NCBI RefSeq assembly: GCF_021513215.1
Contig: NZ_CP090975.1
Coordinates: forward strand, 365,501 to 429,500
Direction: 5' to 3'
DNA from: Suttonella sp. R2A3
GTDB taxonomy: Bacteria > Pseudomonadota > Gammaproteobacteria > Cardiobacteriales > Cardiobacteriaceae
DNA: 64,000 bases
How positions within the stretch are numbered: the first letter of the stretch is position 1; every line of letters starts with the position of its first letter. Of the stretch, positions 1-64,000 are shown piece after piece. The notes beneath the pieces are model-generated. The model was not told the DNA's origin. It saw only the letters and a list, made by a program, of their open reading frames with translations, and did not search any database. Made by a program: the position numbers and the translations under genes.

Positions 1-643
1 TCGCGGCTAGATAATCGCATTGCTGGCGAATACCATAATGAATCCCATCACCTTCATTACCCACCACAATCGCAAGCGGAAGGTTTAAATCGACCTCATA
101 AAGCGTCTGTTCTGTTTCACCCGCGCCACCAACGACCCAAATACCCTGCTGCTGCATCTGTTGAATTTCACGACGTAGATTCGCGACGCTAAATACCGGC
201 ACAATATCCGCGCCACCACAGGCGACTTTCTTCACCGTGGCGTTCACTTCCGCCGCACGGCTGTTAGGAATCAACACCGCATCAACGCCAGCAGCGGCAG
301 CGCTGCGTAAGCATGCGCCCAAGTTATGCGGGTCTTGGATGCTGTCGAGAATCAAGATCAACGGGTTTTCAACGCCAGCGATCGCACTCTGCCAATCGTG
401 TGCCTGACCTGATTCTTGGCGAACAGCGGCAATCACCCCTTGATGTTTGACTCCGGGAAGCGTCATATCTATGGCATAAGCAGGCACTGTTTCCACCGAG
501 ACACCGGCAGCTTGGGCGGCCTCAATTAGCGCTAATACCTTTTTCGAGCGCTTATTATCAGCAACCTGAATGCGCAGTATTTGTCCTTTTTCTAATGCCT
601 GAGTGAGGGCATGCACACCCCCAATCCACTGCTGTGTTTTCAT
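1..643 (-). CDS. rlmB: 23S rRNA (guanosine-2'-O-)-methyltransferase RlmB, 3' end cut by window edge
   Basis: SpoU/TrmH-family (SPOUT) enzyme that methylates the 2'-O of G2251 in the peptidyl-transferase loop of 23S rRNA using SAM. About 214 residues are visible. They begin MKTQQWIGGVHAL, followed by the small substrate-binding domain (residues 1-75) and the SPOUT domain with LDSIQDPHNLGACLRSA near residue 105 and the SAM-knot segment VVGNEGDGI near residue 196. Only the last 30 or so residues (motif 3) lie outside the window. The ATG (641-643) overlaps the rnr stop by one base (TGATG), so it is translationally coupled to rnr, the common rnr-rlmB arrangement. Identification rests on motifs and neighbourhood; a close SpoU paralogue is possible but unlikely. 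Confidence 0.93.
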   Translation of the reverse strand, partial: MKTQQWIGGVHALTQALEKGQILRIQVADNKRSKKVLALIEAAQAAGVSVETVPAYAIDMTLPGVKHQGVIAAVRQESGQAHDWQSAIAGVENPLILILDSIQDPHNLGACLRSAAAAGVDAVLIPNSRAAEVNATVKKVACGGADIVPVFSVANLRREIQQMQQQGIWVVGGAGETEQTLYEVDLNLPLAIVVGNEGDGIHYGIRQQCDYLAA

Positions 644-3015
644 CACTGTCCTTTTTTCTTAGCTTTATTTTTGGCTTTGCCTTTAGGCGGCTTTTTGCCT
701 TTTTTGGCCCCATTATGGCGGCCTTTCTTTTCTTTTTTAACAACTCGGTCGTCTTTATCCCCACGCTTAGACTTACGTTTAGGATTTTTCCCGTTCACTG
801 GCCCTTTCACGGCAGGAACCCCTTCATGACTAATCAACTCGAAGTCAATCTTCTTGCCTTCCATATCCACTTTAGCCACGCGAATCTCAACCTTATCCAT
901 CATATGGAATTCACGGCCGCTGCGCTCACCAGTTAAGCTAACGCTGTTCGCATCATAATGGTAATAATCGCTGGTTAGCGTTGAAACATGCACCAGGCCA
1001 TCAATAAAAAACTCGTCTAAGGTGACAAAAAAGCCAAAGCTGGTAACGTTTGAGATTTGTCCGTGATACTGCTCACCTAAACGATGACTCATGAATTCAC
1101 ATTTCAGATAGTCCATCGCATCGCGCGTGGCATCATCAGCGCGGCGCTCAACCATGGAACAATGTTTACCCATCTCAATCATCGTCTCAGGCGAATAACG
1201 GTAATCGCTGGCTTTACCGCCGCGCAATACGTGACGAATCGCTCGGTGCACCAATACATCCGGATAACGGCGAATCGGTGAGGTGAAATGCGCATAATGA
1301 TCAAGCGCCAAGCCGAAATGGCCACGATTTTCTGGGGTATAAATCGCTTGCGACATTGAGCGCAGCACCATCTTTTCCAGCAGCACCCGATCATCGCGTT
1401 CGCTAGCTTTCTCGAGCAACCAAGCAAAATGTTTTGGCTCGATGTTATCCGTGCCCGAACCGCGCCACACCAGCCCTAATTTACCGACGTATTCTAGCAG
1501 CTGCTCCAAACGCTCAGTGCTCGGGTCATCGTGCACGCGGTATAACGCCGGCATCTTATGTTTTTCTAAAAACTTTGCCGCGGTGACGTTGGCAATAATC
1601 ATGCACTCTTCGATCAACTTATGAGCATCAAGACGCTCACGTGCCGCAATCGTCGCAATTTTACCTTCACTGTCGTATTCAAACTCAGCTTCTTTGAAGT
1701 TGAACTCAATGGTATGACGCGCAGTACGTGCTGCAGCCAAAATTTCATACACCGCTTTCAAATGCTCTAAAGGTTCAAGCAAGGCGCTGAAGCTCTCGCG
1801 CATCATAGGGTCACGTTCAAATAAGATCTTTTCAACCGTCTCATAAGTAAAGCGCGCATGCGAGTGAATCACCGCCTCATGGAATTTAGAACGTCGCACA
1901 TACCCATCTGGGCCAATCGTCATCTCACATACCATCACCAGGCGATCAACATTCGGATTGAGTGAACATAAGCCATTAGAGAGCTTCTCAGGCAGCATCG
2001 GTATGACTCGGTCAGGGAAATAGACCGATGTCCCACGCAAATACGCTTCTTCATCGAGTGGGGCATTAGGGCGAACATAGTGCGACACATCGGCAATCGC
2101 GACGTATAGGCGGTAATTGTCGCCGCGCTTTTCCGCATAAACCGCATCATCAAAATCGCGCGCAGTAATGCCGTCAATGGTCACCATCGGTAAATGACGC
2201 AGATCTAAACGCCCTTGGTAGTCTTTATCGGTTAATGCTTCAGGCAAACGTTCACTTTGCTGACGTACTGCTTGCGGGAATTCTGACGGAATATTGTGGT
2301 TTTCCATGGCGATAGCGACTTCCAAGCCCGGGGCAAGCTCATCACCAAGCACATCAACCACTTCCCCCACTGCCGCTTGACGGTTTCGCGTTGGGTACTC
2401 ATGAATTTGCACCACAACAATCTCACCAACACTGGCTGGGCCAAGCTTATCCGGAGAAACCAATACCGTATTGGTCAGTCGGCGGTTTTCCGGAACAACA
2501 AACCACACGCCCTGTTCGTTTTTCAGCGTACCGACAACCCGTTGTTGCTCGCGGTGTAGAATCTCTACCGGCGCATAATCTTTACGCCCTTGTTTATCAA
2601 CAAATTTCACCCGTGCAATGATCTTATCGCCATGCATCAATGTCTGCATGTATTTGGGCGGGATAAAGCCATCAGGCTCATCACCTTCCGGGCTAAAAAA
2701 GCCGTAACCCTCAGGGTGAGCAACCACATGCCCGGTGAGCAAATTCATTTTTTTGGTAATCCCGATGCGACCTTGACGGTTGCGCGTGAGCTGCCCGGCT
2801 GAAATCATCGCTTTCAAACGATGGCTTAAGTGCTCACTTTGCTGTTCATCTAAAGCAAAAGCACTAATGATCTGATTGAAAGTCAGCAGCTTGCCTTCTT
2901 CACCCATCCATTGCAGGATGAATTCACGACTCGGCAACGGGTTTGCACCGTATTTTTCTTTCTCACGCGCATGAAATGGATCGAGTTTACGCCAGTTAGT
3001 GATTTTCTTACTCAT
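643..3015 (-). CDS. rnr: Ribonuclease R
   Basis: Processive 3'-5' exoribonuclease of the RNB/RNase II family that degrades structured RNA, mRNA and rRNA fragments, and acts in trans-translation. The 790-residue product has an N-terminal winged-helix and cold-shock region (about 1-230, with GYGFFSPEGDEPDGFIPP), the RNB catalytic domain with the metal-binding segment DGITARDFDDAVYAE, an S1 domain (GQISNVTSFGFFVTLDEFFIDG) and a lysine-rich tail of about 50 residues typical of RNase R rather than RNase II. The start MSKKITNW at 3015 is chosen because AAGGAGG lies just upstream; a longer reading begins upstream of this ribosome site and is unlikely. It follows purA after a terminator-like hairpin and overlaps rlmB by one base. 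Confidence 0.97.
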   Translation of the reverse strand: MSKKITNWRKLDPFHAREKEKYGANPLPSREFILQWMGEEGKLLTFNQIISAFALDEQQSEHLSHRLKAMISAGQLTRNRQGRIGITKKMNLLTGHVVAHPEGYGFFSPEGDEPDGFIPPKYMQTLMHGDKIIARVKFVDKQGRKDYAPVEILHREQQRVVGTLKNEQGVWFVVPENRRLTNTVLVSPDKLGPASVGEIVVVQIHEYPTRNRQAAVGEVVDVLGDELAPGLEVAIAMENHNIPSEFPQAVRQQSERLPEALTDKDYQGRLDLRHLPMVTIDGITARDFDDAVYAEKRGDNYRLYVAIADVSHYVRPNAPLDEEAYLRGTSVYFPDRVIPMLPEKLSNGLCSLNPNVDRLVMVCEMTIGPDGYVRRSKFHEAVIHSHARFTYETVEKILFERDPMMRESFSALLEPLEHLKAVYEILAAARTARHTIEFNFKEAEFEYDSEGKIATIAARERLDAHKLIEECMIIANVTAAKFLEKHKMPALYRVHDDPSTERLEQLLEYVGKLGLVWRGSGTDNIEPKHFAWLLEKASERDDRVLLEKMVLRSMSQAIYTPENRGHFGLALDHYAHFTSPIRRYPDVLVHRAIRHVLRGGKASDYRYSPETMIEMGKHCSMVERRADDATRDAMDYLKCEFMSHRLGEQYHGQISNVTSFGFFVTLDEFFIDGLVHVSTLTSDYYHYDANSVSLTGERSGREFHMMDKVEIRVAKVDMEGKKIDFELISHEGVPAVKGPVNGKNPKRKSKRGDKDDRVVKKEKKGRHNGAKKGKKPPKGKAKNKAKKKGQ

Positions 3016-3037
3016 AGGAACATCCTCCTTAAACAGC

Positions 3038-3062
3038 AAAAAGCCGCCATAAGGCGGCCTTA
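3038..3062 (-). terminator. Rho-independent terminator between purA and rnr
   Basis: On the minus strand a GCCGCC/GGCGGC stem with a TTAT loop is followed by five T residues, directly after the purA stop and before the rnr ribosome-binding site. It could end the hfq-to-purA transcript or act as a partial attenuator for rnr, as there is little room (about 50 bp) for a separate rnr promoter. Confidence 0.8.
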
Positions 3063-3067
3063 TCGTT

Positions 3068-5463
<2,396 letters not shown>

Positions 5464-5464
5464 T

Positions 5465-5659
5465 TCAGCTTCCCGTTGTTTTAAATAGCACCAATAAGAC
5501 AAGCGCAACGCCCGCCATCGACAGGCCCACTTTACGCAATGAATGATCGGGCAGTTTTACCAGCTCGATAATGGTGCGTTTCCAGGTTTTCGGTGCAATG
5601 CCTATCATTGCCCCTTCAAAAAAGAGGACGATGATAAAAGCTAATATCCAAGCACTCAT
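5465..5659 (-). CDS. DUF2065 small membrane protein
   Basis: A 64-residue protein with two predicted membrane segments: residues 2-22 (ILAFIIVLFFEGAMIGIAP) and residues 45-60 (MAGVALVLLVLFK). They are joined by a short cytoplasmic-type loop with WKRTIIELVKLPDHSLRKVG. This is the DUF2065 pattern, usually found, as here, directly between hflC and hisZ. It is separated from hflC by 6 bp and from hisZ by 1 bp, so it is co-transcribed. Its role is unknown; location next to HflKC suggests, but does not show, a link to the HflKC-FtsH complex. Confidence 0.85.
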   Translation of the reverse strand: MSAWILAFIIVLFFEGAMIGIAPKTWKRTIIELVKLPDHSLRKVGLSMAGVALVLLVLFKTTGS

Positions 5660-5665
5660 TGACGA

Positions 5666-6580
5666 TTAATACTCTTCAAGAAGATCATCAGAAAGTATGA
5701 TTTCATGATCATTTGCTGCGTCTTTCTTTTTGAAGTAGTTAAAGAATTCGCTATCGGGCTCCATCAAGAAGGTGGTGTTATCCGCGCGGATCGCGTTGCG
5801 GTAGTTTTGCATACTGCGCCAGAAACGGAAGAATTCTAAATCCTGACCATAATGTTCGGCAAATAACTTTGCCGCCTCAGCATCAGCCTGACCGCGCATG
5901 ATGTTGGCTTTCTCACGTGCTTCAGCAACAATTTCCTGCGCCTGACGCATCGCTTCAGCGCGAATAATCGCCGCTTTTTCTTCACCTTGTGCGCGCAAAC
6001 TCTTAGACACCCGCTCACGCTCAGCACGCATCCGATCGAATACCCGATCACGAATACCTTCCGAAAAATCAACCCGCTTCAAACGTACACCAATCACATC
6101 CAAACCATAGCGCTTGGCATCGGTTTGTAACGATTCGGTCACGCTGTTCATAATCGAGCCACGGTCTTCAGAAATGACGTCTTTAACCGTACGCGCAACA
6201 AATTCATTACGCAAACTGTCTTTGACCAACTGATCAAGTAAACTCGAAGCACGGCTCAAATTACCCTGGACGCTGGTATAGAACTCACGAATATCGCCAA
6301 TCCGCCAAATCACAAAATAATCAACCACGAGGTATTTTTTCTCACTGGTCAAAAACAGCTCTGGTTCAACGTCTAAGCGCTGCATCCGTGAGTCAAAAAA
6401 CTCCACACTTTGGATAAATGGGACTTTCATGTGCAAGCCAGCTTGCTCTTCTGTTTGCACCAACCGTTCGAATTGAGTGACCACAGCCATCTGACGTTCG
6501 CTCACCACATAAAACGAGCTAAACAACAGCACGAGTGCAACAATCACTACGGCAATCAGTGCATTTAATTTCATATTCAT
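5666..6580 (-). CDS. hflC: HflC, SPFH-domain modulator of FtsH protease
   Basis: Forms with HflK a large periplasm-facing inner-membrane complex that surrounds FtsH and modulates its proteolysis. The 304-residue product has one N-terminal membrane helix (residues 5-25, LNALIAVVIVALVLLFSSFYV), then the SPFH/band-7 domain beginning SERQMAVVTQFE. A long Ala/Glu-rich coiled coil follows around residues 180-245 (IIRAEAMRQAQEIVAEAREKA), and the tail is acidic. AAGG lies 8 bases before the ATG at 6580; an ATG two codons later is also possible. It follows hflK after 17 bp. Confidence 0.95.
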   Translation of the reverse strand: MNMKLNALIAVVIVALVLLFSSFYVVSERQMAVVTQFERLVQTEEQAGLHMKVPFIQSVEFFDSRMQRLDVEPELFLTSEKKYLVVDYFVIWRIGDIREFYTSVQGNLSRASSLLDQLVKDSLRNEFVARTVKDVISEDRGSIMNSVTESLQTDAKRYGLDVIGVRLKRVDFSEGIRDRVFDRMRAERERVSKSLRAQGEEKAAIIRAEAMRQAQEIVAEAREKANIMRGQADAEAAKLFAEHYGQDLEFFRFWRSMQNYRNAIRADNTTFLMEPDSEFFNYFKKKDAANDHEIILSDDLLEEY

Positions 6581-6597
6581 CGTTTCAACCTTACTCT

Positions 6598-7917
6598 TTA
6601 ATACTCGCGTTGTGGGCGTTCGCGACTGCGTAAATCATTTTCTTGCGTTGATGACTGGCGGCCTGTATCACTTCGATTACCGCTACTACGATTGTCGCCA
6701 CTTTCGTTATTGCGCTTCTCGACGCTGCTAGCGCCTACGCTAGATCGAACCGATTCATCGCGTTGTTGTTGGTTATTACCTAAATTAACAATCGGTTGTG
6801 CGTTTTCAGCATCAACAATAATCTTTGGTACACTGCTAAACACATCACCCATCGTATCGAGATAGAGCTGATTACGAACCACCTCTTTATCAAGCCGATA
6901 CGCAGCCAATAAATCATCAAAGCGTGACACATTAGCATTGGCATCAGCGAGCACATTTGCGCGGTATTCTTTAGCTTGTTCGATCATCGTTGCCGCTTCA
7001 CCACGGGCCTGTGGTAAGCGCTCACGAGCCACCGCTTCGGCTTTCAAGCGTGAACGCTCTTCGTCTTCACGTGCACGAACCGCATCTTCAAACGCGTCTT
7101 GCACTTCAGCGGGTGCGCGCGCGTCTTGCAGTTCAAAAGCGATAATCTCAAACCCCAAATCGTATTCTTGTAAGGTTTGCACAATAATATCTTTCGCTTC
7201 CTGTGGCCAGAAACTGCGTTTATCACGCAAAATATCGTCGACGCCATTAGCACCAACCACTTCACGGATCGCACTGATCACAATATCCTCAAGCATATCC
7301 ACCGGATTTTCTGCTTGGAACAAAAATTGTTTCGCATCACCAATTCGGTACTGCACTGCCGCACCGATTTCAACGATATTCTCATCGCTGGTCAGCATTT
7401 GTCCCACACGCTGTGAGGTAGTGCTGGTATTACCGGATTGGGTTTTAAACTCACCGACACGCATCGTAGAAATAGAGGTCACATCGACTTTTTCTACCTT
7501 ACCGATCGGGGCAGGCCAATTCCAATTCAAACCTGATTTTGAGGTTGAAGCATATTTACCTAAAACAATTTCGACCCCATTTTCCCGTTCCTGGATGGTG
7601 TAAAAACCGGTCGCCAACCAGGCAGCAACAATCGCCCCGGCAATCAGCGCAATGAGTTTACCCGACATCGGCGGCAGGCTTGGTGTTCCACCGCCACCGC
7701 TCTGATCATCACCACCCGAGCGTTTGGGTTTGCGCTTGATTAACTTGGAGAATAGTTCATCAAGATCCGGTGGGCCTTGTTCATCTTTGCCCGACTGCTG
7801 TTTCGGTTTATCACTTTCCGGACGCTCTCCCCAAGGATCTTGGGTAGCCATCGCCAAACCGCGACGCCGTGCAATACTATTTGCTGCTGTATAACAGCCA
7901 ACTAACAAATTAAACAT
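6598..7917 (-). CDS. hflK: HflK, SPFH-domain modulator of FtsH protease
   Basis: Partner of HflC in the membrane complex around FtsH. The Gly/Lys/Ser-rich cytoplasmic N-terminus carries DPWGERP and GPPDLDELFSKL. It is followed by one membrane helix (GKLIALIAGAIVAAWLATGFYTI), the SPFH domain (GVEIVLGKYASTSKSGLNWNWPAPI), a coiled coil and a low-complexity Ser/Asn/Arg-rich C-terminus. The start is uncertain. The ATG at 7917 has a good AAAGG site 8 bp after the hflX stop, but homology suggests translation from MATQDPWGE at 7851, which would give a 417-residue protein with a family-like N-terminus and only a weak ribosome site. The 22-residue extension has no known counterpart. Confidence 0.93.
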   Translation of the reverse strand: MFNLLVGCYTAANSIARRRGLAMATQDPWGERPESDKPKQQSGKDEQGPPDLDELFSKLIKRKPKRSGGDDQSGGGGTPSLPPMSGKLIALIAGAIVAAWLATGFYTIQERENGVEIVLGKYASTSKSGLNWNWPAPIGKVEKVDVTSISTMRVGEFKTQSGNTSTTSQRVGQMLTSDENIVEIGAAVQYRIGDAKQFLFQAENPVDMLEDIVISAIREVVGANGVDDILRDKRSFWPQEAKDIIVQTLQEYDLGFEIIAFELQDARAPAEVQDAFEDAVRAREDEERSRLKAEAVARERLPQARGEAATMIEQAKEYRANVLADANANVSRFDDLLAAYRLDKEVVRNQLYLDTMGDVFSSVPKIIVDAENAQPIVNLGNNQQQRDESVRSSVGASSVEKRNNESGDNRSSGNRSDTGRQSSTQENDLRSRERPQREY

Positions 7918-7925
7918 AATTACCT

Positions 7926-9224
7926 TTATACCATTTCAGGTCGTTGATGGACCAAATCCAATGCCCGATTATACTGAGATTGTAGCTGATGAAAACGTTT
8001 TTCAGCTAAAACTATGTTAAGCCACAGTGAGCCATCACTGCCCAGCACCTCTTCGCACACTGCTTGTTCGCTGAATAATGCCGAGCGTAGTGCGCCATCA
8101 TCAGCCAGCGACAACTGCACCCAGCCGGCACACTGACTACTCGCAAAATGATCCACAATCGCCTCGCGTAACAGATCCAAGCCTACGCCGGTTTTTGCCG
8201 AACAAAATACTGCACGTGCCTTGCCTTGATCATCACGTTGCACACGGGGCGCTTCATCGCGCAAATCAATTTTGTTATAGACACGAATCATCGGCAAATC
8301 GTCAGCGCCGATGTCTTTAAGCACTGCAGCGACCACCGATTCACGGTCAAGATGATCTTCGTCCGCAGCGTCAATGACCTGCAACACCAAATCCGCATAC
8401 GCCGTTTCTTCGAGGGTGGATTTAAACGCCTCAACCAGTTCATGTGGCAAATCGCTGACAAACCCCACCGTGTCAGCTAGCAAAATCGTTTGCACACCAT
8501 CGTGTTGTAGTTTGCGCCAGGTTGGATCAAGGGTGGCAAAGAGCTGATCCTTAGTAAGCACGTTTGCATCAGTGAGCGCATTAAACAGCGTCGATTTTCC
8601 AGAGTTGGTATAGCCGGCCAATGCTACGGTTGGCATTTCCCGACGCGAACGCCCTTTGCGATTCTCTTCGCGCTGGGTTTGTACTTTCTCCAAGCGACGC
8701 TGTAATTGTTTGATGCGAATACCCAACAAACGACGGTCGGTTTCAAGCTGCGTTTCCCCAGGGCCACGCAAACCAATCCCCCCTTTTTGTCGCTCTAAGT
8801 GCGTCCAACCACGTACCAGGCGGGTGGATAAATGACGCAATTGCGCGAGCTCAACCTGTAATTTACCCTCGTGGCTGCGCGCACGTTGGGCAAAGATATC
8901 CAACACCAAGCCGCTACGATCCAACACTCTGGCATTAAAGAGTTTTTCAAGGTTGCGCTCTTGCGAGGGCGAAAGTGGCGCGTTAAAGATCACCAAATCA
9001 AGCTCGTGCTCGGCGACGGCTTCGGCTATTTCTTGAGCCTGACCGCGGCCAATAAAATAGCGAGGTTCGATCTCACCTCGCGTATAGTCTTTACACCACA
9101 GTGCTTCAGCACCCGCTGAATCTGCCAGTAAATGAAATTCTTCGCGTACTGCCGGGTCGGTTGCGCGACCAATATCAACCTGAATGAGTGCCGCGCGTTC
9201 ACCACTTTGTGGACGTTCAAACAA
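7926..9224 (-). CDS. hflX: GTPase HflX (TTG start)
   Basis: Ribosome-associated GTPase of the Obg-HflX superfamily that splits stalled or stress-inactivated ribosomes. Its 432 residues contain the HflX N-terminal domain (1-190, with GRGQAQEIAEAV, LSPSQERNLEKL and the invariant QKGGIGLRGPGETQLETDRR). The G domain follows: G1 GYTNSGKST near 207, G3 DTVGF and G4 NKID. The start codon is TTG at 9224: a TAG lies three codons upstream in frame, no ATG occurs before the G domain, and MFERPQSGERAALIQ aligns with the family N-terminus. Only a weak ribosome-binding site is visible. It follows hfq after 50 bp. Confidence 0.95.
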   Translation of the reverse strand: MFERPQSGERAALIQVDIGRATDPAVREEFHLLADSAGAEALWCKDYTRGEIEPRYFIGRGQAQEIAEAVAEHELDLVIFNAPLSPSQERNLEKLFNARVLDRSGLVLDIFAQRARSHEGKLQVELAQLRHLSTRLVRGWTHLERQKGGIGLRGPGETQLETDRRLLGIRIKQLQRRLEKVQTQREENRKGRSRREMPTVALAGYTNSGKSTLFNALTDANVLTKDQLFATLDPTWRKLQHDGVQTILLADTVGFVSDLPHELVEAFKSTLEETAYADLVLQVIDAADEDHLDRESVVAAVLKDIGADDLPMIRVYNKIDLRDEAPRVQRDDQGKARAVFCSAKTGVGLDLLREAIVDHFASSQCAGWVQLSLADDGALRSALFSEQAVCEEVLGSDGSLWLNIVLAEKRFHQLQSQYNRALDLVHQRPEMV

Positions 9225-9274
9225 AACCGACTACCGACAGAAATAAATGAAAGGCATTAAGCAATTGCTAACCA

Positions 9275-9574
9275 TCAATAAAAAGGATCGCTATTCGGCG
9301 TTGCTTGATGCGATACGTTCGCCGGCTGTTCGCTGTGGTCTTCTTCTTCATCGCTTGCCCCGCCAATGCTCACATTACGTGACGGCACGATGGTAGAGAT
9401 CGCGTGTTTATAAACCATTTGCGAGATATTGTTGCGCAATAACACGACAAACGCATCAAAGGATTCAATTTGTCCCTGCAGCTTGATACCGTTAACCAGA
9501 TACACGGAAACCGGTACGCGCTCTTTACGTAACGCATTAAGATAAGGATCTTGCAGTGACTGTGATTTACTCAT
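9275..9574 (-). CDS. hfq: RNA chaperone Hfq
   Basis: Hexameric Sm-like protein that anneals small regulatory RNAs to mRNAs. The 99-residue product starts [20 protein letters not shown]. It has the Sm1 segment [17 protein letters not shown] and the Sm2 segment [12 protein letters not shown], both nearly identical to E. coli. A short acidic, disordered tail (DEEEDHSEQ) ends in DPFY. GGGAG lies about 10 bases before the ATG at 9574. Unlike the usual order, miaA is not upstream; the upstream neighbour is the end of a lipid operon, so hfq probably heads its own transcript. Confidence 0.97.
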
Positions 9575-9631
9575 TCTTGTTGTACTCCCAAAATAAATGC
9601 ACGCCGTACCCACTACTGCATGCAGCTACTT

Positions 9632-9661
9632 ATCCTAGCACGAATCCCCTATCTGAGAAAA
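9632..9661 (-). promoter_or_regulatory. Candidate hfq promoter with extended -10
   Basis: Reading the minus strand, TGC followed by TAGGAT (9632-9637) forms an extended -10 element about 60 bp before the hfq ATG. The -35 region is poor (TTTCTC, 17 bp spacing). An imperfect direct repeat TATC(T/C)GAGAAAA at 9650-9661 and 9667-9678 overlaps and abuts the -35 region. Prediction by eye only. Confidence 0.35.
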
Positions 9662-9740
9662 CGTCTTATCCGAGAAAAATAATCAAATTGCCAGGCGTTA
9701 ATCCGTATGCCATCGACTAAGCAAAGACCGGCAATAATAA

Positions 9741-10673
9741 TCAGCCTGCCCGCCATAAATAACGCACCACGTGGAAGAAAATGGGCGCGGCAAAGCACAG
9801 TGAGTCGATCCGATCGAGCATACCGCCATGTCCACTGAGCATACTGCCCCAATCTTTGACCCCGATATCGCGTTTAATCGCCGACATCACCAGCCCACCT
9901 AAAAAGCCCATCACCGCAATCAACAATCCAAGTGCCGCTGCTTCAAAAGGTGTAAAGGGCGTCATCCACCACAAAGATGCTGCGAGCATGGTGGCAAGTG
10001 CAATACCACCAAGCGTCCCAACGACTGTTTTTGACGGCGATAAACTTGGGACAATTTTCCGTTTACCCCATAATTTGCCGCAGATATATTGCAACACATC
10101 GCTCGCTTGCACGACCGCAATTAAAAAGATCAGCAAAGCGATGTTGCTGTCATAACCGGGAAAATGCAGGAACAACAGCGCAGGCACATGCGAGACACAA
10201 AACACACTGATCATCAGCGCCCATTGGATTTTTGCCGAACGGGTTAGGAAACGCTCGGTATCACCAGCCAGTGAGGCCACAATCGGCATGAGTAAAAATG
10301 CATAGACAGGAATGAAGATGGAGAATAAACCGTACCAAGCGTCATAAACCAGCCAGTATTGATACGGCAGTACCACATAATACACCCCAACCAAGACAAA
10401 ATAATCAGCGCGGCGGCGATAAATCAGCGACAGGAACTCTCGTAGTGCTAAAAATGAAATGAGCATAAACAGCAAAACAGTGGCCGCGCGGCCAAATAGA
10501 AACGCCAACAACAGCACAACCACCATCATCCACCAGGCTTGTACGCGATCTAACAGGTTGTCTAAGGTTGGACTGTGACCATGTTTGGCGATAAGCACTT
10601 TCGAGACGATGGTTGCTGTGGTGAGAATCGTACCAATAACGGCGAGTACTATCCAAACATGGGTGGTATTCAT
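9741..10673 (-). CDS. ynbB: CdsA-family phosphatidate cytidylyltransferase, YnbB-like
   Basis: Predicted integral membrane enzyme converting phosphatidic acid and CTP to CDP-diacylglycerol. The 310-residue product has about eight hydrophobic segments. The C-terminal CDS signature is complete: SAIKRDIGVKDWGSMLSG followed by HGGMLDRIDSL (residues about 265-292). SPSKTVVGTLGG earlier in the protein is also typical. It is the last gene of a six-gene operon next to relatives of E. coli YnbC and YnbA, which makes YnbB a better match than the housekeeping CdsA, normally found near ispU/uppS. AGGGG just upstream supports the ATG at 10673, which overlaps the acyltransferase stop (ATGA). Confidence 0.85.
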   Translation of the reverse strand: MNTTHVWIVLAVIGTILTTATIVSKVLIAKHGHSPTLDNLLDRVQAWWMMVVVLLLAFLFGRAATVLLFMLISFLALREFLSLIYRRRADYFVLVGVYYVVLPYQYWLVYDAWYGLFSIFIPVYAFLLMPIVASLAGDTERFLTRSAKIQWALMISVFCVSHVPALLFLHFPGYDSNIALLIFLIAVVQASDVLQYICGKLWGKRKIVPSLSPSKTVVGTLGGIALATMLAASLWWMTPFTPFEAAALGLLIAVMGFLGGLVMSAIKRDIGVKDWGSMLSGHGGMLDRIDSLCFAAPIFFHVVRYLWRAG

Positions 10674-11275
10674 GCACATCCCCTTGCGCTAATGAGTGCG
10701 TCTTTTAATCGATTAAGGCAGGTTGTTTTATCGGCATGCGCACCTTGAAAGCTCTCGCCAAAGCGCAGCGCACAAAGCATTGGCACTGGAATATAACGCC
10801 CTTTAGGTAACACATCTGCAATATTTTCAATCCAAATCGGGACAACCGGCACTGGTTTTTGTTTAAGCAGGTGATAGACCCCGCTTTTAAACGGCAATAA
10901 CGTTTCCGTCGTATTACGCGTTCCTTCGGGAAAGAGGATTAACGACGACCCTTCCTCTAAGGCGACCACCATTTGCTCAATGGCTTGATGCGGATCGCCT
11001 TTACGATCAATTAACACCATATTAAACACTTTGAGCGCAAGAAAACGCCGCATTGGGGTTTTCAGCCAGTAATCAGCACCCGCAACCGGACGAACCTCGG
11101 CACGTTCATGCGCGGGTAAGGCTACCCACAGTAAGAGAAAATCACCATGGCTACCATGATTGGCATAAAACAGCTTTGCCCCACTCGGATAAGGCCATTG
11201 CCGGGCACTGCGCGTCCGCACGCCGGTAACTAACACCACCAGCCAATACAACAATAAGCGCATGAATTGAGCCAC
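10670..11275 (-). CDS. PlsC-family 1-acylglycerol-3-phosphate acyltransferase
   Basis: Predicted lysophospholipid acyltransferase acting at the inner membrane. The 201-residue product has an N-terminal hydrophobic stretch (MRLLLYWLVVLVTGV), the HX4D catalytic motif in NHGSHGDF (residues 39-46), the acceptor-binding FPEGTRN near 115 and VPIWIEN. It would supply phosphatidic acid to the CdsA-like enzyme encoded next. The start is GTG at 11275, two bases after the ynbC-like stop; ATG at 11263 is an alternative, and neither has a strong ribosome site. As far as I recall the E. coli ynb operon has no plsC homologue, so this gene is an addition here. Confidence 0.85.
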   Translation of the reverse strand: MAQFMRLLLYWLVVLVTGVRTRSARQWPYPSGAKLFYANHGSHGDFLLLWVALPAHERAEVRPVAGADYWLKTPMRRFLALKVFNMVLIDRKGDPHQAIEQMVVALEEGSSLILFPEGTRNTTETLLPFKSGVYHLLKQKPVPVVPIWIENIADVLPKGRYIPVPMLCALRFGESFQGAHADKTTCLNRLKDALISARGCA

Positions 11276-11277
11276 AG

Positions 11278-13017
11278 CTAGACCCGTTTCGCCAAAGTCA
11301 CGGTAAATATCCCATCTTCACCACTCCACTGCGCGTATTTCACAAAACCCGCTTGTTCAACCAACTGATCCATTTCCTGCTGTGAGCGACAGCGCATCAC
11401 CCAAGGCTGTCCCGCGCGATGACTCGATAGTGCACGACCAATCATTTCCTGCTGCGGATGCCAAGGCTGTGCGGTATAAATCAAATAGCCACCCTCGCTG
11501 ATAATATCGGCAAAACCATAGAGCGATTGCAGCACTAAAGTATTATCGCTGAATAATTCATGCAGCCCGGAAACAATCCCGAGCGTGGGCTCAATTGGAT
11601 GATCAGCGAATGCCGCGCGATCAAAGGCATCACCCTGTACGAAGGTTACAGTTTCACTCAAACCACGCTCAGCAATCAGCTTTCCTCCGGCAGCGACATT
11701 CGCCTCGCTAAAATCTTGTAATAAGACCTGTTCGGGGTGATGCGAGGTTAATAAAGCATCAAGCACGTAGCGTCCATGACCGGCGGCAATATCCAACACC
11801 CGTTTTTCTTTACCGGCGGCTTCTAAGCACGCAAAAGCTTCATTAATCGCTACCTGAATATGCCGCTTTCTTCCACGAATCCCACGCCAACCAATCGCAC
11901 TCAGATACTGCTTGTCAATGAAGCGGCCAAATGCATTTGTCCCACTTGGCTGGTTTTGATAGACATAATCCAAGGTAGCCCCGCTATCAAACCCGGCATC
12001 ACGCCCAACAGCTAAGCCTTGTGACCAACGAGCACCGAAACGCAACGCGGCACGATAAGCCCGCCAATACATGCCGCGTGGTGACCACTTCGCTAGTGGC
12101 GTTGCCAACTTGTCGGCTCGTACGCGACTCACGCTACGCTCGTCTGCATCAGTAACCGAAACCGGCGCATAAGGCGTTGCGAACTGCCGCTCGATGAATG
12201 TGCGCATAAGGTCAATGGCTTGTGCACGATCGCGTTCACCCAACGTATCGTGATAAAACCCGGGCAATACGTGGCGTTCTTTATCCGCACTACCTAAATG
12301 GTTAAAAAATTGATGCTGCGGCTGATGAGACACCACCCAATCATCGCCGGAGATTAATAGCTGTATCGGCACCGTGATCGCTTGTGCATCAGCGACTACC
12401 CGTTTCGCGAGTCGGTGCAACCCCAACAATATGCGCACGGAAATCGCACGCGCGATCAGTGGGTCATTATTAAAGCTATCAATACGGGCTTGGTCGTGAG
12501 TGAGGTAATGCGCTTTAACATAGCTATTGACAAAAAAGTTACCGCGCAAACGCTGCATTAGGCGTAAACCCGGGCGAGCAAACGGCACATAAAGCTTGAC
12601 TTTAAACGCTGGTGAGGCCAAAACTACCGCACGGATTTTTGGTGCGTAATCATGCAGCCAGCCTGCCACCAGCACCGCACCAACGCTTTGCCCAATAACC
12701 ACCATTTGCCCATAATCAATATCGTAGGTACGTTCAATATAACGAACAAACGCTTCAACATCGGCCACTGAGGCATCAATCGACGGACTATCCCCTCGTT
12801 CCCCCGGGCTATGACCATGCCCTCGTGCGTCCCAGGCAAAAATTGCGGTATCTTCTAGGTTTAATTCTTCGCCAACATGCATCATCCGCGCGGAATGTTC
12901 GTGTCCACGATGAAATAAAATCAGTGCTTTCTCGGTGCGTCCACTTGCTGGCGGACGGTAGCGATAAAATAACTGCGCACCATCGTGGCTGACAAAATTC
13001 TGTTGTTGTTCATTCAT
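11278..13017 (-). CDS. ynbC: YnbC-like alpha/beta hydrolase fused to SAM-dependent methyltransferase
   Basis: Two-domain, 579-residue protein. The N-terminal part (about 1-280) is a serine hydrolase of the monoacylglycerol-lipase type. Ser111 is in GQSVG, with candidate acid Asp225/226 in ISGDD and His256 in GFYHDT. The C-terminal part (about 385-575) is a Rossmann methyltransferase with motif I VLDIAAGHGR at 407-416 and an acidic loop QDFSEAN. Length and order match E. coli YnbC (about 585 residues). The substrate is unknown; context suggests a lipid head group or acyl ester. AGGATGAG precedes the ATG at 13017, 3 bp after the ynbA-like stop. Confidence 0.85.
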   Translation of the reverse strand: MNEQQQNFVSHDGAQLFYRYRPPASGRTEKALILFHRGHEHSARMMHVGEELNLEDTAIFAWDARGHGHSPGERGDSPSIDASVADVEAFVRYIERTYDIDYGQMVVIGQSVGAVLVAGWLHDYAPKIRAVVLASPAFKVKLYVPFARPGLRLMQRLRGNFFVNSYVKAHYLTHDQARIDSFNNDPLIARAISVRILLGLHRLAKRVVADAQAITVPIQLLISGDDWVVSHQPQHQFFNHLGSADKERHVLPGFYHDTLGERDRAQAIDLMRTFIERQFATPYAPVSVTDADERSVSRVRADKLATPLAKWSPRGMYWRAYRAALRFGARWSQGLAVGRDAGFDSGATLDYVYQNQPSGTNAFGRFIDKQYLSAIGWRGIRGRKRHIQVAINEAFACLEAAGKEKRVLDIAAGHGRYVLDALLTSHHPEQVLLQDFSEANVAAGGKLIAERGLSETVTFVQGDAFDRAAFADHPIEPTLGIVSGLHELFSDNTLVLQSLYGFADIISEGGYLIYTAQPWHPQQEMIGRALSSHRAGQPWVMRCRSQQEMDQLVEQAGFVKYAQWSGEDGIFTVTLAKRV

Positions 13018-13020
13018 GGC

Positions 13021-13614
13021 TCATCCTGCTAATCCATTACTGACACGTCGCCAATTCGTGATTAATAATAACCCAATACCGATAAAAAATAATCCATTGA
13101 TTATAGAAAATAGTGCATGAAAAACCACCAATACAGCAATCAAACCGATTAAAAAAGCGCGATCACTTTTACCCATCGGGCCATCGTAACGTCGCCCATT
13201 ACCATGGGCGACACCAAGAATTCCAGCCGCCTCGCTGAGTAATGCAAAGATAATAAACACCACCACCAAAGATGGATAAACCCCACTCAGTAATGCAAAT
13301 GGCGCATATAAAGCAGCGTCCGCCAACATATCGCTCAATTCATTGAGATAGCCACCAAGCGCTGATTGCTGGCCATGTTCACGCGCCAACATCCCATCGA
13401 TGGCATTGAGCGCCATGCGAATAAACATCCATAGCGGCACCAAGATAAATACCCAAGTTATTGAACTTAGCCAGGCCAAGAGCGCCGCAAGCACTAATGA
13501 ACCTAATAAGGCCGCAATGGTCACTTGATTAGCCGTCACGCCACGCTCAAATAAGTTTTGAACCAAGGGTCGCAATAGTGCTTGGAAACGGCTTTTTAAG
13601 GCATAGATACTCAT
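13021..13614 (-). CDS. ynbA: CDP-alcohol phosphatidyltransferase, YnbA-like
   Basis: Integral membrane transferase expected to replace CMP of CDP-diacylglycerol with an alcohol head group. The 197-residue product has about six hydrophobic segments. The CDP-OH-P signature starts at residue 67: NAIDGMLAR, then eight residues, GGYLN and ELSD. Compared with the consensus DxxDG..AR........G...D...D, the first and third aspartates are Asn, while the second and the last (catalytic base) are kept. As I recall E. coli YnbA, it shares these Asn residues, so this looks like a subfamily trait rather than decay. AAGG precedes the ATG. It lies 12 bp after the transporter gene. Confidence 0.85.
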   Translation of the reverse strand: MSIYALKSRFQALLRPLVQNLFERGVTANQVTIAALLGSLVLAALLAWLSSITWVFILVPLWMFIRMALNAIDGMLAREHGQQSALGGYLNELSDMLADAALYAPFALLSGVYPSLVVVFIIFALLSEAAGILGVAHGNGRRYDGPMGKSDRAFLIGLIAVLVVFHALFSIINGLFFIGIGLLLITNWRRVSNGLAG

Positions 13615-13626
13615 GAATCACCCTTC

Positions 13627-15447
13627 CTAAAATGGGAAAAATATCGGTACCAGATACAGCGTTAGCACCATAATAACCAACTGTAAGGGTACGCCAATAC
13701 GAACAAAATCCATAAAACGATATCCACCAGGTAAAATAATCAAACTATTCACCGGTGAGGCAATCGGGGTTGCAAAGGCTGATGACGCAGCAATCGCCAC
13801 CGTCATCATCACCGGCTCTGGGGCAATTACAAGCGCCTGAGACATCGATATCGCCACCGGCGCAAGTAGCACAGTTGTGGCGGTATTAGACATAAATTGG
13901 CTAAGCACGGCGGTTAATACAAATAATAAGGTACACAAACCCAGTGGTGAAATCTCGCTAAACCCTGCCAGCAACGTATCAACCAACAGTTGTAACGCGC
14001 CACTTTTTTCCATCGCCACAGCCAGTGGCAGCATACCCGCGAGCAGCACTAAACTGGTTTCATTGAGCGATTGATAACTCTCTTTGATACTCACGCAACC
14101 GCTGATGATCATTAACATCGCAGCGATAAGTACTACGCTAACATTCGCCAGCCAACCAAACGCCATCGCTGCAATCATCAGCAGCATAATCCCGATCGCA
14201 AGCGGTGCCTTATGCGAGTATGGCGCAATATCTTCTAATTCCACTGGCGTTTGCAAAACCACCAGGTTGCGCTCATTAGACAAACGGCGAATATGCGACC
14301 AACTCCCCGCAAGCAGTAAGCTGTCTCCAGCTTGTAACGTCGTGGATGCATAATTCATGGTGATGGTTTGTTGCCCGCGGCGTAAGGCAATCAAATTGAG
14401 CCCATAATGGCGACGAAACGCGGCTTGTTCCAGTGTGCTACCTACCAAGGCGCTATCAGGCGGGATCAACACTTCAACATAACCAAATGCACGCTGCACC
14501 CGCCGTTCTTCATAGGCACTAAATGGTGAGCGATACAGGTGCATTGCCTGACACAGCTCGCTAACATCCTCGTCACGACCATAAACCCACAACGCATCAT
14601 CTTGCGCGATTTGGCTATTGAGCATCGCCGGAATAAAAGCATTGGCTTTACGGTTATTCTGATTAAGCGCAAATAACGTGACGTTATACTGGCGGCGTAA
14701 TTTCGCCTCGCTGACTGTCAGACCTTTCAACGGGCTGTTATTGGCCAACAGCAATTTATGCAGTTGGCCGCTGATTTCATAGCGCTCGGCAAATGCTTCT
14801 AATGACGCACGTTCAGATTTATCACCATCTAAAGCTCGCTTAGGTAATAAAAATCGTCCGACGCTGAGCATCAACCCCAAACTGACCAATAAAATCAGCC
14901 CACCAACTGGCGTAAAGTCAAAAAAGCCAAACGCCTCTCTTCCGGCATCGCGTAACGCCCCGCTAACCACGATATTCGGTGGCGTACCAATCAGAGTGGT
15001 CATTCCGGCAATCAAGGTTATAAAGGCGACTGGCATCAGCAGCCTCGCTGGATGAATTTCGGCTTTACGCGCCATCGCCATCACCACGGGAATGAGTAAC
15101 GCAACGGTGCCTGTCGAACTAATGCTGGTGGATAATAAAGACACCACCGGCAATAACACCAGCAACAATCGTAGCTCGCTCTTGCCACCAATTTTTAGCA
15201 GGAACTGACCAATCGTGCCTGCAACACCGGTACGAAAAATCCCTTCACCGACAACAAATAATGCGGCAATCATCACCACGATTGTATTGCCAAATCCGGA
15301 AACCGCTTCTGCGGGGGTGATCACACCGGATACCGCAAGCACGATCACCACCATCAGCGCCACCATATCCATGCGCCAACGATCGATAATAAACGCAACT
15401 ACCGTTAGCAGTAATAGCACATAAACAAAAGCAATTTCAGCGCTCAT
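13627..15447 (-). CDS. SLC13/DASS-type anion permease with central TrkA_C domains
   Basis: A 606-residue transporter. Two sets of membrane helices (about 1-200 and 395-606) flank a soluble centre of two RCK/TrkA_C-like repeats (about 215-285 and 305-385, with LVGSTLEQAAFRRHYGLNLIAL). SLLSTSISSTGTVALLIPV and IGTPPNIVVSGAL in the first half, and SQFMSNTATTVLLAPVAISM in the second, match the paired ion/substrate-binding SNT hairpins of divalent-anion:sodium symporters. Likely substrates are sulfate or di/tricarboxylates; which one cannot be read. The ATG overlaps the stop of the preceding small gene (ATGA), so it belongs to the lipid operon. Confidence 0.85.
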   Translation of the reverse strand: MSAEIAFVYVLLLLTVVAFIIDRWRMDMVALMVVIVLAVSGVITPAEAVSGFGNTIVVMIAALFVVGEGIFRTGVAGTIGQFLLKIGGKSELRLLLVLLPVVSLLSTSISSTGTVALLIPVVMAMARKAEIHPARLLMPVAFITLIAGMTTLIGTPPNIVVSGALRDAGREAFGFFDFTPVGGLILLVSLGLMLSVGRFLLPKRALDGDKSERASLEAFAERYEISGQLHKLLLANNSPLKGLTVSEAKLRRQYNVTLFALNQNNRKANAFIPAMLNSQIAQDDALWVYGRDEDVSELCQAMHLYRSPFSAYEERRVQRAFGYVEVLIPPDSALVGSTLEQAAFRRHYGLNLIALRRGQQTITMNYASTTLQAGDSLLLAGSWSHIRRLSNERNLVVLQTPVELEDIAPYSHKAPLAIGIMLLMIAAMAFGWLANVSVVLIAAMLMIISGCVSIKESYQSLNETSLVLLAGMLPLAVAMEKSGALQLLVDTLLAGFSEISPLGLCTLLFVLTAVLSQFMSNTATTVLLAPVAISMSQALVIAPEPVMMTVAIAASSAFATPIASPVNSLIILPGGYRFMDFVRIGVPLQLVIMVLTLYLVPIFFPF

Positions 15448-16109
15448 GAATTAAGGCGTGCTGTTTTGCGCCGCTGTAGCCAGAAGATCAACTCCATAAC
15501 ACCGGCAAATAACACAAACAGTAACAACCAAATGGGCCAGAAAAACATCCAAGCCAACCATTGGTAGCCGTATGACGAGCTATTCCATAACCTCAACGCT
15601 GGCCGGACAATAAAGATGCTGTTCTCTTGGGGCACTACGCCATGTGTGTCATGGATAGTCACCTCAAGCTTAGGCCACCCAGGCCAAAAAGCCAGCGACG
15701 CTAACGCATCTTGAGGTTCAAACTCAAAGATAATTTTCTCGTCATCGCGATACCAAGCAACTGCATGTATGGGGTGTGCATCCTGTTTATTGAGACGAAT
15801 ATCCAGTGTAAATGGGTATTCAATCTCTTCAGAGACACAATGACGCTGATAAGCAAATTCGCAGGATTTACTCCGATCTTTGCGTTGATTTTGCTCAAGC
15901 CAGGCAAGCAGCTCTGGCGAAGCGGCTGTTTGCATCGACAGCACAACCCCTTTCCCGGCCAACGGCCGAAACACCGAGAACGTACGCGTTTCGCCATCAT
16001 TAAAAACCACACCAACGCGCTTTTCTTGAATCGAGAAATAAAAAATCACCATCAGCATCACAAACAGCGAAAACAATACGCTCCATATTTTCCACAACCG
16101 AGCCCGCAT
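15444..16109 (-). CDS. Hypothetical bitopic membrane protein heading the ynb-like operon
   Basis: I do not recognise this 221-residue protein. It has a membrane helix at residues 7-26 (KIWSVLFSLFVMLMVIFYFS), a soluble, probably periplasmic domain of about 145 residues with a Cys pair (CEFAYQRHC), and a C-terminal helix (WMFFWPIWLLLFVLFAGVMELIF) ending in a basic tail. A perfect-looking AAGGTGG lies 5 bases before the ATG. It is the first gene of the run ending at ynbB and overlaps the transporter start by 4 bp. Function unknown; it could be an accessory subunit of the transporter or of the lipid enzymes. Confidence 0.7.
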   Translation of the reverse strand: MRARLWKIWSVLFSLFVMLMVIFYFSIQEKRVGVVFNDGETRTFSVFRPLAGKGVVLSMQTAASPELLAWLEQNQRKDRSKSCEFAYQRHCVSEEIEYPFTLDIRLNKQDAHPIHAVAWYRDDEKIIFEFEPQDALASLAFWPGWPKLEVTIHDTHGVVPQENSIFIVRPALRLWNSSSYGYQWLAWMFFWPIWLLLFVLFAGVMELIFWLQRRKTARLNS

Positions 16110-16186
16110 TTAAACCACCTTTTTATACTTACAACTGAGCATGACGCATTATTTCTTGAAACACTATAACCTATTCGCCGCTTATT

Positions 16187-16870
16187 TTAATCACGAAAAA
16201 TATTGATAAAATCCTCTGGTAATTTACTCCCTGCACTCAGATGAAGAAAGCCAACCGTTGGATGATTACGCGCCAAATAAGCCGCCAGATACTGGCTACT
16301 GTCTTGCGCAATGAGTGGTGCTGCATACGGATAGGGATTATAAATAAGCCAGCGTGGACTTATGCCTCGTGAACGCATTGCCTCAAGCGTGGCGATGCTA
16401 TGATGAATACTACCCAACGCGGCATTAGCGATTAAGATAATCGGCAGGCGATGGGCAATCAGCCAATCTACGGTAAGTTCTGTGTGATTAAGCGGCACAA
16501 ATACCCCACCAGCACCTTCACAAAACACAACATCCGCCCCACACGTTGTGGCGTAGTGCGTCAAGCGCTGCCACAACTGCGCACCATCAATCGTTGTTCC
16601 AAGCAGACTAGCCGCCAAATGCGGCGAAGCGGCATAAGGAAATGTTGCACCACAGCTCAATCCTATGCGATCTGCTTCGCTCAAAGGTTGTCCACTGTCG
16701 CTGCGGTGCGCTAAAATATCGGGGGCAATCTGCCCTTCTGTCATGCCTGTCTGTACCAGTTTAAACGAACTGACCTTGATTTGGTACGCCATCAAAGCAC
16801 GTAACAACCTTGCAGTTACGTAGGTTTTACCAATATCTGTACCAATCCCCGTAATAAAAAAGATTTTCAT
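16187..16870 (-). CDS. bioD: Dethiobiotin synthetase
   Basis: ATP-dependent carboxylation of 7,8-diaminopelargonate to dethiobiotin, the penultimate step of biotin synthesis. The 227-residue product has P-loop GIGTDIGKT (residues 8-16), the substrate Lys in SFKLVQTGM and CEGAGGVFVPL near 121 (E. coli EGAGG motif). It is the last gene of the biotin operon; its ATG overlaps the bioC stop (ATGA). No clear terminator follows, and the next transcript begins about 75 bp downstream. Confidence 0.95.
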   Translation of the reverse strand: MKIFFITGIGTDIGKTYVTARLLRALMAYQIKVSSFKLVQTGMTEGQIAPDILAHRSDSGQPLSEADRIGLSCGATFPYAASPHLAASLLGTTIDGAQLWQRLTHYATTCGADVVFCEGAGGVFVPLNHTELTVDWLIAHRLPIILIANAALGSIHHSIATLEAMRSRGISPRWLIYNPYPYAAPLIAQDSSQYLAAYLARNHPTVGFLHLSAGSKLPEDFINIFRD

Positions 16871-17619
16871 CGCCGCCTGCCTATAAATAAAAACACATCT
16901 TGAGTCAGTGGGTAGCCTTGTTCATCGCACAAACGCGCATAGCGAGAACGAAATTGTCGCCAAGCACTAAACGTTGGTGATACGCTAAGTGCATGCAATC
17001 CGCTATCGCGAATATGCGTCAATACCGCATGAGGATCAGTAAAATAGATGCGTGAACACACCGAATCCGACCACAGTGGCTGAAAATATTGCGTGAATAG
17101 GTCAAAGAGCGTCTGTGGGGCGCGATAGTTCAAACCAATGCCCAATGTTTCGCGTAACTCCTGATAATGCTGCCCTGCATAAAGGCTGCATGCAAAAATG
17201 CCCTCAGCATGCATCGTCTGATGTAGCTTGCGTAACAATTCATCTAATGGCTCTATCCATTGAAACACCGACGCACTCAACACCAAATCTAGCGAAGCTG
17301 GCAACAGCAGTTTGCTGATATCACCAATATGCAAATAGGTCTCAAGAGCTGGCGGATTGAGCGCTGGGGGTTGGTATAAATCGTTTAACCCATAACGTGC
17401 AATACGCGGTTGCCGCCAATATTGGGCCAAGGCAGTGGTTAAAAATCCGCTCCCACAACCTATTTCCAATGCGTGATGATAAGGACGCGTAATGATTTGG
17501 CACAGCCGCTGCGCCAAACGGTCTGCAACACCACGTTGATGATCCGCGTATTGATGATACGCATCCAAATGGCGGGAGAAATGTGCCGCCAACTGTTGTT
17601 GGTGTTCATGGACAGTCAT
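16867..17619 (-). CDS. bioC: Malonyl-ACP O-methyltransferase BioC
   Basis: Methylates malonyl-ACP so that fatty acid synthesis can build pimeloyl-ACP methyl ester. The 250-residue product has HALEIGCGSGFLTTAL (motif I, near residue 51), LVLSASVFQWIEPLDELL (post motif) and the N-terminal HFSRHLDAYHQYADHQRGVADRL seen in BioC. The start MTVHEHQQQL at 17619 gives a 14 bp overlap with bioG and has GGGCAG upstream; a longer reading adds 27 residues without family similarity and is rejected. Confidence 0.92.
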   Translation of the reverse strand: MTVHEHQQQLAAHFSRHLDAYHQYADHQRGVADRLAQRLCQIITRPYHHALEIGCGSGFLTTALAQYWRQPRIARYGLNDLYQPPALNPPALETYLHIGDISKLLLPASLDLVLSASVFQWIEPLDELLRKLHQTMHAEGIFACSLYAGQHYQELRETLGIGLNYRAPQTLFDLFTQYFQPLWSDSVCSRIYFTDPHAVLTHIRDSGLHALSVSPTFSAWRQFRSRYARLCDEQGYPLTQDVFLFIGRRR

Positions 17620-18253
17620 GTAAAAAATCTGCCCATGAAGACCAGTTTCGCAATAAATGATGCGGCGCAGCCTTAGTTTGTAGACAAACGCCACGTTCAC
17701 GCCAATATCGATGTTGATGTAACGATGGTACTACCGAATCCATCTCGCTTATCCAGGCGTGACTCCAAGCCGCATAAGTATCATACGGTGTTGCACTCGC
17801 CTGTAATAAGACCGTCAGCGCATGGTGCTGTTCGCTGATAGCACATTGTGGCAAATACGCACTGTAATCATCATCACGCCAATGTGGCAGCGAAAAAATA
17901 CGGCGATATAATTTATTGCGCTGTTGTTGATTAAACGCTGCGACCATACGCTCAAATACGGCTAAAGGTATGCCATAGTCATCATCAATACCGGGCGGTG
18001 TACCATTAATCGCTATCGCTTTTTTAACCAGCAAAGCGTCGCTATACATACTCAGGAAGCGATTTGCCGCCCAAACGCCCATCGACCAGGCAATGATATG
18101 CGTTTCTCGTTCGCCCCATGCGTTAATCATGGTGGCTATAGTTTGTAGCGGGGTTTGCGGGGCAATCAGCAGTACACGGCGCCCATCACATAAATGCTCT
18201 ATGGCGCGATCATCCATACCCCAACCATTAAACACCAAGACAGCTTCTTTCAT
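17606..18253 (-). CDS. bioG: Pimeloyl-ACP methyl ester esterase BioG
   Basis: Releases pimeloyl-ACP from its methyl ester, the gatekeeping step that BioH performs in E. coli. The 215-residue product belongs to the BioG (DUF452) alpha/beta hydrolases: MKEAVLVFNGWGMDD at the N-terminus, nucleophile Ser57 in AWSMGVW, and a C-terminal His in APHHLLRNW. The BioG/BioC pair, rather than a BioH, is the arrangement known from Haemophilus and some others. The ATG overlaps the bioF stop by one base (TGATG); a TTG one codon earlier is unlikely. Confidence 0.92.
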   Translation of the reverse strand: MKEAVLVFNGWGMDDRAIEHLCDGRRVLLIAPQTPLQTIATMINAWGERETHIIAWSMGVWAANRFLSMYSDALLVKKAIAINGTPPGIDDDYGIPLAVFERMVAAFNQQQRNKLYRRIFSLPHWRDDDYSAYLPQCAISEQHHALTVLLQASATPYDTYAAWSHAWISEMDSVVPSLHQHRYWRERGVCLQTKAAPHHLLRNWSSWADFLHDCP

Positions 18254-19380
18254 CAAGATACTGCCTTCGTGTGTCGTTGGATCGTTTTAATCACCTCATC
18301 AATCTCCGACGAGCTTAACCCGGCATGCACGCACAATCGTAATTGCGCCGCACCCTGCGGCACAGTAGGATGACGAATGGCACCAACATGAATACCTTCT
18401 GCTGCCAAAGCTGCTGCCAAGTTCATCGTTGGCGCGTTCTCACCGATTACCCATGCGACGATGGGTGATAAAAGTCCATCAGTTTTCAACCCTAATGCTT
18501 GGCGTAACATCTGGCTGTGTCGCTGTATTTTCTGGCGCTGCGGTGTAAAATCGACTAAATGTTTGAGGACATATTCTGTCCACGCCGTCACAATTGGCGG
18601 CAGTGCGCTGGCAAAAATCAAACTTCGGCAATGATTGATCAAATAAGTACGCAACACCGCATCACAGAGTACCAATGCCCCATAGGATGCCAGCGCTTTC
18701 GCACAGGGCATCACACAAATATCGATCTGATCCAAAACCCCTTGTGCTTGCGCCAGTCCACGGCCTTCAGCAAAAATACCTACGGCATGTGCTTCATCAA
18801 CATACAATTGCGCATCGTATTGCTGTTTTAAGGCGCAAATTGCGCGCAGATCGCTGCAGCTGCCATCCATACTGAACACACTCTCTGTGGCAATCCATAC
18901 CCGACGATACGCCGCTCGGTGCTGGCGCAACAATGCCTCCAAAGCCGTTAAATCTTGATGGGGGTAGCGCAGCAGCTTCGCCTGGGTCAAGCGTGCACCA
19001 TCAATCAAGCTGGCATGGATGGCCTTATCGGCAAGGATTAAATCGCCGCGCGCAGTAAGCGCCGGTAAAATACCGATATTGGCGTGATAACCACTGTTTA
19101 AATACAGTACGTCACGCTTAAATATCGCCGAGGCCGTTTCTTCTAAAGATGCGCTAGATACCGCATTACCGCCTAGCAGACGCGAAGCACTCGCTGAACT
19201 CGCACCACCACCTGCACCAAACCAATCTAAAACAAATTGCTCATATAACACTGTATTAGCAGCAATACCTAAATAATCGTTGCTCAGCAAATCCACCCCC
19301 GGATGTGCTGTCAAAGGCAAAGTGCGCAAAGCGGCTGTTTGTTGCAGTATGTTTAGCTGATCACGCAATATCTCACGCAT
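18253..19380 (-). CDS. bioF: 8-amino-7-oxononanoate synthase
   Basis: PLP enzyme condensing pimeloyl-ACP with alanine. The 375-residue product has LLSNDYLGIA, LNSGYHANIG, HASLIDGARL, TESVFSMDG and VDEAHAVGIFAEGRG in the expected order. The PLP lysine segment reads PCAKALASYGA instead of the usual T-x-G-K: Lys is kept, but the Thr at Lys-3 that normally contacts PLP phosphate is Pro, and the preceding Gly is Ala. The other alpha-oxoamine synthase motifs argue for a working BioF. The start at 19380 (MREILRDQL) overlaps bioA by 8 bp; a start 7 codons upstream is possible but lacks support. Confidence 0.92.
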   Translation of the reverse strand: MREILRDQLNILQQTAALRTLPLTAHPGVDLLSNDYLGIAANTVLYEQFVLDWFGAGGGASSASASRLLGGNAVSSASLEETASAIFKRDVLYLNSGYHANIGILPALTARGDLILADKAIHASLIDGARLTQAKLLRYPHQDLTALEALLRQHRAAYRRVWIATESVFSMDGSCSDLRAICALKQQYDAQLYVDEAHAVGIFAEGRGLAQAQGVLDQIDICVMPCAKALASYGALVLCDAVLRTYLINHCRSLIFASALPPIVTAWTEYVLKHLVDFTPQRQKIQRHSQMLRQALGLKTDGLLSPIVAWVIGENAPTMNLAAALAAEGIHVGAIRHPTVPQGAAQLRLCVHAGLSSSEIDEVIKTIQRHTKAVS

Positions 19381-20659
19381 ACAACCCGTCCAATACGCCA
19401 ATCAAGGCGTCCGTCAAATCGGTTAATTGTGCTGCGCTGATGACAAAAGGTGGCATCAAATACACCAATCGACCAAAAGGCCGTACCCAAATTCCTGCCG
19501 CAACCAGGCGTGGCACAATGTGCGCCATATTCACAGCATCATGCAATTCGATCACCCCAATCGCGCCGAGCACGCGAACATCGGCGATATAATCGCGTGT
19601 TCGTAAAGGCAATAAGGTGTCGTTAAAATGTGCGGCAATTGTCTGAACCTGTGCTTGCCAAGTTCCTTGTTGTAATAACTGTAGTGAAGCATCGGCTGTC
19701 GCACACGCCAGTGGGTTAGCCATAAAAGTGGGACCATGCATCAACACGCCAGGATCTCCAGAAGCAATCGTGTGCGCAACCTCGGTTGTACACAGTGTTG
19801 CCGCAAAACTGATATACCCACCGGTCAACGCCTTACCCAGACACATAATATCTGGTGTAATATCAGCATGATTTACCGCAAACCATTGTCCTGTCCGGCC
19901 AAATCCGGTGGCGATTTCATCAGCCACAAGTAGGACGCCGTAGGCCTTGCAGCAAGTAGCAAGGTGGCGTAGATAATCGGGATGATAAAACCACATTCCT
20001 CCCGCACCTTGAACAATGGGTTCAAGAATAAAAGCGGCAATACGCTCGCCGTGTGCGACAAAAAAATCATTTAACGCATTTTTGTCTTCATCACAACACT
20101 GCGCATCATCAAAACGCGAGCGCGGGCGTGGCAAAAAATGTTGTGTCATCAAGCGATCATGATAGAGATGATGCATGCCTGTTTGTGGATCACAGACAGA
20201 CATGGGGTGCCAGGTATCACCGTGATATCCTCCCAGAATCGTTGCACATTGCCGCCGTTGCGTCTCACCTCGCGCATGCTGATATTGCAAGGCCATTTTC
20301 ATCGCCACTTCTACCGCGACCGAGCCCGAATCACAATAAAACACATGCGCCAAAGATGAGGGCACAATTGATAAAAGACGCTGCGACAAACGCACTGCCG
20401 GTTCATGGGTTAAACCACCAAACATCACGTGCGCGAAACGTTCGATTTGTGCACACATAGCGGCATTAATATCAGGATGCTGATAGCCGTGAATCACCGA
20501 CCACCAGCTCGACATTCCATCAATTAATTGCCTGCCATCCGCCAAATCTAAAATCACCCCTTTCGCTGCAGTCACTTCATAGGGTGGCAAAGCAGGGGTT
20601 GGGGAGCTGTAAGGATGCCAGATGTGTGCCTGATCAAAGACCTGTAACGGTGTACTCAT
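19373..20659 (-). CDS. bioA: Adenosylmethionine--8-amino-7-oxononanoate aminotransferase
   Basis: PLP-dependent transaminase using SAM as amino donor to make 7,8-diaminopelargonate. The 428-residue product matches class III aminotransferases: IWHPYSS near the N-terminus, DGMSSWWSVIHGYQHP, YCDSGSVAVEVAMKMALQY, GGYHGDTWHPMSV, EPIVQGAGGM, LLVADEIATGFGRTG and the PLP Lys in CLGKALTGGY. First gene of bioA-bioF-bioG-bioC-bioD. There is no classical ribosome-binding site before the ATG at 20659, and a 16 bp perfect palindrome lies 12 bp upstream. Confidence 0.96.
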   Translation of the reverse strand: MSTPLQVFDQAHIWHPYSSPTPALPPYEVTAAKGVILDLADGRQLIDGMSSWWSVIHGYQHPDINAAMCAQIERFAHVMFGGLTHEPAVRLSQRLLSIVPSSLAHVFYCDSGSVAVEVAMKMALQYQHARGETQRRQCATILGGYHGDTWHPMSVCDPQTGMHHLYHDRLMTQHFLPRPRSRFDDAQCCDEDKNALNDFFVAHGERIAAFILEPIVQGAGGMWFYHPDYLRHLATCCKAYGVLLVADEIATGFGRTGQWFAVNHADITPDIMCLGKALTGGYISFAATLCTTEVAHTIASGDPGVLMHGPTFMANPLACATADASLQLLQQGTWQAQVQTIAAHFNDTLLPLRTRDYIADVRVLGAIGVIELHDAVNMAHIVPRLVAAGIWVRPFGRLVYLMPPFVISAAQLTDLTDALIGVLDGLYA

Positions 20660-20670
20660 AAAATGGCGAA

Positions 20671-20686
20671 TAAAATGGCCATTTTA
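20671..20686 (-). promoter_or_regulatory. Palindrome upstream of bioA, candidate operator
   Basis: TAAAATGGCCATTTTA is a perfect 16 bp dyad, flanked by inverted TGGCG/CGCCA arms. On the minus strand it contains a -10-like TAAAAT. It sits 12-27 bp before the bioA ATG, where a bound repressor, or a hairpin in the leader, could control the biotin operon. It does not match the classic BirA operator. Confidence 0.4.
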
Positions 20687-20790
20687 ACAACGCCAAAAAT
20701 TCTTGCAGCAAAACTTGTTAACCCCGCAATTGATTTAGCTTTTTATGTTGACCAAACCTCTCATACAAGCAAAAATACGTGCATACTTAA

Positions 20791-22788
20791 CTATTGCATG
20801 AACACCTGTGCTTGAAGATTTTTGATTTCATCACGTAAGGCAGCAGCTTGTTCAAATTCCAAATTCTGTGCGTGTTCGAGCATGGTTTTTTCCAACTGAC
20901 GAATGCGTTTATCGGCCTCTGCGGGGGTGAGTATTTCTGAGGTCTTACCTTGCTTTGCCTTATGTGCTTTACTCGCCTTGACCGCCACATGCGCACCTTC
21001 CATCACATCTTGAACCTGTTTGCGAATCGTGGTTGGTGTAATCCCGTGCGCTTCATTATGCGCAATCTGTTTATCACGACGACGCGCGGTTTCTTCCATT
21101 GCTTTAGCCATCGATTTAGTGATTTTATCGGCATAAAGAATTGCCATACCTTTGGCGTTACGCGCCGCTCGACCAATCGTTTGAATCAACGCGCGTTCAC
21201 CACGCAAAAACCCTTCTTTATCGGCATCAAATATCGCGACCAGGGATACTTCCGGCATGTCTAGGCCTTCACGCAACAAGTTAATCCCCACCAACACATC
21301 AAATTCACCCAAACGTAAATCACGGATGATTTCCATGCGCTCAACGGTATTCACATCAGAGTGGATATAGCGCACACGCACGTCATGTTCGAGCAGATAA
21401 TCGGTTAAATCTTCGGCCATTTTTTTGGTCAATGTGGTGATCAGCACCCGTTCATCGATCGCTGCTCGGTTACGAATTTCACCCAGTACGTCCTCAACCT
21501 GACGATCAACCGGACGAATCTCGACCTGCGGATCCAGTAAGCCGGTAGGACGCACCACTTGCTCGACAATTTGTCCTGAATGTTCTTGTTCGTAATCCCC
21601 GGGGGTGGCGGAAATATAAATCGTTTGTGGCGCAATGGTTTCAAACTCTTCGAAACGCAACGGACGATTATCGAGCGCTGAAGGCAGGCGAAACCCATAA
21701 TCAACTAAGGTTTCTTTGCGTGAACGGTCACCACGATACATGCCATTGAGCTGTGGCACCGTCACATGGCTTTCATCAAGCATCAAAATGGCATCCGCTG
21801 GCAAATAATCGTGCAGTGTGGGTGGCGGTTCACCGGCGTTGCGTCCAGACAAATACCGCGAGTAGTTTTCAATGCCTGAACAATAGCCAAGCTCGAGCAT
21901 CATTTCCAGATCAAACTGGGTCCGCTGTTGCAGGCGCTGCGCTTCAACCAGTTTATTGCTTGCATTTAGCGCTGCCAGGCGATCACGCAATTCAGCTTTA
22001 ATCGACTCCGCCGCCTCGACAATCGTGCCGCGTGGGGTCGCATAGTGTGTTTTCGGGTAAATGGTTACGCGTGGAATTTGCTCGAGCAATTCACCAGTCA
22101 GTGGATCAAAATAACGAATCGATTCCACTTCATTATCAAAAAGCTCAACCCGCAACGCATACCAATCAGACTCCGCCGGCATAATGTCAATCACATCACC
22201 ACGTACACGAAAGGTCCCACGTAACAGTTGATGGTCATTACGCGTGTATTGCAGCTCTGCCAGGCGTGAGAGCATCGCGCGTTGATCAATATGGGTGCCA
22301 CGATTAATATGCAACACCATCTTCATATACAGCTTGGGATCGCCCAAACCGTAAATCGACGACACGCTGGCGACGATGATCGTATCGCGACGTTCCAGGA
22401 TCGCTTTAGTTGCTGATAAGCGCATCTGTTCGATGTGTTCGTTAATCGAGGCATCTTTTTCAATAAAGGTATCGGAGGCCGGAACGTACGCTTCTGGCTG
22501 ATAATAATCATAGTAGGAAACAAAATATTCCACTGCGTTATGCGGGAAGAACGCGCGCATTTCGCCATAAAGTTGCGCAGCCAGCGTTTTATTCGGTGCC
22601 ATAATTAACGCTGGACGCTGCACCTCGGCGATAATATTGGCCATGGTGTAGGTTTTGCCAGAACCGGTTACCCCGAGCAACGTTTGTTTGGCGAGTCCGT
22701 CTTCTAAGCCTTCAACCAGTTGCTTAATCGCCTGTGGTTGGTCGCCAGCTGGCTGATAATCAGCAACTAACTTAAAACGCTCACTCAT
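20791..22788 (-). CDS. uvrB: Excinuclease ABC subunit B
   Basis: Damage-verifying helicase-like subunit of nucleotide excision repair; loads onto DNA with UvrA and recruits UvrC. The 665-residue product has Walker [11 protein letters not shown] (near 40), the beta-hairpin [16 protein letters not shown] in [19 protein letters not shown] and TIGRAARN (helicase motif VI). The C-terminal UVR domain [26 protein letters not shown] binds UvrC. The start [18 protein letters not shown] (22788) is chosen by alignment and the purine-rich GGGGGG just upstream. A gap with DnaA boxes lies upstream. I did not find a canonical CTGT-N8-ACAG LexA site. Confidence 0.97.
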
Positions 22789-22881
22789 TAGCCCCCCACT
22801 TTGCGCAAAAAATCTATTGTCGCATAGCCGGTACAGGCAATACAGTCTGATCATGATGTACTCGACATATTTTGGCAACAT

Positions 22882-22904
22882 TTATCCGCAAAATCTGTGG
22901 ATAA
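22882..22904. promoter_or_regulatory. Pair of DnaA boxes, one near-consensus and one perfect, upstream of uvrB
   Basis: TTATCCGCA at 22882-22890 differs from the consensus TTATCCACA by one base. TGTGGATAA at 22896-22904 is the perfect consensus on the other strand. They face each other with 5 bp between, about 95-115 bp before the uvrB start. From memory, E. coli uvrB also has a DnaA box in its upstream control region. Confidence 0.55.
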
Positions 22905-23241
22905 CCTTGGGTAAAAATCATTAATCGCCACTAGACAGCGTGTGCAGGAGTGATGCTCAAAAATTAAGCACCTCATGAGATTAAAAAAATACCATAATAT
23001 TTTGTCTGATTATCTACTCGAACTATAAAATAAATAGCATGATTAGTGATTACTCAACAATAAGGCATTAACCCCTTGTTTTTATTGTATTTGATGTAAG
23101 CCATTGTTTATCAGGTAGTTATCTTATGTTGCTGAAATCAAAGCATTATGGACAAAAAGTTAGAAAAAATTCTGTCGATTCTTTAGACCGTTCATAATGA
23201 TAAACGCCCCATAAATGCCTTGCCTGCACCGCAAAAGCCCT

Positions 23242-23250
23242 TGTGGATAA
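23242..23250 (-). promoter_or_regulatory. Perfect DnaA box upstream of dinB
   Basis: TGTGGATAA (the complement of TTATCCACA) lies 22 bp before the dinB start and about 10 bp upstream of a -10-like TAAAAT (23261-23266). DnaA bound here would overlap the dinB promoter. Confidence 0.5.
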
Positions 23251-23272
23251 CTATTACTGATAAAATAGGGGC

Positions 23273-24328
23273 ATGCGCAAAATCATTCACATCGATATGG
23301 ACGCTTTTTTTGCCTCTGTCGAACAATTAGATACCCCACAATACCGTGGCCGGCCATTAGTGGTTGGTGGCTTGCCGAACACGCGTGGGGTTATCGCTGC
23401 GGCAAGTTATGAAGCGAGGCGTTTTGGTATTCATTCAGCGATGTCGAGTGCTGAGGCGCAACGTCGTTGCGCCGATTTGATCTTTGTTCGACCTCGTTTT
23501 GCGCGCTACCGTGCACTCAGTCAAGAAATTCGTGAGTTGATGCTTGCCATCACCCCGCACGTTGAACCTTTATCACTCGATGAGGCGTATTTAGAGGTCA
23601 CCGATTGTACGCTTTTCCAAGGCTCAGCCACGCGTATTGCCAATCACTTACGCAGACAAATTTTTGAGCAAACAGGCCTAACCGCTTCTGCCGGTGTTTC
23701 GTTTAATAAAATGCTCGCTAAAATTGCCTCTGATCTTAACAAACCCAACGGGATTGCTGTGATTACGCCACAGGAAGCGGATGCGTTTATCGCCAGCTTA
23801 CCGATTGGCCGTTTTCATGGTATAGGCAAAGCCACCGCTGCGCATATGGCGCGGCTAAACATTCACACTGGCGCCGATTTACGCGCTGCTGACCCAAAGA
23901 TGTTGGTTAAAGAGTTTGGTAAGCGAGGGGCGTTTTATGCCGCGATTGCTCATGGTGAAGATCACCGAGAAGTCAGTGCCAAGCGTGAACATAAATCAGT
24001 GGGCAGCGAAACGACTTTTGCCCGCAATTTGACCCAGCGTGAAGATATTTTCACCGCCCTACTGACACAAAACGAACAGGCATTTAGCGATTTAGCCCGC
24101 CATAACCTGATGGCCCATTGTGTGACGATTAAAATCAAATATCATGATTTTAGCCAGATTACGCGCAGTAAAACGCTGAGTTCAACGTTTCACTGCGCCT
24201 CTGACAGCCATTATTGGCTCGATCGACTGCTTGATGACGTGCCGCTCGATAAACCCATTCGCTTGGTCGGCGTAACTTTTAGCCGCTTGACTGCCAAGCA
24301 GCCGAACAAACAAATGAGCTTGTGGTAG
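23273..24328 (+). CDS. dinB: DNA polymerase IV
   Basis: Y-family translesion polymerase. The 351-residue product has metal ligand Asp8 in IHIDMDAFFASVE and catalytic Asp103-Glu104 in SLDEAYLEV. The steric-gate region MDAFFASVE, SAGVSFNKMLAKIASDLNKPNG and the helix-hairpin-helix GIGKATAAHMARL are all present, followed by the little-finger domain. The C-terminus ends QMSLW (347-351), a sliding-clamp-binding motif as in other DinB proteins. AGGGG precedes the ATG. It is divergent from uvrB and converges with gcvP, with 3 bp between stops. Confidence 0.97.
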   Translation: MRKIIHIDMDAFFASVEQLDTPQYRGRPLVVGGLPNTRGVIAAASYEARRFGIHSAMSSAEAQRRCADLIFVRPRFARYRALSQEIRELMLAITPHVEPLSLDEAYLEVTDCTLFQGSATRIANHLRRQIFEQTGLTASAGVSFNKMLAKIASDLNKPNGIAVITPQEADAFIASLPIGRFHGIGKATAAHMARLNIHTGADLRAADPKMLVKEFGKRGAFYAAIAHGEDHREVSAKREHKSVGSETTFARNLTQREDIFTALLTQNEQAFSDLARHNLMAHCVTIKIKYHDFSQITRSKTLSSTFHCASDSHYWLDRLLDDVPLDKPIRLVGVTFSRLTAKQPNKQMSLW

Positions 24329-24331
24329 ACC

Positions 24332-27163
24332 TTATTGGTAACTTTCAATCGATGGACAGCTACACTGTAAATTACGATCACCCCAGGCATTATCAACCCG
24401 ATTCACCGGGGTGAAATATTTCGCTGGATTCATCCCTTCAAGCGGGAAAATTGCCGTTTTACGGTCATAAGCACGATCCCAATCCCCGGTAATATCGGCC
24501 AAGGTATGCGGTGCATGAACCAAAGGATTATCATCTTGTGGCCATACGCCATCAGCGACATTTTGGATCTCACCACGAATAGCAAGCATCGCCGCACAAA
24601 AACGATCCAATTCTGCGAGTGATTCACTTTCAGTCGGCTCGATCATCAGCGTACCCGGCACAGGGAATGACATCGTTGGCGCATGGAAGCCGAAGTCCAT
24701 CAAACGCTTGGCGATATCATCAACGCTGATGCCTTGATGGTCTTTAAATGGACGTACATCAATAATGCATTCATGAGCGACATGACCTTGCTCATCGGTG
24801 TAGAGCACATCAAAGCCTTCACGGAGGCGCAAAGCGATGTAGTTAGCGTTGAGCAAAGCAACTGCTGAAGCTTTTTTCAGCCCTTTGCTGCCCATCATAC
24901 GCATGTACATCCAAGGGATTACGCACACCAAGGCACTCCCCCAAGGCGCAGCACTGACCACCTTACCGTGGCGCTCGCCAACATCAACCTGACCGTGACC
25001 GGGTAAAAATGGCGCAAGGTGCTCACCGACACCAATCGGACCCACCCCAGGGCCACCACCACCATGTGGAATGGCAAAGGTTTTATGTAAATTCAAATGC
25101 GATACATCACCACCAAAGCCACCTGGAGACGCCAGCCCTAATAGCGCATTAAAGTTGGCGCCATCGATATACACTTGCCCGCCAGCGTCATGCACCAATT
25201 GACATACCTCCCGCACGTGATGTTCAAACACACCGTGGGTTGATGGGTAGGTAATCATGATCGCGGCAAGTTTGTCACGATGGGTGTCAAGCTTGGCCTT
25301 AAGGTCTTCGATATCGATATTGCCATCGCTATCACAAGCAACAATCACCACCGACATACCCGCTAAAGCCGCTGACGCCGGATTTGTTCCATGCGCTGAC
25401 GAAGGGATCAAACAGACATCGCGATGGGCTTCCCCGCGGCTTTCATGGTAGGCCAAAATCGCCAGCAAACCTGCATATTCACCACTGGCACCCGAATTCG
25501 GCTGTAAAGAAATCGCATGATAGCCTGTGGCTTTTGCGAGCATCGTTTCAAGATCAGAAAAGAGCTCACGATAACCAACCGTTTGCTCGGCAGGCGCAAA
25601 CGGATGAATATCGCTAAAATTTGGCCAACTGACTGGCACCATCTCACTCGCCGCATTGAGTTTCATGGTGCATGAGCCTAATGGAATCATTGCACGGTCA
25701 AGCGCCAAGTCATAATCCGACAAACGACGCAAATAACGCATCATTTCTGTTTCACTGCGATGGCGCGCAAATACCGGATGGGTTAAAAACCCACTTTGGC
25801 GCACTAATGCCTGTGGTAAAGCGTTGCCGCTTTCCGCTAATGTCGCTAAAGAACGGTTACTAATAATCGACACCAACGCTTCAACTTCCGCCTCATCGCT
25901 ACGCTCATCTAAAGACAGGCCGATACGACGCTCATCAATACGGCGTAAATTAAACTGTAATGTCTGTGCACGCTCAATCACCGCATCAGCTTCTGCCTGA
26001 TTGGCACAAGTAAAACTTAATGTGTCAAAAAACGCTTCGTGATCAACATTCACACCTTGGTCACGAAGGGTCGCTGCTAAACGAGTGGTTAACCCATGCA
26101 CGCGTTGGGCAATCGCTTTCAAACCCTCTGCGCCGTGATAAACCGCATAACACCCAGCCATAATCGCCAGCAATGCCTGTGCGGTACAAATATTACTGGT
26201 CGCTTTTTCACGACGAATATGCTGCTCACGCGTTTGCAAGGCCAAACGATACGCTGGCTTTCCATGGCTATCAATCGATACCCCAACAATTCGCCCCGGC
26301 ATCGTACGCTTATACGCTTCACGGGTCGCCATAAACGCCGCATGTGGGCCACCAAAGCCAAGCGGCACACCAAAGCGTTGTGAATTACCAATCACGATAT
26401 CCGCACCCCATTCACCCGGTGGGCTTAATAAGGTTAACGCCAGTAAATCAGTCGCTACTGCTACAACCGCTTTTTGTGCGTGTGCTTGTTCGACCAGCGC
26501 TTGCCAATCAACAATGCGTCCATCACTATTCGGATACTGCACCAGCACCCCAAAAAATCCGTCTTCTGGTAGGCCATTAACGCAGTCATGAACCCGCACC
26601 TCAATACCTAAGAATCCAGCACGCGTTTCGACAACCGCTAAGGTTTGTGGGTGCACACCTCGATCGACGATAAACACGTCCGATTTAGCTTTACTTTGTC
26701 TTTTTGCCAGCGTCATCGCCTCAGCGGCGGCTGTTGCTTCATCAAGCAACGAAGCGTTAGCAATATCCATACCGGTTAAATCGCTAACCATGGTTTGGAA
26801 ATTCAGCAGCGCTTCTAGGCGCCCTTGAGAAATTTCTGGTTGATAAGGGGTGTATGAGGTATACCATGCCGGGTTTTCGAGCACATTGCGCGCAATCACA
26901 TTCGGTACATGGCAGTTGTAATAACCTTGACCAATTAACGAACGAAACACCTGATTTTTATCTGCCATCATTTTCAGTCGTTCAAGCGCAGCTTCCTCAC
27001 TCATCGCTCTGCCGATATCAAGTGCTTGTTGACGACGAATATCATTAGGCACGAGTTGGTCAACAAATGCGTCTAATGAAGCAAAACCCAGTTGGTCGAG
27101 CATCTTTTGCTCATCTTCTGGAGAAGGCCCAATATGGCGTGTAACAAAAGGTGAATCATTCAT
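24332..27163 (-). CDS. gcvP: Glycine dehydrogenase (decarboxylating), P protein
   Basis: PLP-dependent P protein of the glycine cleavage system; decarboxylates glycine and passes aminomethyl to the lipoyl arm of GcvH. A single 943-residue chain, so the homodimeric type with fused halves. It starts [17 protein letters not shown]; the first half includes [22 protein letters not shown]. The second half has [28 protein letters not shown], the PLP lysine in [18 protein letters not shown] and [13 protein letters not shown]. Full length. It lies downstream of gcvH with a terminator-like hairpin between; gcvT is not in this window. Confidence 0.97.
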
Positions 27164-27192
27164 GAAGTTAGTTCCCTAAAATAGTAATCATG

Positions 27193-27221
27193 AAAAAGAG
27201 CCGCACAATATGCAGCTCTTT
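27193..27221 (-). terminator. Terminator-like hairpin between gcvH and gcvP
   Basis: Minus-strand stem AAAGAGC/GCTCTTT with a 13-base loop region, running into T5. It lies within the 85 bp gap between the gcvH stop and the gcvP start. It would reduce P protein relative to H protein, or mark separate transcripts. Confidence 0.6.
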
Positions 27222-27248
27222 ACGCATGGTTTGTTAAATACTAATGCA

Positions 27249-27611
27249 TTAAGCAATAAAGGCTTGATAGCCGTCTTCATCCATCAAATCATCCAATTCT
27301 GACTCATTGGACAACTTGATTTTATAAACCCAACCATCGTCTTCAGCACTGCTGTTGACCGTGCCTGGCTCATCAATCAACACTTCGTTGACTTCGATCA
27401 CTTCGCCACTAACCGGGCTATTAACTTCACCAGCGGCTTTAACCGATTCGATCACCGCCACTTCATCGCCAGCAGCGATTTCAGCGCCAACTTCTGGCAG
27501 TTCAACAAATACAATATCGCCTAATTCTGATTGTGCATGATCGGTAATGCCGACTGTGCCGACGCCATCAACGATCTCAACCCACTCATGATCTTTGCTA
27601 AATTTTTTCAT
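27249..27611 (-). CDS. gcvH: Glycine cleavage system H protein
   Basis: Lipoyl carrier of the glycine cleavage system. The 120-residue product starts MKKFSKDHEWVEI, has the lipoylated Lys in the family motif ESVKAAGEVNSPVSGEV (near residue 63) and ends in an acidic helix and DEDGYQAFIA. The ATG at 27611 follows AGGAGA; a longer reading with nine extra residues has no similarity to the family. No gcvT is adjacent and I saw no glycine riboswitch in the 170 bp upstream. Confidence 0.96.
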   Translation of the reverse strand: MKKFSKDHEWVEIVDGVGTVGITDHAQSELGDIVFVELPEVGAEIAAGDEVAVIESVKAAGEVNSPVSGEVIEVNEVLIDEPGTVNSSAEDDGWVYKIKLSNESELDDLMDEDGYQAFIA

Positions 27612-27724
27612 TATCTCTCCTAAAGCTGTTCTCACCAATGAAACAACTGACTATCTTATCACTGTGTCAGCGATTGTGCACCGCTTCTAAGTACGAACAA
27701 GAAGCGCAAAAATCACCAACTTAA

Positions 27725-27756
27725 TAAAAAATGCCACCTACAACCGCAGGCGGCAT
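27725..27756 (-). terminator. Rho-independent terminator of the amino acid ABC operon
   Basis: Minus strand: ATGCCGCCT, eight-base loop, AGGTGGCAT (one G-U pair), then a T run. It lies 25 bp past the stop of the last gene of the five-gene transporter operon. Confidence 0.85.
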
Positions 27757-27781
27757 CATGTGCTTGATCAGCACAAATCGC

Positions 27782-28552
27782 TTAATAAATATCTTCCGAG
27801 AAATATTGGTCGTTAATCGTTTGATAAACGCCGCTATCGCGGATATCTAAAATCGCTTGGTTAAACGCTTCGCGCAAACCGTCATCACCTTTACGAACCG
27901 CGATACTCACGCCTTCACCATAATACTGGGTATCGTCAAAGGCGGGGGCGGCAAAGTTATAGCCTTCGCCCATCTCGGTATCTAAAAAACCAGTCAACAT
28001 CGCGACTTGATCGGCCAAGGTCATATCAATGCGCCCTGCAACCAAGTCCAGGTTGGCTTCATCTTGTGAGTTATAGCGCTTAATCTCACCCACCACATCA
28101 GCGAGTTCATTGGTTGCGTAGCTATCATGGGTGGTCGCACGCTGCACCCCGAGTACTTTACCCGATAGTGATTCGCTAAGATTATCATCGTTAATCATCC
28201 CAGCTTTATCGCTGCGCAGCACCAAGCGGCCATTACTGTCGTAATATTTCTCGGTGAAATCAACGCTTTTTTTACGCTCTTCGGTGGCGGTCATTGAAGC
28301 AACAATCGCATCAATTTTGCCGGTTTTCAGCGCTGGAATCAGGCCATCCCAACTGATTTGCACCAGTTCACATTCGCGGTTCATCTGCTCACAAAGCGCG
28401 TTGGCGATATCAATATCAAAACCAAACAGTTCGCCTTCGGTATTGACCTCACTAAATGGCGGGTATTCACCTTCAACCCCAATGCGTAAATCATCTGCAG
28501 CGAGTGCAGAACCCAATAACGCCGCTAAAATAGCTAACAATAAGCTTTTCAT
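27782..28552 (-). CDS. Periplasmic amino-acid-binding protein of ABC importer (second, operon-distal copy)
   Basis: HisJ/ArgT-type solute-binding protein, 256 residues, with signal peptide MKSLLLAILAALLGSALA. The mature part has LRIGVEGEYPPFSEV, GFDIDIANALCEQM, WDGLIPALKTGKIDAIVASM, RATTHDSYATNELAD and DQYFSEDIY, typical of the lysine/arginine/ornithine/histidine group. A conserved Cys pair (C54/C61 region, NALCEQMNRECELV) is present as in that group. AAGGAG precedes the ATG, which overlaps the upstream permease stop (ATGA). It is a clear paralogue of the binding protein encoded at 30015-30782. Exact ligand not determinable. Confidence 0.92.
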   Translation of the reverse strand: MKSLLLAILAALLGSALAADDLRIGVEGEYPPFSEVNTEGELFGFDIDIANALCEQMNRECELVQISWDGLIPALKTGKIDAIVASMTATEERKKSVDFTEKYYDSNGRLVLRSDKAGMINDDNLSESLSGKVLGVQRATTHDSYATNELADVVGEIKRYNSQDEANLDLVAGRIDMTLADQVAMLTGFLDTEMGEGYNFAAPAFDDTQYYGEGVSIAVRKGDDGLREAFNQAILDIRDSGVYQTINDQYFSEDIY

Positions 28553-29295
28553 GATAGTCTCCTTATCACTAAATGCTTGCTAAGCGCGCGCTCGACAAGC
28601 TGGAAGATCATCACCACGGTCGTGGTAATCATCAGATACAAAACCCCTGCAGCGATAAACGGTACAAAAGGCTCGTAGTAAATAGCATAGAGGTTACGCG
28701 CCACCCCTGTGATATCCATAATCGTAATCACCGAAGCAATCGCTGAACCATGTAGTAAAAAGATCACTTCATTACCATAAGCTGGCAAGGCACGGCGAAG
28801 CGCGTTGGGTAACACAACCCGTCTTGCTACCAGGCCTTTGCTCATCCCCATCGCCACTGCTGCTTCAATTTCCCCTTTAGGTGCCGTTTCTATCGCCCCG
28901 CGGACAATTTCGGAGGTATACGCTGCGGTATTTAAGGTAAAAGACAGTAACGCCCAAGGCCAGGCCTGGCGCAAAATCGGCCACCAATAATCACTACCGC
29001 GCACCGCCTCAACATCGCCGAGCTGCAAACCAATACCGTAATACACCAGATAAAGCTGCACCAACATTGGGGTCCCGCGAAAAACATAGCTAAATGCCAT
29101 GGGAAAAGCTTTTGCCCACAGCGGCAGTCGTGAGGCGAGAATCATCCCAAAAGGCACAGCGATGATCAAACCTAGCAGCAGGGAAAGTCCAACCAACCAA
29201 AATGTCGTCCAGACACCGCCCATAAACATCTGCCAGTGATCAGCAATGATCACCCAATAATTATTCAAAAACGTTTGCCAACCTTCTTGCCACAT
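28549..29295 (-). CDS. Amino acid ABC transporter permease, HisM-like
   Basis: One of two membrane subunits of the importer. The 248-residue product has five to six hydrophobic segments, YVFRGTPMLVQLYLVYYG near the middle and the EAA loop EIEAAVAMGMSKGLVARRVVLP, which couples to the ATPase. The start at 29295 (MWQEGWQTF) is chosen because GGAGC is suitably placed and it leaves a 5 bp gap after the HisQ-like stop. A reading starting 17 codons upstream would overlap that gene by 46 bp. Confidence 0.9.
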   Translation of the reverse strand: MWQEGWQTFLNNYWVIIADHWQMFMGGVWTTFWLVGLSLLLGLIIAVPFGMILASRLPLWAKAFPMAFSYVFRGTPMLVQLYLVYYGIGLQLGDVEAVRGSDYWWPILRQAWPWALLSFTLNTAAYTSEIVRGAIETAPKGEIEAAVAMGMSKGLVARRVVLPNALRRALPAYGNEVIFLLHGSAIASVITIMDITGVARNLYAIYYEPFVPFIAAGVLYLMITTTVVMIFQLVERALSKHLVIRRLS

Positions 29296-29300
29296 ACTGA

Positions 29301-30002
29301 TCAACGCTCCGTAAAACCTAGCGAGTAGCGGCGTTTTAACCACCACAAAACGCCCAGCGACAATGAAGTCAGCACTAAAAAGCCAACCGCAGACGCTGCG
29401 TAAAATAAAAACGGTTCACGGGTACTTTTAGCAGCCAGATTAGCAAAGCCCACTAAATCATTAAGGCCGATTACCGAGACCAAAGCGGTGGTTTTGAGCA
29501 AAACCAACCAATTATTCCCGAGTACCGGCAAGGCATAACGCATCATCAACGGCCAGGTGATGCGACGAAAAGTTGTCCAGCGTGACAGCGCATAGGCGGT
29601 TGCCGCCTCGTGTTGTCCATGAGGAATCGCCAAAATAGCGCCACGAAAAGTTTCTGACATATACGCGCCGAAAATAAAACCGATGGTAAAGATGCCGCTG
29701 ATAAACGGGTTCATATCGAGATAACCCCAGCCCATTTTATCAGCAAGCATATTGAGTAAAAATTGCCCACCGTAATAAATCAAAAATAGCTGCACCAAAT
29801 CCGGCACGCCGCGCACGACCGTGGTGTAGAACACCGACGGCCATTTAAGCACGCGAATACCGGATAAGCGCATCGCACACGCCACTATACCAATCACCAG
29901 CGACAGTACTAAGCCGCCAAGCGAAAGTTCGAGGGTTATGAGCGCCCCTTCGAGCAAGTTATGCTCATAACCGAGTAGGATCGATGTGCCTGTTTCTGTC
30001 AT
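29301..30002 (-). CDS. Amino acid ABC transporter permease, HisQ-like
   Basis: Partner membrane subunit of the same importer, 233 residues. It shows GALITLELSLGGLVLSLVIGIVACAMRLS, TTVVRGVPDLVQLFLIYYGGQ and the EAA loop HEAATAYALSRWTTFRRITWP, which are the HisQ/ArtQ-type signatures. It lies between the first binding protein (12 bp) and the HisM-like gene (5 bp). Specificity cannot be read from the permease. Confidence 0.9.
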   Translation of the reverse strand: MTETGTSILLGYEHNLLEGALITLELSLGGLVLSLVIGIVACAMRLSGIRVLKWPSVFYTTVVRGVPDLVQLFLIYYGGQFLLNMLADKMGWGYLDMNPFISGIFTIGFIFGAYMSETFRGAILAIPHGQHEAATAYALSRWTTFRRITWPLMMRYALPVLGNNWLVLLKTTALVSVIGLNDLVGFANLAAKSTREPFLFYAASAVGFLVLTSLSLGVLWWLKRRYSLGFTER

Positions 30003-30014
30003 TGACGCAGTCGC

Positions 30015-30782
30015 TTATTGATCTAAGCCGTAAATATCGTAGTCAAAGTATTTGTCATTGACCTTTTGATATTCACCATTGGCACGGATCGCGGTGATGG
30101 CTTTGGAAAAGCGATCAGCGAGTTCCTGTTCTTCTTTGCGAACAGCAATAGAGATCCCTTCGCCAAAATACTCTTTTTCAGTGAGTTCTGGGCCGAACTG
30201 TTCAAAATCCTGGCCAATATCACGTTGTAAAAAGCCATCTTGCAAGACAATTTTGTCCGCAAAAACAAAGTCAACACGACCGGCCACAGCGTCTAAGTTC
30301 GCCTCATCTTGTGAGCCATAACGCTGAATTTCAACCCAATCACCCAGTTCGTTGGTCGCATAATCGTCAAATACTGAGGCACGTAACACCCCTAGCACCT
30401 TACCTTTCAACCCAGCTTCGCTGATTTCCACATTACTGCCTACCGGACGAGCAAACACCCCTGGGTTGCTGTAATACGGCTCAGAGAAGGTAACGCTTTT
30501 ACGACGATCTTCAGTGGCATTCATTGAGGCAATAATTGCATCGATTTTGCGTGTTTTCAGCGCAGGAATCAGCCCGTCCCATTCCACTTGCTTGACTTCG
30601 CATTCCACACCCATTTCAGCGCACAAGGCTTTAGCGATATCGATGTCAAATCCGGTCATTTCACCATCAGGGCCTAATTCTGAAAATGGTGGATAAGTAC
30701 CATCGGTTGCCACACGTAACGTTTCCGCAGTCGCGGAAAAACTGAGGGCGGCAATCGCCGCAGAAAGGATTACTTTTTTCAT
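30015..30782 (-). CDS. Periplasmic amino-acid-binding protein of ABC importer (first copy)
   Basis: A 255-residue HisJ/ArgT-type binding protein with signal peptide MKKVILSAAIAALSFSATA. The mature part has LRVATDGTYPPFSELG, GFDIDIAKALCAEMGVECEV, WDGLIPALKTRKIDAIIASMNAT, LGVLRASVFDDYATNELGD and YFGEGISIAVRK. It follows the ATPase gene by 23 bp; AGGAGC supports the ATG at 30782. Sequence pattern is close to the second copy in the operon but the specificity segments (for example RASVFD against RATTHD) differ. Confidence 0.92.
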   Translation of the reverse strand: MKKVILSAAIAALSFSATAETLRVATDGTYPPFSELGPDGEMTGFDIDIAKALCAEMGVECEVKQVEWDGLIPALKTRKIDAIIASMNATEDRRKSVTFSEPYYSNPGVFARPVGSNVEISEAGLKGKVLGVLRASVFDDYATNELGDWVEIQRYGSQDEANLDAVAGRVDFVFADKIVLQDGFLQRDIGQDFEQFGPELTEKEYFGEGISIAVRKEEQELADRFSKAITAIRANGEYQKVNDKYFDYDIYGLDQ

Positions 30783-30805
30783 TTGAAGCTCCTGGTTGTT
30801 AAAAA

Positions 30806-31582
30806 TCAGCCTTTTAAGCTGTTTGAGAGAAACTGTCGGCAACGTTCAGATTGCGCCTGAGTAAAGACTTGTTCGGGGCTGCCTTGTTCTTCGATTTGTC
30901 CATCGTGTAAAAACACCACTTTATTAGACACTTCGCGCGCAAACCCCATTTCGTGGGTCACGACAATCATCGTACGCCCTTCAGCGGCTAAATCCTGCAT
31001 CACACGCAACACATCGCCAACCAGCTCAGGATCGAGTGCTGAAGTTGGTTCATCAAAAAGCAGCGCGTCAGGTTCCATAGCCAGCGCTCGTGCAATCGCG
31101 GCACGCTGTTGCTGGCCACCGGATAAATGGGCTGGGTAATAATTACGGCGCTCATACATACCGACTTGATGCAGCAGTGCATCAGCGCGTTCGATCGCTT
31201 CTTTTTTCGGCACTTTAAGCACATGGACCGGTGCTTCAATTAAATTCTGCAAGACCGTCATATGCGACCAGAGATTGAAGCTTTGAAAGACCATCGCTAA
31301 TTTTGAGCGTACACGGGCAATTTGTTTCGCATTGCCGGCAGTACGCTTACCTTTACGGCCTTCTTTGATGTTCACCGTTTCGCCAGCCAGGCGCACTTCG
31401 CCACTATCGGGCATTTCTAAAAAATTTAGGCAGCGTAAAAACGTACTTTTCCCAGAACCTGATGAGCCCAGAATCGAAATCACATCCCCTTTGTGTGCGG
31501 TTAAAGATATCCCTTTTAGCACTTCGTGATCAGCAAATGATTTATGAATATCAATCGCTTGTAAGGCAGCAACAGTGGTCAA
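30806..31582 (-). CDS. Amino acid ABC transporter ATP-binding protein, HisP-like (TTG start)
   Basis: ATPase of the importer, 258 residues. Walker A GSSGSGKST (near 38), Q-loop VFQSFNLWSHMTV, signature LSGGQQQRAAIARALAM, Walker B LLFDEPTSALDPE and switch His in VVTHEMGFAREV are all intact. An insert KIKEGRKGKRTAGN-type basic stretch near 74-86 resembles HisP. The start is TTG at 31582, preceded by GAGG at a normal distance; no ATG lies before the Walker A region. First gene of the five-gene operon. Confidence 0.92.
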   Translation of the reverse strand: MTTVAALQAIDIHKSFADHEVLKGISLTAHKGDVISILGSSGSGKSTFLRCLNFLEMPDSGEVRLAGETVNIKEGRKGKRTAGNAKQIARVRSKLAMVFQSFNLWSHMTVLQNLIEAPVHVLKVPKKEAIERADALLHQVGMYERRNYYPAHLSGGQQQRAAIARALAMEPDALLFDEPTSALDPELVGDVLRVMQDLAAEGRTMIVVTHEMGFAREVSNKVVFLHDGQIEEQGSPEQVFTQAQSERCRQFLSNSLKG

Positions 31583-31614
31583 TCGCGGTTCCTCGTTAAT
31601 AATAATGCTCCGTT

Positions 31615-31642
31615 ATTGTACATTACGTTTAGGATATGTCTA
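31615..31642 (-). promoter_or_regulatory. Promoter of the amino acid ABC operon
   Basis: Minus strand: TAGACA (5 of 6 to the -35 consensus), 16 bp, TACAAT (5 of 6 to the -10 consensus). This predicts a leader of about 25 nt before the TTG start at 31582. It lies in the divergent gap with dapE. Confidence 0.6.
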
Positions 31643-31690
31643 TCAGATTGTTAATGGTATCATAGCTCGCTTTTAGTCACGATAAACACC

Positions 31691-32845
31691 ATGCACGCTA
31701 CCCGTCAACTCCTAGAAAACCTCCTCGTGCGCGCCTCGCTCACCCCGCATGATGCTGACTGCCAAGCGATTATTGCTGAGCGCCTACAGCAATCAGGCTT
31801 TAGCTGCCGTCATCTCTCAATCAACGAGACAAGCAATCTCTGGGCAACCCATGGCAGCGGCGCACCAATTATTGCCTTTGGTGGGCATACCGATGTTGTG
31901 CCGGTAGGTAATGAAGCGCAATGGCACAGCCCACCGTTTACCCCAACCGAGCGTGACGGTTATCTCTATGCTCGCGGGGCAGCAGATATGAAATCTGGTG
32001 TGGCGGCGATGGTGGTTGCTTTAGAAGCAATTATTGCAGCACACCCTGATCACCCTGGTACACTCGCGATTTTGCTTACCAGCGATGAAGAAGGCGTTGC
32101 CGTCGATGGTACCAAAGCCGTTTTACCGCTGCTTGAAAACGACGGCATTCACATTGATTATGCGATTGTTGGCGAGCCAACGTGTAAAGATACGCTGGGT
32201 GACACTGCACGCAATGGCCGACGTGGCTCATTACATTTACACCTCAGCGTAACTGGCAAAGAAGGCCATGTGGCCTACCCTGAACAAGTCAATAATCCAA
32301 TCCATGCACTGAGTGCGATGGCCGCAGAGCTAAGCGCGATTATCTGGGATGAAGGCAATAGCCATTTCCCTCCAACCACCTGTCAAATCAGCAATATCCA
32401 TGGTGGTACAGGGGCTGATAATGTAGTCCCAGAAACGGCCAAACTTGCGATGAACTGGCGCTATAACACCGAGCACACCGCTGAGTCGATTAAAGACCGC
32501 ACCAACGCCATTATCGCGCGTATTAGCCAAGAATATGGTGTTCGAACGGAGACAAGCTGGCGCTTATCTGGCGAACCTTTTGCTACCGATAATCACGATT
32601 TAACCGAAGCGCTACGTCAAGCCATCACGCGCCACACTCAACAAACGGTGACGTTTAATACCGCCGGCGGCACATCAGACGCACGTTTTTTTGCTAAACA
32701 TGGCGCTGCAACGGTCGAGTTTGGTCCAAGTAACGCAACAATTCACAAAAATAATGAATGTGTGCGTATCGCTGATCTCGAACCACTGACTGCCATTTAC
32801 CGAGACAGCGTATTAGCGTTATTAGGTTTAACACATGATGCCTGA
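31691..32845 (+). CDS. dapE: Succinyl-diaminopimelate desuccinylase
   Basis: Zinc M20-family hydrolase giving LL-diaminopimelate for lysine and peptidoglycan. The 384-residue product has metal ligand His in FGGHTDVVPVG (near 66), ARGAADMKSG with bridging Asp, catalytic Glu in LLTSDEEGVAVDG, YAIVGEPTC and the C-terminal ligand His in EFGPSNATIHKNNE. Divergent from the ABC importer; overlaps trmA by 11 bp. No strong ribosome site is visible before the ATG. Confidence 0.95.
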   Translation: MHATRQLLENLLVRASLTPHDADCQAIIAERLQQSGFSCRHLSINETSNLWATHGSGAPIIAFGGHTDVVPVGNEAQWHSPPFTPTERDGYLYARGAADMKSGVAAMVVALEAIIAAHPDHPGTLAILLTSDEEGVAVDGTKAVLPLLENDGIHIDYAIVGEPTCKDTLGDTARNGRRGSLHLHLSVTGKEGHVAYPEQVNNPIHALSAMAAELSAIIWDEGNSHFPPTTCQISNIHGGTGADNVVPETAKLAMNWRYNTEHTAESIKDRTNAIIARISQEYGVRTETSWRLSGEPFATDNHDLTEALRQAITRHTQQTVTFNTAGGTSDARFFAKHGAATVEFGPSNATIHKNNECVRIADLEPLTAIYRDSVLALLGLTHDA

Positions 32846-33920
32846 TTACCAAAGCCAGCTACGTAAAAAACACCATCGCCTACGTGATTTACTCGCGCCT
32901 TTTTATGATGGGGAGATTGAGATCCACGAATCGCCGGAAACTCATCACCGCTTGCGAGCTGAGTTCCGCATTTGGCACGATGAAGGACAATGCAGCTATG
33001 TGATGACGCGTCAAGGCGAAAAGGCACATACGGATAGCGTCATTCGCCTTGATCAACTGCCTGCAGCCAATCAGCGCATCAATGCACTGATGCCAGAGTT
33101 AATGCACGCGATTAATACAAGCGAGGTGTTACGTGAGCGCCTGTTTCAAGTTGAGTTTCTAAGCACCTTACGCGGCGATGATTTAATCACTATGGTTTAT
33201 CACCGCAAGCTCGATGAGTGCTGGCAAGCAGAAGCCGAAGACTTACAAAACCAACTCAATTGCGCGATTATCGGACGCAGCCGTAAACAAAAGATTGTAC
33301 TTAGTCGTGATCATGTCAGCGAAACCCTGACTGTTGCCGGCAAAGCGTATCAATACCGACAATACGAAGGCACTTTTTCTCAGCCAAACGGCGTGATTTG
33401 CGAAGCAATGCTCGACTGGGCGTATCGGCATAACCACCAACCACAAGCTGATCTGCTCGAGTTGTATTGTGGTAATGGTAATTTCACCTTACCGCTGGCA
33501 CAGCGCTACCGTCGCGTTTTAGCCACCGAAATCAGCAAAAGCGGCATTCGTGCGTTACGCGAAAACATCACCCTCAATCAATGTACTAACCTCACAGTAG
33601 CGCGTTTATCGGCAGAAGAATTCTCCCAAGCTTGGCGCGGGGTGCGCGAATTTAACCGACTTAAACAAGATCATATCGCGCTAGATGACTATCAATTTGC
33701 TGCGGTACTTGTCGATCCACCACGTGCCGGTATTGACGAAGATACGCTAAATCTGCTCAGCGAATTCCCTCAAATCACCTATATTTCGTGTAATCCTGAA
33801 ACCCTTGCTGCCAACCTGGCAACATTGAGTGAAACCCATACGGTGACCGATGCGGCTTTATTCGATCAATTTCCGTTTACCCCGCATATCGAATCTGGTG
33901 TGATACTGCAGCGTCGTTAA
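32835..33920 (+). CDS. trmA: tRNA (uracil-5-)-methyltransferase
   Basis: SAM-dependent enzyme making m5U54 (ribothymidine) in the T loop of tRNA. The 361-residue product has ELYCGNGNFTLPLA (SAM motif), ATEISKSGIRALREN, VDPPRAGID and the catalytic Cys in YISCNPETL, and the short TrmA architecture without the TRAM domain and Fe-S cysteines of RlmC/RlmD. The first of two adjacent ATGs (32835) is taken; one codon later is equally possible. Overlap with dapE suggests co-transcription. Confidence 0.95.
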   Translation: MMPDYQSQLRKKHHRLRDLLAPFYDGEIEIHESPETHHRLRAEFRIWHDEGQCSYVMTRQGEKAHTDSVIRLDQLPAANQRINALMPELMHAINTSEVLRERLFQVEFLSTLRGDDLITMVYHRKLDECWQAEAEDLQNQLNCAIIGRSRKQKIVLSRDHVSETLTVAGKAYQYRQYEGTFSQPNGVICEAMLDWAYRHNHQPQADLLELYCGNGNFTLPLAQRYRRVLATEISKSGIRALRENITLNQCTNLTVARLSAEEFSQAWRGVREFNRLKQDHIALDDYQFAAVLVDPPRAGIDEDTLNLLSEFPQITYISCNPETLAANLATLSETHTVTDAALFDQFPFTPHIESGVILQRR

Positions 33921-34011
33921 TTATCGTTCATTTTTAGCGGCATGATTAATTCAGTTTATCGTGGTGTCATAGAGCAGACGCAGGCCAAAATCAGGAATGA
34001 GTATTATTAAC

Positions 34012-34057
34012 AAACCTTATTGGCATTACCCTGTCGCTACTCGTTAAGATAAGGTTT
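34012..34057. repeat. Inverted repeat upstream of ohr
   Basis: AAACCTTAT (34012-34020) and ATAAGGTTT (34049-34057) are perfect 9 bp inverted copies, and GGTTTTAACC just after adds a further half site. They surround a possible promoter (TTGGCA at 34021 region) 20-65 bp before the ohr start. This may be an operator for a peroxide-sensing regulator; no ohrR gene is adjacent. Confidence 0.4.
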
Positions 34058-34077
34058 TAACCTAAAGGAGTATCGAT

Positions 34078-34500
34078 ATGACAAAGCTTTATTCAACCCT
34101 AGTAAAGGTCAACGGTGGTCGCAGTGGTACAGCGAAATCTGATGACGGCAAACTCGATATCACCCTCGACACCCCAGAAAGCCTGGGTGGCAAAGGTGGC
34201 CCAGGCACTAACCCAGAGCAGTTATTCGCAGCCGGCTATGCGGCTTGTTTTATTGGCGCAACGCAGTTGGTTGCTGGCAAACAAGGCATTGATGTTCCAG
34301 CAGACTTCAACATTGACAGCCACGTAACATTATCCAAATCAGACGCGGGAGATTTAGATATCAGTGTAGTTTTTGACATTCACCTGCCAGGTATGGACGC
34401 AAAAACCGCTGAGAAGCTCATCGACGATGCGCATCATGTTTGCCCATATTCTCGCGCCACACGTGGCAATATTGATATCGATTTCAACATCCATATCTAA
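34078..34500 (+). CDS. ohr: Organic hydroperoxide resistance protein, Ohr/OsmC family
   Basis: Thiol peroxidase that reduces organic hydroperoxides. The 140-residue product has the two redox cysteines, Cys57 in AAGYAACFIGA and Cys122 in HHVCPYSRATRGN, and N-terminal GGRSGTAKSDDGKLDITL, the Ohr rather than OsmC pattern. AAAGGAG stands 7 bases before the ATG. It is monocistronic, ending at a strong bidirectional terminator. The long inverted repeat upstream suggests its own regulation. Confidence 0.93.
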   Translation: MTKLYSTLVKVNGGRSGTAKSDDGKLDITLDTPESLGGKGGPGTNPEQLFAAGYAACFIGATQLVAGKQGIDVPADFNIDSHVTLSKSDAGDLDISVVFDIHLPGMDAKTAEKLIDDAHHVCPYSRATRGNIDIDFNIHI

Positions 34501-34516
34501 AGGGTAACCCTTCCAT

Positions 34517-34544
34517 AAAAAAGTCGGCGATCGCCGACTTTTTT
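34517..34544. terminator. Bidirectional terminator between ohr and lldD
   Basis: A perfect 28 bp palindrome: six A, GTCGGCGA, its complement TCGCCGAC, six T. It works on both strands, ending ohr (plus) and lldD (minus), which converge here. Confidence 0.92.
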
Positions 34545-34562
34545 ATTTTCTATTGAACCCGG

Positions 34563-35747
34563 TTAACGATAAAGATCCGCGGTAGGATAGGTTCCCGGCA
34601 ACAAAATATCGCGGTTAACGGTATTGATATCCCTATGGCCACAAAATGCCATCGTCACATCAAGCTCGTTGTGGATTAGGCTGAGTGCTTTATCAACCCC
34701 TGCACGCCCGTAAGCGCCCAAGCCATAAAGAAAGGCGCGTCCGATCATCGTTCCACGTGCACCCAGCGCCCAAGCTTTTAGCACGTCTTGGCCACTGCGG
34801 ATACCGCTATCCATCCATACTTCTATATCGCTACCAACAGCGTCAACAATTTGCGGGAGTTTATCAATTGTTGCAGGCGCACCATCGAGTTGTCGTCCGC
34901 CATGATTGGAAACGATTAACGCATCCGCGCCACTTTTGACCGCCAATTCAGCGTCCTCAGGCTCCATAATTCCTTTGAGAATAATCTTCCCACCCCAGCG
35001 GTCTTTTATCCGCGCCACATCATCCCATGACAGGCTTGGATCGAACTGTTCGGCGGTCCACGAAGACAGCGAGCTTAAGTCGCTAACATTTTTAGCATGC
35101 CCGACAATATTGCCAAAGCTGCGTCGTTTCGTTTGTAGCATATGCCAGCACCAGTAAGGCTTGGTTGCTAAATTAAGCATATTGGCAATCGTCGGTTTAG
35201 GCGGTGTCGATAGACCATTTTTAATGTCTTTATGACGCTGACCAAGCACTTGTAGATCCAGAGTGATGATTAACGCTGAGCAGCCTGCTGCCTTCGCACG
35301 ATCAATGGTATTGTTTAAAAAGGCCTGATCTTTCATCACATAGAGCTGGAACCAAAATGGCTTTGAGGTGTGCGTGGCAATATCTTCGATTGAGCAGACA
35401 CTCATCGTTGATAAGCTAAAAGGAACGTCAAACGCCTCCGCAGCCTGTGCCGCGAGAATCTCCCCATCAGCATGCTGCATCCCGGTAAGCCCGGTTGGTG
35501 CAATCGCAACCGGCATAGCAACCTTTTCACCAATCATCGTGGTTTGCGTGCTGCGCCCGCTCATATCAACCGCAACACGTTGTTTGAGCTTTATCTCACG
35601 AAAAGCAGTTTCGTTATTGCGATACGTCGACTCTGTCCATGACCCTGAATCGGCATAGTCATAGAACATATTAGGCACACGGTGTTTAGCCACCCTGCGC
35701 AAGTCTTCAATACAGGTGATCTTCTCTAATGGTGGGGCAACAATCAT
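34563..35747 (-). CDS. lldD: FMN-dependent L-lactate dehydrogenase
   Basis: Membrane-associated alpha-hydroxyacid dehydrogenase oxidising L-lactate to pyruvate and passing electrons to quinone. The 394-residue product has MFYDYADSGSWTESTYRNN (active Tyr region), PVAIAPTGLTGMQHADGE, PFWFQLYVMKD, the catalytic His in SNHGGRQLDGAPAT (near 277) and WMDSGIRSGQDVLKAWALGARGTMIGRAFLYGLGA. AAGGAG precedes the ATG. Other family members (glycolate or mandelate oxidases) are possible, but LldD fits best. It lies between ohr and the amidase gene, likely as a single transcript. Confidence 0.85.
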   Translation of the reverse strand: MIVAPPLEKITCIEDLRRVAKHRVPNMFYDYADSGSWTESTYRNNETAFREIKLKQRVAVDMSGRSTQTTMIGEKVAMPVAIAPTGLTGMQHADGEILAAQAAEAFDVPFSLSTMSVCSIEDIATHTSKPFWFQLYVMKDQAFLNNTIDRAKAAGCSALIITLDLQVLGQRHKDIKNGLSTPPKPTIANMLNLATKPYWCWHMLQTKRRSFGNIVGHAKNVSDLSSLSSWTAEQFDPSLSWDDVARIKDRWGGKIILKGIMEPEDAELAVKSGADALIVSNHGGRQLDGAPATIDKLPQIVDAVGSDIEVWMDSGIRSGQDVLKAWALGARGTMIGRAFLYGLGAYGRAGVDKALSLIHNELDVTMAFCGHRDINTVNRDILLPGTYPTADLYR

Positions 35748-35802
35748 CGTTTCTCCTTTTTAATGGGCTTTTTATTATTATGCGCAACGATGATCTAACC
35801 CA

Positions 35803-37155
35803 TTATTGCGCGCCAAGCAACATATGCTGCGGTAAATGCTCTTTAAAATACTGCTCGATACCATTAGCAATCCCGTTCGCAAGCTTTTCTTGATAGGCTG
35901 GTTGCGCGAGCAAACGCGCTTCCGCAGGCGTTGAAATAAACGCGGTTTCAACCAGCATTGAAGGAATATCCGGCGAACGCAAGACCACAAAGTTTGCTCG
36001 CTCCACATTGGATTTATGCACATCGCCAACACGCGCTAATTCTCTAATGGTCTGTTCGGCCAAAATATTACTCGATTCGAGCGTCGCTTCTTGTTGAATA
36101 TTGAGTAACGCTTCTTGAATATCAGAATCGTATTTGCTCACATCCACGCCCCACTTTAGATCCACAGCGTTTTCTTTGTTCGCGAGATATTTTGCTAATT
36201 GTGAAGAAGCACCACGGGTTGAGAGAATGTATACCGACGAACCGGTAGGCAGACCTTTTTCAACCGCATCCGCATGAATCGAGACAAATAAATCCGCACC
36301 TTTCTCGCGGGCAATCGTCATTCGTCGATACAGCGGAATATAGATATCTGTGTCGCGTGTCATCACCGCGCGATAGCCTTCTTTTTCATTAAGAATACGT
36401 CGCAGGCGCTTACCAATCTCTAATACCACGTTCTTTTCACGCAGCCCGGTTGCGCTACTCAGCGCACCAGGATCTTTACCACCATGACCTGGGTCGATAG
36501 CGACCACAATATCTTTATTAAACGGCACAGGCGTCGGCAAGGTTTTCTGCTCTTGCACCTGACCGGTGGGGGAAATACTGCGCTCAACCGTCATGACTGC
36601 CGTTTGATCCACACTGGGTTTTTCAGGCTGTGGTGGTGTCGGTGGGTTCGGTGCAGGGGGTGTTTGCGTGGGTACGCCAGGCACGCGCGGCAACGGCCCA
36701 CCCGCAAAAACCACTTCTGGCGATTGCGCACCACTGAGCGATTCTAAAGTGAGTGCGGGCTGAATATTTTGATCATACACATCGACCACAATACGGTGCC
36801 CACGATTACCCCCAGGAGGTGCGGTATAGATATTAACTTTGGCCACATAATTAAGATCAATCACCACACGCAGCATTTCTTCATTGCGCTGCCCGGTACG
36901 TACACGACCAACCGCACCATCATCAAGCTGCAACCCGGCTCGACCCGTTCGTTTGCCATTGGGAAAATCGAGCACAATACGCGGTGGTGAAGACAAACTA
37001 AACTGCATAAATTCGCTGGGCTTATCGATATCCAGCACAATTTGCACCTTATCGGGCAATCGATTGGCGCGAAGATTTTCGAGGGTGACTGCTTGGGCCG
37101 TAGACCATACTATGAGGCTGGTGATTAACACCAAAAACCATCGCCATCGTTGCAT
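35803..37155 (-). CDS. N-acetylmuramoyl-L-alanine amidase, AmiB/AmiC type
   Basis: Periplasmic zinc amidase that splits peptidoglycan at the septum. The 450-residue product has signal peptide QRWRWFLVLITSLIVWSTAQA, an AMIN domain (about 25-140) for septal targeting, a Pro-rich linker (TQTPPAPNPPTPPQPEKP) and an Amidase_3 domain. Zinc ligands are in AIDPGHGGKDPGA, Glu in LREKNVVLEIG and His in SIHADA; the catalytic Glu is in LVETAFIS. There is no LysM domain. Of two adjacent ATGs, the second (37155) has AGGA at the better distance. It follows tsaE by 10 bp, the conserved tsaE-amiB order, but mutL and miaA do not follow. Confidence 0.92.
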   Translation of the reverse strand: MQRWRWFLVLITSLIVWSTAQAVTLENLRANRLPDKVQIVLDIDKPSEFMQFSLSSPPRIVLDFPNGKRTGRAGLQLDDGAVGRVRTGQRNEEMLRVVIDLNYVAKVNIYTAPPGGNRGHRIVVDVYDQNIQPALTLESLSGAQSPEVVFAGGPLPRVPGVPTQTPPAPNPPTPPQPEKPSVDQTAVMTVERSISPTGQVQEQKTLPTPVPFNKDIVVAIDPGHGGKDPGALSSATGLREKNVVLEIGKRLRRILNEKEGYRAVMTRDTDIYIPLYRRMTIAREKGADLFVSIHADAVEKGLPTGSSVYILSTRGASSQLAKYLANKENAVDLKWGVDVSKYDSDIQEALLNIQQEATLESSNILAEQTIRELARVGDVHKSNVERANFVVLRSPDIPSMLVETAFISTPAEARLLAQPAYQEKLANGIANGIEQYFKEHLPQHMLLGAQ

Positions 37156-37165
37156 CATTATCCTG

Positions 37166-37621
37166 TTAATCCTTTTCGATAACGGAAGCAGAGCATGCCT
37201 CCTGCCAAACCAAATACCGCCGCTCACCTTCTAAAGATAGATGCACGTGCGCATCTGCAGGAGGTAGCAACCCTTCGCCTATTTCTGGCCATTCTATCAA
37301 AATAATAGCGCTATTTTCTGTCCAATCACGCACATCTAAATAAATCAACTCCTCCGGATCATGGATACGATACAAATCCGCGTGAATCGCGCGCTGCCCA
37401 TCTTCCAAGCTGTATTCATTGGCTATGGTATACGTTGGACTGGTGATCGCGCCACGAACCCCAAGACTGCGAAGCCATTGTTGGGCAAAAGTTGTTTTCC
37501 CGCTGCCTAAATCACCAGTAAGATAGATAACTTTTCCCAAGAAATAGGTTTGTGCCGAGTTAACCCACTGAGTTAAGTCATTAATATCGGTAATATCAAA
37601 AGTCTGTCGTTTTGCTATCAT
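37166..37621 (-). CDS. tsaE: tRNA threonylcarbamoyladenosine synthesis ATPase TsaE
   Basis: P-loop ATPase that works with TsaB and TsaD to install t6A37 in ANN-decoding tRNAs. The 151-residue product has Walker A TGDLGSGKTTF (near 36), SPTYTIANEY, HADLYRIHDPEEL and IILIEWPEIG. No clear ribosome site precedes the ATG at 37621, and the upstream 180 bp are AT-rich. Its partner gene tsaD lies 0.7 kb away on the other strand. Confidence 0.95.
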   Translation of the reverse strand: MIAKRQTFDITDINDLTQWVNSAQTYFLGKVIYLTGDLGSGKTTFAQQWLRSLGVRGAITSPTYTIANEYSLEDGQRAIHADLYRIHDPEELIYLDVRDWTENSAIILIEWPEIGEGLLPPADAHVHLSLEGERRYLVWQEACSASVIEKD

Positions 37622-37801
37622 GCACTAAAAGTGAGCGTTATACATAAATAAGAACGAACAATCATAACTTACTTTTAAAAAAGGGTAAAAATGTCTTTCA
37701 GGTATTGTCGAAAATGAGTAAAAATTAAATATTTATTAGACACCTCGACTTTCATTTGTTAAAATATTTGATTAAAAGCGTTTATTTGATGAGGTAAATT
37801 T

Positions 37802-38158
37802 ATGGCAAGATTGGATTTAACAGCGCTCGAAGACATCGATGGATTCCGCGCTGCTGCATTGGTCGATTGCGACAGTGGATTATCTTTGGCAACTATTGGC
37901 GAAGGTCTTAATTTAGAACTCGCTGCAGCGGGCAATACTGAGGTTTTACGCGCCAAACAACGTACGTTAACCACACTCAACCTTGATGAAACCATCGAAG
38001 ATATTTTGATTTCACTGTCGAAAAGTCACCATATCATTCGCCCATTAGACCGCAACGAGAATTTATTTCTGTACTTGGTCCTTGAACGTCAACGCTCAAA
38101 CCTTGCGCTTGCCCGTCATCAATTACGCGCGTTTGAAAAAGAATTGGATTTCTCCTAA
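37802..38158 (+). CDS. Roadblock/LC7-like protein
   Basis: A 118-residue cytoplasmic protein with no signal or membrane segment. GFRAAALVDCDSGLSLATIG (residues 14-33) followed by LNLELAAAGNTEVLRAK, DETIEDILISLSKSHHIIRPL and LFLYLVLERQRSNLALARHQL has the alternating pattern of bacterial roadblock/LC7 (MglB-type) proteins, which often regulate small GTPases. No GTPase of that type is adjacent. GAGGT precedes the ATG. It lies between divergent tsaE and co-directional tsaD, and is followed by a short inverted repeat. Family call from pattern memory; function unknown. Confidence 0.7.
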   Translation: MARLDLTALEDIDGFRAAALVDCDSGLSLATIGEGLNLELAAAGNTEVLRAKQRTLTTLNLDETIEDILISLSKSHHIIRPLDRNENLFLYLVLERQRSNLALARHQLRAFEKELDFS

Positions 38159-38184
38159 ACCGAGACCCGGTTAAATCCATCAAT

Positions 38185-38207
38185 ACAGGCCGATAATCAC
38201 TGCCTGT
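38185..38207. repeat. Short inverted repeat between roadblock-like gene and tsaD
   Basis: ACAGGC, 11 bases, GCCTGT. It lies 27 bp past the stop of the roadblock-like gene. It could be a weak terminator (no T run) or a binding site. Confidence 0.3.
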
Positions 38208-38257
38208 CGCATCTCTTGGCGTAAGCTATCTTAGCCCAGATCTGCCAAACGTCCGTG

Positions 38258-38263
38258 TATAAT
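38258..38263 (+). promoter_or_regulatory. -10 element of a likely tsaD promoter
   Basis: A perfect TATAAT lies 31 bp before the tsaD ATG; no good -35 is seen at 16-18 bp. Confidence 0.45.
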
Positions 38264-38293
38264 GACCGGCAAACCGTATTAAACAGACGCTTC

Positions 38294-39322
38294 ATGACCC
38301 ATAAACCAACCGTATTGGCTGTAGAATCTTCCTGTGATGAAACAGCTGTTGCCATCTATCATCCCGAGCAAGGTATTTTAGCGAACGAAGTATTCTCGCA
38401 AATCCCTTTACACCGCGAGCACGGTGGCGTTGTGCCCGAATTAGCGGCGCGTGATCATATGCGTCGCCTGCCTATTTTACTCGATGAAGCGCTAACGAGT
38501 GCTAAACGGCAATTGAGCGATATCGATGTCATTGCCTATACAGCAGGCCCGGGATTACTCGGTGCGCTAATGACCGGTGCGGCTTTTGCGCGCTCTTTAG
38601 CGTTTAGTCTGAATAAACCAGCCCTTGGCATCCATCATATGGAAGGCCACCTCCTCTCGCCGATGCTCGGTGATGAGCAACCCGAATACCCTTTTGTTGC
38701 CTTATTGGTTTCTGGTGGGCATACGCAACTCATGGCAGTCAACGCCCCTGGTGACTATCAAATGCTCGGGCAAACGTTGGATGACGCGGTGGGTGAGGCT
38801 TTTGATAAAACAGCCAAACTGATGGGCCTACTCTACCCAGGCGGGCCTGAGCTCGCCAAACTTGCCGAAGATGGCGATCCACAATCATTCAAACTCTCGC
38901 GCCCGATGGTTAATCGCCCGGGGATGGATATGAGCTTTAGCGGTTTAAAAACCCAAGTACGCCTGTTAATTGAATCCTCTGAAAACAGCGAGGCACAAGC
39001 GCGGGCCAATATTGCCGCCAGTTTTCAACAAACGATTGCCGATACGTTAGTGATTAAATGTCAGCGTGCCTGGGCACATACCGGCTATCGTGATTTAGTG
39101 GTGGCTGGTGGTGTGAGCGCCAATCAAACGCTCAGACAGGCGTTAGAAGACAGCGCCCAAAAACACAACAAACGGGTATTTTTCCCACCTAAAGCCTTAT
39201 GCACCGATAATGCCTTGATGATTGCTTATGTGGGTGCGCTACGTGCACAACAAGCCGGAACTCACGATTTGAATATTGATGCGCGAGCGCGTTGGCCACT
39301 CAGTGACATCGCAGCTATTTAA
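38294..39322 (+). CDS. tsaD: tRNA N6-adenosine threonylcarbamoyltransferase TsaD
   Basis: Transfers threonylcarbamoyl to A37 of tRNAs, with TsaB and TsaE. The 342-residue ASKHA-fold protein starts MTHKPTVLAVESSCDETAVA, has metal ligands His115 and His119 in HHMEGHL, SGGHTQLM, DDAVGEAFDKTAKLMGL and VVAGGVSANQTLR. An in-frame GTG 13 codons upstream is ignored because it overlaps the -10 element and the extension has no similarity. Ribosome site weak. A terminator follows. Confidence 0.96.
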   Translation: MTHKPTVLAVESSCDETAVAIYHPEQGILANEVFSQIPLHREHGGVVPELAARDHMRRLPILLDEALTSAKRQLSDIDVIAYTAGPGLLGALMTGAAFARSLAFSLNKPALGIHHMEGHLLSPMLGDEQPEYPFVALLVSGGHTQLMAVNAPGDYQMLGQTLDDAVGEAFDKTAKLMGLLYPGGPELAKLAEDGDPQSFKLSRPMVNRPGMDMSFSGLKTQVRLLIESSENSEAQARANIAASFQQTIADTLVIKCQRAWAHTGYRDLVVAGGVSANQTLRQALEDSAQKHNKRVFFPPKALCTDNALMIAYVGALRAQQAGTHDLNIDARARWPLSDIAAI

Positions 39323-39353
39323 GGGTTTTCTCTAGATCACCAATCCATGAAAT

Positions 39354-39403
39354 AAACGCTCTGTTGCACTTACGCTGATGCAGTGCTAAGTTAGCGTTTT
39401 TTT
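39354..39403 (+). terminator. Terminator after tsaD
   Basis: Outer stem AAACGCT/AGCGTTT with an inner GCACT/AGTGC stem, followed by a run of seven T. It separates tsaD from serC. Confidence 0.75.
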
Positions 39404-39423
39404 CATCGGGAAGATTGTTTATC

Positions 39424-40491
39424 GTGCGCATTCATAATTTCTGTGCCGGACCTTGTACACTGCCATTAAGTGTGCTTGAAGCCGCGCAAGCTGAGCTGAC
39501 CAACTTTGCTGACACCGGCATGTCGATGATGGAGATTTCCCATCGCAGTCAAGCATTCATGCAGATTCACGAAGAGGCATTGCAATTAGCGCAACGTTTA
39601 AGCGGCGCACCGGAGCAATTTAAGCCGTTGTTATTACCCGGTGGTGCGAGCCAGCAATTTGCCATGAGCGCGCAAAATTTGCTTGGTAACAATGATATTG
39701 CCGCGATTGTTAAATCCGGGATTTGGGCGAAAAAAGCGTTGCAGGAAGCCAATCGCGTTGGTCGTATGGAAGTCGTTTGGGATGGCGCGATCAACGATTA
39801 CACCACCCTGCCTGAATCACTCGAACTTGAGAAACCATTTTCTTATCTACATCTCACCAGTAATGAGACGGTTAATGGCTTACAATTTCCGGTATTTCCT
39901 GAAGTTGATGTGCCTTTAGTGATAGATGCGTCATCGGATTATTTTAGCCGTGAGTTGCCCTGGGAACGTTGTGCCGTGGTCTATGGTGGAGTGCAAAAAA
40001 ACCTTGCGCCATCTGGCCTTGCGCTGGTTTTTGTGCGTGAAGACTATTTAGAAGACCATCCTGAACTGGCAAAATTCTATTGTTATAAAACCCATGCCGA
40101 TGCCAATTCTTTGTATAACACCCCGCCAACCTGGCAAATTTATTTACTCAATAAAGTCCTGCATTGGATGGAAGAAAAAGGTGGGATCACGTATTTTGCT
40201 GACTATGCGCAAGAAAAATCCACTAAATTATACGCAGCAATTGACGGGCTTGATTTTTATCATAACGATGTTGATCCGCGCTACCGTTCGACAATGAACG
40301 TCATTTTCCGCACCCCATCACAAGATTTAGACATCGCCTTTGCTCGCGAAGCAGAAGCCCAAGGGTTGAATGGCTTGAAAGGTCACCGCTCAGTTGGTGG
40401 ACTACGTGCGAGTTTGTATAACGCCTTGGAAATGCGTAGTGTCGATGCCTTAATCGACTTTATGAACGATTTCGCCACGCGTCATGTATAA
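39424..40491 (+). CDS. serC: Phosphoserine aminotransferase (GTG start)
   Basis: PLP transaminase making phosphoserine, and 4-phosphohydroxythreonine for PLP synthesis. The 355-residue product starts RIHNFCAGPCTLP. It has LPGGASQQFA, HLTSNETVNGLQFP, the PLP Lys192 in YGGVQKNLAPSGLALV, NTPPTWQIYLLNKVL and KGHRSVGGLRASLYNA. The GTG at 39424 is preferred: GGGAAG lies about 10 bases upstream, while the TTG three codons earlier is too close to it. It overlaps the 5' fragment of pyrD. Confidence 0.95.
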   Translation: MRIHNFCAGPCTLPLSVLEAAQAELTNFADTGMSMMEISHRSQAFMQIHEEALQLAQRLSGAPEQFKPLLLPGGASQQFAMSAQNLLGNNDIAAIVKSGIWAKKALQEANRVGRMEVVWDGAINDYTTLPESLELEKPFSYLHLTSNETVNGLQFPVFPEVDVPLVIDASSDYFSRELPWERCAVVYGGVQKNLAPSGLALVFVREDYLEDHPELAKFYCYKTHADANSLYNTPPTWQIYLLNKVLHWMEEKGGITYFADYAQEKSTKLYAAIDGLDFYHNDVDPRYRSTMNVIFRTPSQDLDIAFAREAEAQGLNGLKGHRSVGGLRASLYNALEMRSVDALIDFMNDFATRHV

Positions 40492-40600
40492 ATTCATCCG
40501 CCCGCTACTTTTTCGTTTTGATGCCGAACGCATTCACAATCTGACCTTAGATACGCTCAGCCATTTCCCATGGCTGATCCCCTCTTTACCCACCGTGATC
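40484..40600 (+). pseudogene. pyrD: 5' fragment of pyrD in a different frame from the rest
   Basis: From the ATG at 40484 this frame reads MYKFIRPLLFRFDAERIHNL and continues to a segment ending IPSLP. This is the membrane-associating N-terminal helix region of class 2 dihydroorotate dehydrogenases (compare E. coli [20 protein letters not shown]). It then runs to a TAG near 40639 without further similarity, while the catalytic domain continues in another frame. Joining both across a one-base deletion, probably between 40575 and 40600, would give about 333 residues, the family length. Confidence 0.8.
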
Positions 40601-41484
40601 CGATCACCCTCATGGGCCTACGCTTTCCTAATCGATTAGGGCTTGCTGCAGGATTGGATAAAAACGGGGTCGCAGTCGATGCGTTTGCACGCATGGGTTT
40701 TGGTTTTATCGAAGTCGGCACCGTCACCCCGCTCGCACAACCCGGCAACCCTAAACCGCGCCTGTTTCGCTTGCCCGAACATCAAGCAATCATCAACCGC
40801 ATGGGGTTTAATAACCACGGCATTGACGCGCTGTTAAATAACCTGCGCCGTAGCGCACAACAACGAGACACCCTGCTCGGGATTAACCTTGGTAAAAACA
40901 AACACACGCCGAATGAACGGGCCTTAGATGACTACCTTATCGGGCTAAATAAAGCCTACCCTTCAGCGGATTATCTAACGATCAATATTTCCTCACCGAA
41001 CACCGCCGGATTACGTGACCTGCAACACGGCCAGGCCTTAGGAGATCTGCTCACAGGTTTAAAGCAGGCGCAAACCAAGGCACAAGAACAGCATGGGCGT
41101 TATGTGCCGTTAGTGGTTAAAATCGCCCCTGATAATGACGATCAAGCTTTGCGCGAGATGTTAACCATTATCAGCGATAGCGGTATTGATGGGATTATCG
41201 CAACGAATACGACATTGGACAAAAGCCGCGTTCGCACACATAAATATGCCGACCAAGAAGGCGGCCTTTCTGGCGCACCACTAACCGAACACAGTACCCA
41301 GATTATTCACAGCATCCGCGGTCAATTGCCTGATATCGCGTTAATCGCGGCTGGTGGTGTGATGAGCGCGACCGACTATCAGGACAAACTTGCCGCTGGT
41401 GCGGATCTCGTACAAGTCTATAGTGGTTTGATTTATCATGGCCCACGCTTGGTACGTGAGTGCTTGCAGGCTGCAAAAACATGA
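40570..41484 (+). CDS. pyrD: Dihydroorotate dehydrogenase (quinone), catalytic part; apparent 5' frameshift
   Basis: Class 2 enzyme oxidising dihydroorotate to orotate with quinone at the inner membrane. The open frame of 304 residues covers the FMN barrel: MGLRFPNRLGLAAGLDKNG, GFIEVGTVTPLAQPGNPKPRLFRL, INRMGFNNHG, the catalytic Ser region NISSPNTAGLRDLQ, VKIAPD, ATNTT and VQVYSGLIYHGP. The N-terminal quinone-tunnel helices are encoded just upstream in a different frame. As written, the protein would start at an internal ATG (40570) without a good ribosome site and lack about 30 residues. Either the sequence has a one-base error or the gene is altered. serC is upstream, pgpA overlaps by 4 bp. 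Confidence 0.9.
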   Translation: MADPLFTHRDPITLMGLRFPNRLGLAAGLDKNGVAVDAFARMGFGFIEVGTVTPLAQPGNPKPRLFRLPEHQAIINRMGFNNHGIDALLNNLRRSAQQRDTLLGINLGKNKHTPNERALDDYLIGLNKAYPSADYLTINISSPNTAGLRDLQHGQALGDLLTGLKQAQTKAQEQHGRYVPLVVKIAPDNDDQALREMLTIISDSGIDGIIATNTTLDKSRVRTHKYADQEGGLSGAPLTEHSTQIIHSIRGQLPDIALIAAGGVMSATDYQDKLAAGADLVQVYSGLIYHGPRLVRECLQAAKT

Positions 41485-41978
41485 CATTGTCACAACTGAT
41501 TAAAAACCCAACCCATTTTTTGGCTTTTGGTTTGGGTAGCGGCTTAATCACCCCGGCACCTGGCACTTGGGGCACTTTAGCCGCTGTGGTGCTATTTTTG
41601 CCCTTTCAACAATGGCTGATTGGCAGTTGGTTTGGTGTACTATTACTACTGGCAAGCTTTATTATTGGCATCTATTTATGTGGACAAACCGCCAAAGATT
41701 TAGGCGTACATGATTTTTCCGGCATTGTTTGGGATGAATTTGTTGGCGTGTGGTTGGTGCTTGTGTGTTTGCCACCAAGTTTATTAGCCCATTGGGGATT
41801 ATGGTGGTGCGCCCTCGCTGCCTTTATCCTATTTCGATTCTTTGACATCGTTAAACCACCACCGATTCATTGGCTCGATCAACGTGTCCCTGGTGGTCTA
41901 GGGATTATGATTGACGACGTACTGGCGGGTATTTTTGCGCTAATCGTACTATGGCTATCTGCCGAATTATTTTATTAA
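41481..41978 (+). CDS. pgpA: Phosphatidylglycerophosphatase A
   Basis: Membrane phosphatase turning phosphatidylglycerophosphate into phosphatidylglycerol. The 165-residue product has PAPGTWGTLAA, the acidic DEFVGVW and RFFDIVKPPP, and IMIDDVLAGI, all PgpA signatures, with three to four membrane segments. The ATG overlaps the pyrD stop (ATGA). It is not next to thiL, its common neighbour. Confidence 0.94.
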   Translation: MTLSQLIKNPTHFLAFGLGSGLITPAPGTWGTLAAVVLFLPFQQWLIGSWFGVLLLLASFIIGIYLCGQTAKDLGVHDFSGIVWDEFVGVWLVLVCLPPSLLAHWGLWWCALAAFILFRFFDIVKPPPIHWLDQRVPGGLGIMIDDVLAGIFALIVLWLSAELFY

Positions 41979-43364
<1,386 letters not shown>

Positions 43365-43368
43365 GCGT

Positions 43369-44019
43369 ATGAGCGCTGATTACCCGGGTTTGTCGCAATT
43401 TACGTTGCTGGCGATCGCGCATTTTTTAGCGCTGATGTCGCCAGGGCCCGATTTTGCGGTGATTATCAGTCAAAGTGTTCGTCACGGCCGGCGCTTAGGT
43501 ATTATTACCGCCTTAGGCATCGGTTGTGGCATTGGCGTGCATGTGGCCTATACTTTGCTCGGGATTGGCATCCTGCTGAAAAGTCATCTTTGGCTAATGT
43601 GGACGGCCAAATTGCTTGGTGCGGGGTATTTATTGTGGCTAAGCTGGCATCTACTGCGCGCCCGCCCTGCCACATCCCCCATCCAGGACACAGCCTGCAC
43701 AATGCCCGATACATTGAGTGCAAAGAAAGCGTTTTGGCGAGGCTTTCTCACCAACGCAACCAACCCCAAAGCCACGCTCTTTTTCTTAGCTATTTTCACC
43801 ACCGTGGTTGCACCCAGTACGCCGCTCACCGTGCAGGCGTTTTATGGTCTTTGGATGTGTATCACTACCGCACTGTGGTTTGTTTTAGTCGCTACTCTAT
43901 TTTCTCGTCAGTCAATAAGGGCTTGGTTTAATTGCGTCGGCCATTGGTTTGATCGGGTGATGGGTGGGGTGTTATGTTTGTTCGCACTACGGCTATTACT
44001 CAGTAAAGTACACTCATGA
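43369..44019 (+). CDS. LysE/RhtB-family amino acid exporter
   Basis: A 216-residue inner-membrane protein with about six hydrophobic segments. AHFLALMSPGPDFAVIISQSVRHGRRLGIITALGIGCG near the N-terminus and FLTNATNPKATLFFLAIF in the middle are the family hallmarks. Likely exports an amino acid or homoserine lactone-like compound; substrate not readable. The next gene overlaps by 4 bp (ATGA), so two exporters are produced together. Confidence 0.9.
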   Translation: MSADYPGLSQFTLLAIAHFLALMSPGPDFAVIISQSVRHGRRLGIITALGIGCGIGVHVAYTLLGIGILLKSHLWLMWTAKLLGAGYLLWLSWHLLRARPATSPIQDTACTMPDTLSAKKAFWRGFLTNATNPKATLFFLAIFTTVVAPSTPLTVQAFYGLWMCITTALWFVLVATLFSRQSIRAWFNCVGHWFDRVMGGVLCLFALRLLLSKVHS

Positions 44020-44903
44020 GTATTACACGACGCGAGCGCGCCACAGCAATCACCGGATTGATGATTGGCTGTGTGATTTTCGGCTTAGGCAGCTTAATCG
44101 TTGCCTTTGTGCCGATTGGTGCCTATGCGATTGCTTTTTGGCGAATGTTGATTGGTGGCGTGGTATTTGGCGCTCTATTTATGCTTCGTCGTGATCACCT
44201 GCCCAAAAACCGACGCGCCATCGTTTTTGCCGGTTTGTCAGGGATTTTTCTTGCCGTTGATTTATCACTATGGCATGAAAGCATTTACGCGGTTGGCCCT
44301 GGGATTTCCACCCTACTCAATAGCCTGCAGATATTTTTCCTCGCTGCTCTGGGTTGGATACTCTTTCAGGAACGCCTTAGCCTGCAGCAAACTTTCAGCC
44401 TGTTTTTAGCCATTATTGGCGTTGGCCTGATTGCCAGTCCTGAGTTCGCACATAACAGCGCGGCGACTTGGGGATTTATTAGCGGCGGTCTATCAGCAGC
44501 GATGCTTGCGGCTTCGATGACCGCGATTCGTCTCACTCATGCCAGTGAACCCACGCCATTAGTCCCATTGATGGTGGTACTCAATTTCAGTGGCGCGTTT
44601 GCGATCCTACCAATTGCACTATTGAGTGATGCTGCGTTTTTCCCGACTAACTGGCACGATATCGCCTTAGTCGCCACTTATGGCTTAGTGATGCAAAGTT
44701 TGGCATGGACGATGATTGCTTGGGCGATTCCGCGCCTCTCATTGGCACTCACCGGACTTATTTTGCTCAGCGAACCCGTTGCTGCGTTAATTATTGATTA
44801 TTTATTACTCGACAAATCGATTAATGGTTTACAGTGGACAGGCGCGTCACTCACCCTGCTTGCGATCTATCTTGGTTCAGTGGCCAAGAAAAAAGCTGCT
44901 TAA
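44016..44903 (+). CDS. EamA/DMT-family transporter
   Basis: A 295-residue protein with ten predicted membrane helices in two EamA repeats (about 10-140 and 150-290). Typical features are FWRMLIGGVVFG, FLAALGWILFQERLSLQQ and TGLILLSEPVAALIIDYLLLDKSI. Probably a metabolite exporter; substrate unknown. The stop overlaps by 3 bases with the stop of the convergent SDR gene (shared TTAA). Confidence 0.9.
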   Translation: MSITRRERATAITGLMIGCVIFGLGSLIVAFVPIGAYAIAFWRMLIGGVVFGALFMLRRDHLPKNRRAIVFAGLSGIFLAVDLSLWHESIYAVGPGISTLLNSLQIFFLAALGWILFQERLSLQQTFSLFLAIIGVGLIASPEFAHNSAATWGFISGGLSAAMLAASMTAIRLTHASEPTPLVPLMVVLNFSGAFAILPIALLSDAAFFPTNWHDIALVATYGLVMQSLAWTMIAWAIPRLSLALTGLILLSEPVAALIIDYLLLDKSINGLQWTGASLTLLAIYLGSVAKKKAA

Positions 44904-45766
44904 AATAAGCGTTTAATGGTGATTGGTTTAGGTTCAATCCCCATTTCTGACCATGGTGCTTGTTGGGTAGTATTCGGCACTTGCATGCTTAAATAATTAT
45001 CGTAGGTAAACGGTGCATTAGGCATCATCCCCATAATCTTACCCTGAATTCTTGACACACTATCGGGTAGTGGAATAATCAAACGCTTCCAATCGTAGGT
45101 TTCGCACACCCTGGCGATCACCTCACGCATGGTTAACACTTCCCTGCCACCAAGCTCATAGCTTGTGCGATCTACTGACGATTCCAGCGCCCATACAAAA
45201 GCGTGTGCAACATCTTCTACAGCCACCGGCTGAAACTGAGCTTTGTGGCAAACCAGCGGCATCACCGGCAGATAGCGCAACAGACGCGCAAACTGATTAA
45301 AAAAGTTATCATCCTCACCAAAGATAATCGATGGGCGCAGGCTGACCATACGTATATCGTGTGTTTTAGCCAATTCAAAAGCGGCTGCCTCACCTGCCGC
45401 TTTTGTTTTAAGATACTGACTTGGACCTCGATGTTCCACCCCGAGGGCGGACATGTGGATATAGTCTTTAATCCCTGCCTGAGCGGTCGCCTTAACCACA
45501 TTGCGAACTAAGGCATGATGTACCCATTCAAAGGATTGCTCACCGTGTTCGTGCAAAATACCGACCAGATGAATCGCCCCATCACAGCCATCCATCGCTT
45601 CAGCCAATGCATTCACATCATGATAATCAACCTGGCGTAAAAGCACTCCATCCTTGATTCCCGATTGTGAGGACGATAAAATCACCACCTCGTGATCTTT
45701 TTCACGCAATCTGGCCACAACAGCTTGTCCAACAAAACCTGTGCCCCCTGTTACCGCAATCTTCAT
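44900..45766 (-). CDS. NDUFA9-like NAD(P)-binding extended SDR
   Basis: A 288-residue Rossmann protein with GGTGFVGQAVVARL (residues 7-20), HLVGILHE, a YLKTKAAGE segment in place of the classic YxxxK, and RPSIIFGEDDNFFNQFARLLRYLP. These match the complex I NDUFA9-like/atypical SDR group found in many proteobacteria outside complex I operons. It may act in quinone or redox metabolism; its substrate is unknown. It is alone, divergent from the DUF1289 gene. Confidence 0.85.
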   Translation of the reverse strand: MKIAVTGGTGFVGQAVVARLREKDHEVVILSSSQSGIKDGVLLRQVDYHDVNALAEAMDGCDGAIHLVGILHEHGEQSFEWVHHALVRNVVKATAQAGIKDYIHMSALGVEHRGPSQYLKTKAAGEAAAFELAKTHDIRMVSLRPSIIFGEDDNFFNQFARLLRYLPVMPLVCHKAQFQPVAVEDVAHAFVWALESSVDRTSYELGGREVLTMREVIARVCETYDWKRLIIPLPDSVSRIQGKIMGMMPNAPFTYDNYLSMQVPNTTQQAPWSEMGIEPKPITIKRLF

Positions 45767-45813
45767 AGCGCTCCCTCACTAATGATTCCCCTAAACAATA
45801 GCAAAATAAACGC

Positions 45814-45830
45814 CCTGTACAGGTTATAAT
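45814..45830 (+). promoter_or_regulatory. Promoter -10 and palindrome before the DUF1289 gene
   Basis: TATAAT at 45825-45830 is directly preceded by the perfect palindrome CCTGTACAGG (45814-45823). Transcription would begin at or next to the ATG at 45837. The palindrome could be an operator; a related CCTGTACCGG occurs on the minus strand upstream of uvrB. Confidence 0.45.
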
Positions 45831-45836
45831 AACGCA

Positions 45837-46187
45837 ATGAAGCAGCTTGAATCTTTCCCTATTGAAAACCCCTGTCAGCAGATTTGTCGCTTTAATCGAC
45901 AACGCTATTGCCGTACCTGCATGCGGCATATGGATGAGCGCATACATTGGGAAGAATACGATGATGAGGAAAAGCGGCGTGTATTACGCAAATGTTATCG
46001 CCGCAAACTGGCGTATAAACGCGCAGCTTACTTACAAAGCGTTGCCGAGCGTCAACATGCGCCCACTCAACCAACGCCCCGTCAGCTCGATTTGTTTAAC
46101 GCTAATAAACGTAAAACACCCACCGAACAACCGAAAAAAGTTACTCCTAAAGATGATGAAGAGAGTCCGCAGCTATCGTTGTTTTAA
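45837..46187 (+). CDS. DUF1289 protein with two sliding-clamp-type motifs
   Basis: A 116-residue cytoplasmic protein. Residues 11-50 (NPCQQICRFNRQRYCRTC and following) form the DUF1289 Cys motif C-x3-C-x7-C-x2-C, possibly a metal site. A basic helix follows (51-66), then a disordered tail with QLDLF at 83-87 and QLSLF as the last five residues (112-116). Both pentapeptides match the bacterial beta-clamp-binding consensus QL(S/D)LF. A consensus -10 (45825-45830) ends 7 bp before the ATG and there is no ribosome site, so the mRNA may be leaderless. Function unknown. Confidence 0.8.
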   Translation: MKQLESFPIENPCQQICRFNRQRYCRTCMRHMDERIHWEEYDDEEKRRVLRKCYRRKLAYKRAAYLQSVAERQHAPTQPTPRQLDLFNANKRKTPTEQPKKVTPKDDEESPQLSLF

Positions 46188-46204
46188 ACGCAGATGGTTT
46201 GCGG

Positions 46205-46233
46205 TGGGCATGGCTTTTAATTAACGATATAAT
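46205..46233 (+). promoter_or_regulatory. Candidate nadK promoter
   Basis: TGGGCA, 17 bp, TATAAT (46228-46233), predicting a leader of about 25 nt before the nadK ATG at 46266. This would drive the nadK-recN pair. Confidence 0.5.
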
Positions 46234-46265
46234 GAATAGATTATTTTTTGCGTGCGTTACTATTT

Positions 46266-47183
46266 ATGCCACAACCTGTTTTTAAGCACATCGGCATCAT
46301 CGGCAAATACCGCTTGCATGATGTTGAAGACACCATTCGCCGCGTCATTGCGCTGCTCGATGATCAGCACATCGCTTATAGCCTTGATCAACACACCATG
46401 CCTGAAGCGCTGCAGGATCATCCGCGTAGTATGTCGATTAGCGCATGGCCCGATGAAGTCGATTTATGTGTGGTGATCGGCGGTGATGGAACATTCCTGT
46501 ACGCTGGCCGCATGCTGCTTGAGCACCAAATCCCCTTAGTGGGCATCAACGCTGGTCATTTAGGCTTTCTCGCAGATATTCCCGGAGCCACCTTAGAACA
46601 GGAGCTTTCAACCATCTTCGAAGGTCACTACTGCAGCGAAATCCGCCATACCTTGCATGTAAGCGTGGAAAATGATGGCGTTTGTCAGGCAACTTTTTAT
46701 GCCGTCAATGATGCGGTCATTCACAAGCGCAATATGGCGCGGATGATTGATTTAGAGGTTTATACCCGCGAGCGCTTTCTCGCGCACTACCGCGCCGACG
46801 GCTTGATTATTGCCACCCCGACCGGATCGACTGCTTACGCACTATCGGCAGGTGGGCCAATTGTCGAACCTTCTTTACCAGCCACCCTGCTCGTGCCGAT
46901 TTGTCCGCATACTTTAATGCAGCGCCCGGTGGTTCTTGACGCCCAACGCGTCATTCGCGCCTGCTTGAACCGTGAACGCTTTAAAGACGTTCAGCTGACC
47001 ATCGATGGACAGGAAGAATACATCATGCAAGCTGGTGATCAGGTGGTTGTGCGACAAGCACAAGAGCTCAACGTCATCCACCCTGCGCAGTATAAATTCC
47101 AGCAGCGCTTACGTGAAAAATTCCATTGGGGTGTTGCTGGCGAAATAAGCTATGACCGCAGCCCCGGGAGCGATGATGCTTGA
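46266..47183 (+). CDS. nadK: NAD kinase
   Basis: Phosphorylates NAD to NADP. The 305-residue product has GGDG at 72-75, GINAGHLGFLADI, NDAVIHKRNMARMIDLEV, ADGLIIATPTGSTAYALSAGGPI and LVPICPHTLMQRPVVL, all diagnostic. The start MPQPVFKHIG is chosen by family alignment; there is no visible ribosome site, and a GTG six codons upstream is possible. It overlaps recN by 8 bp, the conserved nadK-recN-bamE arrangement. Confidence 0.96.
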   Translation: MPQPVFKHIGIIGKYRLHDVEDTIRRVIALLDDQHIAYSLDQHTMPEALQDHPRSMSISAWPDEVDLCVVIGGDGTFLYAGRMLLEHQIPLVGINAGHLGFLADIPGATLEQELSTIFEGHYCSEIRHTLHVSVENDGVCQATFYAVNDAVIHKRNMARMIDLEVYTRERFLAHYRADGLIIATPTGSTAYALSAGGPIVEPSLPATLLVPICPHTLMQRPVVLDAQRVIRACLNRERFKDVQLTIDGQEEYIMQAGDQVVVRQAQELNVIHPAQYKFQQRLREKFHWGVAGEISYDRSPGSDDA

Positions 47184-48852
47184 AGCACTCAGCATCGAAC
47201 AATTAGCAATCATTGAGCGTAGCAGTATTCATTTTCAACCTGGTTTTAACGTATTAACCGGTGAAACGGGTGCTGGTAAATCCATTTTGATCGATGCGGT
47301 TTCCTTAGCGCTTGGTGAGCGTGCAGATTCCAGTGCTATTCGCCATGGAGCTGAGCAAGCGTTAGTGCAAGCGCTTTTTAGTGCTATTCCAGAGCCACTA
47401 CAAAATACCCTTGCTGACGAAGCTTTAGCCAATGATGACATGCCGAGCGAATGTATTATTCGTCGCAGCGTGCGTGAAAACGGCAGTAAAGCTTTTTGTA
47501 ACGATAAATCCGTGACTAGCGCAAAGCTGAGAAACTTAAGCGAGTCGTTGCTAAGTATTCATGGTCAGCATAGCAATCAATCATTAATCAAAAGCGAAGC
47601 ACAACGAGAACGTTTAGATCGCTTTGCCAGCAATGAGCAATTATTAGAGAAAACCAGCGCCGCCTATCGCAGCTGGCAACAATTAACAGCCCAATACCAG
47701 GATTGGCAAAATGCGCGTAGTGAACACGAAGAACGTTTAAGCCTGTTGCGCTACCAACTCGACGAACTTGAAGAAATTAATCCTCAAACTGGTGAGTTTG
47801 AGACAATTTCTGCAGAACAACATATCCTGGCTAATGCCGATAACATCCTGAGCCAAGGTGGCCGTTTGCTTGATATGCTGCAAGACAGCGATCAGGCATT
47901 AACCAGCGGCGTCCGTCAAGCACAACACAGCGCTGACGCGCTGCATGGGATTGACCCTCGCTTTGCTGAAATCGCCGAGCTACTCAGTCAGAGCGCTATT
48001 TACTTAGATGAGGCAGCAGATGCACTCAATCGCCAGCTAAGTCGCATCGAGCATGATCCCCAGCAGCTCGCTGAGATTGAAACGCGGATGAATGCACTAC
48101 ACACTTTAGCGCGCAAACACCACCGCTCGCCTGATGAATTAGGCGCACATTGGCAAGACTTGCAGCAAGAATATGACGCACTTAGTTCGCAACAAGACAG
48201 TCAAAACCAGCTAGAAGCACAATGTCAGCAAGCGGAAGCTCACTACCAAAAAGCCGCTTTAGAACTTCGTGAGGCCCGTAAAAAAGCCACTTTACAGTTA
48301 GCCAAAGACGTTCAACAATGGATTCGCCAACTCGGTATGGTGCAAGCTGAATTTAAAATAGAGGTTGAAGCGAGTGAGCGAGCGAGCATCCATGGACTCG
48401 ATCGGGTAACCTTTCACTTATGCGCCAACCCAGGGCAGGCTTTGCAGCCCTTAGCGAAAGTCGCCTCTGGGGGTGAGTTATCGCGCGTGAGTCTGGCGAT
48501 AGAAGTGGCTTGTCTGGATGAAGCCCCGGTGCCGACGGTGATTTTTGATGAAATTGATGCCGGTATTGGTGGCGAAGTGGCCGATACGGTAGGAAGATTG
48601 CTGCAACGCCTCAGTCAAAATCGACAGGTTCTGTGTATCACTCATTTGCCGCAAGTCGCAGTCTATGCCGACCATCATTTGTATATCGAAAAAACCAGCG
48701 ATCAAAACAGTACACTCACGAGCGTTCATACGCTGGATCAGACAAAACGCATACAAGAAATTGCCCGCATGTTAGGCAGCGCTGAAAGCGAAACCTCGCG
48801 TGGCCATGCACAAGCCATGCTCGATGCAGCAGACAATCATCGTCGAGGATGA
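47176..48852 (+). CDS. recN: DNA repair protein RecN
   Basis: SMC-like ATPase acting in double-strand break repair. The 558-residue product has Walker A LTGETGAGKSILIDA near 28, a long coiled-coil middle (about 150-370, Gln/Glu/Leu-rich), signature VASGGELSRVSLAIE and Walker B VIFDEIDAGIGG, then CITHLPQVA. The second of two adjacent ATGs (47176) has GGAG at the better distance. No LexA site is evident because it lies inside the nadK transcript. Confidence 0.96.
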   Translation: MLEALSIEQLAIIERSSIHFQPGFNVLTGETGAGKSILIDAVSLALGERADSSAIRHGAEQALVQALFSAIPEPLQNTLADEALANDDMPSECIIRRSVRENGSKAFCNDKSVTSAKLRNLSESLLSIHGQHSNQSLIKSEAQRERLDRFASNEQLLEKTSAAYRSWQQLTAQYQDWQNARSEHEERLSLLRYQLDELEEINPQTGEFETISAEQHILANADNILSQGGRLLDMLQDSDQALTSGVRQAQHSADALHGIDPRFAEIAELLSQSAIYLDEAADALNRQLSRIEHDPQQLAEIETRMNALHTLARKHHRSPDELGAHWQDLQQEYDALSSQQDSQNQLEAQCQQAEAHYQKAALELREARKKATLQLAKDVQQWIRQLGMVQAEFKIEVEASERASIHGLDRVTFHLCANPGQALQPLAKVASGGELSRVSLAIEVACLDEAPVPTVIFDEIDAGIGGEVADTVGRLLQRLSQNRQVLCITHLPQVAVYADHHLYIEKTSDQNSTLTSVHTLDQTKRIQEIARMLGSAESETSRGHAQAMLDAADNHRRG

Positions 48853-48871
48853 ATTTCCCACGCTAACACCT

Positions 48872-48877
48872 TATAAT
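48872..48877 (+). promoter_or_regulatory. -10 element for bamE
   Basis: TATAAT 27 bp before the bamE ATG, just after the recN stop. The -35 is unclear. It would let bamE-serS be transcribed apart from recN. Confidence 0.4.
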
Positions 48878-48904
48878 GCCATCATTTACCCACAAGGATT
48901 ATTC

Positions 48905-50529
<1,625 letters not shown>

Positions 50530-50536
50530 AGCTGAT

Positions 50537-50567
50537 GAACAATGCCGGATCCACTCCGGCATTGTTC
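50537..50567. terminator. Hairpin between convergent serS and lspA
   Basis: A 13 bp perfect stem, GAACAATGCCGGA pairing with TCCGGCATTGTTC, and a 5-base loop. There is no T run on either strand, so it may be a factor-assisted terminator or an mRNA 3' end stabiliser for both genes. Confidence 0.6.
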
Positions 50568-50573
50568 CTGTCT

Positions 50574-51041
50574 TCAAGTCTTTGCAGCTGATTTAGTGAA
50601 TAACCATCCGCCGATGATCAGCGCCACACCCGTACAAATTGCGATATCAGCAACATTAAAGGTTGGCCAATAATAATTTTGGTAATGCCACTGGATGAAA
50701 TCAACCACATAACCATGCGCCATGCGGTCATAGCCATTACCAATCGCCCCACCTAAAATCGAACCATAACCCAGCAACATCAACCACTGCGGCTTTTCGG
50801 TGAGAATGGCGTAGATCAACCAAATACTCACCACCACAGCCAGGCCAAGAAACAACCAGCGTTGCCAGCCGCCGTGATCTGCAAGAAAACTAAAGGCCGC
50901 CCCGCGGTTAAAAGCCAAAGCAAAATTCATATACTCGTTAACCACTATCGATTGATCGGCCAGTGTGCTTAACGCCCATTGCTTGGTGACATAGTCAAAA
51001 GCAACCCACAGCAAAGCCAGTACTAACGCTGCTATTCTCAT
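50574..51041 (-). CDS. lspA: Lipoprotein signal peptidase
   Basis: Aspartic peptidase that cuts prolipoproteins before the lipidated Cys (for example BamE in this window). The 155-residue product has four membrane segments and the two catalytic aspartates, Asp105 in GGAIGNGYDRM and Asp132 in FNVADIAICTG. VNEYMNFALAFNRGAAFSFL is also typical. AAGGA supports the ATG at 51041, 10 bp after ileS. The ribF-ileS-lspA order is conserved. Confidence 0.96.
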   Translation of the reverse strand: MRIAALVLALLWVAFDYVTKQWALSTLADQSIVVNEYMNFALAFNRGAAFSFLADHGGWQRWLFLGLAVVVSIWLIYAILTEKPQWLMLLGYGSILGGAIGNGYDRMAHGYVVDFIQWHYQNYYWPTFNVADIAICTGVALIIGGWLFTKSAAKT

Positions 51042-51051
51042 TGTGTATTCC

Positions 51052-53823
51052 TTATACGTACTGGCGATTTTCGCCATCGCTGCTGATATTGTCCACACAA
51101 CGGGTGCAAAGATCAGGGTGTTCAGCATTTTCACCCACACTTGGCACATGATGCCAGCAGCGCTCACATTTAGCCGCGCTTGATTGCTTCACAGCAACCG
51201 CAGGCTCGCCAGTGTGCAAGGTCACTGAAGACACAATAAAGGCAAAGCGCAGTTCATCACCGAGTCGTGCCAGCTGTTCGCGATCTGTTTCAGGCAAGGT
51301 TAGCGTCACTTCGGCTTCTAAAGAACCACCAATGCTACCTTCTTTACGTGCTTGTTCTAGCGCCGTATTCACCCGCTCACGGTATTGCATTAACAATCGC
51401 CAGAATGAGGCGTCGTAATCATCTTCATCAAGGGCAAACAAACCATCGTAAAATTCGCTTAAAAAGACCGATTCGGCGCGCTCTCCCGGCATATACTGCC
51501 AAATTTCTTCTGCGGTAAAGCTCAAAATTGGCGCCAACCAGCGCACCATCGCTTCCAGGATATGATAAATCGCGGTTTGTGCCGAACGACGCGCGCGGTT
51601 ATCGGTAGCAATCGTGTATTGGCGGTCTTTAATCACATCAAGATAGAACCCACCCATATCGACCGAACAGAAGTTAAACAACTGCTGATAAATGAGATGG
51701 AATTCGTAATGCTCATACGCATGGCGTAGTTTTTCTTGCAACTGATAGGCAAGCGAGACCGCATAACGGTCAAGCGCGACCATGTCCTCACGCGCGACTT
51801 GATCCGCAGCCGGATCAAAATCATGCAAATTAGCAAGCAAAAAGCGGCAGGTATTACGAATGCGGCGATAGGCATCCGCGCGTTGCTTTAAGATATTGTT
51901 TGACAGGCTGATTTCGGCGCTGTAATCCGCAGAAGCTACCCAAAGACGCAGCACATCAGCGCCCATTTGTTTAATCACCGTTTGTGGATCGACCACATTA
52001 CCCAGCGATTTACTCATCTTGTGGCCCTTTTCATCGACGGTAAAGCCATGGGTCAGCAAACCACGATAAGGTGGTTGCCCATCAATCGCGCTACCGGTAA
52101 GTAATGAGGAATGAAACCAACCGCGATGCTGATCCGAACCTTCGAGATACAGGTCCGCCGGATAAGACAACTCTGGACGTTCGCGCAACACCGCGTAATG
52201 GGTGATACCCGAATCAAACCACACATCGAGCACATCATCGAGTTTGTGATAGTTCGCAAGATCTTCTGCAGGAATGAGCACTTCTAGCGGTAAATCAAAC
52301 CACGCTTCGATCCCGTTTTTCTCAATCGCCTGTGCCGCCTCTTCCATAATTGACGCCACATCCGGATGTAACTCACCGGTTTCGTTGTGCACCACGAAAC
52401 ACAGCGGCACACCCCAATAGCGTTGACGTGAGATACACCAATCTGGGCGACCAGCGATCATATTGGTTAAGCGTGCACGCCCCCATTCGGGCGTAAACTG
52501 CACGCCTTCTAAACCACTCAGTGCGGTATCACGCAAACCTTGTTGATCCATGCTGATGAACCACTGCGTGGTCGCGCGATAAATCGTTGGTGATTTATGG
52601 CGCCAGCAATGTGGGTAACTGTGGGTGAAGCTATTATCGTGTAGTAGACGTCCACGCTCACGCAATAAATCAACCACCGCACTATTGGCTTTAAACACGT
52701 GCTGCCCGGCAAAATATGGCGTATCATCGCTATAACACCCGTTACCGAGCACAATGTTGATCATTTCTAAACCATAGCGGCGACAGACATCGTAGTCTTC
52801 AACCCCATGAGCAGGCGCGGTATGCACACAGCCAGTGCCTTGTTCGAGTGTGACATGCTCACCGCACACCACCGGCACTACGCGCTCATCGACAAAAGGA
52901 TGCGCGAGTTTTAAGCCGTCTAACTGCTTGCCATCGATCTGCGCTAACACTTCAGCATCATCTAATTGCCAACGTTCAACCAAACCTTCTAACAAATCTG
53001 CCGCGACAATAAAGACACCCGCTGAAGCGCGAACCAGAACATAGCTAAACTCTGGATGTACGCTCACCGCAACGTTTGCTGGAATCGTCCACGGGGTTGT
53101 TGTCCAAATCACCACATCCGCAGCATCAATCGCCCCATCATAGGCAAAGCGCTTTTGTAAGTCGGCGATATCACGCACCGCAAAACGCACATCAATGGAA
53201 ATGGATGTTTTATCCTGATACTCCACTTCCGCCTCAGCCAGCGACGAACCACAGTCCAAACACCAGTTAATCGGTTTAAAGCCATTAACCACATGTCCAC
53301 GGCGAACAATCTCGGCCAAACCACGTACGATACCGGCCTCGGTTTGTGGCGCTGCGGTAATATACGGCTTGTCCCAATAGCCAAAAACACCTAAGCGAAT
53401 AAAATCATCTTTTTGCAGCGCGACCTGACTTTCAGCAAATTCGCGACAGGCATGGCGAAACTCACTCGCGCTGACTTTCGGCCCCGGTTTACCGATTTTT
53501 TGCTCAACTTTTTGCTCAATCGGCAAACCATGGCAATCCCAGCCTGGTACATACGGACTGTCGTAGCCTAATTGATGGCGTGATTTGGTGATGATGTCTT
53601 TTAAGATTTTATTCAGCGCATGACCGACATGGATCGCGCCATTGGCATATGGAGGCCCATCATGTAATAAAAACCGTGGCTTATCCGCAAATTGCTCGCG
53701 TTGTTTGTTATAAATGTCGCGTTCCTGCCAAAAAGCGAGCATTTCCGGTTCGCGCTGCGGTAAGTTTCCGCGCATCGGAAAATCGGTTTGTGGGAGATTG
53801 AGCGTATGTTTGTAGTCAGCCAT
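51052..53823 (-). CDS. ileS: Isoleucyl-tRNA synthetase
   Basis: Class I synthetase with editing domain. The 923-residue product has the HIGH box in GPPYANGAIHVGHALNK (near 60), WDCHGLPIE, the CP1 editing domain with TTPWTIPANVAV and GTGCVHTAPAHG, KMSKS in GHKMSKSLGNVVDP and a C-terminal zinc finger CERCWHH...CTRCVDN. This is the bacterial type with C-terminal Zn domain, sensitive in many species to mupirocin. The ATG at 53823 gives MADYKHTLNLP, the family N-terminus. Confidence 0.97.
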   Translation of the reverse strand: MADYKHTLNLPQTDFPMRGNLPQREPEMLAFWQERDIYNKQREQFADKPRFLLHDGPPYANGAIHVGHALNKILKDIITKSRHQLGYDSPYVPGWDCHGLPIEQKVEQKIGKPGPKVSASEFRHACREFAESQVALQKDDFIRLGVFGYWDKPYITAAPQTEAGIVRGLAEIVRRGHVVNGFKPINWCLDCGSSLAEAEVEYQDKTSISIDVRFAVRDIADLQKRFAYDGAIDAADVVIWTTTPWTIPANVAVSVHPEFSYVLVRASAGVFIVAADLLEGLVERWQLDDAEVLAQIDGKQLDGLKLAHPFVDERVVPVVCGEHVTLEQGTGCVHTAPAHGVEDYDVCRRYGLEMINIVLGNGCYSDDTPYFAGQHVFKANSAVVDLLRERGRLLHDNSFTHSYPHCWRHKSPTIYRATTQWFISMDQQGLRDTALSGLEGVQFTPEWGRARLTNMIAGRPDWCISRQRYWGVPLCFVVHNETGELHPDVASIMEEAAQAIEKNGIEAWFDLPLEVLIPAEDLANYHKLDDVLDVWFDSGITHYAVLRERPELSYPADLYLEGSDQHRGWFHSSLLTGSAIDGQPPYRGLLTHGFTVDEKGHKMSKSLGNVVDPQTVIKQMGADVLRLWVASADYSAEISLSNNILKQRADAYRRIRNTCRFLLANLHDFDPAADQVAREDMVALDRYAVSLAYQLQEKLRHAYEHYEFHLIYQQLFNFCSVDMGGFYLDVIKDRQYTIATDNRARRSAQTAIYHILEAMVRWLAPILSFTAEEIWQYMPGERAESVFLSEFYDGLFALDEDDYDASFWRLLMQYRERVNTALEQARKEGSIGGSLEAEVTLTLPETDREQLARLGDELRFAFIVSSVTLHTGEPAVAVKQSSAAKCERCWHHVPSVGENAEHPDLCTRCVDNISSDGENRQYV

Positions 53824-53833
53824 ATAATTTCCG

Positions 53834-54772
53834 TTAATGTTGATACTGCGCAATCAACGCTTGCGCGTGCGCGATATCTTGTTTAATTTGTGCTTGCAAC
53901 GTGGTGCTGTCGGCAAAGCAACGTTCTTCGCGTAAAAATTCAACCATCTCTACCCGCAGCAACGCGCCATATACCTCACCAAGTGGTGAAAAAGCATGAA
54001 CTTCCAATTTGCGCTGCTGGCCTGCAAAAGTGGGCGCGACACCAAGGTTTGCCACCCCCCACACACTTTGTGCTGCAGACAAAACCTGTATTTTTACCAC
54101 ATACACGCCATCGGGTAAACACCACGCATTCGGCACATGTATATTCGCGGTTGGTGTATTCATCGAACGCCCACGTTTCGCGCCATGGCGCACCCGTCCA
54201 GTATAGGTCAATCCGTGCCCTAATAAGGCACGTGCGCGGGTTAAGTTATGCCGATCAACGGCTTCACGAATCGCTGAACTCGAGATACGTTCACCATCGG
54301 TCGTGCAGACACTATCCATGCTTTCAACCGTATAGCCACCTTTATCAGCCATCGCTTGGAGTAGCGCAAAATCGCCGCGTCCACGATAACCAAAGCGAAA
54401 ATCATCGCCAACCAATAAATGCTTCACCCCGAGATCCGCCAACAAATACTCTTGCACAAAGTCTTCAGGTGATGATTGACGCAGTGCTTGGGTAAATGAG
54501 CGCAACGTCCAGTGCGTGACCCCATAATGCGCCAGCCAGTGTGCACGATCACGCAATGGCGTAATCAGAGGCGGCTCTTTTTTGTTGATCACTGCACGTG
54601 GGTGTGGGAAGAAACTCATCAGCATCGGGGTTAAGCCCAACGTTTCAGCGCGCGCATGCAATGCCGCAATCACCGCCTGGTGACCGAGGTGAACGCCGTC
54701 AAAGTTCCCGATTGCCAGCGCCGGGGCTGAGGGTAACGTGAGGCGTGGATAGCGCCGATGAATATGCAACAT
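53834..54772 (-). CDS. ribF: Bifunctional riboflavin kinase/FMN adenylyltransferase
   Basis: Makes FMN and FAD from riboflavin. The 312-residue product has the adenylyltransferase domain (1-180) with GNFDGVHLGHQAV, LVGDDFRFGYRGRGD and ISSSAIREA. The kinase domain (185-312) has RVRHGAKRGRSMNTPTANI and DGVYVVKI. The ATG at 54772 has no strong ribosome site; a TTG two codons earlier is unlikely. It leads ileS-lspA, with 10 bp gaps. Confidence 0.96.
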   Translation of the reverse strand: MLHIHRRYPRLTLPSAPALAIGNFDGVHLGHQAVIAALHARAETLGLTPMLMSFFPHPRAVINKKEPPLITPLRDRAHWLAHYGVTHWTLRSFTQALRQSSPEDFVQEYLLADLGVKHLLVGDDFRFGYRGRGDFALLQAMADKGGYTVESMDSVCTTDGERISSSAIREAVDRHNLTRARALLGHGLTYTGRVRHGAKRGRSMNTPTANIHVPNAWCLPDGVYVVKIQVLSAAQSVWGVANLGVAPTFAGQQRKLEVHAFSPLGEVYGALLRVEMVEFLREERCFADSTTLQAQIKQDIAHAQALIAQYQH

Positions 54773-54796
54773 GATCAATGAAAAAGCAAACCGCGC

Positions 54797-54802
54797 ATTA
54801 TA
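54797..54802 (-). promoter_or_regulatory. -10 element for ribF-ileS-lspA
   Basis: A TATAAT on the minus strand 25 bp before the ribF ATG; no clear -35. The 50 bp gap to the upstream gene makes a separate promoter plausible. Confidence 0.4.
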
Positions 54803-54822
54803 TAGCGGGAAAGATCATGATG

Positions 54823-55218
54823 CTATAGAAGTAATCTATAGGATATGGTTAAGAATAAACAAACAATCTGTAGCACACTTAATATCAATGTCCAGCGTCC
54901 TAAGCGTTGGGCCGCTTGACAGCGCTCAGCCATACTCCGGGCTCCCGTTTTTCTAGCGTATAGACTTTCTAGCGCTTCATCCAAGGCTTCCAAGGTGAGC
55001 GCACCAGAACCAAGGCGGTCAAACAATCGCTCATCAATCGTAATACGCAGCACAAAATAGCCTTGAACCAAGAGAATGAACAGCAACACGAGGCCGATAT
55101 AAAACCCAAAATTAATCCATCCCAGTATCACCACGACGATATTTAACGCCCACAGCGTACGGTAAGCACGCAAGCTTGCCGCCGTTAGCGTTGCTAAAGC
55201 CCGCTCATTATCAGTCAT
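54823..55218 (-). CDS. Hypothetical membrane protein after ynbD-like gene
   Basis: I do not recognise this 131-residue protein. Two adjacent hydrophobic segments (about residues 23-58, ALNIVVVILGWINFGFYIGLVLLFILLVQGYFV) and one at the C-terminus (about 107-131) surround a charged middle with ERLFDRLGSGALTLEALDEALESLYARKTG. GGAGG stands upstream of the ATG at 55218, which overlaps the preceding phosphatase gene by 8 bp, so the two proteins are probably made together. Function unknown. Confidence 0.75.
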   Translation of the reverse strand: MTDNERALATLTAASLRAYRTLWALNIVVVILGWINFGFYIGLVLLFILLVQGYFVLRITIDERLFDRLGSGALTLEALDEALESLYARKTGARSMAERCQAAQRLGRWTLILSVLQIVCLFLTISYRLLL

Positions 55219-56497
55219 TAATCGCCTCCTCAATCGCTCGTTGGGTGGTCTCAGATATTACGATATGCGGCTGCGCCGCTAAAAGCAACGCTTTCGCCTC
55301 AGTCAGAGTGTCTGCATTACCATAACGAACCAGCCAAGTCAGTACTACAGCCGCACTACGACCATAGCCTAGCGCACACGCCACCAATACAGGCCCTGAT
55401 TGCGTGCCTAACAGATCTTCCAACCCATCAGCAGCCCGGCGCAAATCCTCGACCTTTGGCGACACTAAATCCAACATCGGCACGCTCTGATAATGCGTTG
55501 GCGTATTCCACAAAGGATATTCCGCGCACACATCGAGCATCGCTTGGTTATGTTTGGCTGCAACAATACTGCCTAGTTGTACCCGATCTGTAACGCGCAC
55601 CACCCGCGGTTTACCGCGCAACCAAAAAGCGATATTCGCACGGCACGCCAGATAATACGGCGCCAATAACAGGGTTACCGGCATACTATGGCGTCCATTG
55701 CTTTGCTTTTGAAAAGCTTGTGCGCCAAGGCCGGCGTAAGCAAGCACCAGGAATACACACGCAGCAGCAATCCAGCCTGTCCATAACCAGCTGCCAGCAA
55801 AGAACATCAATAAAACAGCCACTGCGGTCAGCAGAGCGTAGGCGAGGCTGCAGCGCGGATGAAGACGCTTCGCCATACGACACACAGGCGACGGTTGATT
55901 GGTTGGCAGCAACCATAACACGACAGCAGCCGCTAACACGCCGGTTGGAATGTCGATAAAATGGTGCTGCCAAGTGGTGAGTACCGATACAGCAATTAAA
56001 CTAAACCAGCCAACAATTGCAGTACGCCAAGCCGGAAAACGCAGCCAATAAAAATAGCCCACGATGATTGAGAGCATAATATGCAGCGATGGTGCTTGAT
56101 TATACGGCTGATCAAACGCCCCTAGCGCTTGAAACAACCAAGCAGAAAGGCCGTCAGAGGCAGGCTTCGACCAACTGAATTGCAGCGGCCAAAGTATAAA
56201 ACACAGCACCGCAATCGTTTGTGCAAGCAGAAGCTGCTGCACATAACGCCATAAGGCTTTTTTTGTGCGACAGAGAAAAAAAGCGGCAGCATAAAACAGA
56301 TTGAGCGTCCAATAAGGGACAATCGTCCACGGCCAAAAAGGAATCGAGCGTTCCCACGCAAAAGCAATCTCTGGCACCGAGTCACGTTGCCCGGCCAACC
56401 AATTCGCCCCACCATAGCTGCTATAAAAAATCACGCCAACAGCGATAAGTGCGCCTAATGCAACGAATTTAGTTAGCCGCTGATCTCCTGTCTTCAT
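55211..56497 (-). CDS. ynbD: YnbD-like PAP2 membrane protein fused to dual-specificity phosphatase
   Basis: A 428-residue protein. The N-terminal membrane part (about 1-260) has PAP2 features: PSLH at 136-139 and HHFIDIPTG at 178-186. The C-terminal domain (about 290-428) is a dual-specificity/tyrosine phosphatase with Cys374 and Arg380 in the CX5R loop ACALGYGRSAAVV and a possible general acid Asp343 in PMLDLVSP. Length and order match E. coli YnbD (about 430 residues). The first motif of classical PAP2 (KxxxxxxRP) is not obvious. The ATG overlaps the pyrC stop. Other ynb relatives lie 40 kb away at 9.7-13.6 kb. Confidence 0.85.
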   Translation of the reverse strand: MKTGDQRLTKFVALGALIAVGVIFYSSYGGANWLAGQRDSVPEIAFAWERSIPFWPWTIVPYWTLNLFYAAAFFLCRTKKALWRYVQQLLLAQTIAVLCFILWPLQFSWSKPASDGLSAWLFQALGAFDQPYNQAPSLHIMLSIIVGYFYWLRFPAWRTAIVGWFSLIAVSVLTTWQHHFIDIPTGVLAAAVVLWLLPTNQPSPVCRMAKRLHPRCSLAYALLTAVAVLLMFFAGSWLWTGWIAAACVFLVLAYAGLGAQAFQKQSNGRHSMPVTLLLAPYYLACRANIAFWLRGKPRVVRVTDRVQLGSIVAAKHNQAMLDVCAEYPLWNTPTHYQSVPMLDLVSPKVEDLRRAADGLEDLLGTQSGPVLVACALGYGRSAAVVLTWLVRYGNADTLTEAKALLLAAQPHIVISETTQRAIEEAIND

Positions 56498-57525
56498 GCA
56501 AGCAAGCGCCAAGGCCAACGCTCACCGGCTAAAAACGGCACAATCGTGGTATCGCCATAAGGCAGCGTTTCTGGAAAGCGCTGTTCAACGCGCTCAAGTG
56601 TAACCGTGCCAGGGTTATACGGCAGACGGTAAAAATCCGCACCAAAGCGCGCGGCAAAATTGCCCAGCTTATCGAGTGCCCCAGCTTGATCAAACACGGC
56701 TGCATATAAAGCCAAACTGGCGTGCGCGCTATAGCAACCGGCACAACCACAGGCGTTTTCTTTTGCACTCTGTGCGTGCGGTGCACTGTCTGTACCAAGG
56801 AAAAACCGTGGATCACCGCTGGTCGCAGCTTCAACTAACGCCGCACGATCGGCTTCGGTTTTTAAGATCGGCAAGCAGTAATAATGCGGTTTAATGCCAC
56901 CGACCAACAGCGCATTGCGGTTAAACAATAAATGCTGTGGTGTGATGGTCGCTGCAGTGTTTTTCGCTTGACTACGGACAAATTCCACGCCTCGTTTAGT
57001 GGTGATATGCTCAAGTACCATACGCAGCCGTGGAAAGCGCACACGTAAATCACACAGCACCTCATCGATAAAACGCGCTTCACGATCAAAAATATCGATC
57101 TCAGGATCGGTCACCTCACCATGGATGAGCAGTAGCATATCTTCAGCCTCAAGCGCTTCAAGCAGCGGATAAATTGCGCTTACCTCGGCCACACCTTGCG
57201 CTGAATTCGTCGTCGCCCCACGTGGATACCATTTAACGGCCACCACCCCTGCAGCTTTCGCTTCAATAACCGTTTGTGGGGTTAACCCGTCGCTGAGATA
57301 AAGGCTCATCAATGGCGTAAAAGTTGTGCCTTCTGGAATATGGGCAATAATTCGCTCACGATACCCCTCAACGGCTGCCACACTATCGAGTGCCGGAGTT
57401 AAATTAGGCATCACCAGCGCACGCGCACACTGGCTTGCCGCATCAGCAACCGTCCGAGCCAGCGCAGCTCCATCGCGCAGGTGGATATGAAAATCATCAG
57501 GAGTGGGGATCGTTAGTTTGCTCAC
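56494..57525 (-). CDS. pyrC: Dihydroorotase (GTG start)
   Basis: Zinc amidohydrolase closing carbamoyl aspartate to dihydroorotate, the substrate of PyrD. The 343-residue E. coli-type protein has zinc ligands His13 and His15 in DDFHIHLRDG, the carbamylated Lys98 in VVAVKWYPRGATTNS, LLLIHGEVTD, VLEHITTK and LGTDSAPH. The start is GTG with AAGGAAA upstream. It overlaps the ynbD-like gene by 4 bp. Confidence 0.96.
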   Translation of the reverse strand: MSKLTIPTPDDFHIHLRDGAALARTVADAASQCARALVMPNLTPALDSVAAVEGYRERIIAHIPEGTTFTPLMSLYLSDGLTPQTVIEAKAAGVVAVKWYPRGATTNSAQGVAEVSAIYPLLEALEAEDMLLLIHGEVTDPEIDIFDREARFIDEVLCDLRVRFPRLRMVLEHITTKRGVEFVRSQAKNTAATITPQHLLFNRNALLVGGIKPHYYCLPILKTEADRAALVEAATSGDPRFFLGTDSAPHAQSAKENACGCAGCYSAHASLALYAAVFDQAGALDKLGNFAARFGADFYRLPYNPGTVTLERVEQRFPETLPYGDTTIVPFLAGERWPWRLLA

Positions 57526-57551
57526 GGTGTTTCCTTATAGCTTTATGCTGA

Positions 57552-59327
57552 TTATACGTCTAAGCTGAGATTAAGCCATTGTCTGAGGCGCAATTTTGCA
57601 GCGGCGCTGGCATGAGAATCTGGCTCAACATGCGCTTCATCGAGTTCGGCAGCTTGCAGGCTAAAGGTTTTCCGTTTTAGCACACCATCGCGAAAAACGT
57701 GTACATCAACACGGCTGTTTTCTGGTGCAAGCTGTAGCTCATCACGCAATACCTCACTGCTCACCTGTAACTGATTGACTGCAACCAGAACATCATCCAC
57801 CGCAACCCCAGCAGCGGCAGCAACGCTCGCTTCATCGAGTGCACTCACTCGCCACGCGCCATTAACCTTTTGCCAGCGAAAACCAGGATCGACCTTTATC
57901 GGCTCGTCTTTATGTTTGGCAAGACGGTAATGCAAGCACATCGCGAGTGCGCTGAGCGTTTCTTCTAATGGCAAAGGTTTGGTTGTGTGCAGCCCGTCGT
58001 ACATAAACTCGTTAAATGCTTCATGAGCGTCTGCTGGTAATTGCTCGCGCACAAAGGCGCTAAAGTGCGCTTCGGTTAATCCTTTACCGCTCGCTTGGTA
58101 GTCTTGCCATAAGTTACGCATCACTCGCGGCAAATGCCATTGGTCATGAGTATTTTTTCGTAAAAAGACATCCAAACAGAGCGCAAAAAGTGCACCATGA
58201 ACGTAATAGTTGGTGCTGCTATTAATCGCATCCTCACCACCGTTATAGAGCTTTGTCCACGCTTCAAAGCTTGAATGCGCCAGCGTTTGTTTATGTCGCC
58301 CGCGGCGACGCAGATGATTGCTAATGTCACCCGCGAGCAATCGCCAATACTGCTGCGCACTGATCACCCCACTGCGCACTAACAGCCAGTTATCAAAAAA
58401 GGCGGTAAAACCTTCAAATAACCACAGCATCTCACTGGGTTGCTCGTGGCGCAGATCATAGGGTTGATAATCGTGCGGCTTTAGGTCTTTAATATTCCAG
58501 GTATGGAAATATTCATGTGAACACAGGCCTAATAAACGCAGGTAATGGTCATCAATGGGGTAATCTTTACGCGGTAATAACCGCCGTGGCGCCATCAGCA
58601 GCGTGCTGCTGCGATGCTCTAGACCACCGTACACATTATCGGTCACATGGAGCATAAAACGATAGGTACCCACTTGAGCCGGCCAGTCGCCAAAAACTTC
58701 CTGTGCGGCAGCACAAATCTGACGCACATCGTTAACCAGACGGGCAGTATCGGTCGCCATAGCTGCGCCACTAACAATCAATTCGTGGGTTTTACCATGT
58801 ACCTCAAAGCGCGCACAATCAAGATGTGCACCAAGGATCAGCGGTGTGTCGATCAGTGCGTCGTAGTCAGTGAAGCTCAGCGCTTGATCTACCAAATCCG
58901 CTCCATACAGAGACCAACCTGTGCGCTGTTCATCAAAGCTCAGCTGTAAGCGATGCGCTTTATTTTCTTGCCCTTCTACCGCAAGACACGCACAGCAGGG
59001 GTTAAACAAACCACGTTCATCATCTGAATAACACCCTCGTACTGAGATATCGCGTGCATACACGCTGTATTCCAACACCAGTTCGTCACAGCCATCAGGC
59101 ACATCAACCTGCCAAGTGGACGGGTCGAGCAACTGCCAATTCAGTACGTGATCATCCGCTGTGATACGCATATCGCGAATATGTTTGGCAAAATCGCGGC
59201 GGGTGTAGCTACCGGGAATCCAAATCGGCAAATACAGGGTTAGCGCTTGACCAGCACACTGCGAGATCGTTTGGCGGATGTGATAACGGTGTCCACCTTG
59301 ACTTGTGCGAACGTTGTATTGAATCAT
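57552..59327 (-). CDS. M61-family glycyl aminopeptidase with PDZ domain
   Basis: A 591-residue cytoplasmic zinc peptidase. The N-terminal beta domain (1-170) is followed by the catalytic domain with H271-E-Y-F-H275 (HExxH) in LCSHEYFHTWNIK and the third ligand Glu305 in LWLFEGFTAFFD. NVYGGLEHRSST precedes it, as in the family. A degenerate PDZ-like C-terminus (about 490-575, VSALDEASVAAAAGVAVDDVLVAVNQLQV) completes the usual M61 layout. The start MIQYNVRTSQ has only a weak ribosome site. It lies 26 bp before pyrC and is divergent from clpS. Confidence 0.9.
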   Translation of the reverse strand: MIQYNVRTSQGGHRYHIRQTISQCAGQALTLYLPIWIPGSYTRRDFAKHIRDMRITADDHVLNWQLLDPSTWQVDVPDGCDELVLEYSVYARDISVRGCYSDDERGLFNPCCACLAVEGQENKAHRLQLSFDEQRTGWSLYGADLVDQALSFTDYDALIDTPLILGAHLDCARFEVHGKTHELIVSGAAMATDTARLVNDVRQICAAAQEVFGDWPAQVGTYRFMLHVTDNVYGGLEHRSSTLLMAPRRLLPRKDYPIDDHYLRLLGLCSHEYFHTWNIKDLKPHDYQPYDLRHEQPSEMLWLFEGFTAFFDNWLLVRSGVISAQQYWRLLAGDISNHLRRRGRHKQTLAHSSFEAWTKLYNGGEDAINSSTNYYVHGALFALCLDVFLRKNTHDQWHLPRVMRNLWQDYQASGKGLTEAHFSAFVREQLPADAHEAFNEFMYDGLHTTKPLPLEETLSALAMCLHYRLAKHKDEPIKVDPGFRWQKVNGAWRVSALDEASVAAAAGVAVDDVLVAVNQLQVSSEVLRDELQLAPENSRVDVHVFRDGVLKRKTFSLQAAELDEAHVEPDSHASAAAKLRLRQWLNLSLDV

Positions 59328-59367
59328 AATCTGTCTAAATAAAAAGGAAACTATTCTAGCATTGCCC

Positions 59368-59395
59368 TTGCAAACCCCCAATCAGTCGCCATAAT
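59368..59395 (+). promoter_or_regulatory. Candidate clpS-clpA promoter
   Basis: TTGCAA, 16 bp, CATAAT, with the start about 20 nt before the clpS ATG. It lies in the gap divergent from the M61 peptidase. Confidence 0.5.
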
Positions 59396-59421
59396 AGAAC
59401 TATATTCCTTGGAAACGAACC

Positions 59422-59736
59422 ATGAGCGAACAGCCCAACTTTGCCCAGGAAGTGGACGCCGAGATCAGCGATCCACAACTTGAAGAACCGCAGCTTTATG
59501 AAGTGATGCTGCTCAACGATGACTACACCACAATGGATTTTGTCATTGATGTATTGATGCAGTTTTTTCGTAAAAGCTATAGCGAAGCTGAATTACTTAT
59601 GTTTACCATCCATGAACAAGGATCAGCGGTTTGTGCGATCTACAGTCGTGAAATTGCCGAGATGCGCGTCAAACAAGTTGTTGACCACGCCCGTGCGCAT
59701 GAATACCCCCTGCTGTGTGTCATGCAGCCGCATTGA
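59422..59736 (+). CDS. clpS: ATP-dependent Clp protease adaptor ClpS
   Basis: N-degron adaptor that hands substrates to ClpA. The 104-residue product has a disordered acidic N-terminus, then LYEVMLLNDDYTTMDFVIDVL (N-degron pocket NDD), FFRKSYSEAELLMFTIHEQG with the conserved Glu/His, and EIAEMRVKQVVDHAR. GGAAACG precedes the ATG. It is 12 bp before clpA, with which it functions. Confidence 0.97.
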   Translation: MSEQPNFAQEVDAEISDPQLEEPQLYEVMLLNDDYTTMDFVIDVLMQFFRKSYSEAELLMFTIHEQGSAVCAIYSREIAEMRVKQVVDHARAHEYPLLCVMQPH

Positions 59737-59748
59737 TTGGAGAAGAAG

Positions 59749-62064
59749 ATGTTATCTACCGCACTAGAACAAGCCATTGATCGCGCCTTTCGCAGCGCGC
59801 AAAGTGCGCATCACGAATTTTTAACTTTAGAACATTTATTGCTCGCGCTGTTAGATGAAACCAGCGTCACTGATGCGGTTCTAAGCTTTGGTGGCGACCT
59901 TGTGAAGCTCCGTGAAGACATCAATCGCTATATCAACGAACATACGCCTAAGCTTGATGTCGATGATGAAAGTCGCAGCACACAACCAACCACCACCTTC
60001 CAGCGCATGATCCAGCGTGCTGTTTTGCATGCCCGAAATGCCGGTAAAACAGAAGTCAGCTGCTTGAATGTGTTGGTGGCGATTATGTCTGAGCGTGATT
60101 CCTATGCCGCTTTTTTCTTGAAAAAACAAGACATCAGCCGTTTGGACTTACTGACCTACATTGCTCACGGCCGCCCTGCCACCCAAGCAGAACAAGCCGA
60201 GCAAGAATCCTCATCAGAAAAGGCTGAGAGTCTACCGGAAAAGAAAAGCGCATTAGCAGAATACGCGAGCAACTTAAACCATAAAGCCAAAGAAGGCCGA
60301 ATTGACCCGCTCATTGGACGTGATAAAGAGATTGAGCGCACCATACAAAGCCTGTGTCGACGCCGCAAGAACAACCCGATTCTGGTTGGTGAAGCAGGGG
60401 TTGGTAAAACCGCGATTGCTGAGGGGCTTGCGAAAGCGATTGTCGATGGTGACGTGCCGGAAGTGCTCGAAGATGCGGTTATTTATAGCCTGGATATCGG
60501 CTCGCTACTCGCGGGCACCAAATACCGTGGCGATTTTGAAAACCGCATCAAGGCGCTACTCGATGAACTCAGCAAAATCGATAACGCGATTTTATTCATT
60601 GACGAAATCCATACCATTATCGGCGCTGGTGCCACGTCTGGCAGTACCATGGATGCTTCAAACCTGATCAAACCAGCGCTCGCTAATGGTGAGTTACGTT
60701 GTATTGGCGCGACCACCGATCAGGAGTTCCGCCAGATTTTTGAAAAAGACCATGCCTTGGCGCGCCGTTTTCAGAAAATTGATATTACAGAGCCGAGTAT
60801 CGATGATGCGATTGCTATTTTGCGCGGCTTGAAATCGCGCTATGAAGAATATCACGACATCACGTATTTAGATGAGGCGCTTGATGCTGCGGTTAAGCTA
60901 TCGAACCGCTATCTTAATGAACGTCGCTTGCCCGATAAAGCGATCGACTTAATCGATGAAGCCGGCGCGCGCTCGCGTATTGTACCGCCGGATGAGCGTA
61001 AGGAGTATATTGATGCGCTAATGATTGAGCAGCTAGTCGCTTCTATGGCGCGCATCCCTGAGAAAAGCGTCAACCAGGATGACCGCAACCTGTTACGCAC
61101 CTTAGCGCGCGATCTAAAAACCGTGGTCTTCGGCCAAGATGAGGCGATTGATAACCTTGCCTCAGCGATCAAATTGGCGCGCGCAGGCTTGCGAGAGGCA
61201 GAAAAACCGATCGGCTCATTCCTCTTTACCGGGCCAACAGGGGTTGGTAAAACTGAAGTTTGTCGTCAACTCTCACATGTGCTCGGGATTAAGTTATTAC
61301 GCTTTGATATGTCGGAATATATGGAAGCGCATACCGTATCGCGCTTAATTGGCGCACCACCGGGCTATGTCGGTTATGAACAAGCTGGCCTGCTGACTGA
61401 ACAGATTTTGAAAAATCCGCATGCTGTGCTGTTGCTCGATGAAATCGAGAAAGCGCACCCCGACATCATGAACCTGCTGCTGCAAATCATGGATCACGGG
61501 AAAATTACTGATGCCAATGGGCGTGAAGTGAATTGTCGGCAATTGATTATTGTCCTGACCAGTAACGTCGGCGCTTTTGAAATGGATAAAAACCGTATCG
61601 GCTTTGCCCAAGCAAGCTCTAAAGATGCCGCGAATGCGCAATCTGAAGCCGCGATTAAACGCCATTTCAGTCCGGAGTTCCGTAACCGGCTTGACGCGAT
61701 CATCCGCTTTGCGCCACTCTCGGGCACCACAATAACCCATGTGGTGGATAAATTCATTATTGATCTCGAACACCAGCTTGAGGAAAAACATGTCACCTTA
61801 ACGTTGTCTCCTCAAGCCAAAGATTGGTTGGCCGATAAAGGTTATGACGCGAAAATGGGTGCCCGACCGATGAACCGCCTCATTCAGCAACACATCAAAC
61901 AGCCTTTAGCAGAAATGCTGCTCTTTGGTGAACTTGCTGAACATGGTGGGCATGTTGATGTGCTGATCGAAGATGATAAACCCGTGCTCAAAACCAGCCC
62001 TAACACACTACCTGAAGTCAATGGTGATGAAGCTGCTGATGATGCAACCAACACCATGAGCTAA
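59749..62064 (+). CDS. clpA: ATP-dependent Clp protease ATP-binding subunit ClpA
   Basis: AAA+ unfoldase feeding ClpP. The 771-residue product has the Clp-N repeat (1-145), AAA-1 with Walker A GEAGVGKT (near 215) and Walker B ILFIDEIHT, AAA-2 with GPTGVGKTE and LLLDEIEKAHPD, and the C-terminal D2-small domain. An IGF/IGL-type loop binding ClpP is represented by NRIGFAQ near 625. GGAG precedes the ATG at 59749. clpP is not in this window. The C-terminus is a short acidic tail. Confidence 0.97.
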   Translation: MLSTALEQAIDRAFRSAQSAHHEFLTLEHLLLALLDETSVTDAVLSFGGDLVKLREDINRYINEHTPKLDVDDESRSTQPTTTFQRMIQRAVLHARNAGKTEVSCLNVLVAIMSERDSYAAFFLKKQDISRLDLLTYIAHGRPATQAEQAEQESSSEKAESLPEKKSALAEYASNLNHKAKEGRIDPLIGRDKEIERTIQSLCRRRKNNPILVGEAGVGKTAIAEGLAKAIVDGDVPEVLEDAVIYSLDIGSLLAGTKYRGDFENRIKALLDELSKIDNAILFIDEIHTIIGAGATSGSTMDASNLIKPALANGELRCIGATTDQEFRQIFEKDHALARRFQKIDITEPSIDDAIAILRGLKSRYEEYHDITYLDEALDAAVKLSNRYLNERRLPDKAIDLIDEAGARSRIVPPDERKEYIDALMIEQLVASMARIPEKSVNQDDRNLLRTLARDLKTVVFGQDEAIDNLASAIKLARAGLREAEKPIGSFLFTGPTGVGKTEVCRQLSHVLGIKLLRFDMSEYMEAHTVSRLIGAPPGYVGYEQAGLLTEQILKNPHAVLLLDEIEKAHPDIMNLLLQIMDHGKITDANGREVNCRQLIIVLTSNVGAFEMDKNRIGFAQASSKDAANAQSEAAIKRHFSPEFRNRLDAIIRFAPLSGTTITHVVDKFIIDLEHQLEEKHVTLTLSPQAKDWLADKGYDAKMGARPMNRLIQQHIKQPLAEMLLFGELAEHGGHVDVLIEDDKPVLKTSPNTLPEVNGDEAADDATNTMS

Positions 62065-62113
62065 AATCAGCACGACCGTTACCTTCGCTCAATAAATCTA
62101 TAAGGAGACCGTC

Positions 62114-62863
62114 ATGCGTTTTTTGGTCACAGGGGCTAGTTCCGGATTTGGCGAAGCAATCACCAGACGCTTGGTCAGCGATGGCCATCAGGTGATTGCT
62201 GCCGCCAGACGTGAGGATAGGTTACATGCCCTCGCGCAAGAACTCGGCGAAGCCGTATACCCACTCCCGCTCGATGTTTGTGATCAACAAGCGCTAACGC
62301 AGTTGAGTGAACGCTTACCTGAAGATTGGCAAGCCATTGATGTATTGGTGAATAATGCCGGTTTAGCGTTAGGATTAGAGCCAGCGCATGAAGCGCAACT
62401 CGATGATTGGCTAACGATGATCGACACCAATATCAAAGGCCTGGTGGTTCTTACACGCGCTATCCTACCGCAGATGGTTTCTCGTGGTAGTGGACTGGTG
62501 ATTAATATCGGCTCGATCGCCGGCACTTACCCGTATCCAGGCGGTAATGTCTATGGCGCTACCAAAGCGTTTGTCCACCAATTTAGTCTCAATTTACGCG
62601 CTGATTTAGCCGGTAGCGGCGTGCGCGTAAGTAATATCGAGCCAGGCTTGGCTGGTGGCAGTGAGTTTTCCAACGTGCGCTTTCATGGTGATGATGCGAA
62701 AGCACAAGCCGTTTATCAAGGCACATCTGCGCTCACCCCTGAAGATATCGCCGAAACCGTTGCCTGGATTGCCAGTACACCGGCGCATATGAACGTCAAC
62801 ACCATCGAAATCATGCCAACGTGTCAGGCATTTGCGCCACTCAGTGTCAGCAGGGAAAGCTAG
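62114..62863 (+). CDS. NADP-dependent short-chain dehydrogenase, YdfG-like
   Basis: A 249-residue classical SDR: TGASSGFGEAITRRL at the N-terminus (NADP-type, with AARREDR after beta-2), NNAGLALG, the Ser in NIGSIAGTYPYPGGN, YGATK (active Tyr/Lys near 153-157) and EPGLAGGSEFSNVRF. This fits the 3-hydroxy acid/serine dehydrogenase YdfG group. AAGGAG supports the ATG. It is alone after clpA and converges with the next SDR. Confidence 0.88.
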   Translation: MRFLVTGASSGFGEAITRRLVSDGHQVIAAARREDRLHALAQELGEAVYPLPLDVCDQQALTQLSERLPEDWQAIDVLVNNAGLALGLEPAHEAQLDDWLTMIDTNIKGLVVLTRAILPQMVSRGSGLVINIGSIAGTYPYPGGNVYGATKAFVHQFSLNLRADLAGSGVRVSNIEPGLAGGSEFSNVRFHGDDAKAQAVYQGTSALTPEDIAETVAWIASTPAHMNVNTIEIMPTCQAFAPLSVSRES

Positions 62864-62878
62864 TTGGCAGCTACTGCT

Positions 62879-63715
62879 TTAGTGCCCGCGAAACTCGTCC
62901 ATCGATGAGGTCACTTTGAGGATATGTTTTGCCGTCCAGTCCCACCACGGCTGAGGCAACAGTGCCTTAATGATCATCGCTAAACGCACCGACCACGGCA
63001 AATAACGAACTGCTTTGCCATCCAGCATAGCCTGCCAAGCGGCATTTACTGCTTGTTCTGGGGTTAATATCGGGGTGAGGAACATCTTTTTCGCACCTGC
63101 AAACATACCAGTGCTGATATAACTCGGGCAAAATGTGGTTAGTTTAATGTGCTCGTGGCCGGCGTTGATCAGCTCCAAACGTAGCGAATCACCCCAACCT
63201 AACATCGCCCATTTTGACGCACAATAGACCGCCATACGTGGATTTGATACCGTAGCCGCAGCGGAGGCAATATTTAAAATCCGCATCTCTTGCGACTTAC
63301 GCTCTATCATTTGTGGCAATAGAGCGCGTGTGATTTGCATTGGCGCAAGCGTATTGATTTGCATACACCATTCAGGTGGTTTTTCATCTTGCCAGAAATA
63401 CGCATTACCGGACACCACGCCGGCATTATTAATCAACACATCAATCTCACCGGCCGCCCCACGCTCAAGCAGCGTGGTTAACTGTTGGTCAATTACTGCG
63501 CTATCACTTAAATCGACCTCAGTAGTGATCACCTCGATAGGCGTGTTAGACGCTTCACGAACAAGATCTGCGGTTTCTTGCATACCAGCAACATCTTGGT
63601 CCCATAAATGGAGCGTTGTGGCACCTTCTCTTGCTGCTCTGAGTGCATAAAGCCGCCCCATGCCCATAGCAGCGCCGGTAATCAGCACATTTTTTCCTGA
63701 AACGCCATATCCCAT
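62879..63715 (-). CDS. Short-chain dehydrogenase
   Basis: A 278-residue SDR with TGAAMGMGRLYALRAA, NNAGVVSGNAYFW, NIASAAATVSNPRMAVYCASK (Ser, Tyr, Lys triad) and a long C-terminal part with two hydrophobic segments (LAMIIKALLPQPWWDW) that may touch the membrane. AGGAG precedes the ATG. It lies 9 bp after the aldehyde dehydrogenase gene, so both likely act on one lipid or alcohol/aldehyde pathway. Confidence 0.85.
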   Translation of the reverse strand: MGYGVSGKNVLITGAAMGMGRLYALRAAREGATTLHLWDQDVAGMQETADLVREASNTPIEVITTEVDLSDSAVIDQQLTTLLERGAAGEIDVLINNAGVVSGNAYFWQDEKPPEWCMQINTLAPMQITRALLPQMIERKSQEMRILNIASAAATVSNPRMAVYCASKWAMLGWGDSLRLELINAGHEHIKLTTFCPSYISTGMFAGAKKMFLTPILTPEQAVNAAWQAMLDGKAVRYLPWSVRLAMIIKALLPQPWWDWTAKHILKVTSSMDEFRGH

Positions 63716-63724
63716 AGTCCACTC

Positions 63725-64000
63725 CTAGCGATTAACGATATGTTTAATAACCCATTGGGTCAGTCGATTATACGGTGGTGCAATCCATCGCATCGTCTCT
63801 AGCCATAGCGGTTTACTCATGATCGGCTTTTGGTGACTAAAGGTCTCTAATGAGTAGCGCCCCATATAACGACCAAAGCCGCTTTGCCCCACGCCGCCAA
63901 ATGGCAATTCTGGCGCACTTAGATGCGCAACAGCGATATTAAAACAAAGCGCCCCTGAGCTTGTTTGTTCTCTATATTTTGTGCGTATTATTTCATCGTC
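63725..64000 (-). CDS. Aldehyde dehydrogenase, ALDH3-like, C-terminal part (5' end beyond window)
   Basis: Only the last 91 residues are visible, open to the window edge. They show TSSGALCFNIAVAHLSAPELPFGG, GVGQSGFGRYMGRYSLETFSHQK and a C-terminal hydrophobic/basic tail. The GxGxSGxGxxxGxxxxxxFSHxK pattern is the end of class 3 (ALDH3, coniferyl- or fatty-aldehyde type) enzymes, which oxidise medium- or long-chain aldehydes with NAD(P). The catalytic Cys lies outside the window. Confidence 0.88.
   Translation of the reverse strand, partial: DDEIIRTKYREQTSSGALCFNIAVAHLSAPELPFGGVGQSGFGRYMGRYSLETFSHQKPIMSKPLWLETMRWIAPPYNRLTQWVIKHIVNR

Follow-up and report, generated by a model that had tools for sequence, protein, structure and literature searches.

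The closest described relative of the locus reported here is the ynbABCD operon of Escherichia coli. The literature searched assigns no head-group lipid to ynbABCD and names no lipid change in ynb mutants, and the sole product it proposes for YnbB is MPIase, a glycolipid required in membrane protein integration. The ynb genes occur in most complete E. coli genomes, with a DNA match in 4721 of 5426 and at least 80% of the query matched in 4242. E. coli YnbB is reported to make CDP-diacylglycerol in vitro (PMC7018664), and over-produced YnbD is reported not to replace the PGP or C55-PP phosphatases (PMC7413402).

The ynb-like locus and the genes that belong to it

The window, the whole 64,000-nucleotide stretch of Suttonella sp. 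R2A3 DNA that was analysed, carries six open reading frames on the minus strand at 9741-16109. The preliminary description had called them a packed group on one strand, and the coordinates confirm this: neighbouring frames overlap by 10 bp (9741-10679/10670-11275) or 4 bp (13627-15447/15444-16109) or are separated by gaps of 2, 3 and 12 bp. Two further relevant genes lie elsewhere in the window.

9741..10679, minus strand: YnbB-like (CdsA-type) CDP-diacylglycerol synthase, 312 aa; CTP_transf_1 (Pfam, above cut-off)
10670..11275, minus strand: PlsC-like acyltransferase, 201 aa; Acyltransferase (Pfam, above cut-off)
11278..13017, minus strand: YnbC-like fusion of a monoacylglycerol-lipase-like hydrolase and a methyltransferase, 579 aa; Hydrolase_4 and Methyltransf_20 (Pfam, above cut-off)
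13021..13614, minus strand: YnbA-like protein of the CDP-alcohol phosphotransferase fold, 197 aa; CDP-OH_P_transf (Pfam)
13627..15447, minus strand: SLC13/DASS-type permease; CitMHS (298.5 bits, cut-off 31.9) and two TrkA_C stretches (Pfam, above cut-off)
15444..16109, minus strand: bitopic protein, 221 aa; no Pfam family
54823..55233, minus strand: small conserved protein accompanying YnbD, 136 aa; no Pfam family
55211..56518, minus strand: YnbD-like protein, 435 aa; PAP2_3 and dual-specificity phosphatase domains

Homologues of YnbA, YnbB and YnbC are thus found together in the window. The set had first been described without YnbD, a homologue of which is present in the same window; it lies about 39 kb from the operon rather than adjacent to ynbABC, and together with the small protein it spans 54823-56518. 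Its CX5R active-site loop (C381...R387) is invariant in 26 rows, and its DSPc match reaches 34.2 bits against a cut-off of 33.5. No tRNA was found at 9000-17000 and no Rfam match at 9000-17500, and promoter-like sites showed no excess (11, with 10.3 expected from shuffles). Terminator-like sites were over-represented (22, with 10.2 expected), mostly within genes, and were left out of the reasoning.

The wide conservation of a ynb-like lipid gene set with PlsC was borne out by a survey of ynbC loci: YnbA, YnbB, PlsC and YnbC recur together in other Pseudomonadota, Acidobacteriota and Myxococcota. Among 80 ynbC loci from named genomes, which are the best-scoring of at least 540 relatives and include 58 from Pseudomonas, YnbA and YnbD accompany YnbC at all 80 loci, the small protein at 76, and PlsC and YnbB at 75 each; all six occur at 74, and the SLC13 permease and the bitopic protein at none. 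At 18 loci chosen by a Methyltransf_20 match, which include the weak L053 (the G041 locus) and two from one genome (L037 and L044), the counts were YnbA 15, YnbB 12, YnbD 11, PlsC 9 and small protein 9, with all six at 6. The conserved six are YnbA, YnbB, PlsC, YnbC, YnbD and the small protein. The six genes as first listed are rarely neighbours, the outcome fixed beforehand as speaking against that list. Nor is there support for calling the operon "expanded", as had been suggested: plsC is a usual member, matched in 87 of 105 ynbC loci, and the version without it is the chromosomal-type operon of E. coli, although a plasmid copy from that species has the gene. Several candidates were set aside: a cyanobacterial plasmid match (L022) that comprises the methyltransferase part alone (314 aa), weak Methyltransf_20 matches of 18.7-37.6 bits (G006, G041, G217, G340, G344, G346 and a second in G000), which were not taken as YnbC, and partial YnbD matches (70.7-113.2 bits, 8 genomes), which were not counted as YnbD. 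A Kosakonia plasmid locus (L021), counted among the 105, encodes a YnbC-like protein whose lipase-half motif is lost, and the other members are absent there. A survey of 15 loci for neighbouring head-group genes, made with a crude longest-ORF finder that is unreliable in G+C-rich DNA, brought up a weakly VTT-like protein.

The set is nested in the gammaproteobacteria sampled. Nine of 370 genomes from the class gave a strong YnbC match, and 21 a strong YnbA match, these 9 among them; YnbD at full length (at least 259 bits) was found in 6, each of which also has YnbC. Twelve genomes carry YnbA without YnbC, and 11 of them have a contiguous ynbA-ynbB-plsC triad; of the 29 genomes that carry YnbA or YnbC, 28 had a YnbB scoring at least 320 bits. 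YnbD accompanied YnbC in 12 of 17 genomes, as opposed to 0 of 12 genomes without YnbC. In this sample the triad can therefore exist without ynbC, and full-length YnbD was seen only alongside YnbC. The survey thereby defines the genes to group: ynbA, ynbB and plsC as the core, ynbC and then ynbD with the small protein as additions, and the permease left aside at first.

The preliminary description had treated all six genes of the operon as one biosynthetic system, in which the permease may bring in the precursor of the head group. Tight spacing and a common strand speak for this view, and so do two other neighbourhoods. In the single further genome searched from this genus (L150), the SLC13 and bitopic genes lie near ynbA-plsC-ynbB, a DJ-1/PfpI gene standing between them, and a link at genus level is thus possible; in the two genomes of genus g12, a type-2 triad has an SLC13 gene about 1.8 kb away. 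However, an opposite-strand pirin gene separates the two in L279 of g12, and homologues of the permease or the bitopic protein were found at none of the 105 other ynbC loci, within stretches of varying length, and the bitopic protein was present in only two of 57 genomes searched, both of the source genus. In two genomes of the same family (G007 and G010), hfq-hflX are the neighbours of the SLC13 gene, in stretches with no ynb or bitopic match, the G010 contig being only 6 kb. We consider the single-system view very unlikely; the permease and the bitopic gene are probably local neighbours and not the core of the set.

The altered active site of YnbA

The preliminary description had read the signature motifs as intact in every gene. 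This holds for the catalytic residues of YnbC (S111/D226/H256 and the DIAAGHG motif), for the HX4D (H40xxxxD45) and FPEGTR motifs of PlsC, and for YnbB, which fits the CdsA/CTP_transf_1 profile and carries the C-terminal signature KRDxGVKD...HGGMLDRID, but not for YnbA. Against the CDP-alcohol phosphotransferase signature used as reference, D1xxD2GxxAR...GxxxD3xxxD4, the YnbA of the window (PF01066, CDP-OH_P_transf, 32.2 bits, cut-off 22) reads N70xxD73GxxAR...G87xxxN91xxxD95, with asparagine at the D1 (N70) and D3 (N91) positions. The YnbA-type sample held 117 rows, two of them incomplete. Asparagine occupies both positions in all 115 complete sequences, and an arginine stands four residues before the first asparagine (Arg66 in the window) in all 115, whereas neither feature occurs in any of 72 controls. 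The E. coli YnbA (record L020) has the same pattern of Arg-4, N1, N3 and D4, and two sequences outside the 115 (L275 and L279) also have both asparagines.

The controls comprised 30 loci of best PF01066 matches, 40 hand-picked from lower listed matches and two from the source genome; they were drawn among the PF01066 matches listed, and the weakest matches lie outside the set. Their motifs read D/D in 71 regions, 12 of these read by eye, and D/E in one; 70 of the 72 were confirmed within the PF01066 match (69 D/D, 1 D/E), and L203 and L227 were not placed by the position check.

The remainder of the site is kept. D73, G74, A77, R78, G87 and D95 (D2, G1, A, R, G2 and D4) are invariant in a 28-row alignment, and so are the polar residues R66, E92, D99, K149 and D151; R66, E92 and D99 each occur in at least 114 of the 115 sequences. 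The signature arginine is replaced in some diverged rows, for example L051, L018, L052, L023, L195 and the type-2 group. The predicted structure of YnbA (pLDDT 94.9) is nearest to the phosphatidylinositol-phosphate (PIP) synthases 5d91, 5d92 and 6wm5 (Z 20-21, rmsd 2.2-2.5 over 185-191 residues). R152 and R190, likewise invariant in the 28 rows, align with R155 and R195 of the mycobacterial enzyme, which are reported to be required for inositol phosphate (PMC4634129). A further arginine reported as critical for inositol phosphate, R94 of Mt PgsA1 (PMC6506517), corresponds to Met96 in the window and is hydrophobic in 112 of the 115 sequences (V 83, I 21, L 5, M 2, A 1); the three with arginine all belong to the distant type-2 group. 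Inositol phosphate itself is therefore an unlikely substrate for YnbA proper.

In MjPSS, a canonical enzyme, exchange of any signature aspartate for asparagine or serine is reported to strongly lower or abolish activity (PMC8633023), and YnbA could accordingly lack transferase activity. It might then be a CDP-diacylglycerol-binding or lipid-presenting protein, with other members carrying out catalysis, as the loss of two metal-ligand aspartates throughout the 115 sequences would suggest. Yet D2, the general-base D4, the two phosphate-site arginines and the five invariant polar residues amount to conservation beyond the needs of a scaffold, and we regard a non-catalytic YnbA as unlikely. Since the source genome encodes two further PF01066 proteins, both D/D, YnbA is free for another job. 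We tentatively suggest, as a possibility short of an expectation, that YnbA-type proteins, including that of E. coli, are a clade of enzymes with the CDP-alcohol phosphotransferase fold but without the canonical two-metal site, in which the arginine, one helical turn away, and a new glutamate beside the second asparagine might bind the diphosphate of CDP-diacylglycerol, with PlsC and CdsA as private suppliers and an undescribed phospholipid, tailored by YnbC and YnbD, as product. The Asn/Asn/Arg pattern raises the question of whether the fold can work minus two canonical metal ligands, and of which lipid it would then make.

A proposed phospholipid pathway

On balance, we favour a pathway dedicated to a glycerophospholipid that makes its own precursors, running from PlsC through YnbB, YnbA and YnbC to YnbD. 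The PlsC-like enzyme would make phosphatidic acid, which YnbB would convert with CTP to CDP-diacylglycerol; YnbA, with its rebuilt active site, would move the phosphatidyl group onto an alcohol, most likely a phosphate-bearing one. The lipase half of YnbC may then deacylate the resulting lipid and its other half methylate it, and YnbD may take off the terminal phosphate. Gene content, nested co-occurrence, the folds of YnbA and the YnbC lipase half, the motifs and the altered YnbA site are the computed basis of this scheme; from them we infer the order of steps, an acceptor that bears a phosphate, what YnbC and YnbD catalyse, and the product. Counting against the scheme are YnbC without YnbD in five of 17 genomes, the 39-kb distance of ynbD and the plsC-less chromosomal-type operon of E. 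coli. Full-length YnbD is also absent from the 12 genomes that have YnbA but lack YnbC, and a dephosphorylation step by YnbD can therefore not be an obligatory part of the scheme.

The same proteins could serve lipid repair or remodelling, with YnbC stripping acyl chains, PlsC restoring them, and YnbA, YnbB and YnbD recycling phosphatidic acid. The monoacylglycerol-lipase-like half of YnbC and the company of PlsC are consistent with such a cycle, which nevertheless offers no evident role for the methyltransferase. Moreover, the triad occurs without YnbC, which makes synthesis rather than deacylation what the loci have in common, and we hold remodelling to be quite unlikely.

A back-up route to MPIase involving YnbB and its neighbours has in our judgement only a slim chance of being right. 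Over-production of E. coli YnbB is reported to raise MPIase, and YnbB to be no substitute for CdsA in making bulk phospholipids (PMC6362211, PMC7018664). However, ynbB deletion is reported not to change MPIase significantly (PMC6362211), and ynbB to be dispensable for phosphoglyceride-linked ECA (PMC8609368). A role in MPIase only would also leave unexplained why YnbB travels with YnbA, PlsC, YnbC and YnbD in Pseudomonas, Zoogloea, Acidobacteriota and others.

Comparison with known systems

The permease shares CitMHS/Na_sulph_symp domains with SLC13/DASS carriers such as VcINDY and NaCT, but differs in its two internal TrkA_C stretches and lies outside the conserved ynb set. YnbB has the CTP_transf_1 domain and C-terminal signature in common with CdsA, whereas the N-terminal half of E. 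coli YnbB is reported to differ from CdsA (PMC7018664); the source genome has in addition a separate housekeeping-type cdsA locus, split across two frames. The lipase half of YnbC, as predicted for that half only, resembles monoacylglycerol lipases (Z about 28, rmsd 2.6-2.7 over 270 residues, Ser-Asp-His present), from which YnbC is set apart by its fused Methyltransf_20 domain and an identity of 22%. The 136-aa small protein has no solved-structure relative at E up to 1. For YnbA, PIP synthases (PgsA1 of Mycobacterium, RsPIPS) offer the closest solved fold and two aligned phosphate-site arginines, but YnbA has asparagine for D1 and D3, does not keep R94, carries Glu92 in place of Ala90 and an extra Arg66, and is only about 17% identical. 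With the E. coli operon, finally, the window shares homologues of YnbA, YnbB, YnbC (55% identical) and YnbD; it differs from the E. coli record in having plsC inside the operon, a 136-aa protein beside ynbD, and ynbD at a distance.

Gene order in the window and a second locus

The preliminary description placed six open reading frames on one strand, and we found them as described; neighbouring frames overlap by 10 or 4 bp or are 2, 3 or 12 bp apart. Five of the six are assigned a Pfam family above the cut-off, and the 221-aa protein has none. Judging from their sequences, we take the upstream neighbour, 77 bp away and in the same orientation, to be bioD-like and the downstream genes to be hfq-hflX. 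Searching the genome of the window for PAP2_3 also led to a fused phosphatase, whose gene is overlapped at its end by the gene for a small protein:

9741-16109, minus strand: YnbB, PlsC-like acyltransferase, YnbC, YnbA, SLC13 permease, 221-aa bitopic protein
54823-55233, minus strand: conserved 136-aa protein (the small protein)
55211-56518, minus strand: YnbD-like PAP2 and dual-specificity phosphatase (DSP) protein, 435 aa

The latter two resemble the pair that follows ynbC at other loci; the full set is therefore present in the window's genome, in two places.

In this genome (G000), the cdsA locus of the housekeeping type reads in two frames (1495-2400 of fetched locus L285 and the stretch just after; about G000:C1:79322-80145), and its CTP_transf_1 match splits just before the C-terminal signature. 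This may be a sequencing error; if the split is real, YnbB would be the sole intact enzyme of this type that we found in the genome.

Genes that recur with ynbC

The lipid gene set is real and widely shared, with an unusual central enzyme. YnbC was aligned with homologues from plasmid-collection records and genome contigs were then scanned, which confirmed at least 540 relatives, the best 80 of which were kept. With 7 plasmid-collection records and 18 further genome stretches, these gave 105 other ynbC loci, all searched by profiles seeded from the window's own proteins. Because the fetched stretches vary from 4 to 22 kb, an absence means "not in the DNA fetched".

At the best 80 of at least 540 relatives, YnbA and YnbD each lie near YnbC in 80/80, the small protein in 76/80, and PlsC and YnbB each in 75/80; all six occur together in 74/80. 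These loci are biased toward window-like sequences and Pseudomonas (58/80), the remaining 22 being spread over 19 labels, with two MAGs of Acidobacteriota and one of Myxococcota among them. The plasmid-collection records contained YnbA and YnbB (6/7 each), YnbD (4/7), PlsC (3/7) and the small protein (1/7), and the further loci YnbA (15/18), YnbB (12/18), YnbD (11/18), PlsC and the small protein (9/18 each). All six are also annotated on a 19-kb plasmid record from Burkholderia, where Pfam confirms the YnbC. The co-occurrence originally expected for the six genes of the operon thus held for YnbA, YnbB, PlsC and YnbC, but the profiles found SLC13 and the bitopic protein at 0/105 loci each in the DNA fetched.

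The permease had also been proposed as the transporter of the system, which was not borne out. Among 57 genomes, bitopic homologues were found in two, the window's own and one other of its genus; in both, the bitopic and SLC13 genes overlap and are near ynb genes, and a genus-level link is possible. In the second genome (G001), a DJ-1/PfpI gene stands between the two groups. In two same-family genomes SLC13 adjoins hfq-hflX, and the stretch fetched gave no match to ynb genes or to the bitopic protein. In another genus (g12, two genomes), SLC13 and a ynb-like triad (ynbA-ynbB-plsC) are about 1.8 kb apart; in one of the two genomes, which was read gene by gene, a pirin gene in opposite orientation separates them. 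On these observations, we treat SLC13 as an hfq neighbour beside which the ynb genes landed in the window's genus.

Among 370 genomes of the class, strong YnbA was found in 21 (129.9-299 bits), strong YnbC in 9 (299.8-494.1 bits) and full-length YnbD in 6 (259.4-641.3 bits); all nine YnbC genomes have YnbA, and all six YnbD genomes have YnbC. In our reading of this nested distribution, plsC, ynbB and ynbA make up the core of the set, ynbC is one addition to it, and ynbD with the small protein is a further one. The core genes stand together in 11 of 12 YnbA genomes without YnbC, the exception (G063) having ynbB elsewhere and no plsC-type match near ynbA or ynbB. Of 29 genomes with YnbA or YnbC, 28 have a YnbB match of at least 320 bits; G296 has a match of 111 bits only. 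YnbD accompanies YnbC in 12 of 17 genomes and was found in 0 of 12 that lack YnbC (Fisher p = 1.2e-4, for related genomes, 5 of the 17 from one family). G001 has the triad, and neither Methyltransf_20 nor YnbD was matched in a search of its genome. In G004, of the same family as the window's genome, ynbC is interrupted in the record, in three open pieces (L041 8721-10487). G022 has ynbC-ynbD-small protein in one place and a triad of a distant "type 2" group in another.

Several loci showed further neighbours. The annotated six-gene set of L272 (Burkholderia ambifaria, 19083-bp plasmid record) adjoins bcsB/bcsZ. In L018, a Moraxella osloensis plasmid, the ynb-type genes are broken up between IS3 elements, and a patatin-like gene follows the methyltransferase portion. 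The triad adjoins a gene for a membrane protein that matches the VTT domain below the cut-off of 33.9 bits, in L279 (2030-2638, 16.3 bits) and in L198 (6889-7428, 25.2 bits); VTT proteins are known lipid scramblases. On a Caballeronia replicon with the triad, a family-2 glycosyltransferase gene (L274 7623-8597) is convergent with ynbA, possibly encoding a further tailoring enzyme.

The YnbA active site

The CDP-alcohol phosphotransferase signature comprises eight conserved residues, of which D1-D3 coordinate metal and D4 is likely the base, according to excerpts of PMC4634129 and PMC6506517. In a profile alignment, D68, D71, D89 and D93 of Mt PgsA1 fall on N70, D73, N91 and D95 of YnbA. The motif is fully covered in 115 of 117 YnbA-type rows (101, four of them read by eye, plus 14 from a second set, confirmed together), and in every one of the 115 both D1 and D3 are Asn; many of these rows come from Pseudomonas and are not independent. 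Among 72 control PF01066-match regions, none has Asn there (D/D in 71, D/E in one); on rechecking, 70 of these motifs lay within the PF01066 match (69 D/D, one D/E), and the script did not locate the other two, L203 and L227. Arg four residues before the first Asn (115/115) and Glu directly after the second (114/115; Lys in L020, the E. coli record) are likewise found in 0/72 controls, as is Asp four after D4 (115/115), which Mt PgsA1 shares.

In a quick tree of 72 controls and 43 YnbA-type rows, one branch (SH-aLRT 97) splits the controls from the Asn/Asn rows, a split that is only indicative because several long branches meet and 168 columns were kept. The Asn/Asn/Arg pattern is common to the type-2 group (L199-L201, L275, L279; CNLxDGMVA...), whose genes sit with their own ynbB and plsC in three of five loci (L201, L275, L279). 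When signature Asp residues of a canonical enzyme were changed to Asn or Ser, activity was lowered or abolished, as an excerpt of PMC8633023 reports. By its sequence, YnbA is a non-canonical member of the family. The portions of open-licence literature retrieved on the signature with asparagine and on ynb genes contain no mention of the Asn/Asn pattern.

Proposed reactions and known enzymes

Likewise, the retrieved portions of open-licence literature on ynbA, ynbB, ynbC, ynbD, PF12147 and product names report no head-group lipid for the set. In excerpts, YnbB alone was proposed as an MPIase back-up enzyme (PMC6362211, PMC7018664), a ynbC transposon insertion raised polyphosphate in one E. coli background while Keio deletions did not (PMC2435150), and ynbA is listed in a table of a c-di-GMP screen (PMC13031359).

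The analysis shows folds, motifs and gene linkage, and the reactions below are proposals. YnbC would act as a lipase and in methyl transfer; its lipase half has an MGL fold (Z about 28). YnbD would provide a phosphatase step, and its DSP half matches many solved DSPs, among them, though not as best match, the PGP phosphatase PTPMT1. In complementation tests, E. coli YnbD did not stand in for PGP or C55-PP phosphatases (PMC7413402, in excerpt), which suggests to us that it acts on a different substrate.

The YnbA model (28-row alignment, pLDDT 94.9) is nearest to PIP synthases, and its acceptor may be an alcohol carrying phosphate, other than inositol phosphate. R155 and R195 of PIP synthase, needed for inositol phosphate according to an excerpt of PMC4634129, align with R152 and R190 of YnbA, both invariant in the 28-row alignment. 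In contrast, R94 of PIP synthase (excerpt of PMC6506517) has no Arg counterpart in YnbA-type rows outside the type-2 group, and Ala90 of Mt PgsA1 corresponds to Glu92 in YnbA.
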